A stretch of DNA of 64,000 bases from Coptis chinensis. Its lineage: Eukaryota; Streptophyta; Magnoliopsida; Ranunculales; Ranunculaceae. Location of the stretch: contig CM027382.1 in NCBI GenBank assembly GCA_015680905.1, forward strand, positions 9,211,501-9,275,500, given 5' to 3'. A program made the translations under genes and the position numbers. Below are positions 1 through 64,000 of the stretch, in pieces (position 1 is the stretch's first letter; each line of letters starts with the position of its first letter). The notes below the pieces were generated by a model. It searched no databases. It had not been told where the DNA came from and saw nothing but the letters and a program-made list of their open reading frames with translations.

Positions 1-450
1 ATTTTTATGTTTGTAATAGGTTATGAGGGTATTTTCTTAAGTTAGAAGTATTTTCTTAATTAAGAGGTTGAACTGTTGAAGACTTGAAGTTTGTTTAACA
101 GGTTAATGAAGCATGAACTGATGAACTGCTATGTTAATGTTAATTTAGTGTTTAACAGGTTGATTTTGATGAATAAGGTACTGCCGCAGCTTTTAACAGG
201 TTAATTTAGAACATGATTCGGACTGTACCAGGTGATAAGGTCCATGAAATCACGAAAGCCCATCACGAAATCATGAAAGCCCATGTTTAGTGATCGGATC
301 GGATATTATCCGATATCCGATTCGGATATCGGATATCGGATTCGGACATTATTTTACACATCCGGTCGGATTCGGATGTGAGTAATAAATTTCGGATTCG
401 GATTCGGATGTAGGCATATCCGAATCCGAAACTATCCGTTTGCAGCCCTA
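1..450 (+). mobile_element. hAT transposon terminal fragment (rest lies outside the window)
   Basis: Bases 1-450 are the near-exact reverse complement of the left end of the hAT element at 45412, followed without a break by the sequence at 56326-56470. The terminus reads TTTGCAGCCCTA at 439-450, matching the TAGGGCTGC end of the hAT at 45412. Subterminal CGGATTCGGATATC-type repeats fill about 295-445. The expected 8-bp target duplication would be gtttagct just after 450, but the partner end is outside the window. The Mutator-like element present in the 45-kb copy is absent here. Orientation is opposite to that copy. Confidence 0.88.
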
Positions 451-599
451 GTTTAGCTTAGCTACAATTGGGCCGGTCTGGGCTTAGTAGGGTTGGGTAC
501 TTGGGCCATTACTCCCTTACCCGTTCTGAACAGTCAACACCATTTCGTTTCGCCGACTGAATATTCCAAAACAACATCATCCGAAATTCCAGGCTTCTC

Positions 600-754
600 G
601 ATATTCAAAAAATCAAAGATGACGTGTCATTATTTAATACGATAGAAACACAATCCCCTCTCTTCGTCTTACTCTCCACTCAAAATTCTAGGCATCTCCA
701 TTTTTCTTTCAAAAAAATTTCCTCATTCAAAATAAAACAACCCATTTTCCATCA
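600..754 (+). promoter_or_regulatory. Putative promoter and 5' UTR of thioredoxin m
   Basis: A TATA-like TATTTAATA lies at 631-639, with a G-box/ABRE-like GACGTGTCA directly upstream at 621-629. A pyrimidine-rich stretch (about 655-690, CTCTCTTCGTC type) and an A-rich leader follow up to the ATG at 755. This arrangement is usual for a light-responsive plant plastid-protein gene. The transcription start is inferred, not seen. Bases 451-600 show no other recognisable feature. Confidence 0.5.
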
Positions 755-3634
755 ATGGCTACAGTACTTGAATCAGTAATAATTCCACGTCATTCAAGCT
801 CAAAACCAACACCAGTAATGGTTTCTTCACTTGCCCCACTTGCACAAACTGTAAAAATCCAATCTTTACCTCAATTTAATGGTTTGAGAACTCATTTTCA
901 GTATTCAAAGTGTACATTTGTGTCAAAGAATGCTAGAATTGTTCGTAGGGGAGGAAGAGTTGTTTGTGAAGCTCAAGATACTGCACTTGATGGTGAGTAA
1001 TCAGCTTAGTCTTATGTTATATTGTTTAGAGTTGTGATTGTACTTAGAGATATTGTGGACTAGTGTATAAATTTATGTGAAGTGGAGTGCTTGTTAGTTA
1101 ATATGAGTAAATGGATTCCGTTACGATACATTGTATGAATTTGTCTTGTTGAGTAGATTGATTTCTAAGGCTAGACTATTGTCCTCATTTTTAGGAATCT
1201 GTTTTTTTCAAATTTGTTTTCACTTTTTCCATAATAGTGTTTGGAATTTCCATAATAAATTTTAATAGAGGTTAGGCTGACAAAGATGATATAGACCTAA
1301 CAATTGGTGCTGAGTTAATGATTATAAGATGTGAGGAGCAGGAATCAAGGGTCGATGGTTTGACTCCTAACGTCTTAGGATGACAAAGGTGATATAGACC
1401 TGAGGGGGGGGGAGGCGGTGGAGGATTTTACAACTTCTACGCTCTAATGTATGTTAAATATATCCACACTAGATAGCTTCCAAGGGGTCAATTATAATTT
1501 TACAATTTGAAACTTTACAACATGGGTGTCACTTGGAGTGACGTTCGAGTTGGAAATAAAGAGGGACGTCTCTCCAAGTGACATCTGTGCTCATTTTTAT
1601 ATAGTAGAAATTACTTATTTAAAACTCCGGTGTCACTCTAAGTGACGTCCGAGCTTATTTTAAAACTGGGGCGTCACACCAAGTGACGTCCGAATCTTTT
1701 ACCAACTTGTATCCGGATGGGGAATTCTCCACTCGGTCTACTAGCTATTATCTACGGTTTGCATCCCCCATTCAGAGGGTATTTTAATATATATTTTTGG
1801 GATTTTGGGGGGGGGGGTAAACTTATCTTATACGGTTTACACCCTTCCATTGGAGTTGCCCTAACAATTAGTGTTTATTTAATTGACTGTTTGACACATA
1901 TAAGTGTTGAATATCAAAAATAAAGACTTATGTAAGTGTTACATTATAGTAGAGAAATTTGCCTAGAAGTGACCAGAGAGATTGAACCTTCTTGCTTTGG
2001 ATTGTAACAATAGCTTTCAAACTGTGCCAGTCAATGTGTAGGAGTGCCGATTATTTGTTCTGTTGGAGGGAATGTTTTGTGAATCCAGTGGAAACCCCAG
2101 GTACATAAAAGGAAGAAAAATTGATTTAGGAAACTTTGGGGATTACTCCCCAAAATCTTTGACACTTTAGTCTTTCAACGTAAGTTTATTTTTGTGTAGA
2201 CATTGGGCAGATTTCTGCATTTTCCCCTACTCCATCAAGCACTATCTTTAGGCTTGATCTAGTTCTAAAGAACTGCGTAGTTCTAAAACCATGATTTAGG
2301 CACACAATTGAGTCAGCTGTCAGCATGAATAATAAGTCTGTATTTGATTTATATGTTATGATAACTATGGGATATCGAAAGAGCAATTCCTCTGAGGAAT
2401 ACTTAAATTTCTTTGGTAGATGGTGATTCAGATAACTTGTAACTTGCTGATAAAGTTGAGGATGTGTAGTTACTTCTATGACATCAATTAGTACAAGATG
2501 TACATAAGTCAGCACTATTTGCTCTGAAAGGAAAATGATGCAATCACAATTGCAATAAAACAAATTATACTAATTCTCAACTAAAAACGATTCAATTCAA
2601 TCCCAAAAACTACTATAGCCGAAGGCCTACATGATTATCTATAGCCTTAGAAGGCTTACAATTTAGAAACCAATTGAAAAGGAATAACTAGAAATAACCT
2701 AAAAAGAAAGCAGCCTAACTAGAATTATTAACTATAAATCACATCAGAAAATGATTTATTTTTGTGGCGACTAAATTTGGTCTCGCTTTCAATGATCGTT
2801 TTAACGTAGGATTTCCAGTGTTACTCGTGTATAATGGTCTAATGACCAAACAAAGCATCTCGATGACAAAATGTTATAAGGTGCCTGAAAGTGTTGAGCA
2901 AACTTGTTTTTTCCTTTAGGATTCTAGTGTCCTGCAAATTATCTTCAAGATTTAAACAAGCTTAACTGTATACCTATCCAATCAAAATTTGGATTGTAGT
3001 TTGCATGAAGAATGAGAAGGCATTTGGGGTAAGGCCTTAGTGTTTTGGAAGATCGTCACATGGTGACTGGAAACTGGTGTTTTACTAAATTTGATGATTA
3101 TTTTTTGTATATCAGTTTCCTTGAGTACCAAAAGATATTGTAAATTTGTAGAAATTTTGTTCTATATAATTAATTACTGTATATTTACATATGTTGACTT
3201 TTTGGGGACAAGTAAGTTGATTTCCTTTTATTAACTAACTTAACCAAATTCTCAACTGATATGAAATCTTGGTCCTGTTATTATACCGATAGTTATGTTT
3301 CTCTGCTAATGTTCATGCAGTTCCATCTGTCACTGATAAAACATGGGAGTCGTTAGTTCTCAAGGCTGATGTTCCTGTGCTGGTTGAGTTTTGGGCCCCT
3401 TGGTGTGGCCCCTGCCGGATGATCCTCCCTGTAATAGCCGAGCTTTCAAAACAGTATGCAGGTAAACTTAATTGCTACAAACTTAATACTGATGAAAGCC
3501 CTTTAACTGCAACCCAATATGGGATTCGAAGTATCCCAACTGTAATGATCTTCAAGGATGGGGTGAAGAAAGATGCAGTCATTGGTGCAGTGCCGAGGGC
3601 CACTCTGGTTTCTAGCATTGATAAATTCGTGTAA
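755..3634 (+). CDS. Chloroplast thioredoxin, m-type (two exons: 755-992 and 3321-3634)
   Basis: The spliced product is 183 residues. Residues 1 to about 72 are rich in Ser, Thr, Arg and Lys and look like a plastid transit peptide. The thioredoxin fold follows, with the redox-active site WCGPC at residues 107-111, the FWAP context before it, and the cis-proline of SIPT at residue 152. The donor is TG|GTGAGT at 993 and the acceptor is TGCAG at 3320; the split Val codon is residue 80. The m-type assignment rests on the overall sequence style ([30 protein letters not shown]). In the family, ferredoxin-thioredoxin reductase reduces these proteins, and they in turn reduce stromal enzymes. The frame is intact, with no defects. 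It is the only clearly functional host gene in the window. The 2.3-kb intron is long for this family. Confidence 0.95.
993..3320 (+). other. Intron of the thioredoxin m gene
   Basis: This is a GT-AG intron of 2328 bp. It holds a small family of direct repeats (1528-1695), a duplicated phrase around gatatagacct at about 1290 and 1390, and homopolymer G runs near 1410 and 1810. No transposon ends, RNA gene or coding sequence were recognised in the remainder. Confidence 0.85.
1528..1695. repeat. Four diverged GTCAC..AAGTGACGTCCGA repeats in the intron
   Basis: Four copies of a motif pairing GTCAC with (A)AGTGACGTC lie at about 1528, 1567, 1631 and 1672, spaced 40-64 bp apart. Each copy is itself a short imperfect palindrome. 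They could be the remains of an old transposon's subterminal repeats, but no terminal inverted repeats or target duplication were found around them. Confidence 0.5.
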
Positions 3635-4038
3635 ATGTATGCAAATGTCTTCGCAAGCATCAGAAGGAGTCGTTGGAGATGATTCTTTAAAATGTTTTGG
3701 TGTAATTTCCTTGTTCTCTTGTATGGATATGTTTTTCCTGTATTTAGTAAAAATTCACTTTTTCTTTTGGCAGCAATGAGGCAAATTTTTCTTTAGTTCT
3801 TTAGTTTACTTGTTTTTGTCCAATTATTTCTTAGCCACTACGCATACTGATTGATTGCATGCTATAAAATCTGCCTTCTGTCTCTGTTTTTGGTTTTCAA
3901 TTTATTTCATGTGAACTCCAGGGAGGGCCAAATAGACAACCCAAAGACCCAAAACGAAGTTCAGCCGTTCAGGGTAGGGTGAAGTGCAAGTATCGTCGAA
4001 AGATGTGAAAACTAGTTCACGATGATTTTCCCTATTTC
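3635..4038 (+). other. 3' UTR and downstream flank of thioredoxin m
   Basis: The 3' UTR begins after the TAA at 3632-3634. There is no single canonical AATAAA; T-rich and AT-rich stretches follow to about 3850. No other gene is visible before the transposon at 4042. Confidence 0.5.
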
Positions 4039-4375
4039 TTAGAGCATCTTTAGGAGTGATATTTTCTTAGCATTAAATACCAAATTTCCAACAATTTGGT
4101 GTTTTTTCATCTTCAGGAGAGTCACGTGTTGATGAAAACACCAAAAAAACACCAAACTAAACACCAAATCGGCCAAAATTTGGTTCAAGTTTTGGTGCTG
4201 TATCAAATTTCTCTCATGGTGTTGGAAAAACCGTACGGTTTTTCTAACACTGCTTGGGCTTGGGCTGCTAAGTGGGCTTCTATGGCGCAGTTTTGCCAAC
4301 ACAGCCTGGGCTTGAGCTTCTATTGGCGCGGTTTTGCCAACACCGCGTGCGTTATTTTTAAAAATTAGGAATTGT

Positions 4376-4540
4376 GTTATTGTATCTAAAAATGATAAAA
4401 ATGATTATGATTATGTATCTAAAATGATAAAAATGATCCAAAACCTATGATTATGATTATGTATCCAAAATGATAAAAATGATCCAAAATCTATGATTAT
4501 GATCCAATATCCAAAATGATCCAAAACCTATCATATTACA
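4376..4540. repeat. Tandem AT-rich repeat in the 3' flank of the PMD gene
   Basis: Units of about 55-60 bp containing ATGATAAAAATGATCCAAAA and TATGATTATGATTATGTATC are repeated roughly three times, with deletions. No coding potential. Confidence 0.6.
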
Positions 4541-4546
4541 TAAAAT

Positions 4547-4737
4547 TTATTTAGTTTTCTTCTTACGCCCATTACCACTCGATGCGTCTCCTCTCTCTAT
4601 TTGGATATTCCGAAGCTACTCCTCTAAGTTCTTAACCTGAGAACCAAGATCTTCTTTGTCTACACGAAGGTTAACTACCTCAGCCTGAAGTTCCTCATAT
4701 CCCTGATGTTGTTGCGTGTACGCCTGCTGAATATCCT
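4547..4737 (-). pseudogene. PMD gene, last coding segment beyond the gypsy insertion
   Basis: On the minus strand, 4737-4547 continues the coiled-coil tail that stops at 16635. The frame joins across the 5-bp target duplication atcct. This part starts with a Gln- and Glu-rich stretch (QQAYTQQHQGYEELQAEV) and ends in a basic GRKKKTK followed by TAA at 4547-4549. One in-frame TAG lies at about 4614. The two halves are now 11.9 kb apart, so the gene is disrupted. Confidence 0.7.
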
Positions 4738-5212
4738 TGTTTCGACCCCCACCTACGTGGCAAACGTCCATTAGTAGGGGTCTCTATTTTATTCATTTAA
4801 TCAACGGGGCTAAAGCCCAATTCGCAATATCGTGGATCGATGTCTGAGGCCCATTAACTTCATGTGTGTAATCGTGAACCTTAGCCACATGGCTTGCCAC
4901 TAATATCGTTGATTTATGTCGATTCATTTCTTATCAAAGAGATAGTTATCGGTTAGCGGTTATACTTCTATCACAATTACTCAAGATACAAGATTACTTG
5001 AGCTACAAGGACTCTCTATTCTACTTCTATAAATATCAAACTATTTTTCATAAGGAACTACGTGGAAACTTGATCCCAGAGAATAGATCTTGGAGTGCGT
5101 AGGCGACCATTATTTGGTTCGGTTTCATCTCCCCAACATCAAATTCCTCTGTTTCTTAGTGTGTTCTTTACCATTGCTCTCGTTGTGTTGAAGCGGTTTT
5201 CTTGCCAAAACA
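4738..5212 (+). repeat. 5' LTR of Gypsy-1
   Basis: 475 bp, TGTTTCGACCCCC to CCAAAACA. It is clearly homologous to the LTR at 16157-16629 and, in reverse, to those of Gypsy-2 (32779-33258 and 39638-40113). Confidence 0.93.
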
Positions 5213-5232
5213 TAATTGGCCGCCTATGGGGA
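5213..5232 (+). other. Primer binding site region of Gypsy-1
   Basis: The sequence TAATTGGCCGCCTATGGGGA directly after the LTR is a decayed form of the TTGGCGCCGTCTGTGGGG site seen in Gypsy-2. The TGGCGCCG core is typical of gypsy elements primed by an Asp-type tRNA. Confidence 0.6.
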
Positions 5233-5265
5233 ATTTAGAATTCATTATCACGTGAAACAATCAAG

Positions 5266-7450
5266 ATGGTAAGCACAAGAAGCCGGACCAAATAGTCAAC
5301 ATATTCCTCCTACTAACAAGAATCGCAACCCTCGAAATTCAAAATCGCCAATGCATGAACCGTTGAACAATCAAGTTGCTCCTAGTAGTAGAATCAATTC
5401 TCAACATCCAATAGCGATTGCCACCGCCTCCTCAAAGGTCGTCTACAACAACCCGGCACCAACCCTTATAGCCTTGCAACAAGAAAACCGACAAGTCGGT
5501 GAGTCCTCCATGCGGTCCGCCCGTTTGTCCATATCGATCCGCCCGGTTGACATGGATATGGACATGGACATTACTCTCACGCCAACTAGCGGAAAAGGTG
5601 ATAGTAACGACCCAATTCACCCCTAATACGGTTGATCGGGAGTTACGACGAGTCAAAAATTTAAACAGGAACTTGAGAAGGAAGCCGGCAAAAGAGGCAA
5701 AGCGGTGGGCGATGTTGCAAATTCAACAACATCAAGGCGACCCACCACGGGGGACCAGCCATTCCGGTGTATGGGACCGTCTTGACGATCCACTTTGTCG
5801 CCCTCGAAGAACGTGCTATTTCTCAAGCACAATCAACCCGATTACGCTCTACAGGAGTAATGACCCTATTACCCGTACTTATGGGGAGAATCGGATTGGC
5901 GGGGATAACTACTACCCTAGACATGTCCCGATCTCAAAGGGAAGATTTACCTCACGAGAAGCAATTTCGGGGAAGACCGCCATCGAAATATGTTCAACAC
6001 GACCGGAAAGCGGGCATCCGCATAAAGAAAAACAAAACATGGAGAAGTGGTATAATTATTCCGACCACCCGGCCAGGGTGACTACCGCCTAGACAGTCGG
6101 GTTACTGAGGGGATAGACAAAGACAATCACCGGTCGGAGTCGATGCATACCGCCAAAGATCTCTAACTCCAATAAGAGATAATGGAAGGTATCCTTCTCC
6201 ACATGGGCACGGCCGGGCGCCCGGTTATTCGAGCCAATACTTTAACTCTAACGAGAACAACGGTGAAAGAGTTGATTGCAAAAGAACTTAACGATAGAGA
6301 GTCGAGGGATGTAAGAATGAAAAACTTGACCATCGATGATGGCGTGCTTGATAAGTTTTTGATTCGACATTCAAGAAGCTTACCACCATCCCAACTTCAA
6401 ACAACCCGATTTTGAACTTTATGATGAGTCGGAAGGAGATCCTGGCTTGCATGTTCTATCGTTCAAAAATAAGTTGGTGTTATGGGGTGGAGATGATCCG
6501 CTCATATGTAAGCTCTTTCCATTGACTCTAAAGGGAGAAGCATTATCGCTGGTTTAGTTAGTTGCCTTCAAGATCAATTCACCAATTCAATGAACTAGAA
6601 AATCAGTTTGTTAACCGTTTCCGCCATAATTGCAAGACGCCAAAGGATGTCGACTCGCTTCTAAACATCAAGCAACAACGTGACGAGAAGTTACGTACTT
6701 TTGTTACTAGGTTCCGAAAGGCAGCAGCAGATGTTTCGGAAGTTCTTGATGGGATGCTTCTTTTCGCCTTTAAAGAAGCATTATATTATGAAAGAGACAG
6801 AAGTTCGAACTTCATTGTAAGGGATCTTTACCACTCTCTAATTAAAGATGTCCTTTAAAACTCGATCACGATCCGTATGTTAGGGAACAACACATCCGTA
6901 TCGAGGAGAACCTATCGGCGAAAAGCAAAAGGGACAAAGATATTGAGTAAAGATTTTTCGAAAGCAAGAATTTTAAGCCGAAAGCAAGGACGATCGGATC
7001 AACAACATAACGATGGAAAGAATGGCGGTCGAGGAAGCAAGTCAATTTCAATCGTGATGGAAAAACTCTACCGAGCTAAAAACCGACCCGCTCAATGCCA
7101 AGTACTCATTATATATGAGAAGTTGAAAAGTGGGAATCTTCTTTCCCGCCTTTATCCACTTTTCGGAAGATACCAAAGCGACAAAGGGACAAAGATTTGT
7201 GGTGTAAATTCCATAATGACTATGGCCATGAGAATGAGAGAACTTTGTCGCTCTCGGGTCGGATTGAAAATTAGTGGAGAAAGGACTTTTAAATGAATAT
7301 CTTATTAAAACTCTCAACAATTCTTTGCAACTTATGAGCATGTCATTAATGTTTCCCATTCTCATGTTGAGTCTCTTTCCAAAAGTCGAGTAAGAATCAA
7401 AAGCGTTTGAAAGTTAGTTATGTTGGTGAGTTTAATCATTATCAACAAAG
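5266..7450 (+). pseudogene. Gypsy-1 gag (degenerate)
   Basis: Reading starts at the ATG at 5266 (MVSTRS), with a stop within ten codons and repeated frame changes after that. An Asn-, Gln- and Pro-rich N-terminal part (5351-5500) is followed by an Arg-rich stretch. The recognisable retrotransposon gag core lies at 6562-6858, with SRSIHQFNELENQFVNRF, LLNIKQQRDEKLRTFVTRFR and FKEALYY, the usual Ty3/gypsy capsid helices. The same core, nearly identical, occurs in Gypsy-2 at 38628-38440. No zinc knuckle could be made out in the decayed 3' part. Confidence 0.75.
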
Positions 7451-7555
7451 TCGATTTTGTCAAAGGAATCCGGACCGAAACTTCGAAGAAGAGCCCCTCC
7501 GATTCATCGATGATGATCTCCGTGGTGTATATATCACTATGACGCAGTTATAATT

Positions 7556-10500
7556 TACGTGTCTATAGGTGCTTCTCGTGTTCAACGGGTAATGATCGAC
7601 GACCACGGGGCCACTTCCAACGTCATTTTCGGTGGATGTTATTCTCAGATGCAACTTCGCGAGGGTATGATCATCGCCGAAGATAATCCTATCATCGGTT
7701 TTGACAGGACAACATCTTCAACGGTTGGAAGAATTACCTTACCAATCAAATTAATGAACAAAGAAGTTGAGCTCGATTTCTTATTGATGGATTTATCGAT
7801 CCCACTATAACACAATTTTGGGCGAGATTGGATACATTCCATGGAACGTAGTCTCCACATTTCATCGATTGTGTCAAGTTCCCATTCTCCGGGCATATTT
7901 GCAAGGTTAAGTAGTGACCGGTATCGCCCATTCCTATTATGACAAAGCAATGAATGACTATAAAAATCTGAAGTTCGAGGTAATACGATCCTTGCAAGTG
8001 CCACCTTGATTCTGATTACCAAGCGGCGTGCCCTCCATCTATAATATTGAGGCTCATGTGCAAGGGTCACGCCCGACGATGGATCGACTTTTGGAAGTGC
8101 AAGTAGGAGATTCATTGAGAAGAAACCACTTTTATTTCCATTGAACTTTTCGGGTAGAACAACAAGAGTTGGTTTCCCTTTTTATTGAAATAAAGCGTAT
8201 CTTCGCTTGGAAAATTGAGGAAATGCCGGAAATAGACCATACATTTGCTGTCATAAACTTGACATTGATCCAAGTTTCGGGCCGGTTAAGCCAAAACCAA
8301 GAAGAATGGCACCGATCGAAGCTCAAAGTTAAAGAGGAGATTGATAAGCTACTTGCGGTTAACTTTATCCGACGAAGTTACTTACCCAAAATGGCTTGCT
8401 AATGTCAATTGATTGCCAAAAAGAACGGACAAATCAGAATTTGTATTGACTTTACAAACCTTAACGCGGCTTGTCCGATTCATCCGTATCCATTGCCACG
8501 AATTTCGAACTAGTGGATGCCACTTTGGGATTCCAACGCCTATCTTTCATGGATGCTTCTTTGAGGGTACTACCGGATCTCTTTGAATGTTGATGACCAA
8601 GAGTTCACCGCTTTCATTATCGACCAAGGCATTTTCGCTACAACTTTGTTATGCCTTTTGGTGCGAAAAATGCCGGTGCAACCTACCAAAAGCTTGTCAA
8701 TACAATTTTTCCGATCCGTTGGGGATAATAATGGAGGCTTATATTGATGATATAGTCGTTAAATCGAAGCTTCTTGGTGATCATCTTTCCGATCTTCAAC
8801 TTGTTTTGATAGGCTTAACAAGTATAACATGAGACTCAATCCGCCAAATGTTCTTTTGGCCTCTCTTCTGGAAAATTTCTGGGATGCCTCATGACTCGTA
8901 GAGGTATTGAGGCTAATCCTGATCAGATACGTGCCGTTATTGATATGCCATCACCAAACAATAAGAAGGAAATTCAACGGCTTCTTCGGGGTCGCTTTGC
9001 CTCTTCATAGATTTATTTCTAAATATTCCGATCGTTGTCATCCCTTCTTCCGGACTTTAAAGGGGGTGGCAACTTGGAACATTGATTGTGAGATGGCATT
9101 GCAACAACTGAAGAAATACTTGGTCAGTCCTCCTATATTGACAAGTCCTTCAATGGGTCAACCAATTGGCATGTACCTAGCGGCTACAACTCAATTTGCC
9201 GTTAGTGGTCGTTTTTTTCGTCGATGATGGTAGACCGTCTTTTTATCGGTAAGGCGTTAACCGAGTTGAGTCTTGTTATTCAAAGATGGAAAAATGGCAC
9301 TTGCATTGGTTCATGCATTTCATCGGTTAAAACCATACTTCGGGGAGGTTGGTCGAGTTTTATCTTGAGTATCCCTTTACGCAAGATCTTTAAGTAATGC
9401 ATAGGAATCAAGCAGATTAATTTGAATGGGAAAGTTATCTTAGTGCATATAATATTGTCTTTGAAAGTCGCATACGGTGAAAAAGGACATGCTCTAGCTT
9501 CTTTGATAGCTGATTTTCGATGATGATGATTCTCCTATTGACAATTTCTTTGCAAGAAGAATCTATGGAAGACATTCGCCACCAATAACGGGGTGACGAA
9601 ACCAACTTGCAAAGCGCAATTCCTAATCAAATTGACCTATGGATTGTTTATTCGGATGGCTCCCATAATAAATCTGGTCGGAATCGGATCGCGTTTTTGT
9701 TAAACCCGGCGGAGAGAAGATTGAGAAATAAATGCGACTTGGCCGCCGCTTCAAATAACGGGCGAAGTATGAGGGCTGCCGTTTGTGCCTTGAGAACGAC
9801 TTTGAAAGCTGGGGGGCGAAAGCTCGGTTATACACGGATTCTCGCCTTTGTAGCCAATCGGTTTGGCGGGTCTTTTGAAGCAAGAGATGACCGTATGGCG
9901 GCTTATCTTGGTTTGATACATAGCCTTGCTCGACAATTTGATAGCATCTCTATCACTTTCAAAGACCGAAATGACATCGTCATGCTGATTCATTGGCTTA
10001 TCTATCCATTTGCCGTTAGAAGCGAAGAGTCAAGACACATCACCTGTGGAGTTCGGAAAAGAGCCAAGCATTGACTTTACGAAAAAAGAATTGCATGACT
10101 TGTATGTACATGAAAGCAATTACTTGTTTTGCTTTATGCTAACAACGAAATACGACCCACGTATAATCGCACCAATCATGACTCGGAAGCGGAAAAGGGA
10201 TATGGAAAATTCACAACATGACCATACTTTGGATCTTCCATTAGAATCTGTAGATCCATTTGTTCCTCCTGAATTTGCTCCCGAAACAGATAGTGAGTTG
10301 GTACATGAAGCAGATGATAGTCCTGAAGTTCCCGATATGATACTATCAGAGCTAGTGATGATCTCCGATGCGCAAGATTGGCGTCTTCCTTATATCCACT
10401 ACTTGCAAGTTTCTTCGCTTCCGCCAGAACCAAAACTCGCTGAAATAATCAAACGTGATGCATGGAAGTTTTTGGTGATATCTGTTACTGATGGAAGTTT

Positions 10501-11586
10501 GCAATTATATCGCAAAGGCTCAGACTTCAAATTTTGGAAGAGATTCACTCCGGCTTATGCGGAAGCTACTCCAAGGGACGAAGTTTAGCTCATAAAGCTA
10601 TGACACAGGGCTATTGGTGGCCAAAGATGCAAAAGGATGCAAAACACCTATCTGAGAGGTGTGAGCCATGCCAAAAAGCGACAATAATATGAGTAAACTC
10701 CCCATATCGAAGTTGCATCCCATGCTAAGCCCGTGGCCATTTGCCAAATGGGGCTTAGACATTATTGGTCCTTTACCTAAAGCTCCAGGTAGTATACGAT
10801 TCCTTCTTGTGGCAACCGATTACTTTACCAAGTGGGTAGAAGCAAAGCCTTTGGTCCAAATCCATGCTTCCAATGTCAAAATGTTTTGTGGAGAAATATT
10901 GTTTGTCGTTTTGGCATCCCCTGCGACACTTGTATCGGATAATGGTAAACAATTCGATCTTTGAAGAAATTCCGGGAGTTACTGTGCTAATTTGAAGATC
11001 GGCATAACTTCTCCGCGACCTTATCATCCATGAAGCCAATGGGCGGGCGAAGCCACCAATAAGGTGATTTTGGCAAACCTAAAGAGGCGTTTGGCGCCAA
11101 AGGAAATTGGGTCAAGGAGTTACCAGCTGTCTTGTGGGCTTATAGGACAACGCCAAAATATTCAACTGCATTATCACCTTTTAACCTTGCATATGGGTCT
11201 TTGAAAGAGTCTTACCTACGTAACTGATTTCCGGTACATCTCGGTCGATTCTTTGTTGAAGCAGTTCCAATGACACTGCTTTGGCTCAGTCAAAAGCTCT
11301 TATTGATGAGGTTCGCTCTGAGGGACTACAACAGCTTATTAAATATCAAGCTGACATGAAACGGAATTACGACAAGAAGATCCGTCCTAAGTCTTTTGCT
11401 CTTGAAGACTGGGTTCTCTGTAGAAACCCAAAGCTTATAGAATCAGGAAAGTTTGGGGAAAATTGGCAAGGACCCTACATCATAGATCGTCCAGCATCTA
11501 ATGGGTCATATTTCCTCCGTACTATTTCTGGAAGAATAATAGAGAAGCCATGGAATGCTTACCACCTTCGCAAGTTTTACCGTTAG
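7556..11586 (+). pseudogene. Gypsy-1 pol: protease, reverse transcriptase, RNase H, integrase (degenerate)
   Basis: Domains appear in gypsy order. The protease region (7559-7810) has MIDDHGATSNVIF, where the usual D-S/T-G has become DDHGA. Reverse transcriptase runs from about 8169 to 8860, with LIAKKNGQIRICIDFTNLNAACP and the catalytic AYIDDIVVKS near 8737. RNase H (9607-10050) has VYSDGS and a C-terminal part with FEARDDRMAAYL. The integrase zinc region (about 10600-10680) has GYWWPKM and CEPCQK. The integrase core (10720-10964) has PFAKWGLDIIGPLPKA and LVSDNGKQF, and its C-terminus is at 11281-11586 with WVLCRNPK and YHLRKFY. Many stops and frame changes separate these pieces, so no full product can be made. 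Confidence 0.88.
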
Positions 11587-12299
11587 GAAATGTTTTGCAA
11601 TTTTACATTACTCCATCAATAACAAATCTATCCATCTATGTATTTCGTTCTATTTTATCCATCAATAAAGGCATTCAACTTCCATTCTCTTAGTTTGGTT
11701 GTCATTTTACATTTCTCTATTCTTCTGTACTTTTACTTTCAACAATGTCATTCATTAACGTTCATTCTAGGGAGGTCGTTCATATTATGCCTTTTTCAGT
11801 CCAAGTAAGTCGCATTCATGCCTACTTGACGGAAATCCGAGTCAATAAGATGGTTATTCTTGCTCGGAACAATTATTGCAATACTCCCACAATACAATAT
11901 CCATGCTAATTCCACTACTAAGGCAATGGCGTTGTGTTTTAGTTTGGTCTCAGTGCACGGATGACGACTTTGAACCCGTGACAACTCCAACAGTTGTCAG
12001 GCCTTGCTTCACGTTCGGTACAAATATTTTAACACCTGAATAGCTAGGTTCATTGAGGACGATCATGTCCCCTTTACCTTTCAATAACCTTCTCCAATTG
12101 TTCTATATTGGGAGCTTTTTCTCTATACATGGGGGCGTCTCGTTCTTTTACATTCATAAATCAACAACACTAAGTTTTATACAGGTATGTTATCTGACAT
12201 CACAATGATATTCAATAGCCAACACATACTTTATTTTTATTTTCATAAAAAGAATTTTTAGCTCTACGGTATTACATACTCGTAATCACATGATCATTG

Positions 12300-15136
12300 G
12301 TTTGGGAAAATCCAATGGTTTCTTCCTAACTTTTCGCATATACAACTCGTACAAATCCTTGTAATTCTTCTTCTCACGTTCTAGTTCATCGCCCGTTTCT
12401 ATTAATGTCTCGTGGGTTGTCTTACGGACGATTCACGATTGTGCCATTTGCACGTGATCTTGGCCGAGCCGCTCGTTTAAATCTGTCATTCGCTTGTTAT
12501 TTTTCTCTATCTCTTTTTGCGCACGTTTAAGTTCCTGATCTTTAGTCGCCACGAGTGACTTCAATTCTATCACATCTGCTTTTAAGTGTTTGTGTTCCTC
12601 CATTATCTCACGGGCTTTCCCAAATTCTTCAGACGATCTCTCCTCCGCTTCTTCCGTCCTTTCGGTTAAGTTTTTTGTTTTCGTCTTTTTAACTCTCGAT
12701 GGTTCCGCTTTAACGCTTTGTTTGCCTCTTCCAATTTTTGGTTGAGTATCTTCACTTTCTCTATCTCTTCTAAGGCATTGACTTCATTCGAACGATATTT
12801 TTCTTAGCGACTTTTTTCATGAATTTCTTTGGCCCATTACTACCGCCGTTTTAACTGCGGCAAAAATATCGATTTCATCATCTTTCGGACATAAACACAA
12901 GTTTGCAATAACGATAAAAATAATACTATCATACCTGGTTTATACTATCGAAAATCATTGACATTGCTCTGTCATATTCTCCGATGTTCTCCGTGATTCT
13001 GGTCACATTTTTGATATTTTCGAGCCCTTCCATTGGCGTAATCCCGGGCGATCCGTTCACTTCGTCTTCCAAGCTTGAACATCTCTGCTTCATCTGATAT
13101 TTTCATCAGTTTAGTGTTGGACACAAATTTCTTTACCGTCCTAACGCAATAGTAAAAATCAACGGTCAACTTACTATTAACAGATTCTGTGGTTTTCCTC
13201 TATGAGTAGTATTACCCCTGACAGTACTTGCCAGTGGTTGTTGGATTCTTTGCTCCTGCATTTTGTTTTGCCGTTTGTTTTCTTTAACCAACTTTGTGTT
13301 CTTCGCTGCACTATCTTTTGTAAGTATCACTGTTTCGTTCTTTTCCTCGCCATTCTTTTCCTATATATACCAAACCAGAACGAGATATTACATTTCACCA
13401 CACTTTTACATATCTATGTTTTCTACGGTACATACCTTTTCCTCTTGATGTTGCGTATGTATTATATTTAAATGCGGGATGTTTGGTGCATTGTAGTCTC
13501 GCCCCTCGAGGCATCATACATTGTAACGTTGGTTGTCTCTCTTGGTCTCCGTTAAGCCCATTTTTTCTTGTGGCACATCTTCTTTTTGTACAATTCACTT
13601 TTTTGCTTGGCAAACTCAAGACTAGTTCTCATTTGTGTTAACTCCGTTCCATCTTCTTTTTCACTATCGCTATCGCTGCCAAATATTGCATTTCTGAGAC
13701 TCTTATTCTTCTTCGCCATTTCACTATGTGTTTCCATGGACCTATCGGGCCGTTGTTCGATACCCCCATAGTGTCGGAAATCAACAATATCATCAAAGTA
13801 GCTCAAATCTACCAATCTTTCGTCAGAGCATTCATGAAAGAAGAAACGAAGGTTGTTCTCTACTTCCTTGTCCAATTCAATATCTGGTAGTGTACTCGCG
13901 TTTTCTGTTAGACACAAAAATAACTCGTGTTAGTCATCAGTTTACTCGTAGTACAATTTTTCATACTTATGTTTTGGCTTACCTCGAAATTTGTTCGGCA
14001 CTCTAAACTCTGTCGGATTCCACTTCCCTCGCAAGCGGTACAGAAATCTATCCCATCCAGTGTATACTTTTGGGAACCCTTTAAAACTTCTGTTTGAATC
14101 CTTGAATTCAATTTCAAATTTTATGTACCCTTTCGTCAGTATGGCTTTCGGTCGTATCAATGCGAAGATTTCTTGAGCCCCAAACCTTCTGTTAAATTCA
14201 TTTTGTAAACGGTGCACTCTCGTAAAGATTAACCAGAACGATATTGGCAGTTGTCCCGGTGCAATTTGCCACCACTCCAGTAATTGCGCTATTTCTTTGC
14301 TCAACGGAATTGCATTCCTGCAATTTAATTGTGTGTAAGCCATTACTACTTCATCTTTTTCGACTTTCGTTTCAAATTCGTACACTTCATCCATCTCAAA
14401 TTTCTCGAGTCCTAGTATTTTCTGTATTTCCTTAAGCGACCATCGACGCGGTTCCAAATAGTCGCTGTATCTGGCCCCTTCTTTCCACCTCACCAAGTCT
14501 GCGATCGTCATCGAGTTTTCTTCTCGGGTATTTTTTCGCCCGTATAGTACGGTAGTTCTACCTGCAAAAAAAGAAAAACCCAAAAACGGGTCAGAAAGCA
14601 CAAAAACCGGGTTCACTGACCATATTAAAGCAGCGCAGGTATGGTGCCCCTTCTTTTTGGTGGCTAGACTAGATCGTGTTTGATTCACTTTTAAATTTTG
14701 GAACCGCCAGCACAACGCTTCTTCTTCCACATTCGTTTGTTTTCACTTCCAGAGCTTCCACATAATTATAAACGACACGATATCAACAAATCAAGGTTTA
14801 CACTGTTGCATCAAGCCATAAAAGCAACAGGTGGGAGAACCAACTTCGGCCAAGACTTCTGGCTGATCCACAATTGCTAGAACTCAGGATGAAGTAACAC
14901 GGTCAACGTTTTTCCGACTCCAAATTTCCTGGGCTGTTTCTTTCTCCTTGTGGTTCCTCATAATCTCTAGCATCACGAAGAGAAGCCTCAAAGTCAGTTG
15001 ACTCGATTGCAACAGGAAGAAGACTACCTAGATCATCTCTAGCTCCAAAGCCACCAGCTCGTACAACATCGTCAGATGTTATAGCGGCTTCCATCGTCAG
15101 ACACACACATACCTCAGTGCAAGCAGTAATGCACAC
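12300..15136 (-). pseudogene. Antisense gene of Gypsy-1 (multi-exon, gypsy-type cargo domain)
   Basis: On the minus strand, between pol and the 3' LTR, a chain of open segments reads 15136-14903, 14730-13942 (262 codons), 13917-13552 and 13169-12972. A Lys/Glu-rich coiled-coil-like stretch then continues to about 12300. The best conserved part starts near 14514 with MTIADLVRWKEGARYSDYL, then RRWSLKEIQKILGLEKFEMDE and EWWQIAPGQLPISFW. The last motif resembles the IAPGQL block of the putative gypsy-type transposon domain (PF04195). That assignment is an inference from pattern only. The first 67 residues recur in Gypsy-2 in the same relative position and orientation, so the ORF belongs to the family and is not a chance frame. 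Function unknown. Confidence 0.65.
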
Positions 15137-15492
15137 AAGAGCATATTGACCATAGATTTCCAGTGAATATGCGGAAAAAAAAAAAAAAAAAAAAAAGATG
15201 AGGAGAGAGGTTACCTGGAAGTAGAGGAGACAGAAGAAGAGGTTGATTATCAGATATAAGACCGTATGTATAAGTAAACAGCAAAAAAAGTACTAACCTT
15301 TTCTTCGTCTCACGCAACTTTTCTTCAGCGAGACTATCACGGCGACGCGATCTTGAAACTCACCGTAACAATGGTTTAAATCTTGTTGTGAACACTGGTG
15401 GTGTTTACTTTTGTTCTTTATCGTTTTCGATCTTTGGATCGTGACTTCTCTCTAAGCTTTGTGCTAAGCATGGATTTCTCTCTGTTCTCTGT

Positions 15493-15499
15493 TTATATA
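15493..15499 (-). promoter_or_regulatory. TATA box of the antisense gene in Gypsy-1
   Basis: TATATAA reads on the minus strand in the context CTATATAAACAGAG, about 360 bp upstream of the first open segment of the antisense gene. Gypsy-2 has an equivalent CCTATATAAGTG at 33774-33780 upstream of its copy. Confidence 0.55.
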
Positions 15500-16156
15500 G
15501 TCTTTCCTTTTTAACGATCTTGAGCTGGTCCCGTATTTCAGTCCATGTGTAATTCTATTAGCCAAACCGACTTCATGTGCAAGACTTGATGATAAGCATT
15601 ATCCAATCCGGATTTAATTTTGGAGTCCTAGTTTCTGTGGTATTTTCACGTGCACATCTTCTCGTTATTTCGGACATATATCGAATTCCAATTATTTCGT
15701 CCACGGTAATTCACCGATTTATGTCCGTTCCGTCGGATAATTCGCGGATTTTTCTCCACAGTTTTCAACGGTCTAATCCTAGTATTGCTATTCACCGGGT
15801 ATGCGTCATCGACATCACTTTTCGCCTTTGTTACTGAAATCGTTTGTATGCGATTCGACACTCAATTTCTTTTTGATATTTTCGCCCGTATTTTATTTAT
15901 GTGCATATTTTATTCTATCTATGCGTTTTCGGCCGTTTTTTATTTAACTACGTCATTCGTCCGTGATATCGTTAATTTGACATTTTTTCATTTCCGCTAA
16001 TTCACGAATTTTTCCCGATTGTCCATTTTTCTTATCGTTTACGTTCACACGACACTTTGTTATACACTCCGCTTACTCTTTTATTAATTCACGTTTTCCG
16101 TGATTTATCTTTCTTCTTTGCCATGTGAATTTTGTTAACCGACAAAAGGGAAGTGA

Positions 16157-16629
16157 TGTTCGACCCCACCTACGTGGCAAACGTCCATTAGTAGGGGTCT
16201 ATATTTTATTCATTTAATCAGCGGGGCTAAAGCCTAATTCGCAATATCATGGATCAATGTAATGAGGCCATTAACTCATGTGTCTAAGGTGAACCTTAGC
16301 CACATGGCTTGCCACTAATATACGTTGATTTATGTCCAGATTCATTTCTTATCAAAGAGATAGTTATCAGTTGACAGTTATACTCTATCACAATTACTCA
16401 AGATACAAGATTACTTGAGCTACAAGGACTCTCTATTCTACCTCTATAAATATCAAACTATTTTTCATAAGGAACTACGTGGAAACTTGATCCCTAGAGA
16501 ATAGATCTTGGGTACGTAGGCAGCCATTATTTGGTTCAGTTTCATCTCCCCCAACATCAAATTCCTCTGTTTCTTAGTGTGTTCTTTACCATTGCTCTCA
16601 TTGTGTTGAAGCAGTTTACTACCGAAACA
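16157..16629 (+). repeat. 3' LTR of Gypsy-1
   Basis: 473 bp, TGTTCGACCCC to CCGAAACA, preceded by a polypurine tract (ACAAAAGGGAAGTGA) at about 16142-16156 and followed by the target duplication atcct. Confidence 0.93.
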
Positions 16630-16634
16630 ATCCT

Positions 16635-18729
16635 CATACGCTTTTTGAGTCTTATCATACACACGTTGGGATTGCTGATATGTTTGAGAATATGCCTCCT
16701 CTTTTTCTTGGCTATAATGATACACGGTAGTCCTTATCTCATCAAATATACAAATCTGGTTCTCATATCTTTCCCGAACCTCAGCCTGAAAATCCAAGAA
16801 AATACAATGTGACTACATATTATATATATAATGAATAAGATAAATAAAACAACTAATTCACCGTGGTATACTGATCAATCTTCAGCTCTAACTCATGGCA
16901 ACGAGCATGAGGCACCTTAGGAATGGAAATGTAAGTAGCCTCCCCATCAGGTCCACACACGGCAAACATCTGAGGATTACTGGCAGACACAGGAGCTGGA
17001 TGATATGCATTCAGAGGTTGTGAGTTGTAAACAGGCTGTGGCGGATGAGGAATACGTAGCTCATGTCTCATCCCTTCTAGGCCCACAAACTCGAAGTTGC
17101 TAGCCCGACCAATAGGGGGCAACAACGGACCCATGGAGATACGGTTCCACTATTTATAATACTGATCAGCAGTCTGCTCAACAACAAAAGAAGACGCATT
17201 TGGCCAAGGACCACAACTGGCATGAACTTTATAAACTTGAGTTCTACTCCACGACTTAGCATCACTAACATCTGGTATGGGAGCACATAGAACTCCATAA
17301 TGTCCAGTCATCTGTCTCGACAACATCCGCCGCCACGATTACCAAATATTCTGATCCGCGTCGGCAAAAACAACTTTGTGACGTGACAAAACACAAGCAT
17401 GCTGCACAACTGGATCATCAAAAGCAGTAGACAAACGCCAAGGTCTCCACTCAATAGATGACAATGATCTAATATCAATCTGAGCACGAGCCATACAGAC
17501 ATTATTTCTAATCTACCCCCTGCTACGAGTCAAGTGAGGCCCTGACCAACTAGCAAATCTAGGGCGAGTATCAGCAATCATGTCTATGTTAGGACAAAGA
17601 CAACGAAAGTATTCATAAAACCAAATCTCTAAAAGTCCTATGAATCCTGCAATCTGAGGACTTCTACTTCGAATGTCTGTGAAGATTTATCTAACGCTAA
17701 TATCAGTGTGGCATATACTGAGCTACCAAGGTAATAATCTCTCATATTATGCAAATCAGAAACATAAGCATAATATCCAAGTCGTACTGTAGAATGACCA
17801 TTTGGAAACAGAACATGCCCAATAAAAACCATAAAAAAAGCCCTAACATACACGCGCACCCTCACTACCAGGTAGAACAGTCAAAGCTAACTCCGCTCAT
17901 GTATCAGGATCCAAGAGGGGTTCCATATATGCAGTCTTAATATGAGATAGCTTAATACCAGAAAAATCATAAGCATCCGCATCCAAGCGAGGAAAAATCA
18001 CAAACATACTACAAATATTCTCATAATTTATATTAAAATGTATCGGTTGGCCTATACTGATACTCAACCCAGAAATCATGGTGAAGTCTAGTGGTGTGAA
18101 TCCTAACTCCGCACAAGGAAAATGAAATGTATGAGTTGTATTCCACCATCTTTCTACTAAAGCTATGACCATTGCCTAATCAGCCTTCTCATAATCTACA
18201 TCAACCAAAAGACTCAAAGGTGTACAAAGAATATTATCTCTAATATGTACAAACTCATCCAAACTCTTAATAACCTTCCACCACTCTCTAACACCAAGTA
18301 AAGCCGATATAACTCGGTAGTCAATAACTTGTTGATATTATGAAAAAAAAAAAATAATGCATATAAGATAAATAATTAATTGGTCCAACTTAACTAATTA
18401 ATACATAATATTCAAAATATTTAATCAAAACAATTAATTACCTGAGAATTAACCACAGCACTCGACACGTGTTTTGTATCACATGTAGAAAACACAACTT
18501 GCATATCAAGTGTTTCACCAGGATTAAATTGTCAATCGAAGTCGTTCAATTGATACTCAAGTACATAGGGATGTCTATCAGTCGGTCGCGACATCCTCGG
18601 CTTCTTCTCCCCACCGTCTTGTACTTCTTCGGGTTCTTCTACCTCTCCCCCATCGCCAATGTCATTTGTGTACTGCCAATACACATCATCATCATCGTCA
18701 TCACCGTCAAAATGTTGAAAATGATCCAT
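16635..18729 (-). pseudogene. Plant mobile domain (PMD) protein gene, 5' and central exons
   Basis: This is the cargo gene of the Harbinger-like element, read on the minus strand from an ATG at 18729. Exon 1 (18729-18442) encodes a short acidic N-terminus with an Asp run and has an in-frame stop at 18532-18534. The PMD core is in the next exon near 18330-17900, with LVERWWNTTHTFHF and GFTPLDFTMISGLSISIGQP. That matches the family pattern of ALVERW..ETHTFH followed by L.D.....GLP. More conserved-looking segments lie at 17865-17638, 17500-17080 and 17134-16853. A Gln- and Glu-rich coiled-coil tail begins at 16797 and is cut at 16635 by the gypsy insertion. Several stops are present. The molecular role of PMD proteins is not settled; host members (MAIN/MAIL1) act in silencing and meristem maintenance. 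Confidence 0.7.
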
Positions 18730-19144
18730 ATAAAATTTCAAGAGTTTAGGTAGGTTTTTGTTTTTTTTACTAAGGAGAGAGTTTATAATTGAGAGAAAAG
18801 TTAAAAGTGATTGAATCGTGCAGTTTTGGTCATCTTTATATAGATATAGCACGCGGTGTTGAGAACACCGCGTGGTTTTATAAAACCGCGTAGGCTTGGG
18901 CCTGTCACATTGGCTTTAGTGACGCGGTTTTGAGGGAAAACCGCGTCGGCTATATGGCGCAGTTTATCCAAAACCGCGTTATTTGATGTCGAAAATTTGA
19001 TGTTGCTCCTAAAGATGGTTGGTGTTTTTTTGGTTTGGTGTTTGGTTTGGTTAAAAAATTTGGTGTTTTTTTTTGTTTTACTCCTAAAGATGCTCTTAGG
19101 CCTTTAAATGTTGTATTGCACGAGTTCTAGACAAATTGTGTGGT

Positions 19145-19490
19145 GTCTTAGAGCAAGTCCAATGGGGGGGCTATATGGATTGCTAAAGGCAAATAGAGCA
19201 CCCAAACTACAAAAATGTCATTCCAATGAGACTGCTAAAAGGGTCTTAAATTTGGAAGGAGTCAAAAAACCAGCCAAAGTTAAGTCCTTCGCTAGCCGCT
19301 GTTATAAGAAGTTCGGGAGACGATCGGCATAGTTTTTGCCGTCTGTGTATTAAATTTCAACGGACGGCAGAAACTGTGTTGTCCATCCAAAAAAAATTCA
19401 ACTTAAATTACAAAATAATGGATGGATGGCATAAACTATGCCGTCCGTATCATTTAGCCCTTCAAAACAAAAAATGCGATTGGACTTCTT
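19145..19490. repeat. Possible MITE remnant (Harbinger-type end)
   Basis: A ttaGAGCAAGTCCAATGGGG end begins at 19146-19150, resembling many Tourist-like MITEs. A degenerate counterpart, ATTGGACTTCTTATGAGC, sits near 19470. The right end does not match well enough to define a target duplication. The interior contains inverted GCCGTCCG/CGGACGGC motifs. Confidence 0.35.
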
Positions 19491-19802
19491 ATGAGCTCTC
19501 TTTTCTTGTAAGGTCCTTTTTTCTTCCATGACCAAATACGAAGTACTTATGAAGTAGCAAAATATGAAATTACAGTCCAAAAATAGCAGACGAATTTATA
19601 GATACGAAATACTGTACCAGCATACTGCATGGGGGCTTAGGGTTATTGCAATTTGGGCTAACAAATGTGCCTCCTTAAGAAAGCTCCTGATAATCCAAGA
19701 CTTCCAAGTTCCAAGTAGAGATTATCTTGCCTTAATAGACTTTAATATAGTTAACTCAGGCCCTAGTCTGCGAACGAAAGAAATCTCTTTTTAAGTGTCT
19801 TA

Positions 19803-20246
19803 TGGCACTTTTGTTATTGTTCTCTCCCCTGTAAAATCAGCTGCTGTGTAATTCTGAGGTGCTGGTGAAGCTTTACTCTTAGTTCTGCAGCCAGGAACTC
19901 AGCTTGGACACAGACTGGAGGCCCTGAATGTGGCGGCGAATGCAGCTTCCAAAACCTTCCCTTCATCATTTTCCCACGAAAAAACTGGCAACTCCACCTA
20001 CTCCTTAAATATGGGTCCTGGTAAAAGAAGCATTCCTTGGATCTTACACCAGATTTCATTGACAAAGAAGCAGTTTGTTGATATAAAATGAGTTTGTCTA
20101 GTGAACACATCATCTCGTTCGGGATTATCTTCTTTCTTAAGAGCTAGCTTTTATAATGTTGTCCCACGCAATCTTAGTGGCTTTCCAGACTGCAAGAATG
20201 GAGTTTTGACTATTTGAGTACCCTCCATTATTCTGACCTGGTTTCT
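19803..20246 (-). other. Unidentified gene-like stretch next to Copia-2
   Basis: On the minus strand several frames stay open for 60-100 codons and have ordinary protein-like composition (VFTRQTHFISTNCFFVNEIW and LPVFSWENDEGKVLEAAFAA in one frame). They are broken by stops and no family was recognised. The stretch continues across the Copia-2 target duplication to 25682, so the Copia element may have inserted into an older gene or pseudogene. It could equally be a fragment of another transposon. Confidence 0.25.
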
Positions 20247-20251
20247 ATAAC

Positions 20252-20853
20252 TGTTGTGAATATAACACTGCGGAAACAACGTTACCCACTACAATAGATC
20301 AATCCTACACAAGGATCAATCCTTCTTACTAGACAAGACTTCAACACCCTCCAAGCAATATCCCAACACTTCTCAATATCAAATAACAAGCATATAAAGT
20401 AAAACAATTAATGTAAAAGAAGGACAAACCACAAGATGAGATATATCGTGGTTCGGCAATTTGCCTACTTCCACACTGCGAGTTCCAAGCTTTACTAGAT
20501 GTTCGGAGTAACAGATTACAAGTCTCTCAATCCACTTACAAAGAATGAACACTCAATTCACAAAGAATTGCTCTCTTATAATCTCTCTCTTTCTTGGTTT
20601 TGGAAAAGTTAGGTTTCTACAAAAAAAACCTATATTTATACTATTTCCAAAAACTTCCGAAAAGGGGCAAATTCGTGCTAAAATAACTCATGAGCGCGGG
20701 TCGCGCCCTCGACCAGGAAAAGTGGAGCGCAGGTCGCGCTTAAAACACTGGAGGTCAAAATCTCATGAGCGCGGGTCGCGCCTTGCCCAAGTGGAAACTG
20801 AGCGCAGGTCGCGCCCTTCATACCAGATAGAAAAAAATGGAGTTTTCTCTACA
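20252..20853 (-). repeat. 3' LTR of Copia-2
   Basis: 602 bp. It contains four copies of a GAGCGC(G/A)GGTCGCGC motif at about 20693, 20728, 20765 and 20800, spaced 35-36 bp apart, in an otherwise AT-rich LTR. Confidence 0.93.
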
Positions 20854-20973
20854 ATTCTCCACCTCGGTGAGGTTTTAACACATAAAACCAAGCCAAACAC
20901 ATCCAGCAAGAACACATCCATCCAGAAACTCGCAGTCCATCCGCCCCTAAAGGCCATGCCACAAAGGGCTCTA

Positions 20974-23900
20974 TCAAGCATGTAGGATTCGGAGCAAGTC
21001 CAAACAGTGTTGGAACTTAACTCCGGTGACAACCTTAGTCAGCATATCATCAGGATTGTCATAGGTGTCCACTTTCTCAAGTGCTACATCACCATCCTCA
21101 ACGACATCCCATATAAAGTGATAGCGGACATCAATATGCTTGGTCCGAGCATGATGAACCTGGTTTTTCGCCAAATGAATAGCACTCTGACTATCACAAT
21201 GCAAAGCAACATTGTTCTGCTCAATACCCATATCATCTAGAAGACCTCGAAACCATAATGCCTCTTTCACTGCCTCTGCCACTACTATATACTCTGCCTC
21301 AGTAGTAGATAGAGCAACTGTAGGCTGTAGCATAGACCTCCAACTAACCGGTGCACCATGCATCATAAACACATAACCAGTAGTCGATCGTCGTCTATCT
21401 AGATCACCTGCATAATATGAATCCACATATCCACTGACATAACAAGTGCCTCCACCATAAACCAATCCTATATCCAAGGTACCCTTCAAGTACCTTAATA
21501 CCCATTTCATTGCCTCCCAATGCTGCTTCCCAGGAATAGCTATATACATGCTTACAACACTAACTGCTTGTGAAATGTCTGGGCGTGTGCACACCATAGC
21601 ATACATCAAACTGCCCACTGCAGCATAAGGAACATGTTCCATATGCTTTTGATCCTCCACCGAACTAGGAGAGAACTTACGAAAGCCTAAAATGCCCAGC
21701 CAAAGGTGTAGAAACCGATTTTGCATTCTCCATACCAAAATCGCGAAAGTACTTTATGAAGGTATTTCTTTTGAGATACAACTATCTATCGATTTTGCCT
21801 ATCTCTATCAATCTCCATGCCCAGTATCTTCTTGGCTCCACCTAAGTCTTTAATCTCAAACTCAGAGCTAAGTTGAGATTTCAACTTGTCTATCTCCACC
21901 ATGCTTTTGGAAGCAATAAGCATGTCATCCACATAAAGCAGGAGATAGATGAAGTCATTACCACGAAGCCTACGAAAGTAAACACAACAATCATACTTAC
22001 TTTGGGTGTACTCATGTTGCATCATGAACGTGTCAAAGCACTTGTACCATTGCCTGGGCGATTGCTTTAACCCGTACAGTGACCGATTCAATTTGCATAC
22101 ATGATCTTCTTTCTCAACAACGACAAACCCTTCAGGTTGTTTCATATAGATCTTTTTTCCAAGTCCCCATGCAAGAAAGCAGTTTTCACATCAAGTTGCT
22201 CTAACTCCAAATTGAAGTGAGCAACTAAACTCAATAACACACGAATGGACGTATGTTTGACCACCGGGGAAAATACCTCATTGTAGTCGACTCCTTCCTT
22301 CTGTGAAAAACCCTTTGCTACCACTCTTGCCTTGTATCTAGTACTGTCGGACTCAGGAAGGACCTCTTTCTTTCTGAACACCCATTTACTACCGATAGTC
22401 CTTTTGCCCTTTGGCAATAAAACTAGGTCTCATGTGTGATTTTTATCAAGAGATTCCATCTATACTTGTATAGCTACCAACCAATCTCTGTAATGAGCAT
22501 CTCTAACAGCTTCCTTGAAGCTATCTGGCTCATCATCTTCGATATTCAGTGCATATACCACTAAATCCACCTGACCATAGTGTTTCACCGACTTCTTGTG
22601 CCCATCCTTGTGCACTTCTTTAACTTGTCTCTGTAGCCTAGGGTCAGCCACTACAAGTTGCGGATGCTCTTGCTCTTCTTCCTGTTGCTGTGTGGTTCCA
22701 TGATTTGGTACCTCATCATGATCTAACTAATCATCTACTACATCAGACAACTCAAGCTCAGTAACTTGAACTTCTATATACTCACCATTCTGCCCAGCTA
22801 CTTCCGGCTTACTGAAAGATAACACGGAAGTCTCATCAAAGATAACATCTCTGCTGACCAGGAACTTGTGGTCTTCTAGACACCACAATCTGTATCCCTT
22901 TATCCCATTTGCGAAGCCTAAGAATATGGCCTTCTTAGCTCTAGGATCTAGCTTGCTTTCCCTCACATGGTAGTAAGCTGTCGATCCAAACACTCGCAAA
23001 ATACTATAATCAGCTGGGTTACCTGACCACACCTTATAAGGTGTCCTGCAATCTATAGCTGGTACTGGTGACCTATTGTACAGGTAACACGCCATGGACA
23101 CTACATCTGCCTAATACTCTTTGCCTAAACTGGCATTAGACAACAAATATCTCGCTCTTTCAAGCAAGGTTCTATTCATCCTCTCTGCCATTCCATTCTG
23201 CTGTGGCATGCCCCTAACTGTCTAGTGTCTGGCAATTTCCTGTTGCGCACAGAACTCTTGGAAAGGTCCATAGGTATACTCAGTACCATTGTCACACCGT
23301 AATGTCTTTACCTTCCTATCTGTGCGATTCTCAACCCTTGCCTTCCACTTCTTAAATGTCTTAAACACTTCATCTTTCGATTTTATCATATACACCCACA
23401 CATAGCGAGTATGATCATCAATGAATGAGACATAATAGCGGTTACCTCCCTTGGAAACCACCCTGGAGGGTCCCCAAGCATCCGTATGCACATAGTTAAG
23501 GATGCCTGTTGTCGTGTACTTGCTTGACTTGAACTTGACTCTACACTGCTTCCCATAGACGCAATGCTCACAGAACCCCATACTTGGCTTCTTCAAATTC
23601 TTCAAGAACCCTCGCTTGCACAACTCAGACAAACCCTTTTCACTCATATGCCCTAAACGCATATGCCATATCTTAGTGCACTCAGAATCATTACTGCATG
23701 CACTCACTGCTACATCGCCTATCACCGTACTACCTATCAGAGTATACAAGGTTCCATGTTTTTTACCCTTCATAACAACTACAGAGCCATTAATAATATT
23801 TAGGCCTCCACCTTCGCCCACAAACTTGTGGCCTTTGGAATCCAAGGTACCAAGAGAAATAAGACTTTTCTTTAGCTCAGGAACATGTCTCACATTGGTT

Positions 23901-24943
23901 AAAGTCCTCACTACACCATCATACATCTTGACCCGTATAGTTCTAATTCCTACCGTCTTACAAGCAACGTCATTACCCATTAAAACAGAACCACCATCAA
24001 TGCTCTCATAAGAAGTAAACCACTTTCTATTCGGGCACATATGATAGGAACATCCGAAATCAAGAATCCACCTTTCAGTCATATAGTCTTGTGTGGACAC
24101 ACAGAGACTGAACTCATCCTCTTCAGAGCCTGAAGCATAACTTGCCTCAATCTTTGCCTTACCTTTCTTCTGACCATCTCTCTTGTTCTCTTTTTTCGGG
24201 TGAGGACAATTACTTGCGTAATGTCCGTTTTCATTGCAATTGTAGCATTTTACATGTTTTAAAGGCTTCTTTGACTTGGACCTAGAATTCTCATTACTTG
24301 TAGAATTCTGTTCATATGAATTTCCTCTTGCCACTAGCCCCTGACCTGTATCAATGCTATTCTCTACACGTGTCTTCTTCATCAACTCATAAGAAAGAAG
24401 TGCACTCTGAACTTCATCAAGATCAATGACTTCTCTATTCATAAATGTAGTCATTAAATGCTCATAGCTTTCTGGCAAGGAGAATATTAAACATGCTGCT
24501 TGATCCTCATCATCCATCTTCATACCCACATTCAAATAATCCACTAGATGTCGACGGAACTCACTAACGTGCTCTTGTATCGTTGAACCATCGACCATCA
24601 TGTACCGATAAAGACGCCTCTTAAGATACATCTTGTTCGTCATGCTCTTGGTCATATACATAGACTCTAGATTGAGCCAAATACTGGCAGCGGTATTTTC
24701 TCCCATCACACTATACATGACCTCATTAGCAAGACATAACCGGATTGATGAACAAGCCTAAAGATAGAACTCTTCCCAATCATCATTACTTATATTCGCC
24801 GCCTTAGATTTAATCCCCTTTAAAGCCTTGTGCAAATCTTGTTGGATGAGGATGTCCTTTACTTGGACTTGCCAAATCCCAAAGTTATTCTTCCCATTAA
24901 ACTTCTCTACTTCAAACCTTGCGTTTGACATCTTGGGAGCCAT
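20974..24943 (-). pseudogene. Copia-2 gag-pol polyprotein (near full length, inactivated)
   Basis: The frame starts with MAPKMSNARFEVEKFNGKNN at 24943, a typical copia gag beginning. Domains in order: gag helices (24718-24350); zinc knuckle CYNCNENGHYASNC near 24240; protease near 24065, where the motif reads WILDFGCSYHM, so the catalytic D-S-G is D-F-G; integrase HHCC (HMRLGHM ... CEHCVYGKQC) and core (23500-23170); RT (22417-21790) with FLHGDLE, SLYGLKQSPRQWY and LLLYVDDML; RNase H (21640-21000) with VHCDSQSAIHLA-type HCDSQSAI and a final LLRILHA before the stop at 20974. In-frame stops lie at about 24758, 23222, 23110, 22727 and 22460. There are frameshifts near 22150 (an A-run) and near 21760. 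It resembles the TNT1-type (Tork) lineage. Confidence 0.92.
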
Positions 24944-25059
24944 CTTTCAAGTTACACATAATAACCCGAAACAAAAAACAATTCACTTTGGAATTTAATC
25001 TAACACCTTGTCTACACAAATTTCGAGCACTAAACTCAAAATCCTAGGTCGTATACTTA

Positions 25060-25074
25060 CACTTTGATACAAAT
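25060..25074 (-). other. Primer binding site of Copia-2
   Basis: ATTTGTATCAAAGTG on the minus strand, a diverged form of the TGGTATCAGAGC site complementary to initiator tRNA-Met, immediately inside the 5' LTR. Confidence 0.75.
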
Positions 25075-25676
25075 TGTTAAGAATATAACACTGCGGAAAC
25101 AACGTTACCCACTATAATAGATCAATCCTACACAAGGATCAATCCTTCTTACTAGACAAGACTTTAACACCCTCCAAGCAATATTCCAACACTTCTCAAT
25201 ATCAAATAACAAGCATATAAAGTAAAACAATTAATGTAAAAGAAAAACAAACCACAAGACGAGATATATCGTGGTTCGGCAATTTGCCAACTTCCACACT
25301 GCGAGTTCCAAGCTTTACTAGATGTCCAGAGTAACAGGTTACAAGTATCTCAATCCACTCACAAAGAATGAACACTCAATTCACAAAGAATTGCTCTCTT
25401 ATAATCTCTCTCTTTCTTGGTTTTGGAAAAGTTAGGTTTCTACAGAAAAAACCTATATTTGTACTATTTCTGAAAACTTCTGAAAAGGGGCAAATTCGTG
25501 CTGAAATAACTCATGAGCGCGGGTCGCGCCCTCGACCAGGCAAAGTGGAGCGCAGGTCGTGCTTAAAACACTGGAGGTCAAAATCTCATGAGCGCGGGTC
25601 GCGCCTTGCCCAAGTGGAAATTGAGCGCAAGTCGCGCCCTTCATACCAGATAGAAAAAAATGGAGTTTTCTCTACA
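25075..25676 (-). repeat. 5' LTR of Copia-2
   Basis: 602 bp, the partner of 20252-20853, with the same four GC-rich GAGCGC..GTCGCGC motifs at about 25516-25640. The target duplication ataac follows at 25677. Confidence 0.93.
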
Positions 25677-25681
25677 ATAAC

Positions 25682-26009
25682 TGTTCAAAAGTCAAAACAA
25701 AGCAGTATAGTGATCCTTTACGTTCGAACTTTTGGTTTGTTGGTATCTCTTGGTGCATCATTGTACTTTTCAAATCATTTTCAGAAACTAGAGTACTGAT
25801 ATATTGGTAAAGTGAAGATCAGTCATTTTTAGAGCACTGAGATGCCAATGTTCACAATTCCTTATAACCGTATTTTCCAAGCTCAAGTGAAACTCCTGTG
25901 TAGGCACTATCAGTTATTTTAACTGATTCCAATATAAAGTTTGAAGATTGCACATTCAAATAATTAGATTTCCATTACTAGTTTGATTCACGAATAAAAG
26001 TGTCACCAG
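25682..26009. other. Intergenic stretch, nothing recognised
   Basis: AT-rich sequence between Copia-2 and the hAT derivative. No ORF, transposon end or RNA gene was recognised. Confidence 0.5.
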
Positions 26010-26017
26010 ATTGCATA

Positions 26018-27241
26018 CAAGGGCGGATCCAGCATTTCAACTCTTTCCGGGCTAAACAACATAGTCAGAGTCTTAAACACAAAAAATAGATACATTCCAA
26101 AGAAACAACTGAAACACCATAATTCACAAATATCCAAATATATATACTAATTCATCAAAATATCTGGTCAAGTTTGACTACTAATCTATTTAGAAAGCAA
26201 AACTACTTAAACGGCATAACCCCGGATCACGTACCAAAGAACTAGTAACATCGGTTTTGCTAGATTCAATCCCTTGAAATTTGGGACAAACTTGTTTAAT
26301 GGGTTCAATCCCTTGAGGATTGGGACAAAGTTATTCAATAGGATCAACTCTTTGGAGCTTTGAACGACCTTGATCATCCTTTTCAATAGTTCTAGCAACA
26401 TTAGATGTCTCGGTTTCTTTTGGTTTAAAGAATGAATCTATCTTTTGCACTCCCTTTGACATTTTAGAACTCTTAAACATTAAAGTAAAAAAGTAAAAAA
26501 AAAAAAAAACTCACACATTTATCTGTAAACTCACACACTTCGATTCTAACAAGCACCAAAATTCAAATCCAAATAAGAAAAACAGTACATCTCGTACGAT
26601 GACACATTAACACATAACATACAAAATTTCACAACCAGCGAACCATATCAACATTTCAATTTTCAAACAACAATTTTCACATATCTAAAACCTACATTCC
26701 ACCAAATCAAGCAATGCAATTTAAAAAAAAATAACCAAAATCATTTCTTTCCACAATTTCACAAATCCACAATAAACAAACTAGCTTACACTAAAAAAAC
26801 TCACCTCTTAAAACTTTATGCTTCTTCCTCAGTTAACTGACCACCAAACAAATAAACAACACTTTACTAATCTTATCAAATGGCTACAAATAATCAAAAC
26901 CAAAAACCAATTAACCATCAACATTTCATATTTTAAAAAACAAATGAAAAAAAAAAAAAAAACATATATAATAAATTACCCGAGGAGAACGAATAGTAGA
27001 ATGAGTGAAGAACGTGGATTATAATTAAGCAATTAGAATTATTAGTGAGGAATGAAGAATCAAGAGATATCACCGGGTTGTTCGTTTGTTTATCGACTGT
27101 ATTTCTATTCTTTTGTTTGTCGCTAGTTTCTTCTGTTTATCGTTGGGCTAGGATTTAGATACATTATACATACTAATTTTTTTTTACCCAAATGGACCCC
27201 AGGCTGAAGCCTGGTGCAGCCCTCTCCTAGGTCCGCCCGTG
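26018..27241 (-). mobile_element. hAT deletion derivative (TTF-zinc-finger type)
   Basis: The ends are CAAGGGCGGATCC at 26018 and, inverted, CACGGGCGGACC at 27241. They are flanked by an 8-bp target duplication with one change (attgcata at 26010-26017, attacata at 27242-27249). The 1.2-kb interior keeps only the start of a transposase-like gene at 26462-26200 on the minus strand; the rest is AT-rich non-coding DNA. It is therefore non-autonomous. Confidence 0.75.
26200..26462 (-). pseudogene. N-terminal fragment of a TTF-zinc-finger hAT transposase
   Basis: From the ATG at 26462 the frame begins MSKGVQKIDSFFKPKE, the usual short lead of proteins with a TTF-type zinc finger and a hAT dimerisation domain. 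It is broken by a stop after about 43 codons, then resumes and reaches DPGLCRLS, which resembles the conserved DPGLR at the entry to the TTF finger. Two tandem copies of a GGTTCAATCCCTTGA phrase lie near 26264 and 26300. Catalytic regions are deleted. The assignment rests on these two short motifs. Confidence 0.5.
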
Positions 27242-27249
27242 ATTACATA

Positions 27250-27455
27250 TTGATCAAGGACTTAATAAGAGTAGTGCTACACGGACCTACTACTATTGTG
27301 ACTCACTATTTAGATAACGTTGGTTTGCATTGTAATACATATGGACACGTATCTCTATATAAATCAATGATTACCATTAGTAGGTCGGTTAAGTAGGTCA
27401 AATTAGTAGGTATGTGTATCATTACTGCTTAATAATCATTGTCTTTACAAAAAGA
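27250..27455. other. Intergenic spacer, nothing recognised
   Basis: Short AT-rich spacer between the hAT derivative and the following LTR element. Confidence 0.4.
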
Positions 27456-27460
27456 CTAAG

Positions 27461-27754
27461 TGATGTATCTTGTTGGCGGAAGCTTCAACAATGGATGAAC
27501 ATCAATAAGATTTAATAAATCAAACACCTAAATTTTGGGTTTAAACCTTCAAACATGAAGAACAATTCACAAAGAATTAATAATCAATAATAACCATCTA
27601 ACAATGAAAGTCTAGATGCCTTTATATAAGAAAACAACTACCAAACCTAATTGGAAACCAAATAGGAAACCATCTAATTCATATTCCTAATTGAATTAGG
27701 AAACCAAACAAAATAGAAACTACTAATTAATTAATAATCCATGCTCATGCATCA
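27461..27754 (-). repeat. 3' LTR of the short LTR element
   Basis: 294 bp, near identical to 29039-29331; target duplication ctaag at 27456-27460. Confidence 0.9.
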
Positions 27755-27760
27755 ATCTCC

Positions 27761-28905
27761 CTAACTTGAAAGAAACTCGTCCTCGAGTTTGTTGTCTTGA
27801 AAATCCACCATTGCATAAAAGCTCCACATAGATATGTACATGACCCTCCCGTGGTTCAAAGGAAGTCGACCTCGAATTTTGCCCAAGTAATAATGACTCG
27901 CAAAAAGAACCAAGTACCATGCATTCTTTCCCCAATTCACTGAATGAACAGGCTTTGTTGCCTGGCTGAGTGTTAATGCCTCATCTCTGCCAGGTATTCT
28001 TGGTTGACCAATACAATAACCAGAAAAGTGATATTTAGAGTAAACAAAAATACCAGGATAAAAAAGAACTTCCAATTCTTCCTTCTTAATATTTTTCGCT
28101 ACCCCCGGTGAAAATAGCACAATTGTAGAATCCAATAGGGGTTTCTCCTCTTCAATTGATAATAGTGGTTGACGAGAATGGAATAGATGATGCTTTACAG
28201 CAGTATCATATGTTGAAAGTTGGTTGGATTTGTCCTCACTTACCAAGATACTATTCCGAAGCACATGATCTGCCTGGGATTTTGTATCATCTTCAGTTGG
28301 TCTAGAAGTAGAATCTTTTGAAGCATTCCTTAGATCATTCGGTTGGTGGTCAGTGTGATTGTTTATCGTGGGATCAATGGCAACACAAGTTTGTCGTTCA
28401 CGAGAGCTTATAGAGGCTGCTCGAAACAAAAGGTGTTGGCGTTGCCGCTCGCTTTCATAATTAGACGGTGGAGGATGTTCCCATGTAGGATCACTGTATC
28501 GGTGTTTCCTTGTTTGAGATAATTTACCTTGTTGGTCAGGAAGAGAAGGTTTGTGGGTTTGCCTAACTAACAAAAGTGACTTTTTTCCATGGTGGTGGTA
28601 GTGACAATTTTTAAGAGGGGAAACATCATCCCTCTTTGTGTGGTCAGAATCGGAATCATACATTGATTCGTGGGAGGAAAATTCGCATCCCTTCTCTAAC
28701 TTGAATTTTCATCGCAAACTAATAACTGGTGATAGAGGAAGGGAAGGAGGTTCATACCTTCTTGAATGAGTAAAACTCTCGCGGCACTGCAATCCATATC
28801 GTAAGTTCTCCCATAATTGTGATCGGCATAGGACTTCGACCCATGGAAACTTCGATGATCGAGCAGCGGTGGTGACTCTCTTTTACTTCTCTTACGATAC
28901 TCCAT
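27761..28905 (-). pseudogene. Unrecognised ORFs inside the short LTR element
   Basis: On the minus strand, 28905-28696 (69 codons, beginning MEYRKRSKRESPPLLDHRS) and 28663-27761 (300 codons) together fill almost the whole interior. The products are hydrophilic and rich in Ser, His, Asp and Arg, with no retroviral domain. The first ORF starts directly downstream of the leader and is rich in basic/Ser motifs reminiscent of splicing-related or nuclear proteins, which suggests a captured host transcript rather than gag. The C-terminal 40 codons coincide with the usual non-coding 3' end of such elements. I do not recognise the source gene. Confidence 0.45.
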
Positions 28906-29038
28906 GACAATTAACCAAGAAAATTGAAGAATATATTTTTTTTCCGTAGTGAATAGTGTTCGGTGAACAGTCCTCGTGAACAGTGTTTCCTTTAAAAAAA
29001 ATTCCCAAAAATCGATTGGCTCGATCTGATACCAAATT

Positions 29039-29331
29039 TGATGTATTTTGTTGGTGAAGCTTCAACAATAGATGAACATCAATAAGATTTAATAAACCAA
29101 ACACTTAAATCTAGGATTTAAACCTTCAAACATGAAGAACAATTCACAAAGAATTAATAATCAATAATAATCATCTAACAATGAAAGCCTAGATGCTTTT
29201 ATATAATAAAACAACTACTAAACCTAATTGGAAACCAAATAGAAAATCATCTAATTCATATTCCTAATTGAAATAGAAAACCAAACAAAATAGAAACTAC
29301 TAATTAATTAATAATCCATGCTCATGCATCA
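29039..29331 (-). repeat. 5' LTR of the short LTR element
   Basis: 293 bp; the primer site lies at about 29020-29038 on its inner side. A short direct duplication (atcactaagtgtaatgt) follows at 29329-29362, partly made by the target duplication. Confidence 0.9.
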
Positions 29332-29605
29332 CTAAGTGTAATGTATCACTAAGTGTAATGTTACTTCAAGAACCTGACAGTAAATGTACTGAGCTTATTG
29401 CAAAAAAGAACGTAACTGAAACGGATCATAGACAATAAAATCTGCTACTTCATCTTAAAAAGAAACTCATGTTCACAGTATGTTCACAGTGTACAAATGC
29501 ACGTAAATGAAAAGAAGGGACATATATTTTAGGGCTGGTGTACTGGGATTCACCAATACTAGAGTCTAGAGTGGAAGGGTTTCAAGTTTCACTGATCAAG
29601 TTTTC

Positions 29606-30237
29606 TTAAGTTGTCAAAACCAATATTTGGACACCTGAAGAGGCTCGAGGTAATTTTGACAGTTTCTCATTAAACTGCGCCAGCCTTTTTCTATCCGTTC
29701 CAAGTGACTGACTTGTGATAATAATTTGCTTCAAACATAGGGACTTCTTAAGTAAAAACTCCAATAGCCTGAGTTCACCCTCACCCGCTCCAGAACCTTC
29801 AATCTTAATGGTTTTCAAACTTAACTTCATCCAATTGCCTCCCTCATTTATTGCACCCAACTCGAGTTGCTGGTAAGAAGAAAATACATATATAATATAA
29901 ATCATGGTATAATTAGTAGGTCTACAAATAAGAAAATCTACACGAAAGACTAACAAGGATATTTACTGCTTGGTAATATCTTGCAAAAATAAGACGAGTT
30001 AATGCGTGCAGTTTAAGTTATAAAACAAAGACTTGATACACAGTTAAGTAAAAGTTTTTGTTATTACCTGTAACCTGCATTTTGAACAAACAAGAGTTTC
30101 TAGACCAGACAATCTCTGCAGAAAGTTTTCGATTGTACAGATAGGAACACGACATCCCCACTCAACCAGCTTCATGTACTTCAGATTCCGGAATAAATTG
30201 GGAAGCAATTTCAACATGTATGGAGAATCAACTATGG
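29606..30237 (-). pseudogene. F-box/LRR/FBD-like gene, last two exons (30237-30068, 29869-29606)
   Basis: On the minus strand the exon 30237-30068 encodes a leucine-rich part (LPNLFRNLKYMKLVEWGCRV ... LSGLETLVCSKCRLQ) and ends at a GTAATA donor. The last exon (29869-29606) follows a TTACCAG acceptor in the same phase. It encodes the FBD domain, with LKTIKIEG, ELRLLEFLLKKSLCLKQIII and FNEKLSKLPRASSGVQI before the stop. This is the standard C-terminus of plant F-box/FBD/LRR proteins, presumed substrate receptors of SCF ubiquitin ligases. These two exons are intact. The upstream part appears to lie beyond the 32.8-kb insertion, at 63827-64000, and is damaged there, so the gene is probably dead. 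Confidence 0.7.
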
Positions 30238-30735
30238 CCTGTGCACAAGGAAGAGAAAAAGTAGGAAGTCAATGCAGATAATGTAACCCAGAAGAACATG
30301 ACAGAGCAATAGTGGTTTACTTGAAGACAAAATAGCACAGTATATGGACGATACTAGCTATATATTGTCTAGTGCCCAAATACATGAACATAGGTCCCTG
30401 GTTGTGCTAAACATGTCTTACTGTGAAACGATGTTCGACAGTGTCAGAGACATCTAACATCGAGTTTAAGTAAATTCAGTTAGAGGACTTACACGACCCG
30501 TGAACACAACATGCATGTGTGAAATCCAACATCTCAAGAAAATATCACAATAATCGATCACAACCTGAAGAATGAGAGGCCGGGTTTACAAAGAGTTTTT
30601 GTAGGTGTCAGAGTAAATGTATGTAGTTGTATACTGGAGTAAAGGTCTAAATGATGTGGACAGCTAGATTAGATCCTATACTAATCATAGATTTCATTGT
30701 GAATTGAAATTTCTATCCTCTAACATTTCCTTGCA
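30238..30735 (-). other. Intron of the F-box-like gene, 3' part
   Basis: AT-rich sequence without open frames between the exon at 30237 and the Copia-1 target duplication (gtttc, 30736-30740). It would be continuous with 63508-63826 before Copia-1 inserted. Confidence 0.5.
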
Positions 30736-30740
30736 GTTTC

Positions 30741-32274
30741 TGTTGGAATCTCTTGTGTAATTCTAAATACTAGTGTGTGTGTGCAAAGTGGAGGAGATGA
30801 ACAAAGGGTGTTCTCTCCACTTTAGTGTATAGTAGGAGTGTAAAAAAAACCGTTGACCCATCATCCGGTAGGGTACCGGGTCTTCACCCGCCACCCAAAC
30901 CCGCACCGACCCGAAAATAGACCCGCCCCGCCACCGTTTTTATGCGGTCGGGCTATGGGTGTAGGTTTTATGTTCAAACCCGACCCGTCAAGCCGCCCAA
31001 CCTGCACCGTGTCAAAAGCTGTTGACCCAACCCCGTTGACCCGCACAATTTCAAGACTCTAACTCTAATATTTTTGTATTTTGTTTATAATTTCTTTTAA
31101 CTTTTGTAGAAATTTGAGAGATATGAATATAAACTTATGAGTTCAATATCAATTTCACATATTCAAGTTTGAACATTGGGAAAATATCAAAAATTCAAAT
31201 TCAACTTTCGAATTTTGGAGAAGATAAATCATTCATCCTTGTATTCATTTTGAATTTTTTTAGTTTATATTTTATTGTTTTGTACTATAGATCCTCGCTC
31301 CCATCTTCATTTTATCATGCTATGGAAAATAATCAATTTATAAATGGTAAATCACAATAAATAAGTTTCAAAATTGGATTCAAATTCAAGTTTTTTTATT
31401 TTTGTTTATTTTTTATTGATTGATTCCATTTTTTCTTTATGCTGTGAATTGGAAATATATTACTTGCAGAATTAGAAAGTTTTTTTTTAGTGAAATTGGG
31501 TTAAAATGATAATTTCCACCCGACCCGGATGACCACCAAACCCCCCAGTAAAGTCGACCCAACGGCCGGGGTGATGGTACTAAGACATGACACTTCAACC
31601 CGCCCATACGCCCCGGGTCGGGGGGGACCACTGGATTTGTATCCCCTAACCCTGCCCGCCCGCCCGCCCATCACTATTTGACCTGCGGTTGACCCGCCCC
31701 GCCCCGTTTTACACCCCTAGTGCATAGTAGATAGTCCCACATTGGTTATCCACCACATCGGGTAGGGTTCAGGCTTGGGCTTGGGCTTACTGATGTGGGT
31801 AGTGGTTTGACCAATTGCTTAAACTTGTTTTGTTTTGTTTTTTTCTTGAGCAACAAGTTTCGGTGTTCTATTAGGAGTTGGTCTCTCTTCCTTATCTGTT
31901 TAGGAGATCGACCTAACCTTTATAAATAGGACTATGAGTCCATAGAGGGAATGGACTTCAACATAACAAAACCCATCCAGAGAAACAGAACTCGCAACCT
32001 GCTCTATTCTTCTTATCTTCTTCCTGTAGCCGCCAGAGAGAGTTATACTACTGTTCTAGAGAGTAGTTTGTTCTAGTGCAAAGTCAAACTGTTGTACACC
32101 ATTGAATCTTGTGAGGAAGACGCCATCGGCTCGCCTTTTTTGTACCAATCGAAAGGGCTTAAATCTTTCCTTAAGGACTTCTAATACACTTTAGTTGTTC
32201 CTTGTTAATGCTGTCCTTGTCTACTGTTCCTTATGTTCTACTCTAGTTGTTGTGTTCATACAACTATTCTAATA
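30741..32274 (+). repeat. Left LTR of Copia-1, split by a MITE
   Basis: About 640 bp of LTR sequence with an 887-bp MITE plus an 8-bp duplication inserted at 30833. The last bases read TTCTAATA against TTCTAACA in the right LTR. Confidence 0.9.
30833..31719. mobile_element. Non-autonomous hAT MITE in the left LTR
   Basis: The ends are TAGGAGTGTAAAA and, inverted, TAGGGGTGTAAAACGGGG. The target duplication is gtgtatag (30825-30832) and gtgcatag (31720-31727). The right LTR of Copia-1 has a single gtgcatag (62940-62947) at the same site, the empty state. Subterminal parts are full of CCCGCC and GTTGACC motifs; the AT-rich middle has no coding capacity. Confidence 0.88.
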
Positions 32275-32778
32275 ATCTTAAGGAAATAATTTCGTAGTAG
32301 AACAAAGGAAAGTGCTTTAATACGGCAATCAAAAGATAAGTCTTTTACTTTGAGTTATTAATTGTGTTATTAGGTTATGACTTTAAAAAATTTCTAATAA
32401 TTTCGTTTTTGTTAGGGAAACCAATTAAAGATTAAATCTTAATTGATCTTTTGTGGTTTATCAAACCCTATATGGTTGTAGACCTTTCTCCTACGTTTGT
32501 GGGAGTCAAATATGAGATTTCTATCAAGAAAAATGTCAAAATTCGTCTTTTTGACAGCTGCATCACTCGTTACGGAAACTGCTATAATTTTTAGCTCAGA
32601 GCTTGGTTTTGCAATCCGCTTCTTGTGTTGGATAGAGGATTCAAAGAGCTTTCTAGTGGTATTAGGCTTGATACCCAATTCATTCTGAGCTGGTTTAGAG
32701 TTACAATTCTTTTGAACTGTTTTCCTAGAAGGAGGAAAATATGGTAATCCGGTTTTTCAATCAGTTAGGTTTCGTATT
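32275..32778 (+). other. Copia-1 leader region
   Basis: Sequence between the left LTR and the Gypsy-2 insertion. No convincing primer site or gag could be read; ORFs are short on both strands. Confidence 0.5.
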
Positions 32779-33258
32779 TGTTTCGGCAATAAACTGTTTC
32801 AACACAACGAGAGCAATGGTAAAGAATGCACTAAGAAACAGAAGAATTTGATATTGGGGGAGATGAAACTGAACCAAGATAATGGCTGCCTACGTACCCA
32901 AGATCTATTCTCTAGGGATCAAGTTTCCACGTAGTTCCTTATGAAAAATAATGTGGTATTTATATAGGTAGAGTAGAAAGTCTTTGTAGCTCAAGTAATC
33001 TTGTTGCTTGAGTAATTGTGATAGAATATAACTGTCAACTGATAATTATCTTTTTGATAAGAAATGAATCTGGACATAAATCAACGTACATTAGTCGCAG
33101 AAGCCATGTGGCTAAGGTTCAAAATTTAGACACATGAGTTAATGGGCCTGTACTTTGATCCATGATATTGCGAATTGGGCTTTAGCCCTGTCGATTAAAC
33201 GAATAAAGTGGAGACTCCTACCAATGGACGTTTGCCACGTAGGTGGGGGTCGAAAACA
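32779..33258 (-). repeat. 3' LTR of Gypsy-2
   Basis: 480 bp; on the minus strand TGTTTTCGACCCCC to GCCGAAACA. Confidence 0.92.
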
Positions 33259-33773
33259 TCGCCCTTCTTTGGCATACTGAACAAAGTTCATATGGCAAAA
33301 AAGAAAGAAAAAAATGATCGGAATGTATAACTAAAATGTAAATGCGTAAAAGAAATAATAGGAAAATAGACTGTCGAAAAAAAATCGTGAATTATCGGAA
33401 ACGAAATAATGTCAAACTAACGTATACGTGACGCATTATAGTTAAAAAATGGCTGAAAAATGTACAGAAAAAATAAAAGATGCACAGAAAAAAAAAAGAA
33501 ATTGATTGCTGAAAACTATACCGAACGCATTACGTAACAATACGAAATTTGAATTCGACGATGCGTGCCAACGGAATAGCGATACTTGGATTAGACCGTT
33601 GAAATTAAACGTAGGGGCAGTTTAGTAATAATAGAAATAAAATGAAGCTAAATACTAATTGGACTCAAAGGTTTCGGAGTAGATAAGAATGTGAAGTAGA
33701 TAAGACTTAAGATTAGAGACGAAGTTGGATTAGAAAAGAATCCCACCAGCAATAGAAAACCATCTCGAAACCC

Positions 33774-33780
33774 TATATAA
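33774..33780 (+). promoter_or_regulatory. TATA box upstream of the Gypsy-2 antisense ORF
   Basis: TATATAA in the context CCCTATATAAGTGCTGG, plus strand, about 750 bp upstream of the antisense ORF at 34527. A TATA box also lies upstream of the corresponding ORF in Gypsy-1 (15493-15499). Confidence 0.55.
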
Positions 33781-34526
33781 GTGCTGGCGCTTATCAAACA
33801 GACGTGATCAAGAATCCCTGAAGTCGCAGAAAGCTTGCCGCAGTACTGCCGCTCTAGAACGCTGGGTTTCGTCTTCGCCGTGGACTAGCAGGTACGTTCA
33901 CCACCATCAAACTCTGCTTATATATCAAGTGCGCCTGATGGTGACAAGTGTTGAAATATCACCACCAAATCGTGTAAAAGAAAAGCTTCGACCCATTCTC
34001 CAATACTTTGGTCCAGCTCCTGTAATTCTCTAATCCTCTAGATGCATATATATCAAGAGCCAATGAAGAATCACCAACAAATCCACACACTAACGTCCAT
34101 TAATATTACTTCTTCTTTTTCTTTTTCTTTTTTCTAAAAGCTCATCATGGGTATTACGTCAAAGGTTCCAAGCTTCAGTATGTTATATCCACTTGTGAAC
34201 AAGTTTGGTAATGGCTTCAACATTTTTACTCATATTATATATCATCTCCTATTTCTTCATGACTTCATGAGCTGCTGTGGAAGAAAAGTGGTGAAGTAAT
34301 ACTGATGGCGATAAGGTGCATCGCCCTCTAAGGAAGGGCACCGTACCTGTATCCTATTAATATGGCCCGGTTCACCCTTGTGGACTTAGTGAACCCGGTT
34401 TTTGAGCTTTTTAACCCGATTTTTAAGCTTTCTAACCCGATTTTTTTTTTTTTTTTTTTTTAATTATTTGCAGGTAGAAACGATCGTATTACACGGATGA
34501 AAGATAATCAAGAACAAAAAAACTAG

Positions 34527-34733
34527 ATGACGATCGTAGACTTGGCGAGGTGGAAAGAAGGTGATAGATACAACAAACGCACGACGCCACGGCGATGGTC
34601 ACTTAAAGAACTACGAAAAATACTAGTACTCGAGAGATTTGAGATGGATGAAATGTATGAATTTGAAACGAAAGTCGAAGAAGATGAAGTAATAATGGCT
34701 TACTCACAATTAAGTTGCGGGAGTACAATTTAA
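34527..34733 (+). pseudogene. Antisense ORF of Gypsy-2, N-terminal part only
   Basis: 68 codons starting MTIVDLARWKEGDRYNKR and including RRWSLKELRKILVLERFEMDE. They align without gaps to the start of the Gypsy-1 antisense gene near 14514. The frame then ends, and the central IAPGQL region found in Gypsy-1 is missing. A polypyrimidine tract and CAG directly upstream (34441-34474) look like a splice acceptor, as in Gypsy-1. Function unknown. Confidence 0.65.
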
Positions 34734-35089
34734 TCAAAGAAATTGAGCAATTATTGAGTTACTTTGAGCTGCCGAAGAAGACGGAGAAAAGTTCGGAGAA
34801 TATGACAAAGCGGTGGCAAAAAAATTCGACAGCATGAAACAGGTATGTCAGTATTTTATTTTTTTCCAGTTAGCTTCAAATTTTGGTTAAGTCCGGAAAG
34901 ACTAACGAAAAAATTTGTATTTAAGGCCGCAGTTGAAACGAATGGAATTACGAGCAAAAAGATATTGACGAAAAGTTTCGAACGGAAAGATCACAATGCC
35001 AGAGAAAAAATAATAATAAAGAATTTGAATAAAGTTTTCGCTTAGAAAGTTAACGTAATGCGAATTTTTGCCGCACGGAGAAACAACAG

Positions 35090-35740
35090 TTGTACGAGCC
35101 TCGGAAAGTTTCGCTCAGAAAGTTCGGCTTAATGCCTTAGAAAAAATAATGAAGCTGTCAAAAAATTTCAGTCGGTAAATTTCTCGTAGAAAGATCGGCA
35201 GAATGCCTTAGAAAAAAATAATGATAATGACCTAAAATTTTCGCCGGAAAAATTTTAAGAGAAAGATCGCACAATGCCATAGAAAAAAAAATAATGAAGT
35301 CGAACGAAAAATTTTCGCTCGGAAAATTTTTCAGAGAAAGATCGGCACAATGCCATAGAAAAAAATAATAATAATGACATTGACGAAAATTTTCGTTCGG
35401 AAAATTTTTCGTAGAAAGATCGGCACAGTGCCTTAGAAAAATTAATGAAGCTGACGAAAATTTCCGCTCGGAAAATTTTTCAGAGAAAGATCGGCACAAT
35501 GGCATAAAAAAAAAATAATGACATTGACGAAATTTTTCGCTCGGAAAATTTTTCGTAAAAAGATTGGCACAATGCCTTAGAAAAAATAATGACGCTGACG
35601 AAAATTTTTGTTCAGAGAATTTTTCATCGAAAGATCGGCACAATGCCTTTGAAAAAATAATGAAGTTGACGAAAATTTTCGCTCGGAAAATTTTTCATAG
35701 AAAGATTGGCACAATGCCTTAAAAAAATAATGATCGGAAA
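35090..35740. repeat. Tandem array of 70-79-bp units in Gypsy-2
   Basis: About eight or nine units share GAAAGATCGGCACAATGCC and GAAAATTTTCGCTCGGAAAA. Because of the unit length and composition, one minus-strand frame (35643-35158) stays open for 161 codons as degenerate 23-25-residue repeats. That is probably a by-product of the array, not a gene. Confidence 0.85.
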
Positions 35741-36059
35741 ATAGTTAACCGAAAAGCACTAAGGGTTTAATGCAGATTTCGAATAAGAAAATGAAGATTT
35801 AATCGAACAACCGTAAGACAATTGACAGAGACAATTGACAATTGATTAGGTAATTGTGTGAATGTAATACTATAGAGCTAAAACTTCTTTTGATGAAAAA
35901 TAAAAATAAATATGGGTTTATTATTTAATATTGTTGTTGTGTCGATAACATACCCGAAAACCGACAATGTTGTAGATTTATGCAGTTGAAAGTTTGAAAT
36001 AGAAATAGAACGAGAGAAAACGCCCCAATGCATACTTAACTCGCAAAATTAGACTAAGC

Positions 36060-36530
36060 GAGTGTAAAACGTTAGAACCGATTGTCAAAACGAAACGCGG
36101 TGACTTAGTCGGATATTGTCGTAGTGAGCGATAACGGACTAAGCGGCGTAAAAGCCGTTCAAACTTAGATTGGTGAAGTTAAACGAGTAACCGCCGATTT
36201 TGTTGTAGCGATAGTAATGGCTAAGCGAGCTTAAAAAGCATTCAAACTTAAACTGACGAAGCTAAATGTGGTAACTTCGTCAGATTTTTTCGTAATGATA
36301 GTAATGAACTAAGTGAGCGTAAAAAGTGTTCAAACTTAAACTAACAAAGTTAAATGCGATAACTTCGTCAGATTTTTTCGTAATGATAGTAATGAACTAA
36401 GCGAGCGTAAAAACGTTCAAACTTAGACTGACAAAGCTAAATGTGGTAACTTTGTCAGATTTTTTCGTAATGATAGTAATGAATTAAGCGAGTGTAAAAA
36501 CGTTCAAACTTAGACTAACGAAAAGATGAC
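36060..36530. repeat. Tandem array of about 86-bp units with a conserved hairpin in Gypsy-2
   Basis: Five to six units share GTAATGATAGTAATGAACTAAGCGAG and a TAAAAACGTTCAAACTTA phrase. Several units contain an inverted pair CTGACGAAG ... CTTCGTCAG around a 14-base loop. In the unit near 36430 both arms change together to CTGACAAAG ... CTTTGTCAG. Confidence 0.8.
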
Positions 36531-36584
36531 TGCAAAAAGTGATGTGTCTTGACCCTTCGCTTCTAACGGCGGTGGAGAGATAAG

Positions 36585-37480
36585 TCAATGAATCTGCATG
36601 ACGTAAGTCATTTCGGGGTCTTTGAGTGATAGAGATGCTATCAAATTGTCGATCAGACTATGTATCAAACTAAGATAAGCCGCCATACACTCATCTCTTG
36701 CTTCAAAAGACCTACCAAACTGATTTGCAACAAGGTGAGAATCCGTGTATAACTGGAGCTTTCGCGCCCCCAGTGTCAAAGCTGTTTTCAAGGAACAAAT
36801 GACATCCTCATACTCGGCTTCATTATTTGAAGCGGCGAAGCCAAGTCGCACAGATTTCCCAATCTTTTCTCCGCCGGGTTTAACAAAAACACATCCAATT
36901 CCCAACCCAGATTTACTATGGGAGCCATCTGATTAAACAATCCATAGGTCAATGGGATTAGGAATTGCGTTTTCATGTTGGTCTTCGTCGCCCCCAGTTA
37001 TTGGCGGCAAAATGTCTTTCATAGATTCTTCTTGGCGCAAGACATCGTTAATAGGAGAATCATCAATCGGAAAATCAGCTATCAAAAGACGCTAGAGCAT
37101 GTCCTTTTTCAGTAGTACGACTTTCAAAGACAATGCTATATGCACTAAGATAACTTTCCCATTCGGAAAGATGATCACCAGTATGTTTCGATTTAACGAC
37201 TATATCATCGATATAAGCTTCCATTATTTTTCCCAGCAGATTAGAAAAAATTGTATTGACAAGCTTTTGGTAGGTTGCACCGGCATTTTTCAGACCAAAA
37301 GGCATAACAGTGTAGCAGAAAATGCCTTGGTCGGTCATGAAGGTGGTGAACTCTTGGTCATCCACATTCAAAGATATCTGGTAGTACCATGAAGAAGCAT
37401 CCATGAAAGAGAGGCGTTGGAAGCCCGAAGTGGCGTTCACCAGTTCGGAAATTCGTGGCAATGGATACGGATGAATCGGA
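36585..37480 (-). pseudogene. Gypsy-2 reverse transcriptase and RNase H fragments
   Basis: On the minus strand 37461-37075 encodes the RT palm, with LSFMDASSWYYQI, VMPFGLKNAGATYQKLV and the catalytic MEAYIDDIVVKS. Compared with Gypsy-1, sequence is missing between the RT palm and RNase H. RNase H follows at 36976-36585, with LFNQMAPIV, SNNEAEYE and LYTDSHLVANQF. Homology to pol ends abruptly near 36540 at the point equal to about 10045 in Gypsy-1, so integrase is absent. The deletion joins pol directly to the non-coding repeat region. Confidence 0.85.
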
Positions 37481-37499
37481 CAAGCTTCGTTAAGGTTCG

Positions 37500-39590
37500 T
37501 TAAGGTTCAGATGAACTTTACGATGAGTGGGAAGTTACATCAAAGGGACTTCGTGGTAAGTGGGGTGAAATCCATTTTATCCAAAAGATTTAAACAGACA
37601 GATGCCCCCGGTCGAGCCTATGTGGAAGATGACACCTGCTATTACCTCTTACAAGAGTTAGAGATTTTAAGCGGTACACACTTTCGGTCCCGACTGGAGA
37701 TTGACTTTTTCTTTGTGTGTAACCAACCTATCTAGGTCGGTAGTTTGTCTGGGATTGTGGTCTTCCCTCTAGTTTTTCGCAGGACACCTTCCATCCCTAC
37801 CGGGTCGGACACATGCGGGATGGCGGCTTTTTCTCTAATCTGCGAGGTCGGCCTTCCCCGTCGGTGGGTCGGTCTATGATGAAGGTTTTCCTTATACTTT
37901 CTTCCGAGGCGCCTTTTTTCCTGCAGACGGACTGTCTAGGATGGCGATTTTCCGCGAAATCTGCGAGGTCGGCCTTCCCCGTCGTCGGTCGGTCACGGGA
38001 TGAAGGTTTTCCTTATACTTTCTTCCGTGACGCCTTTTTTCCCTGTCTGGACGGACCTGTCTAGGATGGCGATTTTCCTCAAATCTGCGAGGTGAGCCTT
38101 CCCTGTCAGGTCGGTCCAATCTGGGACGAAGTTTTTCCTTATACTTTCTTCCGTGACGCCTTTTTTCCCTGTCTGGACGGACCTGTCTAGGATGGCGATT
38201 TTCAGCAAATCTGCGAGGTCGGCCTTCCCTATCAGGTCGGTCCAGTCTGGGATGAAGGTTTTCCTTATACTTTCTTCCGTGATGCCGTCTTTCCCTGTCT
38301 GGTCGAACCTGTCTAGGATGGCGATTTTCCTCAAATCTGCGAGGTCGGCCTTCCCTGTCAGGTCGGTCCAGTCTGGGATTAAGGTTTTCCTTATATTTTC
38401 TTCCGTGACGCTTTCTTTCGGAGGCATTTGTATCGCCGTTTGCGGTAGCGACGGCGGCAGTGCTGCTGCCTTCCGGAATCTAGTAACAAAAGTACGTAAC
38501 TTTTTGTCACGTTGTTGCTTGATGTTTAGAAGTGAGTCGACATCCTTTGGCGTCTTGCAATTGTGGCGGAAACGATTAACAAACTGATTTTCTAGTTCAT
38601 TGAATTGGTGAATTGATCTTGAAGGCAACTCATTAAACCCAGTAATGTTTCTCCCTTTTTAGAGTTGATGGAAATAGCTTACATATGAGGGGATCATCTC
38701 CACCCCATAACACCAACTTATTTTTGAACGATAGAACATGCAAGCCAGGATCTCCTTCCGACTCATCATAAAGTTCAAAATCTAGTTGTTTGAAGTCGGG
38801 ATGGTGGTAAGCTTCTTGAATGTCGTTTAAAACTTATCAAGCACGCCATCATTGATCATCAAGTTTTTCATTTTTACATCCCTTGACTCTCTATCGTTAA
38901 GTTCTTTTGCAATCAACTCTTTCAACTGTTGTTCTATTAGAGTTAAAGTATTGGATCGAACAAATTTGGACGCCCCTGGTCGTGCCCATGTGGAGAAGGA
39001 TACCTTCCATTATCTCTTATTGGAGTTAGAGATCTTTGGCGGTACGCACGATCAGCTCCGACCGGTGATTGCCTTTGTCTATCCCTGTAACCAGCCTGTC
39101 TAGGCCGATAGTCACCCTTGGCCGGGTGGTCGGTATAATTATACCACTTCTCCATGTTTTGTTGCTCTTGTCTGGGATGCCCGCCTTCCCAGTCATGTCG
39201 GACATATCTCGGATGGCGGTCTTCCCTGAAATTGCTTCTCAGAGGTAAATCTTCCATTTGAGATCGGACATGTCTAGGATAGTAGTTATCCCTGCCAATC
39301 CGATTCTCCCCATAAGTACGGGTAATAGGGTCATTACTCTTAGAGTGTGCACCGTCATGACTCGTCGAACTCACGCCAACCGTATTAGGAGTGGCGGTAG
39401 CGAGGAGGTGGTGGTGGTGGCGGTGGCGCTGCTACGGTTGGATGTTGAGAATTGATCTTACCACTAGGAGCAACTTGATTGTTCAACGGTTCTTACATTG
39501 GCCGATTTGAATTTCGAGGGTTGCGAGTATTATTAGCAGGAGGAATATGTCGACTATTTGGTCTGCTTCTTGTGCTTACCATCTTGATTG
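37500..39590 (-). pseudogene. Gypsy-2 gag with internal tandem expansion
   Basis: Gag starts near 39585 (MVSTRSRPNS-type start, as in Gypsy-1). It runs through an Asn- and Pro-rich N-terminus and an Arg-rich stretch (39374-38943) to the capsid core at 38628-38460 with SRSIHQFNELENQFVNRF. Immediately after FVTRFRKAAA the frame enters a tandem array of about 42-residue units (38410-37780) in which ADLADLRKIAILDR and SIRKTFIPDWTDL recur. A second partial copy of an upstream gag segment lies near 37600-37690. No zinc knuckle or protease is visible before RT. Confidence 0.8.
37780..38405 (-). repeat. Tandem repeat of about 126-bp (42-codon) units in Gypsy-2 gag
   Basis: Unit boundaries marked by CCGTGACGCC recur near 38404, 38278, 38153 and 38027, with a diverged copy near 37903. 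Spacing is 124-126 bp, mostly a multiple of three, and the frame stays open through four units. No such expansion is present in the Gypsy-1 gag. Confidence 0.85.
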
Positions 39591-39637
39591 TTTAATGTGA
39601 TAATGAATTCTAAAATCCCCACAGACGGCGCCAATTA

Positions 39638-40113
39638 TGTTTCGGCAATAAACTGCTTCAACACAACGAGAGCAATGGTAAAGAATGCACTAAGAAACAG
39701 AAAAATTTGATATTGGGGGAGATGAAACTGAACCAAGATAATGGCTGCCTACGTACCCAAGATCTATTCTCTAGGGATCAAGTTTCCACGTAGTTCCTTA
39801 TGAAAAATAATGTGGTATTTATATAGGTAGAGTAGAAAGTCTTTGTAGCTCAAGTAATCTTATTGCTTGAGTAATTGTGATAGAATATAACTGTCAACTG
39901 ATAATTATCTTTTTGATAAGAAATGAATCTGGACATAAATCAACGTACATTAGTGGCAAGCCATGTGGCTAAGGTTCAGCCTTAGACACATGAGTTAATG
40001 GGCCTGTACTTTGATCCATGATATTGCGAATTGGGCTTTAGCCCTGTCGATTAAACGAATAAAGTGGAGACTCCTACCAATGGATGTTTGCCACGTAGGT
40101 GGGGGTCGAAACA
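39638..40113 (-). repeat. 5' LTR of Gypsy-2
   Basis: 476 bp; the primer site is directly adjacent at about 39619-39637; target duplication gtatt at 40114-40118. Confidence 0.92.
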
Positions 40114-40118
40114 GTATT

Positions 40119-41554
40119 CTTTCACTCTTTGTAATTCTTTTGGTTTGATTATATGGTGATATTCTTTCCTTGAGTTGCATGATAATTTTTCTTAGGAGGG
40201 AAATCCCTAAACTTAAACTTCTTTAATAACCTAGTCAACAAATTATATGTGTTTATCACTAAGATATTAATTGGCATGGTTTGACTAGAAGTAGTTTGAT
40301 ATTATTTTTCTTTGTACATATGTAGATGTATGTAGATGGTCTAAGAGAGACCTTAAGATATTTAATATCAATCACACTCAAATCTTAGATAGTAATTATA
40401 ATATATTCAATGCATAATTGCTTACCTCTATTGAGTGTACGTATTGTTAGACGATGATTATAATTGTACTGTTGTGAAAATACATGTTAGATGAAGTAAC
40501 TTGTAGCTTATATCCAATATAGTATATGTTAAAGTTGTGTAGCATGCTAGTTTTGGATATTAATCATCGTGGATTTACTTTGAACTTGATGATAGTTTAT
40601 TGGTAAATTTTTCTAGTTGAAGACATTAATGGGTTAAGCCATTAGATGTTGTGGTAGTACTTGAGGTCTTGTTCATAAGGTATTTTATCTTACTTGAGCT
40701 CATGTAAAAAGAGGAGGTGGAGTCCTCAGTTGTTTTGCATATTCAGTGGCTAGATTTGCTTAAATATTATATACTTTTTGTTGTGAGGGGTACAGTTAAA
40801 GTTTACTTTTCCTGAACCTATGATATGATATTAACCATGTTTGGCATATATGTATTATTTAACATTGGCATGAAGCTTAACCATGTCATATATTATTAAG
40901 TAATGAACATCGTTGTCTACGAGAGAAAATAATATGAGAAACAATCAATATCCACTTAAACCTAATTTAGTCAAAGAGATGTAAAGTTATGGATTGTCTT
41001 CTTAGACAATATCCTTCAGTGACTATTTTAGACAAAGAGATGTAACGTTGTCTTATTAGGCATTATCCTCCTATGACTATGAATAAATAGCCAATGTGAT
41101 GTACAAGTACGTGGATTGTCTTACTATGTAAGTTGGAATGTTGAATGATGAAAAGAAGAATGATAATGATATTATTTTGGGTAAAACCCTTTTCATCTAA
41201 TTCTTCTATTCTTTAAAATTCATTTGAATCACTTGTGGATTTCCTTTCATATAGATAGCATGAACATAATATAACTATATTTAATATGATCCATAATCAT
41301 AGACTTGAGTAAAGTATATTCTTGTCATAAAAGTGCATATTATTGTTGTTGATTCTTTTAGTATTTGTAGCAGTATAATATGTTTTGTATATAAGTTTGA
41401 TTAGGTTAAGTAACCATTGAACTGTGGGGGGTGGTGACCCATATACATGACACTGTTTTACCATAGTTTACCTCACAAGATAATTGGAAAGACACTGACC
41501 TACAAAGTATGGAAAGGTCTTGGGCCTATCCAAAAATGCTTCATATTGTGAGGG
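40119..41554 (+). other. Copia-1 interior, non-coding
   Basis: AT-rich DNA between the Gypsy-2 and CACTA insertions. By position it should hold gag or integrase of Copia-1, but no protein motif could be read on either strand; only short diverged duplications (GGATTGTCTTCTTAG-like phrases near 40993, 41052 and 41115) are visible. Confidence 0.5.
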
Positions 41555-41879
41555 GTGCACTACAAGAAAAAAGACTTTATAACACTGTTAAAAACAGTAA
41601 CAAAAAATCTTTTGTCACTGTTTTTTTTTTCCAAAACCGTGACGGAGTGAGTTATTTATTTTTTTCCCAAAACCGTCACAAATATTTGTTCCAGACTAGC
41701 CTATCTCTACCATAAAAAACAGTAACAACTGCTCAAAAACCGTCACAACAAATCATATCATTTGTGACGGTTTTAAATAAACAGTTATACATTCATCCTT
41801 TAACGGTCATAAAAAATACCATTAGTCATGACGGTTTGGGTAAAACCGTGATATGTATATATTGTTTTTTTTTATTAAA

Positions 41880-43390
41880 AAAAAAAAAAAAAATGTGAAT
41901 ATATATGAAAACTCACAAAATTGAGGACCTGCAATAAACTACACATACACCTTAATAAACTACATACCTGAATGTTATTATCCATTAATTTTCAAGTAGT
42001 ACTCATAAAGTGTTAATTCCATTAAAGCATTCTAATCCCCTTGGATAAGTGGATAACATAACCAATATATATTTGTACTTCTTTATAAAACACAATAAAT
42101 TAAATAATACATTCCCAATCTAATATATATATATAAAATAAATCAGCCTAATCCTAATCCTAATCCTAATCTAAATCCAAATTCAAATCCAAATCCAAAT
42201 CCAAATGAAAAGAAAAACCTAATCTCACCAAAGTCGATCACCCACATCGTCTTTAGCATTGTGGTTGTTCATCATGAGGATAGTTCACAATACATTCTTC
42301 TATGAACTGAACGAAGTCTTTTCAACCTTCATCTAACTCTCTCCTTGTAGGTGTAAGCGTTTTCATGATCAAGATTAATCTTTATCTGAAATATAAGAAA
42401 CAACATATACATTATATATGAAATACAATTGGTAGTGATAAAAAGAAAGACAAAACACCGTTGGTATAGATATCATGACTAAAGTAAAAATGTGAAATTT
42501 TATTGTTTTCACTTTCAATGGAGGAGAAGGATCATCCATTATTTCTCGCATTAATACCGCATTGTGTATTGTGTGGTTGCTCAGGCCCTATATGTATAAA
42601 CAACATTTGAAATTGAAAATTAGGGATGTGATACTTAGTTAAATCAATGAGTACATAGATATATAGTGACTCATTGTTTATTGTGATGGCATGCCAACTT
42701 GGAGATTGAGAACTTCACAGCTTCCTTTTGGACCCCTCTTACAGCTAACAATGCACTTCAAGTTAAGAATGAAAACATTACACCCACGGAAATGTAACTA
42801 AAATCCATTCAAACTCCATCTCCTAGCCTCTAATTAACATACTGCGTTCCGGAGCACTCAACACTAGAGTGGGGACGTCTTAATTGCCCTCAGCCTCTAT
42901 AGTTCCCTCCTCAACCTGCTTTTTATTCATCCTACAAGATAGAGAGAAGTCAGTGGTGCCTACATAACAGGGATGCAACTTCCCCAGTGGCATCATCTGC
43001 ATATTTACCATTTTTGTCCTGGTGGGCTAAACATCATTGCAACTATCTTAGATCAAGCATATATACAACCATCCTGAATTCAACACCATTGAACTAGCTA
43101 ACGTGAACTAGAACTAAACATCATTATACTAACCAACGAAAGAAAATGCACCCCGCCAAAAAAATAAAGAAAATGATGCAAGAATGAGGAATGTCCCAAG
43201 CAGTCACTACACCATTTTGGGTGTAATGGGGCTATGGTCCTTGATCTTCACCTTTTGTGGTTAATCTTGGTATTGATCTTGTAATAGTTATGTTTGTATG
43301 AGTGCAGATCTTTTATTGATGAAAAACAAACAAAATGCAAAAAAAAACTAAGACACGGACCTTTCCATTTGGAGCATTTCCACTAAGAAT
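41880..43390. other. CACTA interior without recognised genes
   Basis: AT-rich, with short simple repeats (TAATCC and AAATCC runs at 42145-42205). Possible exon-like islands on the minus strand near 42240-42370 and 42480-42590 could not be assigned. Confidence 0.4.
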
Positions 43391-43399
43391 GGTAGGTTG

Positions 43400-43840
43400 G
43401 ACCTTCATTAGCTAACCAATGGGCAGCACCTGCTGTATCAAGTGGTACTTTGGTATAGGTTCTTTGATCACCTGCAAACCCCAAAGAAAGTACACCGTCA
43501 GACCAAAATGGTATGGAAAGCCTTTGAACGCACTCTTAAAATAAGAGCATCCTACATCTTTAAATTCAACATCCTTAATTGTCATCAATATAAAACAAAT
43601 CCTTGTGTCCCACAGCTCTTTTGAAACACAAAGGATCTCCCGAGGCAAAGCCATAAATTGGCTGAAGCAACAACAATACACATACATATGCAAATAGAAA
43701 TCTTGTAACAATAATAAAGACAATTAAATTACAAAAAACAATTACAGCAATATTACTATAGCAATAAAGTATCACATGACTCCCTCTGTATATACTCCCT
43801 ATACTTACTCCCTCTAGTTGCACCGACATTAGCCAATCTA
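43400..43840 (-). other. Exon-like segment of unknown origin in the CACTA element
   Basis: On the minus strand, open segments at 43829-43575 and 43723-43412 overlap in different frames and are bounded by splice-like signals (a CAG|GTGATC donor near 43470). Composition is protein-like, but no family was recognised. It may belong to the same captured gene as 44190-44560 or to the remains of the CACTA transposase. Confidence 0.3.
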
Positions 43841-44189
43841 ACCGTTCACCAAACTCTTTATGTTGGTAAAATTCAGCATTCTAAAATTTTCATTTTTTGG
43901 TTGAAGTTTCATATAGGTTAGGCATTTCCTCTTAACAATCTTCATTATGGGCTCAGCTTAATGTACAATTACGCTGTCCAGTGTGCATTTTATGTGGGTG
44001 CCACAACAGGGAGTAAGAATAGGCAGCAGAACTAATAACTTAAGTAACATAGACAGTAGAACTAATAACTTAAGTAACAAGTACGGATCCACTTCAACTA
44101 GCTAGTTAACAAGCATAAACCAGAAAGCAGTCACAATATTTTCAAGACGTACAAATGGACATCCTGTAAATGTATGCTCCTTTTTAAGA

Positions 44190-44560
44190 CAATAGAAATA
44201 GTCCTTATTCCACTGTTTGATGGGGATGCCGACACATGACATACAATTTCTGGAGCAAACGCAAGTGGATTGGGTGTTTTAATTTGTTGTCGGGTTCCAA
44301 AAACAATACCTTCATATTCAGGTTTGTTAAAGCATCCTTGGCATGCACAAGGTTCAGCACAATATATTACAGCAGCAAAGTACTCACAATAACTGCCAAC
44401 AATAAAGTGCACATGGTCAAAACAAATTGAAGGCTTACTATTATTCAATAGTTACTATCACCCTGCATAACTTACAATTTCAAGCATTTTGCCCTTCTTC
44501 AATAGCAATGTTTGCAACCTTTATCCTCAATGGTGTATGTCCTCTTCCTGGATATTGCAA
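44190..44560 (-). pseudogene. Captured TSO1/CPP-like gene fragment (CRC cysteine-rich domain)
   Basis: On the minus strand, an exon near 44530-44475 reads DKGCKHCY, a stop, then RRAKCLKL. After an intron-like gap, 44400-44230 reads [26 protein letters not shown] and [18 protein letters not shown]. Together they give the first cysteine-rich (CXC) repeat and following linker of the CRC domain, which in TSO1/Tesmin/LIN54-type proteins binds CHR-like DNA. Compared with the usual C-K-C-K-K-S-K-C-L-K-L-Y-C-E-C-F pattern, one Cys has become Tyr and another is a stop. The second CXC repeat was not found. It lies inside a CACTA element, retains an intron boundary, and is broken, so it is a transduplicated gene fragment, not a functional gene. 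Confidence 0.8.
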
Positions 44561-45717
44561 ATCATTAATCCCAGACCCAAAAGGAAAAACAGAGAGCATG
44601 AGATAATGAAATAAACAGAAAATGCCTTGTCTCTTCATTATGGGGCTCATTTAATTAAAATATCTAAATTCCATCAGTGTCATCTGTAGAAAAGAAATTT
44701 CTCACTACAAAGACTTATAAAAAATTGAAAAAAAATATCAAATTGTCATTGTGCTACCACACATCCATTAAAAAAAAACACCATCTATTATCAAAACTTA
44801 CTAACAGAAAACAACAAACAAAAATCAATTAATATATGTCTGAAATCTCTGTAAAGAGAGTGCACTGGATGCGAACTTTCCTTCCGTGTTCGTCAACGAA
44901 ATCCAAACTCATGAAATGCAAAAATGCAGCCAAAAACAAAATAGAGGGAACAAGAACTCCATAAACAAATAACTCCTTTCCTCAAGAGTAAAGCAACTAA
45001 AACCTCAGTTATACAAGCAAGCCAGCAGTTGAATGGATAAAATATATTGATAAATTAGAAAAACTAGAACAAGTTAACCCATTCAAAACAGAAGACCCTG
45101 ATAATTGTGAATTTCCGAACAAAATCAGATGAAAACCCGTACCTTGCTCGATTCAAGTGGATATTGTCGTCTAAGAGAGGCAGAGTAGGTGTGAACGCAT
45201 AAAAATTCCCCTATTCCTAAAAGAAAAATCGCATAGAAATCAAAAAACGAAAACTTTGTACTATGAAAAAGTTCAAAATCGATGAAAGAGAGAAGAACGA
45301 ACCACAATACAGACTTTGGAAGAGCTAATGAACACTGGTTAGGGAATCGAGTTCGACAAAAACTTGAATCGAGTTTTTTTTTTCGTAGAACACTTACATG
45401 GAACTTGGAACTAGGGCTGCTGCAGACGGATAGTTTCGGATTCGGATATGCCTACATCCGAATCCGAATCCGAAATTTATTACTCACATCCGAATCCGAC
45501 TGGATGTGTAAAATAATGTCCGAATCCGATATCCGAATCGGATATCGGATAATATCCAATCCGATCACTAAATATGGGCTTTCATGATTTCGTGATGGGC
45601 TTTCGTGATTTCATAGACCTTATCACCTGGTAGAGTCCGAATCATGTTCTAAATTAACCTGTTAAAAGCTGCGGCAGAACCTTATTCATCAAAATCAACC
45701 GTTAAACACTAAATTAA

Positions 45718-48316
45718 GAGTCCTATTACTGACGGACCCCAATTTGTGTTGGGCAGACCCGAAGTTGGGCGGAAGTTGGGCGGGGGTCACGCCCATCAGG
45801 TTATCTTAACTCATAAATCATACACCCCCAAACTAAATACCCAAAAACCGGCAAACCGGCAACCCCACAAACACAAACATACCATTTTGATTTAGCAATT
45901 TCTGCTTCAAACCCTCGATTTCGCGCTCGACCAAAACCCACAAACACAAACACTCGATTTTGATTTCGCGATTTCTGCTTCAAACCCTCGATTTCGTGCT
46001 CGACTAAAAACCCACAAACACAAACTCTCGATCTCAATTCAATTAACAAAGTACGGAATTATCTCTTCTCTTCAAACACTCTTTGTAACTGTTCATCACT
46101 ACACAGAGAAACTCAGTTGGTGTCTTTGAAACTATACTACTTATATAGCTCTGTTTCAGGTAACTGTTCTATCTTTCTATTTTTTTTTTTTTTTTTAATG
46201 TTATGTTTGATTCAATTCTTTTGAATTCTAGACACCCATTTTGTTATATGTTTTGAGCTACTTGTTGCTTTCCTTAGTACGCTTTTTGATAAAATGGTTG
46301 AGAAAACTGTGGTTTCTTGGGCAACTATGATTGGTGCAAAAGAACCCCCGAAATGATTTTAACAAGCCCCGAGATGGTGTCTTTACTGTTGTTATCTTTA
46401 TTGTATGTTTCTGATTACCTTATTAATCTACTTTGTTTATAGTTATGGGTAGTTATGCTATTGGAAGAATGGTAATTATTTGACTATATAGAATTTAATA
46501 TGGTTTTAAGTAATCCCTTTTTGCCTTGTACTAGAAGGCAAAAAGGAGGGCTGATCCAATAAATTAACACCTCCCAGCTGCGAAAGATAAATTTAACAAC
46601 TAGCATGCCACAAAAATCTACCTAAACAATATTAGTTCTAGTGAGGTCGGCGGAGCTAGGAAGTAAAGACTAAATAGTGAAAAGAAGTGGCAAGTACCTT
46701 CGCTTCAAAGAACTCTCGCTATCACCGAAGAAGTCCAATCCTTTAGTATAGTAAAACCCTTCACTTTCCATGAGCGCTTCAGCTTCAATATACCACCATC
46801 ATTTACCAGGTCCCAATCACTAACCTATTATTCCAATCAAACTTAGGTTAAACATCATGTGAAACGAGGTTATGCCCATGATGGTTAGTGGTTCCTAAAG
46901 GATTGGAACCTTTTGTGAACATATAAAACTTAGAACCATGATTTACCAGGTCCAATCCTTTAGGAACCTATCATTGACGAATGAATCTTCGTTTCATGCT
47001 TGGTTTTCTTAAGTCGGAGCAACCTTTATTTTCACAGGTTTGTTTCTTCCATCTTCAACCAAACATTTCACACTCTCTAAACTTTTCACTAAAACTCCTT
47101 AAACACACATCTCAGGTAAATTCTCTCCCCCAATTTCGGTTCCAAACCATTTCTGATTGTAGTTGATAATTGTGATGTAGTTTTTTTTTTTTTTTATGTG
47201 TATTCTGCAAAAGATTTGAACTTTTGATGATTTATTAATGTTCACTGTAATGTGTATTGTATAAAATGGACTAGTTTATGGTTTAATTCAACTGTTTTCT
47301 GTTATAGAATTCTTTGTGTTGTTAAATTGGAATAAGGAGAGTTAACTAGCTATCTCATTATATGGCATGGGTTATTTGATGGAATATTGTAATGAATGTA
47401 TTCAAGCATTCATTCATAAGAGGCTTACTATTTCTGGCACTATATACTAGACAATACTATGTGAGTAATTGTAATGTATTACAATACAAACAAACGTACG
47501 TACTGACCTGGAAGTGTAGTAGCATATGAGTCCACCTGAATTGGTGGATATTGAGTGAAACCTTATCGAACAAAATAGTTCTTGTAGTTACTTGTGTTAC
47601 TAACTAGCACGATAGATTATGTTTATTTAAGACTTCAAAGTCAGTAGGGGATGAGACCAAAATGCATGTGTTTCTGTAAGTAGAACTCCTAGCATGGAAG
47701 AATAATTGACTAAAGTGGATGGTTCGTGAGAAATGAATAGTTTTATTGAACCACAAGTATTTGTGCTGTTAATGGAATCAAACCTATTGTTTGTGTTCCT
47801 TGGTGGTTGATTTACTTTGTTGGTGTTCTGGTTAATAAATTGTTGAAGTGAATTGACATTGAAACTACTTTTTTTTTAAAGTAAATAGATGAACTTTTGA
47901 CAAAAACAAGAGTGAAGGCTAGTGAAATTGGGATTCTAGTAGTGAATAGCAGCCTATTTAAAGTAGGGGATGTAGACCTTGCCAAGAATCTCCTAAAAGT
48001 AGGTTCCCTTTGAATTTTTCTTTTTGTTTAAGAATTCCTCTTAATCGTGAAGCCATCATCATGCATGCATGCATGGGGTTGCGTCTCTCACCTTCCTACT
48101 ATTAGAAAACTGAGATTTGATTCTATTGTAACTTAATGGGAAGTTGCTGTACAATAACTTCTGGTTTGTGGTAGGTTTGTTACACTATGTTGACTTCCTA
48201 AACGGAGAAGAAGTTGTGCATTTGCTTGTTAGTATTAGAAGTTGTGAATTTGCTTGTTAATAAACAATTTGAATTAGTTGAATGTCTTATTTTTAACTCC
48301 TATTTATTTTGTAGCA
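45718..48316 (+). other. Left terminal region of the MULE and 5' flank of the PMD gene
   Basis: It contains the terminal inverted repeat (45718-45760), a duplicated 95-bp segment at about 45870-46030 around CTTCAAACCCTCGATTTCG, and an inverted pair CTAAAGGATTGG / CCAATCCTTTAGG near 46895 and 46955. A probable 5' UTR intron ends at TTTGTAG (48308-48314), just before the PMD start. No other gene was recognised. Confidence 0.55.
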
Positions 48317-50764
48317 ATGCCTCGAACAAAGAATGTAGCAAAAAGTGTTTTCACGGGTGCTAAGAAGTTGTTAGGTGGGGGGAGTAGTAGTTCGGGTCGC
48401 GAGGAGCCTGAGAAAAAGAGAGAAAGGGCAACAACTACCTCGGCATCAGTCCGTAGAGGGGATCGGAAAGCGGATGATCCCAGTAATGTAGTAAGTGGTG
48501 TAGAGTTAGGAAATCAAAAGAGAAGAAAGCAAACAGTTCTGAGTGATGTAGATGTAGATGTAGATGTAGATTTAGATTTAGATTTAGATTTAGATTTAGA
48601 TTTAGATGAAGATGAAGATGTAGATGTAGATGTAGATGTAGATGTAGATGTAGATGATGTAAATATGGATCATGGGAAGAGTGTAGCTGTAGGTGATGAT
48701 GAAGAAGATGATAGTGAAGAAGATGACGAAGAGGGTGTTGATGACGCGGAGGATGAGGAGGACGCGGAGGATGAGGAGGAGGAGGATGATGATGACGAGG
48801 AAGTCCCTGAAGTCCCTGTACCTGTACCTCCAGTGAATATTGTGAGAAAGTCCAACAATGAGTTGGAGTTCCAGAGAGGTGTTTATGGAGGTGGCCCTCA
48901 TGTGTCACATTTGTTATATGACTATGCGGTGCACGTGGCTCGCGATATTTGGGAGGGGCAGGTAATATTATTATATATTGTCTATTAGTATTTAAATTTT
49001 GTATTACGAAACCTTGTGCATACATTAATACTAAGTTTTTGTTGTTTTAGGCGGAGCGAGGGGTGTTGAAGTGTCATGGGCACCTGTACAAGTTGGTACA
49101 ATGGGATATCGTCGGAGAGTGTTCAGACTGTTCTAATTTTCATGTGGAGCTTCAAAGGACCGGCTTATGTGCTCTGGTCTTAGGTGTATATAGGCATCAG
49201 GATCCTGTGTTGGTCTCTGCGTTTGTGGAGAGGTGGCATCCAGAGACCAACACGTTTCATATGCCGTGGGGTGAGATGACAATCACGTTGGACGATGTTT
49301 CCCAACTCTTAGGAGTTCCGATCAGAGGCAAAGGCAAAGCGGTGGATCGGGGACACCGATTTGACCTCGAACGCAGAACAAAAAGACTCCTCCACCAAGG
49401 TCTTGGCATACCCATGGATAAGATAGATGCGGAGATGAAATCCAATAAGTTCACTTCCAAAGTTAGGATGGATTTCTTGATGAAGCGATTTCTTTGGGGA
49501 AGGTGACGGATGAAGATTTGGGATGAAAATGGGGTTGTTGTTAAGAAGGCGTCAACCCAAAAAGAGTTGCGGTTTGCTGTGAGAGCTTATTTGTTGTTTT
49601 TCTTTGGATGTACCGCCTTCACCGACACGTCTGGAACTGCAGTTCCCGTTTGTTATCTGAGACTGCTTATGAAATTTGCCGAGATCAGAGACTACGCGTG
49701 GGGTGCAGCCTTACTGACTTACTTGTACAGGGGTCTTGGGACTGCCACAAGTGCCAAGGTGAAGGGTGTTTCAGGCTATTTCACTCTCCTACAGGTATTA
49801 GTTTTTTTTTTTTTCTTTTCAATGTCAATTTTATCTATCTATTACAATATTAACTGGGTGTCTATATTAATCTAGGCATGGATTTATGAGTACTTCCCGG
49901 TGTTCAGGCCATTCCCAAACGATGACTATCAGTTGAGCATGTCGCGTACTCATAAATACTCAGTTACTCAGTCTTTTTATGCTAGCACAAACACCTGCAT
50001 TGAAGCATACCCGGCGATGATTGATAATATGACTTGTACCGATGTAAGCATTTTTGTATATAAATAGTTTTATTTATTAATTGATATTATTAGTATGTGG
50101 TTAATGATTAATTTCCTCGATCATATGCTATTTGATAGGTTGAATGGTATCCCTATGCTGAAGTTCGAGCTATACGGCCGGTGGATGAAATAGCATCTTT
50201 CGAGGGATTTATATGCTTTCTTGATAATGTCGAGCAGTACAATGTTTCGAGGGTTGTGCGTCAGTTGGGTCATATACAGTTTGTACCTTCAGATCCCCCA
50301 AGACCAAAGACCTCGACGCGAACTACTTCCGGACGCGGGTACGATGTGAAAGTTAATGTTGTGTCTTCCTATTGGAGTAAATGGCAAAATCACTTGATAC
50401 AACTTGAACATCGAGGACCCATTCCATCTTATCCATGGGAGTGTGTTAGTAGATACATGAGTTGGTACGAAAACAATAGCCATATTCGAATGATAAACCC
50501 TGATCATCTTAATCTCTACTCCCTACAGAGTTTTCCATATCATAATCTGGTGAGTTAATACTTTACAACGTTTGTTTTTTTTTTTTTTTGTTTTGTTTTG
50601 TTTTGGTATTTTATAAATGTAAATGTATATACTAATGTAGTTTTTCGTTTTAATTTTGACAGCACCCAGTCGTTGATGAAATTTCTCGTTTGCTCAATCA
50701 AGACCTGCAATTGGGTGGGACTGCGATTCCAGACGATGCACAGAACGAGTTCATGGAGGCATAA
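48317..50764 (+). CDS. Plant mobile domain (PMD) protein of the MULE, five exons
   Basis: Exons: 48317-48961, 49051-49794, 49876-50043, 50139-50549 and 50663-50764, all with GT-AG borders and all in phase 0, giving 690 codons. The start is taken at MPRTKNVAKSVF. Residues about 78-116 are alternating Asp-Val and Asp-Leu, followed by a Glu/Asp-rich stretch to about 165. The PMD core starts in exon 2, with LVLGVYRHQDPVLVSAFVER, THE-type TNTFHMPWGEMTITLDDVSQ and LLGVPIRGKG, then RAYLLFFFGCTAFTDTSG and YAWGAALLTYLYRGLGTA. Exons 3-4 contain WIYEYFPVFRP and VEWYPYAEV, family-typical. One in-frame TGA (49504-49506, codon 367) is the only defect, so this is either a recent pseudogene or a read error. 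Host PMD proteins (MAIN, MAIL1) act in the nucleus; the role of transposon copies is unknown. Confidence 0.85.
48540..48665 (+). repeat. GATGTA/GATTTA hexamer array encoding an Asp-Val/Asp-Leu run
   Basis: About 20 hexamers, ordered as a GATGTA block, a GATTTA block, GATGAA, then GATGTA again. The hexamer length keeps the PMD frame open whatever the copy number. Confidence 0.9.
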
Positions 50765-51547
50765 AATTTGACTCGGTGCAAGTTCATTGGCGGACGATAT
50801 CGTTAAGGAGCATTGGATTTAGCAATGTTGAATTTGGTTAGTTTAGGGTTTACTGTGTTGAGCATTGGCAGTCTTGTTGGAAGTCTTGTTGGAGTCTGGG
50901 GTGGAAATGTGTTATAGAGCTTGAGAGATTGAGTGTTTTTCTTGAGTCTAGAAATGTGTTATAGAGCTTGAGCTTGAGTCTAGGGTTTACTGTGTTGTTA
51001 TCACGATTGACTAACCATTTTCTGAAGTTTTAATTCTGTTATTGTTATGTTTACTTATGCTTTTGTAACAAAGATGCTTATAGAGAAAAATCAAGTGATA
51101 ACATTGTATTGTTGCTGAAACTCGGAGATTTTTGTGGGATATGTGGAATACTTGTTGAATCTAAGTTTTGTAACTTACAACTGCAGTACTATTTTGTTCT
51201 TTAAATGCTTGTTAATACTTGTAACTTCTTGTAACTATTTTGTAACTTAGAACTGCAGTACTATTATGTGGAATACTTGTTAATAAGATTTTGTTCATTA
51301 AATGTTTCTTGTACTCACATTCTAAGGATTTTTTTCATATTCGACTTCGCAGGTTTTGTTAGTCCGTTACAGAGATTACCAGATATGACATTTCTTGTGT
51401 TGAGTCCTCCGTCTTTGTTATTGTCAAATTTTTGGAATATCTTCTTCACTTTCTCCACTCTCATTTCTCTTATGTCATGTATAAAACATTGATCAATTGC
51501 CAAAACACGAAACATCTATTTTTTTGCCAAAACACGAAACAACACGC
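50765..51547 (+). other. 3' flank of the PMD gene
   Basis: T- and A-rich sequence with short duplications (GTGTTATAGAGCTTGAG near 50909 and 50954; TTAGAACTGCAGTACTATT near 51180 and 51247). No gene recognised. Confidence 0.45.
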
Positions 51548-51664
51548 AACATCTAAACTTGGAAAAAAAAATGACTTGCTGTTTTTTTGCCTCTTGGACG
51601 GTGTGGCCACACCGTCCAAGAGGCAAAAAAACAGCAAGTCATTTTTTTTCCAAGTTTAGATGTT
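51548..51664. repeat. 117-bp near-perfect palindrome between the MULE genes
   Basis: The arms 51548-51606 and 51607-51664 are reverse complements with a single one-base length difference in an A/T run. The centre is GTGTGGCCACAC with no loop. It lies at the left edge of the repeat array 51590-52020. Confidence 0.92.
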
Positions 51665-52020
51665 TCAAACGACATGGCCACACCGTTTGAGACTAATTCC
51701 AAGCGGTGTGGTCACACCGTCCAAATGCCAAAAAAACAGCAAGTCTTATTCTTTCCAAGTTTTAGTCTGAAACGACATGGCTACACCGTTTGAGACTAAG
51801 TCCAAACGGTGTGGCCACACCGTCCAAATGCCAAAAAAACAGAGAAATCTTTTTGCCAAGTTCAAATCTCAAACGACATGGCCACACCGTCCAAATGCCA
51901 AAAAAACAGCAAGTCATATTTTTTCCAAGTTTTAGTCTCAAACGCCATGGCCACACCGTTTGAGACTAAGTCCAAACGGTGTAGCCACACCGTTCAAGTG
52001 CCAAAAAAACAGAGATTTTT
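51590..52020. repeat. Array of GGTGTGGCCACACCG repeats downstream of the MULE transposase
   Basis: Roughly three and a half units of about 110-125 bp each combine ACGACATGGCCACACCGTTT, GAGACTAAGTCCAAACGGTG and a CCAAAAAAACAGCAAGTC spacer. Copies occur in both orientations. The same motifs form a second array at 55190-55690. Confidence 0.88.
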
Positions 52021-55000
52021 TTTTGCCAAAAGTCATTTTTTCCAAAATCAAACAAACATACATACATCCATACAATTAATTCGACAAAAAAATACAATCA
52101 AATTTAAGAAAATTGTATCAAAACCAAATTACAATTCCAACCACATGAACATTAATTACATAGACTTATTCCTAGTCAACATCTATTATTGGTATTTCGC
52201 CCCATCATTAGTGTGCTTTCGTCTTCCAATACTAAATTGGGAATGTTCAATGCAGTAAATTGCGCTTTGTCTTGCTTTTGTAATGCAAGATCCCAACTAT
52301 CTCGCAATTAAGTGTCGAGCTCTACGCCATCTTCGCGATCGGTTTTGGAACCGGACAATCATCAACAAGTTCAACATGGACAAAATGACATCCCGTAAGT
52401 AAGTGGTACCCAACACTTTCTTTACTCTCTCGGATTTGCTTGGGTTCTCGTGGCAAAATAAGATGGCAAGTACATACTTCCTAAATGTACGAGGACAACA
52501 TTAAATCTCGAAGCAAATAGATATCCAAGCAAAGGGCATGCTCATCCACTTACGAGGGGTGCCCAACCGCATTCATGGGAAATTGTAGGTTTCACGCACC
52601 TAATCTCACCGCGGAGTGTACAATGTACATGATTATAGGGGGAGGTTGTCATTAAGTTCTTGTAACAACTCATTTTCATCCACATCCACCACTCTTCCTG
52701 ACTTCTTCCTAATGCAATGCACATTGCTCTATACCCGCAATTGCCATCACCCACAGGGTCATCCACTTTAACAATATATTTGTGCAGTTCTTTTGGAATG
52801 TCCAAACCGTAATGTCTCGGCTCCCTTAGGATGCCAATGTCTAACTTTTGAGGTGATTTTTGAGAAGAGTTATTTCGTGGTATGGTTGTTTTAGGTGGTA
52901 AAGGTGATTTTTGAGAAGAGTTATTCCATGGTGTGGTTGTTTTAGGTGGTAAATGTGACTTTTGAGAAGAGTTATTCCGTGGTGTGGTTTTTTTTTGTGG
53001 CAAAGGTGGTTTCGGAGAAGACTTCTCTGCAAGTGGGTTTGGAGTAGCTTGGAATTTATGAGAAGGCTTGGAATTTGGCGTACATTCTGATTGTTGCGAT
53101 GAGACCCACTCTTCATGCTCACGTTGGGAATGTTCAAAACCAGATGAATCTCGTTTTGAAGAGTTCTCATCCTCAGTTGGAAGCTTTCTCTTGCAGCTAC
53201 CCTTAGGCCGACCTTTGGTTTTCGCCTCCTCATGAGGTGGCTCTAGCCATGTAGTTTCTGGCACAGCAATCTCCATAAGTTTTCTAACCATAACCCTCTG
53301 CTTTTCTTCAGAAGCCATTTCATACCTTTTCATAAACATATCCATCGAAGGTCTACAATCGGGACCAACACCCACCGACACACTTGGAAAAACAGACAGT
53401 TTTCCAAAAGGGATCGATAGCACTCAAAGATATGGAACGTTCTTGCTTTTGAAGTTCAATAATTTCGTGAGCACATGACAATCCATGACTGGTGCGCAAA
53501 TAACACCCACAAATGAACTCAGAGTCTTTAGCATCACAGCTTACACGGGTATCTAATTCTTCATAAAGCAAGTCCAAACATTCTCTTGAGACCAGGTTTC
53601 TGAGTTCACGAAATAAAGGAATCCGGTGGTGGTGCTGGGTTACAATCAGACTCTTCTCGAATGTACCTCTAATCTCAGACAGCTGGATCTCTAAAATCGG
53701 GTGGATCAAGTAAAACATACTTAGAAAATCATGTCTGTTTGTGTTTCCTAGAACACGTTTCACCTGAGCATGAGACCCTTCAACTCTATTGGTCGTTGTA
53801 CTCCCAAAGTGAATGTGTTGATCTGTCCAACAACATACGAATTGATCTTTGTAAGGCAACCAAGTCTCTCGCAGATAACTAACAAAATTGGAGTACTCAA
53901 CCCTATAGTTTTTTCAAAGCAGCAATTTACGGTTGAAGATATCCTCGGTCCCCTCGATTTCACTCTGTTGTTCCACGAACCGGCCTTTATCTACTAGTTC
54001 TGTGGTGGGAAAAAAATCATTGCATTTCTGAAGGATGCACATAGAGATATGCCATCTACAGAGATGCTTGTGCGCGTCAAGAAACACAATATCAGTAGCA
54101 CCCATCAAGGCCAAGTCCCTGTCAGACACGATCACAGATGGCCTTTCTTCACCCAGCAAACCGTTAAACTGACGCAAAGCCCACTCATAGTCTATCGCTG
54201 TTTCGGACTGGAGCAACACTTGACAGACCGTGAAAGACTTCCAGGTTGAAGTCACCCCCACAAACTGTACAAAAGGCCACCGATACTTATTGGTTTTATA
54301 GGTCGCGTCTATGATGAAAACTTTTGGAAAAGTCCGAGCCATTTTAACACCGTCCGGATGGGCCCATAACAATCCCGTTATCTCATCCGTATTCATATCC
54401 TCTCTCACCTCCTCGAAATAATGGTTTTCTGCTAACAACTCACGCAATCTCTGCATTTGCGAGCGACCGTTCATATCCAATGTCCTCACCTTGTGCCTGG
54501 CATTGTAGACTTGATATATGCTAGATAGGTTATCAGGAAACCTATGTCTGATGGACTTCAAAACTTCTTTAGGCTTAACTCCATTTTGAGTCATCTCTGA
54601 CAAGAACTCGAATTGTGGAACAGTCAGTCGAGTAGCAAATGCATGTCCTTCAAGGGTGTTCGCTAATGGATGGTTGTGAACACCATTAAGAACGACAATT
54701 TTCCAACTATCGACAGTGCCGCGTTGGAAAATACATCTTAACTTAAATGGACATCCACGATTCATGGTTCCCGTATTTCTCTTATTAACTTTCTCTGCTT
54801 TTTTGTGTGAACGATACACGCCCGAACTCTCGCAATCTAAATCCAGCCTTGGTACTCGGTTCCCGTTAGCATTCTGTGACTTCCCAATTACCACAACCAC
54901 ATTACATTGTTTTCCCCGAGCAGTTGCCCAACCAATTACGTCACTACGTGTATGAAATACCTAAATATATGAAAGAAAACAACAATCAATAAACTAATAT

Positions 55001-55189
55001 AATTTCATTTAGAAAATAAAAACAAGTGAAAACAATGCCTACTATGTACCTCTTCCGTAGTAAATATTTCTGTTGTATCCATTGAAAGCGGTTGAACATC
55101 ATCCACGTCATTCGAGTTTCCAGAGTTCTCAAAACGCACCGAAGGATCCTAAATAAAGAACAGTTGTTAATTGATGTTTGGCTTAAGTA

Positions 55190-55690
55190 CCAAATGCCAC
55201 AAACGACATGGCCACACCGTTTGGACTAGGTCCCAAACGGTGTGGCCATGTCGTTTGAGATTTGAACTTGGAAAAAAGACTTGTCTGTTTTTTTGCTACT
55301 TGAACGGTGTGGCCACACCGTTTGGACTTAGTCTCAAACGACATGGCCACACCGTTTGGACTTAGTCTTGAACGGTGTGGCCATGTCGTTTGAGACTAAG
55401 TCCAAACGGTGTGGCCACACCGTTCAAGTAGCAAAAAAACAGACAAGTCTTTTTTCCAAGTTCAAATCTCAAACGACATGGCCACACCATTTGGGACCTA
55501 GTCCAAACGGTGTGGCCATGTCGTTTGTGACTAACTTCAAACGGTGTGGCCACACCGTTCAAGTCGCAAAAAAACAGACAAATCGTTTTTTCCAAATTCA
55601 AATCCCAAACGACATGGCTACATCGTTTTGGACACAGTCCAGACGGTGTGACGAGACCGTTTGGTGTGAAATACAAACGACCTAGCCGCG
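55190..55690. repeat. GGTGTGGCCACACCG repeat array in transposase intron 1
   Basis: This lies wholly inside the intron between exons 1 and 2 of the MULE transposase. It shares ACGACATGGCCACACCGTTT and GACTTAGTC motifs with 51590-52020. Most of it is one long hairpin (55198-55529), followed by one more diverged unit. Confidence 0.9.
55198..55529. repeat. 332-bp near-perfect hairpin (159-bp arms, 14-base loop)
   Basis: Base i pairs with base 110727 minus i for all positions checked from 55198 to 55356 against 55529 to 55371. The only mismatch seen is at 55238/55489, and the loop is 55357-55370. Pairing breaks at 55197/55530. Both arms contain two ACATGGCCACACCG-type motifs and the CAAAAAAACAGACAAGTC spacer. 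Confidence 0.93.
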
Positions 55691-55694
55691 TCGT

Positions 55695-55890
55695 TTAATT
55701 ACTACATGCATAATTATTACATGCATAATTATTATATGTATAATTATTACATGTATAATCACTGTACACATCAATAATTCCTACATGCAAAATTATTACA
55801 TGCATAATTATTACATGTATAATCACTATACACATCAATAATTCCTACATGCATAATTATTACATGCATAATTACTATATTCATAATTAC
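55695..55890. repeat. Tandem AT-rich repeat with ATGCAT motifs
   Basis: Two main units of about 95 bp built from ATTATTACATGCATAA and ATCAATAATTCCTACATG, in transposase intron 1 just upstream of the hairpin array. Confidence 0.8.
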
Positions 55891-56090
55891 GTTTAATTTA
55901 GATTTACCTTATTCTTATTAAATGCATCATCATCCATTCCTCTATTTTCTTCACTTTGAACTTGTTCTACATTTTCTTCTTGAATGGGGTCACTTGGAAC
56001 TTGTTCTATATTTTCTTCTTGAATGAGGTCATGATGCATTACATTTTCTTCGTCATCTTCATGTTCTAAAATGGGGTTGGGCTCTTCCAT

Positions 56091-56316
56091 TAGTGTTTAG
56101 TGTTAGGGTTTAAGGGTTTAAGGGTTTATGATTTTTTATAGTGGAAGAGAAGAGAATAGAAGAGAAGGGCTGAAAAGGTTGCAACAAGTCAAATTCACTT
56201 TGGTTTGGGGTCTGCCCAACACAAAACAACTTTTGGGACCAATGGCACATTTGTAATAAGTGTTTTAGTTTTTGGGGTCTGCCCAACACAATATGGGGTC
56301 CGGCAGTAACAAGTAC
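56091..56316. other. Right terminal region of the MULE; promoter side of the transposase
   Basis: It carries the terminal inverted repeat (56276-56316) and an inner copy of GGGGTCTGCCCAACACAA at about 56209. The 5' flank of the transposase is only about 225 bp, so the promoter must overlap the terminal repeat. Confidence 0.55.
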
Positions 56317-56470
56317 CTAAATTAACATTAACATAGCAGTTCATCAGTTCATGCTTCATTAACCTGTTAAACAAACTTCAAGTCTTCAACAGTTCAACCT
56401 CTTAATTAAGAAAATACTTCTAACTTAAGAAAATACCCTCATAACCTATTACAAACATAAAAATCTATTA

Positions 56471-56846
56471 CAAACTAGAGATCATCTCTATTACATAAAC
56501 ATAGAAATCTTGCCCCTGCCCATACAACACTTTTCGCATCCAAAACGGTTCCAATCAATTAACACATTAACACCTGCATAGAGGTAAAATCACAACCAAC
56601 TCATTTAGAGATTATATTTGAAAATAAATAATTAAATACTTCACGAAAACATAAAGAAACATATGTATCACTAATTACTTAAAAAAGTAGACAAGATATA
56701 AATTAACCTTACTAGTCTTATTCTTACCTTGTTTCATAGTGTCGAGACTAAAAGTTGTTCTATCACAAGTCAAGCATCCAAGCCAACAATCGGTACTAAT
56801 GCATAAATGAATTAAGATATAAAGAAAGTTAGACATGATGTAATTC

Positions 56847-56896
<50 letters not shown>
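56471..56896. other. hAT 3' non-coding part with (AT)n
   Basis: AT-rich region between the terminus and the transposase stop; contains the dinucleotide run at 56851-56893. Nothing else recognised. Confidence 0.5.
56851..56893. repeat. (AT)n microsatellite
   Basis: About 21 uninterrupted AT dinucleotides. Confidence 0.97.
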
Positions 56897-58935
56897 TTAA
56901 ATAAAGTTCAAGAGAAGGAAGTTACCATTAAGTTTAGGCAACCAATCCTTCAAACATACCAACGCCTCCACAGAATCAACACCCAATGATGAATGAGAGT
57001 CGGTAATTATTCTACCACCGGAACTAAATGTAGATTCTGAAACAACACTCGACACAGGAACTGCTAGAAGATCACGTGCCATCCTTGCTAATATAGGAAA
57101 CTTCGGACCATTGTTTTTCCACCAAACCAATATGTCACAACCTTTCCCATTAGGATCAAATGGGAATAAATCTTCTTCTAGATACTTCTCCAACTCTGTT
57201 TTCTGAACTTTTGAACTTTTCGAACGTTGTTTCGCGGAAATTTTGGAAACCTTCATCCATCTTAGAACTCCCTTGGTCACCAGAAAATGAATTCAACAAA
57301 CTAGAAGATGATCCGACATCAACCATAGAAGAATCGGACATTGCATACATGGTGTACAACTCATTCAAAGAATTTTTTTCACATCTTCTTCTTGTGTAGA
57401 CTCCTTACCATAAATCATAGTAAAGGCATACTCAATAAACTCCATCTTATAACAAGGATCAAGTATAACACAAAAACTCATCAATAAATTACATTCACTC
57501 CAATATTTATCAAAATTTTCTTTCATAGCCTTTGCCATATCACGGATATAATAAAAATCAGACTCTAACCACCCAAGAATATCATGATGAATATCACAAA
57601 CATATTTAAAATGCAAATTTGCAGTTGGGTATTGGACGCCGGAGAAATGAAGTGTAGCATCATTGAAAACTTTCAAACACTCACAAATTTTAGTTCCCAT
57701 TTCCCACTCTTGAGGAGAAGGTAAATGCTTATAGTCGGAAGCTAACTCGCCAAACGCTCAAAGGCTCTACGACTTTCGGATGGCACTACTGAGCATGTCA
57801 TAAGTAGAGTTCCATCTTGTAGGAACATCCATAGAAACCCCTTTCCCAGTTAACCTTGTCTGAGCTAATGCATTCAAAAACTTTTCATGCCTACTCTGAG
57901 AATTCTTGCCATACCTAGCACTCTCTCGAATCTTAACAATAAAAGGAGCAATCACATTCAATCCATCTTGCACAATAAGATTTAAAATATGGGCACTACA
58001 TCTTATATGAAACAAACTACCATCAAGACATAAAACCCCTTTCCTCTTAAGCCAATCCTTGAGCTCCACTACCATAGTATTATTGTTAGAAGCATTATCA
58101 ACGGTTGTAGCAAATAACTTTCTATCAACATTCCATGCCAACGCTTGAGCCTTAATAACCTCACTAAGAACAACACCACTATGTGGCGTAGGAACAGTAA
58201 GATAAGCAATGATTTTTTTTCGCAACACCCACTCATCATCAATATAATGACAAGTAACACAACAATAACCAATATTTTGATAGTCAGGGGTCCACATATC
58301 GGTTTGTAAAACTAACTTTTGATGGCAACTTATCAAAAAATCTTGTAACTCAGTTCTTGACTCATTGTAAAGTTGCATGACATCCTCTCTAAACAGTGGT
58401 TCTTGAGACCCATTTGAACATAGGACAAATACCATTTATAAAAACTCTAAAGTATTTATGCTCAGCCATAAGAAAAGGGTAATCATGCTTAGCAACCATG
58501 CGTGCAAAGTCAAGTCTACTTGTACGTGGGTCATATTTCCAACTTGCTAATTTTGGAGCTTCATTTTGTTTAAATGAATTACACAAAAGCTTTTGACCCG
58601 AAGTAGAATGTTTCTTTATCTTGCAAACTTTCAAATGATTTCTCAAATGCGTAGTACCCAACTTACTACTAGGATCAAAACTCTTTTTGTAATGTTTACA
58701 ATAAGCTTTAGAGGTTCCATCTCCTAATTTTTTAATTTCAAACTCTAGCCACACTTTTGAATGTTTACCTTTCAATGGATCAGACTTTCAGCAGAGTTTG
58801 TTTCTTCATCCGACGATATACTAGCAAAGCAAAGCGATCGCATCAATAGGCGTAGGCTCGTTGATAGGCATATGACTCACACTACCACTAGGTGAAGGAG
58901 CTGATGCAGCACTGCTTGGGGTTGGGGTAGCCATT
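56897..58935 (-). pseudogene. hAT transposase (BED zinc finger, catalytic core, hATC dimerisation domain)
   Basis: Reading begins at MATPTPSSAASAPSPSG (58935). The BED finger is near 58775-58600, with SKVWLEFEI, AYCKHYKKSF (one zinc-binding Cys has become Tyr) and HLRNHLKVC. The RNase-H-like core spans 58435-57400, with LVLQTDMWTPDYQNIGYCCV, ATTVDNASNNNTMV, CSAHILNLIVQDGL and DVPTRWNSTYDML. The hATC dimerisation domain is at 57280-56920, with DILVWWKNNGPKFPILARMA and RDLLAVPVSSVVSESTFSSG. Frame breaks lie near 58800, 58410, 57740 and 57330. Length and order match plant Ac/Tam3-type zf-BED transposases. Not functional as it stands. Confidence 0.92.
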
Positions 58936-59867
58936 TACACCTAGATAATACAATAAATAGAGTCAATATTAAAGACAGACTGACAGACAACACTTTTAGA
59001 TTCTTCAAAATTCGAAAATTCAAAAAATTCTTCAAATGGTTTAACTGTTGTACGTTTGTTATTACACATTTGCAGAGAGAAAAGAAAAATTTGCAAGATT
59101 TGAATGGCGTGTATGTGTTTCATGTTGCAGAAAGAGAGGATCTTGACAAGCTGACAAAAATGAAAGGAAGAGACTTCATGTTCAAAGAAGGCTTCTCCTA
59201 TAGTTCGTTGAAATTCCAATTCCACATCCTCTAAACAATTAACTCAGAGTTGAGTTTATGGTTTCGATAGTAGACCATGTTTGGAAATACAAATACACAT
59301 AGGAAGTAGTCGTAGTCAGTAAAAATCAAGATTTCACAACTGATTACATAGGAGATAGTCAACAACTAAATGGTGACAAACTGACAAAGGGACGAAAACT
59401 ATATTAAAGAGTTTGATTCGATATAGGGTAAGAGTAGGGTCAGTAGATAACAAACTGGTGGTTCTCTGATTTAAAATCGTTTATACAAGTAGCACTGATT
59501 TAAAATCGTTTACTGATGTTTTTATCTATAGTTCTAGAAGATGTGTTTGGGACGACAAGTAGCAAATGCATCTATAGTTCTATACACGAGTGTAGTAAAG
59601 ACACAGACGATTTGAGAATTTGACATACCTTTGCGTGTTGAAGAGTGGTGGTGCTTTGAGGAAGAAGAAGAGGAGCGGTGGTGCCTAGTGGTGCGTTGAG
59701 AATTTGAGGGGATTTTGAGATTTGAGAATTTGAGTGGTGGTTGCGGGTTGCGGCGCTGAGAATTGAGAATTGAGAATTGAGAGAAAGAAAAAAAACCCTA
59801 AACTAAATTAAATTTGTATTTATATTTTATAGTTTTAATATAATAATATATTTATATTAATTAAATC
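58936..59867 (-). other. 5' flank of the hAT transposase
   Basis: A short minus-strand ORF (59225-58941) and GA-rich repeats (TTGAGAATT runs at 59735-59780) are present. No protein motif was recognised; this is probably promoter and 5' UTR of the hAT transposase. Confidence 0.45.
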
Positions 59868-60373
59868 GGATTCGGATATTATCCGACGGATAGTACCAGC
59901 ATCCGTATCCGTATCCGAAATCTGTTCGGATGTGAAAATTTATCCGAATCCGAATCCGATATTCGAAAATTTCGGAGAATATCCTGTTTTTCGAATACGA
60001 ATACGAATCGGATTCGGATATTCGGCTATCCATCTGCACCCTTACTTGGAACTGTTGGAAGGAAGGGGAGACCGAACGTGGGATATTATTTGTGGGCTCT
60101 TGGAGTGGCGGGACTGAGAAATAATTGGGTCGAAGACTGTCACATAAAGTCTGGAATATGTAACTATTTTGGGGCAATGGTCACAAATAATATTCTACAC
60201 ATATACCCCTTCCTAAAAAAAAACAATTGTGACATTTCAAGATCCAACAGTCACAAAAAAAAAACTTTTAAAACAGTCCACAAAACCATTTTTCATTCAT
60301 TTGTGATTTGAACAAAATGATCACAAATAATATTTTAAAATAGTCACAAAAATCCTTTTTTCTAGTAGTGGTG

Positions 60374-62855
60374 TCTTGCCAAGGTTATTGTGAATGAATC
60401 TAAAAGAAGTTTTTTTTTTTTTTTGAGACCTAGAACTATCTAGTAGATGTTCATTGGTGAAACTCATAATAGTGATGTTTATTTTTAATTATCATGCGTG
60501 ATAACAATCTTGTAGATACCGCACTATTATTGAATGTCTTATATGCTAATTTTATTTGAGGATGTGCTTTCTGTGAAATTGGCATAGAGTGGTTGGATGT
60601 TCATAATGAACTACATAAGACGATCCCATAATTTCTGAACAAGAAATTTGGAAGACTATTAGTGAGTATATCTACTATTCACGGTGATGATGTTTATATG
60701 TTTTTTGAGGAAGATTCATTAACATATAAGAAAGTTGTCTGTCTATGAGAAGTGTCCTTTTTGAAGAATACAACTCCTCTAAACTGGACTCTTGATTTAT
60801 TGGGGAATTTATAGGTTGAATTGGATCTTCAAGAGAAAACTAAAACGTGATAGTTGTATTGCAAAATACAAGGCTATTAATAATAGCCAAGGAGTTTCAC
60901 TCAGAGACAAGATTTATACTACTTTAGAACCTTGCTCATGTAACTAGAATTTCTTCTTCATAATTCTAAAGACTCTAGTTTAGTAGTTGTGCGGAACTAC
61001 AATACCAAGTAGTACCAGGTGATGAGCTTAAGGTATATAATTTAGTTAAATCTTTGTATGAATTGATTCAAGCGCTTATAAATGGCATGAGCAATTCAAC
61101 AACATATTGGTGTCATATGGATGTCAAAGTATCGTTGTTGATATAGATGTGTCCTTTCTTTAGAGTAAAGCAAGACATATATGTTAATCTCTCTTTGTTT
61201 AGATGATTTCATATCATGGCTGCTAACATTGAGAATGTGTATGAGACAGAGAAATTCCTATTTTAAACATATAATAGATCGTTATTGGAAATGATAGTTC
61301 ATTAGGTTGTTAAACTCATTTCTGTAACTGCTATATTCAGTTGTCAAGATGTTGACATTTGAATATGGTTTAAGCTCACAACGTACCTTAAACCAGACCG
61401 GCCGGATGGTATAGGGAAATTTCGGGCACTACAGAATTAAATGACTGGTGAATATAGAAATTAAAACTCATGTTGGTCTTATTATGTTATTATAGCACTT
61501 GGTAGAAATATTTTTCATTAAAAAGTATGGGTATTATGATAGTAAGCATGTGTTAACACTGATTGTGGCAAATATCCATCTTATGAAAAAAAATAATCTA
61601 CTTGTGTTTTCTCATACTAAATATATCAATATCATTGGTAGCCTATTGTAGTTGATGGATTATATATGTGAGACATGACATTGCCTATATTAATGACATA
61701 CTGAGTTGATAACTCTCATTGTTCTTATAAGACACATTGGATGTATATTGTCAGATTATCCAAGTACTATAGCAGAGCCATTGATTATGGACTTATATTC
61801 AGTAGATTTCCATCATTGTTGGAAGGGTAATGTATTATAAACTGGATCCAGTAATGTTTATGTGTTTACCCTTGGTGGAAACTGAGTTTCTTGGATATCA
61901 TCCAAGCTAATCGCCTTAGAAAAGGCATGTGATGATGCTGAGTGGGTTAGCAACCTCTTGGCAAATCTTTCTATTGGCTCTAAACAGTCTCCTGATGTGT
62001 ATATGCTTTGCAACTGTCTCATTGCAATAGTTAAGACATAAAAAAATATGTGCAATGGGAAATTAATACATGTAAGTTTGAGATAAAACTTAATCAAGCA
62101 GATGATAGAGATTATGTTAGGTTGGACTTCGTTTGGCCACATGTCTGACCACACCACTTTTTGGAGGCAAATGGTTATACGTCGAAGGGGATGGGACTTA
62201 TGCCCATATATAGGGTGACACTGACGGCAATCCTACCTATGTGATTGGAGATCCCATGAAGTAGGTTCAAAGGGAAAAACAAGTCACTTCGCCGTCCTGC
62301 TGTACTATCGTCTTATTTATTTATGAGACGTCCCACCCTATGGCGAGATGGTACTATAGTATACTTTGTATAACTAGAATTGCAATGAGTAAGAATGAGT
62401 TATTTTACTCTTATTGGAATCCATAGTCTATTTTATAATGAGATAGTGTATTTTAACTGCAATGTACACTTGATAGATATCTACCTACGTGAATGTAGAA
62501 CTAGGTTGGTTCTTATGAGTATATCTGGGCAAGTACTCTAGAGTATTCATGGAACACGAGGCTGAGGGTAGGGCCAAAAAACGCAATAACCATGAAACAG
62601 GGCATATAATAAAAGAGCAGTGTGGGTGCATGTGATCTATTTTACTACAAGGGAATGTTGGTTCAAAGATTTTTTAATCCACCACTTCTACGTATTATAA
62701 AACATGTTACCCTATGACTGGTTTAAGCCCGTAAAGCACCAATATCTTATGCATTGTTTTTTCTATTCTCTCTGGCATTTAGTTAACCCATTTATTTTGT
62801 AATATTCTATTCCAAAATAGTGGGGGACTATTAGTATTTTGAAATAGTGGAGGAT
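60374..62855 (+). pseudogene. Copia-1 pol remnant: reverse transcriptase C-terminus and RNase H
   Basis: Heavily decayed, but several motifs read on the plus strand in the right order. Near 61035-61110 there is VYNLVKSLYELIQA (family LVKSLYGLKQAP) followed in another frame by WHEQFNN. Near 61640 come IGSLL and a decayed TRPDIAY. Near 61900-61990 there is ALEKACDDAEWVSNLL, the RNase H motif usually A..K.AEW.RNLL, then a damaged HCDS box. Near 62180-62260 a GMGLMPI and a GNPTYVIGDPMK-like phrase mark the usual copia 3' end. Almost every motif is in a different frame. The region ends at the purine tract before the right LTR. Confidence 0.78.
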
Positions 62856-63502
62856 TGTTGGAATCTCTTATGTATTTCTAAATACTAGTGTGTGTGTGCA
62901 AAGTGGAGGAGATGAACAAAGGGTGTTCTCTCCACTTTAGTGCATAGTAGATAGTCCCACATTGGTTATCCACCACATCGGGTAGGGTTCGGGCTTGAGT
63001 TTGGGCTTGGGCTTACTGTTGTAGGTAGTGGTTTGACCAATTGCCTAAACTTGTTTTGCTTTTTTCTTGAGCAACAAGTTTCGGTGTTCTATTAGGAGTT
63101 GGTCTCTCTTCCTTATCTATTTAGGAGACCGACCTAACCTTTATAAATAGGACTGTGAGTCCATAGAGGGAATGCACTTCAACATAACAAAACCCATCCA
63201 GAGAAACAGAACTCGCGACCTGCCCTATTCTTCTTCTTCTCTTCTTCCTGTAGCCGCCAGAGAGAGTTATATTGCTGTTCTAGAGAGTAGTTTGTTTTAG
63301 TGCAAAGTCAAGCTACTGTAAACCATTGAATCCTGTGAGGAAGACGCCACTGTTGTCTTTCTGCACCACTGGAATGGGCAAAATCTTTCTTTAAATTAAA
63401 GACAGCCTAATATGCGCCTTGGTTGTTCCTTGTTACTACTGTCATTCTCTACTGTTCTTTATGTTCTACTCTAGTTGCTGTGTTCATACAACTATTCTAA
63501 CA
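62856..63502 (+). repeat. Right LTR of Copia-1
   Basis: 647 bp, TGTTGGAATCTCTT to TTCTAACA, preceded by AGTGGAGGAT and followed by the target duplication gtttc. It has the uninserted MITE site. Confidence 0.93.
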
Positions 63503-63507
63503 GTTTC

Positions 63508-63826
63508 TCCCTTCTAAGCTAAGGGGCTATTTGGCACCTTAATCCAGGAAGCAGAGTTCTAGTTTGCTTTCTCCTAGTTTTATGCTTTCTGGCTTTGGTT
63601 CCGAAAGGGCCCCTAAATGTGTTACATCATTTATACTGAGTATAAGCAGTTACATATAGTTTAAATGGTCTATAGAGAAAAGCTAAGTCCTCTTAGTTTC
63701 CCAAAACACTGTGAATGGCTGGATGCAGTAGACTACACTGTACTATTTAAATTTTAAAAGGACTGAAGATGTTGTGCATCTGCACTACAAATACTCAAAA
63801 ACATTGTACTGTTGAAAATTGCGTAC
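63508..63826 (-). other. Intron of the F-box-like gene, 5' part
   Basis: Non-coding sequence between the Copia-1 target duplication and the splice donor AAG|GTACGC (minus strand) at 63826. Confidence 0.5.
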
Positions 63827-64000
63827 CTTAACAAGCCAAATTGGCATCGTTAGCTTTCGTCACATTCTAGATCCCTGTCAAAATGTTAGAAATATATCGA
63901 GCATCCAATTGTATATTCTTCACATTCTGATTCCTCATATAAAGCTCTGATGAATACCGCCGCAAGGTTCCCTAGATTATACTCCCCATAAAGATCGGTA
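63827..64000 (-). pseudogene. F-box/LRR-like gene, internal exon (continues beyond the window)
   Basis: On the minus strand the frame from the window edge reads NLGNLAAVFIRALYEESECE and EEYTIGCSIYF. After a one-base shift it continues ILTGI, stop, NVTKANDANLAC. The I-L-T-G-I-x-N-V-T-K stretch resembles the LL.GI.NVK.LTL motif preceding the leucine-rich part of F-box/FBD proteins. This fits being upstream of the FBD exons at 30237-29606 on the same strand. The shift and stops suggest a pseudogene. The link across the 32.8-kb insertion is an inference. Confidence 0.5.

Follow-up and report, generated by a model that had tools for sequence, protein, structure and literature searches.

A family of two-gene Mutator-like elements in Coptis chinensis combines a PMD gene, a transposase with an OTU-like tail and a lattice of short sites that may help it escape silencing

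The 64,000-nucleotide stretch of Coptis chinensis DNA analysed here, referred to as the window, contains a Mutator-like element (MULE) in which a PMD gene converges on a transposase gene with an OTU-like tail, accompanied by two arrays of regularly spaced short sites. The architecture occurs in two subfamilies, its proteins are constrained between them, and the site lattice retains a shared frame with a changed core. This two-gene and lattice set-up may help the element escape silencing.

The element was delimited as follows:
45718–56317, no strand: Mutator-like element of 10,600 bp, a degraded copy from a high-copy family, with TIRs, target duplication and empty site
45718–45762, no strand: left TIR, matching the right end at 36 of 45 positions, ungapped
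56273–56317, no strand: right TIR, matching the left end at 36 of 45 positions, ungapped
45710–45717, no strand: left target-site duplication TAAATTAA; the match extends to a ninth base, C at 45709
56318–56325, no strand: right target-site duplication TAAATTAA, a direct repeat outside the TIR
1–453 of the window, reverse strand: paralogous empty site with a single copy of the target sequence

The empty site aligns to the element's flanks at 94.3% over 317 bp on the left and 100% over 148 bp on the right. Because 8-bp duplications were seen by eye in two other copies (seven pairs inspected, two readable at both ends), the right end was set at 56317, and 8 bp is favoured over 9. The sequence-only reading, a model's annotation made from the letters, had placed a Mutator-like element at 45718–56316; the single element stands, with its right end one base further out. 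MULE target duplications are given as 7–12 bp in the available text of PMC9168764. The TIRs of about 45 bp, the 8–9 bp repeat, the empty site and a match above cut-off to the MULE transposase domain PF10551 (7.6e-21) place the element among the MULEs, as that annotation had proposed. DNA queries of the host genome returned 728–968 preliminary candidates each, 40 of which were scored per query. Scans of viral contigs and genome contigs yielded no relatives outside the host genome apart from one contig matching a piece of the PMD protein (38% identity), the frames of which look phage-like by eye; this match was put down to chance.

Splice models for both strands bear out the earlier description of two convergent multi-exon genes:
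48317–50767, forward strand: PMD gene, exons 48317–48961, 49051–49794, 49876–50043, 50139–50549 and 50663–about 50767
52300–56090, reverse strand: transposase gene, exon 1 56090–55908, exon 2 55148–55050, exon 3 from 54960
55907–55149, reverse strand: transposase intron 1, housing array 2
52367–52751, reverse strand: OTU-like domain, Cys box GDGNCGYRAM at 52751–52722 and His box GCHFVHVEL at 52393–52367

All five PMD exons are in phase 0 with GT-AG splice sites, and their product matches PF10536 at 4.6e-59 over profile positions 15–347 of 347, with X placed at one stop. The acidic N-terminus described earlier was recovered, residues 76–175 holding 55 D/E and one K/R. The transposase exon structure is one among several open models. 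Its DDE residues lie near 54309, 54126 and 53781, and a SWIM-like CxCx9CxH motif lies near 53511; PF04434 is unmatched at E up to 1. In-frame stops, which the sequence-only reading had passed over, interrupt the PMD gene (TGA at 49504–49506) and the transposase (TGA at 53914–53916, with a frame change near 53400). Since both genes carry such stops and the frame of the OTU-like part is broken, the window copy is dead and unable to produce either protein intact.

The proposed C-terminal OTU-type domain was recovered at the level of its boxes. A Cys box (DGNC) is followed by a His box in the right order and at suitable spacing, and the Cys-box pattern has a single match in the window and none in 200 simulated windows. 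The His box, previously put near 52355, lies at 52367–52393 and in a different frame from the Cys box, with further frame changes inside the OTU-like part. Both boxes share one frame in four natural copies (L028, L030, L031 and L039), and L030 has a natural reading frame of 655 aa that stays open between the DDE region and the OTU-like end. The Cys is kept in 22 of 30 copies and the His in 27 of 29. In profile searches PF02338 gave no match to the tail, and none of the four places listed for it genome-wide is among the tail matches listed. Peptidase_C65 gave 0.042–0.25 against the tail, covering the Cys box only; alignment of the tail to a host OTU with hhalign gave E 0.023 at probability 2. 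No OTU was among the matches listed for the A2 profile against PDB, and the composite returned one weak OTU match there (E 1.6). The domain is consequently termed only OTU-like, a motif assignment made from the two boxes. MULE and OTU are combined in plant proteins that carry the automatic name PKS-NRPS hybrid synthetase cheA-like, and legumes have many MAIN-LIKE proteins; OTU-tailed MULE transposases may therefore be widespread. A literature search found no paper on such transposases, and the available parts of PMC6446971, PMC8599713 and PMC9168764 contain nothing relevant on OTU, protease or PMD.

Family members lacking the PMD gene or the OTU domain, named at the outset as the sign of a chance composite, were looked for. 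Among close copies in the host genome, all 20 examined contain PMD sequence and all 20 the OTU-like Cys-box region; in a diverged subfamily, 8 of 9 copies contain PMD. A chance composite is thereby ruled out. At individual loci, L043 has the lattice with PMD absent within 5 kb, and L018 is without array 1 and PMD exons 3–5. Between subfamilies, dN/dS for PMD exons 2–5 was 0.335 over 459 codons (window against L042) and 0.40 over 442 codons (window against L041); for transposase exon 3 the same pairs gave 0.445 and 0.28. The comparison of L030 with L031 gave 0.42 for DDE-SWIM, 0.365 for the OTU-like part and 0.54 for the linker. Inside the window's subfamily there is little or no constraint. 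Variable sites shared among copies, counted by codon position, number 28/30/42 in transposase exon 3 and 25/18/34 in DDE-SWIM, but 26/25/19 in the OTU-like part and 16/18/21 in PMD exon 4; PMD exon 2 was open with the window's borders in none of 18 extracted sequences, and the tail of L030 against L028 gave a dN/dS of 1.19. Because both extra parts are kept across copies and constrained between subfamilies, these comparisons support the view that the PMD gene and OTU-like tail form a maintained module. The module suggested by the sequence-only reading thus holds as to maintenance, with its OTU member identified by motif and its window copy broken.

The two motif arrays are a new observation in this analysis:
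51541–52040, no strand: array 1, AAACG-N12-CGTTT sites between the genes' 3' ends, exact sites at 51667, 51770 and 51940
55198–55697, no strand: array 2, AAACG-N12-CGTTT sites in transposase intron 1, including a 159-nt, 99% inverted repeat

They are absent from the earlier annotation. Exact sites in array 2 lie at 55201, 55235, 55336, 55505, 55607 and 55675. In both arrays half-sites alternate every 17 bp, forming a lattice. Nine exact sites fall in the element and none in the other 53 kb of the window (0.015 expected); likewise, 16 alternating 17-bp neighbour pairs lie in the element and none among the 79 half-sites elsewhere. Of 20 close copies, 19 carry the marks of array 1; array 2 was present at all eight loci examined, the window's own included. 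The second subfamily carries the lattice in 9 of 9 copies, and GGTGTGGCCA is missing from its 12 loci; the frame is common to both subfamilies and the core differs. Across the genome there are 584 occurrences of the exact 22-bp site and none of its reversed control; of the first 100 sites listed, 68 are no more than 5 kb from a listed match (0.28 expected).

Our favoured explanation, a tentative one somewhat short of even confidence as a whole, is that PMD counters silencing, with the arrays as its cis targets. The family is a two-gene Mutator-like element, one gene running inward from each end, that would be mobilised by a transposase with a FAR1/AFT-type N-terminus, DDE and SWIM-like motif. 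The tail would probably act on the transposase complex or on target chromatin, stripping off ubiquitin or a relative, and the PMD product may be a nuclear accessory protein that sustains family expression against host silencing. The arrays would be cis targets of a dimeric or polymeric factor on half-sites that alternate at 17-bp steps; the likeliest such factor is the PMD protein, alone or in a complex, and its docking would license transposase expression. Core and protein may co-evolve, as VANC and VANDAL do. We infer both the identity of the lattice binder and the silencing that its binding would counter; the lattice's likeness to VANC targets, as described in the available text of PMC5735166, lends the anti-silencing role circumstantial backing.

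As lattice binder, the FAR1/AFT-type domain of the transposase is a candidate equally natural to PMD. Such domains are WRKY-GCM1-like; this one matches PF08731 above its cut-off (1.2e-6), PF03101 below its cut-off (2.4e-4) and the AFT2 structure (E 0.0024). The transposase might thus bind the lattice in synapsis or autoregulation, with PMD acting elsewhere, for instance by disturbing the host MAIN/MAIL1/PP7L complex. We consider this unlikely, although it is the strongest alternative: the transposase gene contains array 2 and adjoins array 1, but array 1 sits between both genes and the TIRs hold no half-site. For the latter reason the lattice is not simply an end-binding site, and it was rejected as the transposase's terminal sites. 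It is improbable that the arrays are instead self-complementary repeats that end convergent transcription or yield double-stranded RNA, and serve as targets of silencing and not as sites that counter it. In favour are the palindromic units, the position of array 1 between convergent genes and the folding of array 2 in the window copy at -364 kcal/mol (z -34.6); however, the long hairpin was not found in seven other copies inspected, and hairpins alone need neither a fixed 17-bp alternation nor a subfamily-specific core. The hairpin was discarded as a conserved feature, its longest exact arms measuring 118 nt here and 21–39 nt in those copies. Passive capture of functionless gene pieces, of pack-MULE type, is highly improbable and already disfavoured: gene capture is frequent in MULEs, both genes are broken in the window copy and the tail and PMD exon 4 are near-neutral within the close subfamily, but both parts occur in two subfamilies with dN/dS of 0.3–0.4 between them.

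The lattice was also compared with the DOWN motif, a promoter motif linked to Arabidopsis MAIN/MAIL1/PP7L; the available text of PMC7156037 and PMC9899485 leaves open both MAIN/MAIL1 binding of this motif and PMD protein action at DNA. In a post hoc comparison using one motif instance, DOWN CATGCAGTTT matches the lattice stretch CATGTCGTTT at 8 of 10 positions. The mean best match was 7.55 of 10 across the 108 sites of subfamily 1, equalled or bettered by 2 of 1000 letter shuffles, and 6.54 across the 65 sites of subfamily 2, equalled or bettered by 15 of 1000; the two sets are not independent because half-sites are common to both. In the window, 9-of-10 matches number none in the arrays, two elsewhere in the element and six outside it, and 8-of-10 matches 15, 10 and 58, respectively. 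The resemblance is treated as a lead only. A bolder proposal, which we regard as doubtful, is that MULE PMDs counter silencing in a sequence-specific manner, polymerising on the 17-bp lattice and co-evolving with its core; this would be a second, independent VANC-like invention. If true, the host DOWN motif would be a relative of the lattice site, and PMDs of host and element, the two parties to the arms race, would therefore read related DNA.

Several known systems share parts of this arrangement. Maize MuDR resembles the element in layout, with two convergent genes running inward from each end, the transposase gene mudrA and the accessory gene mudrB; mudrB is not known to be a PMD, and the MuDR TIRs are long. 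In En/Spm, an element of another superfamily, the element-coded TnpA acts on a short motif repeated in both inverted and direct orientation and affects methylation; these repeats are subterminal, whereas the arrays here are intronic and intergenic. Ginger1 and Helitron/Helentron likewise encode transposon proteins with an OTU-type cysteine protease part (PMC2836005 and PMC9741609, in their available text), but they belong to other superfamilies and the domain is named OTU, whereas the match here is at motif level. MULEs with PMD were reported by Babu 2006, as cited in the accessible part of PMC9289625. According to the available text of Ikeda 2017 (PMC5418596), an anti-silencing role for PMD in MULEs had already been proposed; the PMD-C captures described there, from grasses and Amborella, are fusions with the transposase. 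The present element also carries PMD in a MULE, but as a separate convergent gene, with an OTU-like-tailed transposase and a lattice. MAIN/MAIL1/PP7L, in the sources considered above, similarly associates PMD proteins with a linked DNA motif, there a promoter motif rather than a lattice. VANDAL offers another parallel: in the portion of PMC5735166 available, the motifs targeted by VANC are tandemly repeated and lie in non-coding regions of the TEs. Both systems pair an accessory protein with tandem short motifs in non-coding parts that differ between related families. Ulp1-bearing KIU (available text of PMC5735166 and PMC13317346) also places a ubiquitin-like-protease-type domain in a MULE. 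VANDAL differs in having VANC, Ulp1 on the accessory protein and another motif, compared with PMD and an OTU-like tail on the transposase here. Because the family joins a PMD gene to a private, regular and changing site array, the proposal of TE-coded PMD anti-silencing becomes directly testable; the family offers a concrete DNA bait, a built-in specificity control in two subfamilies with two cores, and a second case to compare with VANC.

The Mutator-like element (MULE) is delimited by terminal inverted repeats that are identical at 36 of 45 positions and by a direct repeat of TAAATTAA on both sides. An empty copy of the target sequence, carrying a single target copy and no element, lies on the opposite strand at window positions 1-453 and matches the left flank of the element at 94.3% over 317 bp and the right flank at 100% over 148 bp. 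These features uphold the bounded element of the sequence-only reading, except that its right end, placed there at 56316, was moved by one base because two other copies have 8-bp duplications (L015/L008 and L016/L009, the two readable at both ends among seven pairs inspected by eye); in the window copy, a ninth base of the target duplication matches too. The element and its genes are as follows.

45718-56317: MULE, with inverted repeats at both ends and TAAATTAA on either side
Forward strand: plant mobile domain (PMD) gene, five phase-0 exons with GT-AG borders
Reverse strand, exons 56090-55908, 55148-55050 and 54960 onward: transposase gene

Pieces of a hAT transposase adjoin the element at 56897-57757 (PF05699, 8.4e-30; PF14372, 5.8e-27), and a Copia-type retrotransposon gag-pol reading frame occupies 23222-24757 (PF14223, PF22936, PF00665).

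The PMD gene with an acidic N-terminus was borne out: its product matches nearly the full PF10536 profile (4.6e-59, with X placed at the single in-frame TGA), and 55% of residues 76-175 are acidic. PMD proteins are said to occur in angiosperms only (PMC8616336). The transposase exon model, picked among several open models for its ordinary splice borders, includes a FAR1/AFT-type N-terminus (PF08731, 1.2e-6, above the cut-off; PF03101, 2.4e-4, below it), a MULE domain (7.6e-21), the DDE motif residues and a CxCx9CxH motif. The proposed SWIM finger is seen at motif level; PF04434 was not reached in the profile search. The reverse-strand gene is interrupted by an in-frame TGA (53914-53916) and by a shift of frame around 53.4 kb, with further breaks within its OTU-like C-terminal part (the tail), where the Cys box and the His box lie in two different frames; the window copy is dead.

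The host genome (936 Mb in 116 contigs, with the window at G000:C6:9211501-9275500) was searched for further copies. In the first look by DNA, transposase exon 3 drew 759 candidates, PMD exon 2 drew 968 and the tail drew 728 (40 of each scored and listed); by protein, the tail drew 2035 (148 scored) and the opening part of PMD exon 2 drew 2906 (150 scored). The best 20 transposase matches after the window itself, at 95-97% identity and selected without regard to PMD, are the close copies; they belong with the window copy to subfamily 1. All five PMD exons were matched in 18 of them; L018 is without exons 3-5, and the match in L013 is limited by the end of the extracted stretch. The His region is present in 19 of 20 (missing in L027). 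Their coding parts are mostly 90-97% identical, with PMD exon 1 lower at 79-97%, whereas most of the sequence upstream of and between the genes does not align; it seems that non-coding modules are exchanged or rebuilt rapidly among them.

A second cluster of tail matches in the protein search, at roughly 55-65% identity, represents a second subfamily, from which nine copies were chosen for having no listed tail stop and the sequence beside the tail was read. Nearly the whole of PMD exon 2 was matched at 52-56% in L042, L045, L047 and L049, and in two pieces (46 and 58%) in L041; L046 retains exons 4-5 only, and L048 and L050 hold PMD fragments. In all eight copies, the PMD orientation is opposite to that of the transposase, as in the window. 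L043, which carries the repeated sites described below, has no PMD within 5 kb and is possibly a deletion derivative. A chance composite, which members lacking either part would have indicated, is rejected on the strength of PMD sequence in 20/20 close and 8/9 diverged copies and of the Cys region in 20/20 close copies.

In L030, a single open frame of 655 aa spans everything from the DDE region to the tail end, including a SWIM-like motif and both boxes. The tail is also open in L031, L039 and L028, and both boxes are invariant across these four copies; more broadly, 22 of 30 copies keep the Cys and 27 of 29 keep the His. The boxes and their common frame in L030 speak for the OTU-type cysteine protease domain read initially, but the tail did not match PF02338 in profile searches, and none of the four places listed in a genome-wide PF02338 search of the host lies at a listed tail. 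The Otubain model reached just 0.042-0.25, on the Cys box only, and hhalign against a host OTU aligned the Cys boxes (E 0.023, probability 2). The tail profile had no OTU among the PDB matches listed; a frame-joined composite from the window gave one PDB match, an OTU (E 1.6). As profile tests do not confirm OTU membership, the tail is named OTU-like.

Between subfamilies, dN/dS for PMD exons 2-5 was 0.335 (window versus L042, 459 codons) and 0.40 (versus L041, 442 codons). Transposase exon 3 gave 0.445 (window versus L040) and 0.28 (window versus L031), and L030 versus L031 gave 0.42 for DDE-SWIM, 0.54 for the linker and 0.365 for the OTU-like part. All these ratios are rough because synonymous differences are high (0.33-0.61), and dead copies raise them. 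Constraint appears weaker within the close subfamily, where shared variable sites by codon position were 28/30/42 for transposase exon 3, 25/18/34 for DDE-SWIM, 16/18/21 for PMD exon 4 and 26/25/19 for the OTU-like part. None of 18 extracted close-subfamily PMD exon 2 sequences is open using the window's borders, and the L030 versus L028 tail ratio is 1.19. Several PMD matches in the protein search with the first part of exon 2 have open frames of 270-295 aa with no stop; across exon 2, L045 has no stop and L042, L047 and L049 have one each. Between subfamilies, then, the accessory parts have been maintained, but the recent copies are mostly in decay.

The element also contains nine exact AAACG-N12-CGTTT sites (0.015 expected) in two arrays, array 1 between the genes (51541-52040) and array 2 in transposase intron 1 (55198-55697), with none in the remaining 53 kb of the window. 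Among spacers of 0-30, 12 is the sole one occurring in the element. Because successive sites are separated by 12 as well, half-sites alternate every 17 bp, forming a lattice: such nearest-neighbour pairs number 16 in the element and 95 in the 20 copies, and the 79 half-sites in the rest of the window yield none. With GGTGTGGCCA as marker, array 1 is seen in 19/20 close copies and array 2 in 8/8 loci covering it, the window's own included. The subfamily 1 core is a near-fixed TGGCCA (94-97% per position; 108 sites, both orientations counted). In the second subfamily, the lattice lies downstream of the tail in 9/9 copies, and upstream of exon 3 as well in L040; it has AAACGA/TCGTTT half-sites and a degenerate core, and GGTGTGGCCA was not found in the 12 loci inspected from these nine copies. 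Genome-wide, the exact 22-bp site was counted 584 times and its reversed control 0 times. At least 68 of the first 100 listed sites lie within 5 kb of a listed match (0.28 expected); the remaining 32 form 19 clusters (G000 C1, C2) away from listed transposase, tail and PMD matches, which represent unlisted copies or else short derivatives of the non-autonomous kind. Over the same stretch, eight tail matches taken as second-subfamily have no subfamily 1 site within 5 kb; one of them (67% identity, PMD match 83%) could be a subfamily 1 member, and the other seven are at 59-63%.

Intron 1 of the window transposase further holds a 159-nt near-perfect inverted repeat (55198-55529), not shared by seven other copies inspected, which could be a small-RNA source; the RNA fold of 55198-55663 reaches -364 kcal/mol (z -34.6). 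In the tea plant, PMD genes are a reported source of small RNAs, with 175 PHAS loci located at them (PMC10673657).

Our preferred guess is that the PMD protein would bind the lattice; the chief rival is that the transposase N-terminus binds it instead. The sole PMD-linked DNA motif found in the literature examined, the DOWN motif CATGCAGTTT of the MORC1 promoter (PMC9899485), is more similar to the lattice than are most shuffled versions of the motif, in a comparison made post hoc.

Capture of PMD-C by MULEs as transposase fusions has been described in grasses and Amborella, with an anti-silencing role already speculated (Ikeda 2017, PMC5418596), an idea repeated in PMC8616336. The present family adds a separate PMD gene and an OTU-like-tailed transposase in two subfamilies, plus a candidate target array. 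Among the titles and abstracts listed in literature searches, we recognised no description of a MULE transposase with an OTU tail together with a PMD gene, and we do not claim that none exists. VANC proteins bind short motifs that vary from one related element to another and are tandem-repeated in the non-coding parts of VANDAL elements (Hosaka 2017, PMC5735166); the family described here shares this anatomy with VANDAL/VANC, with a different accessory gene.
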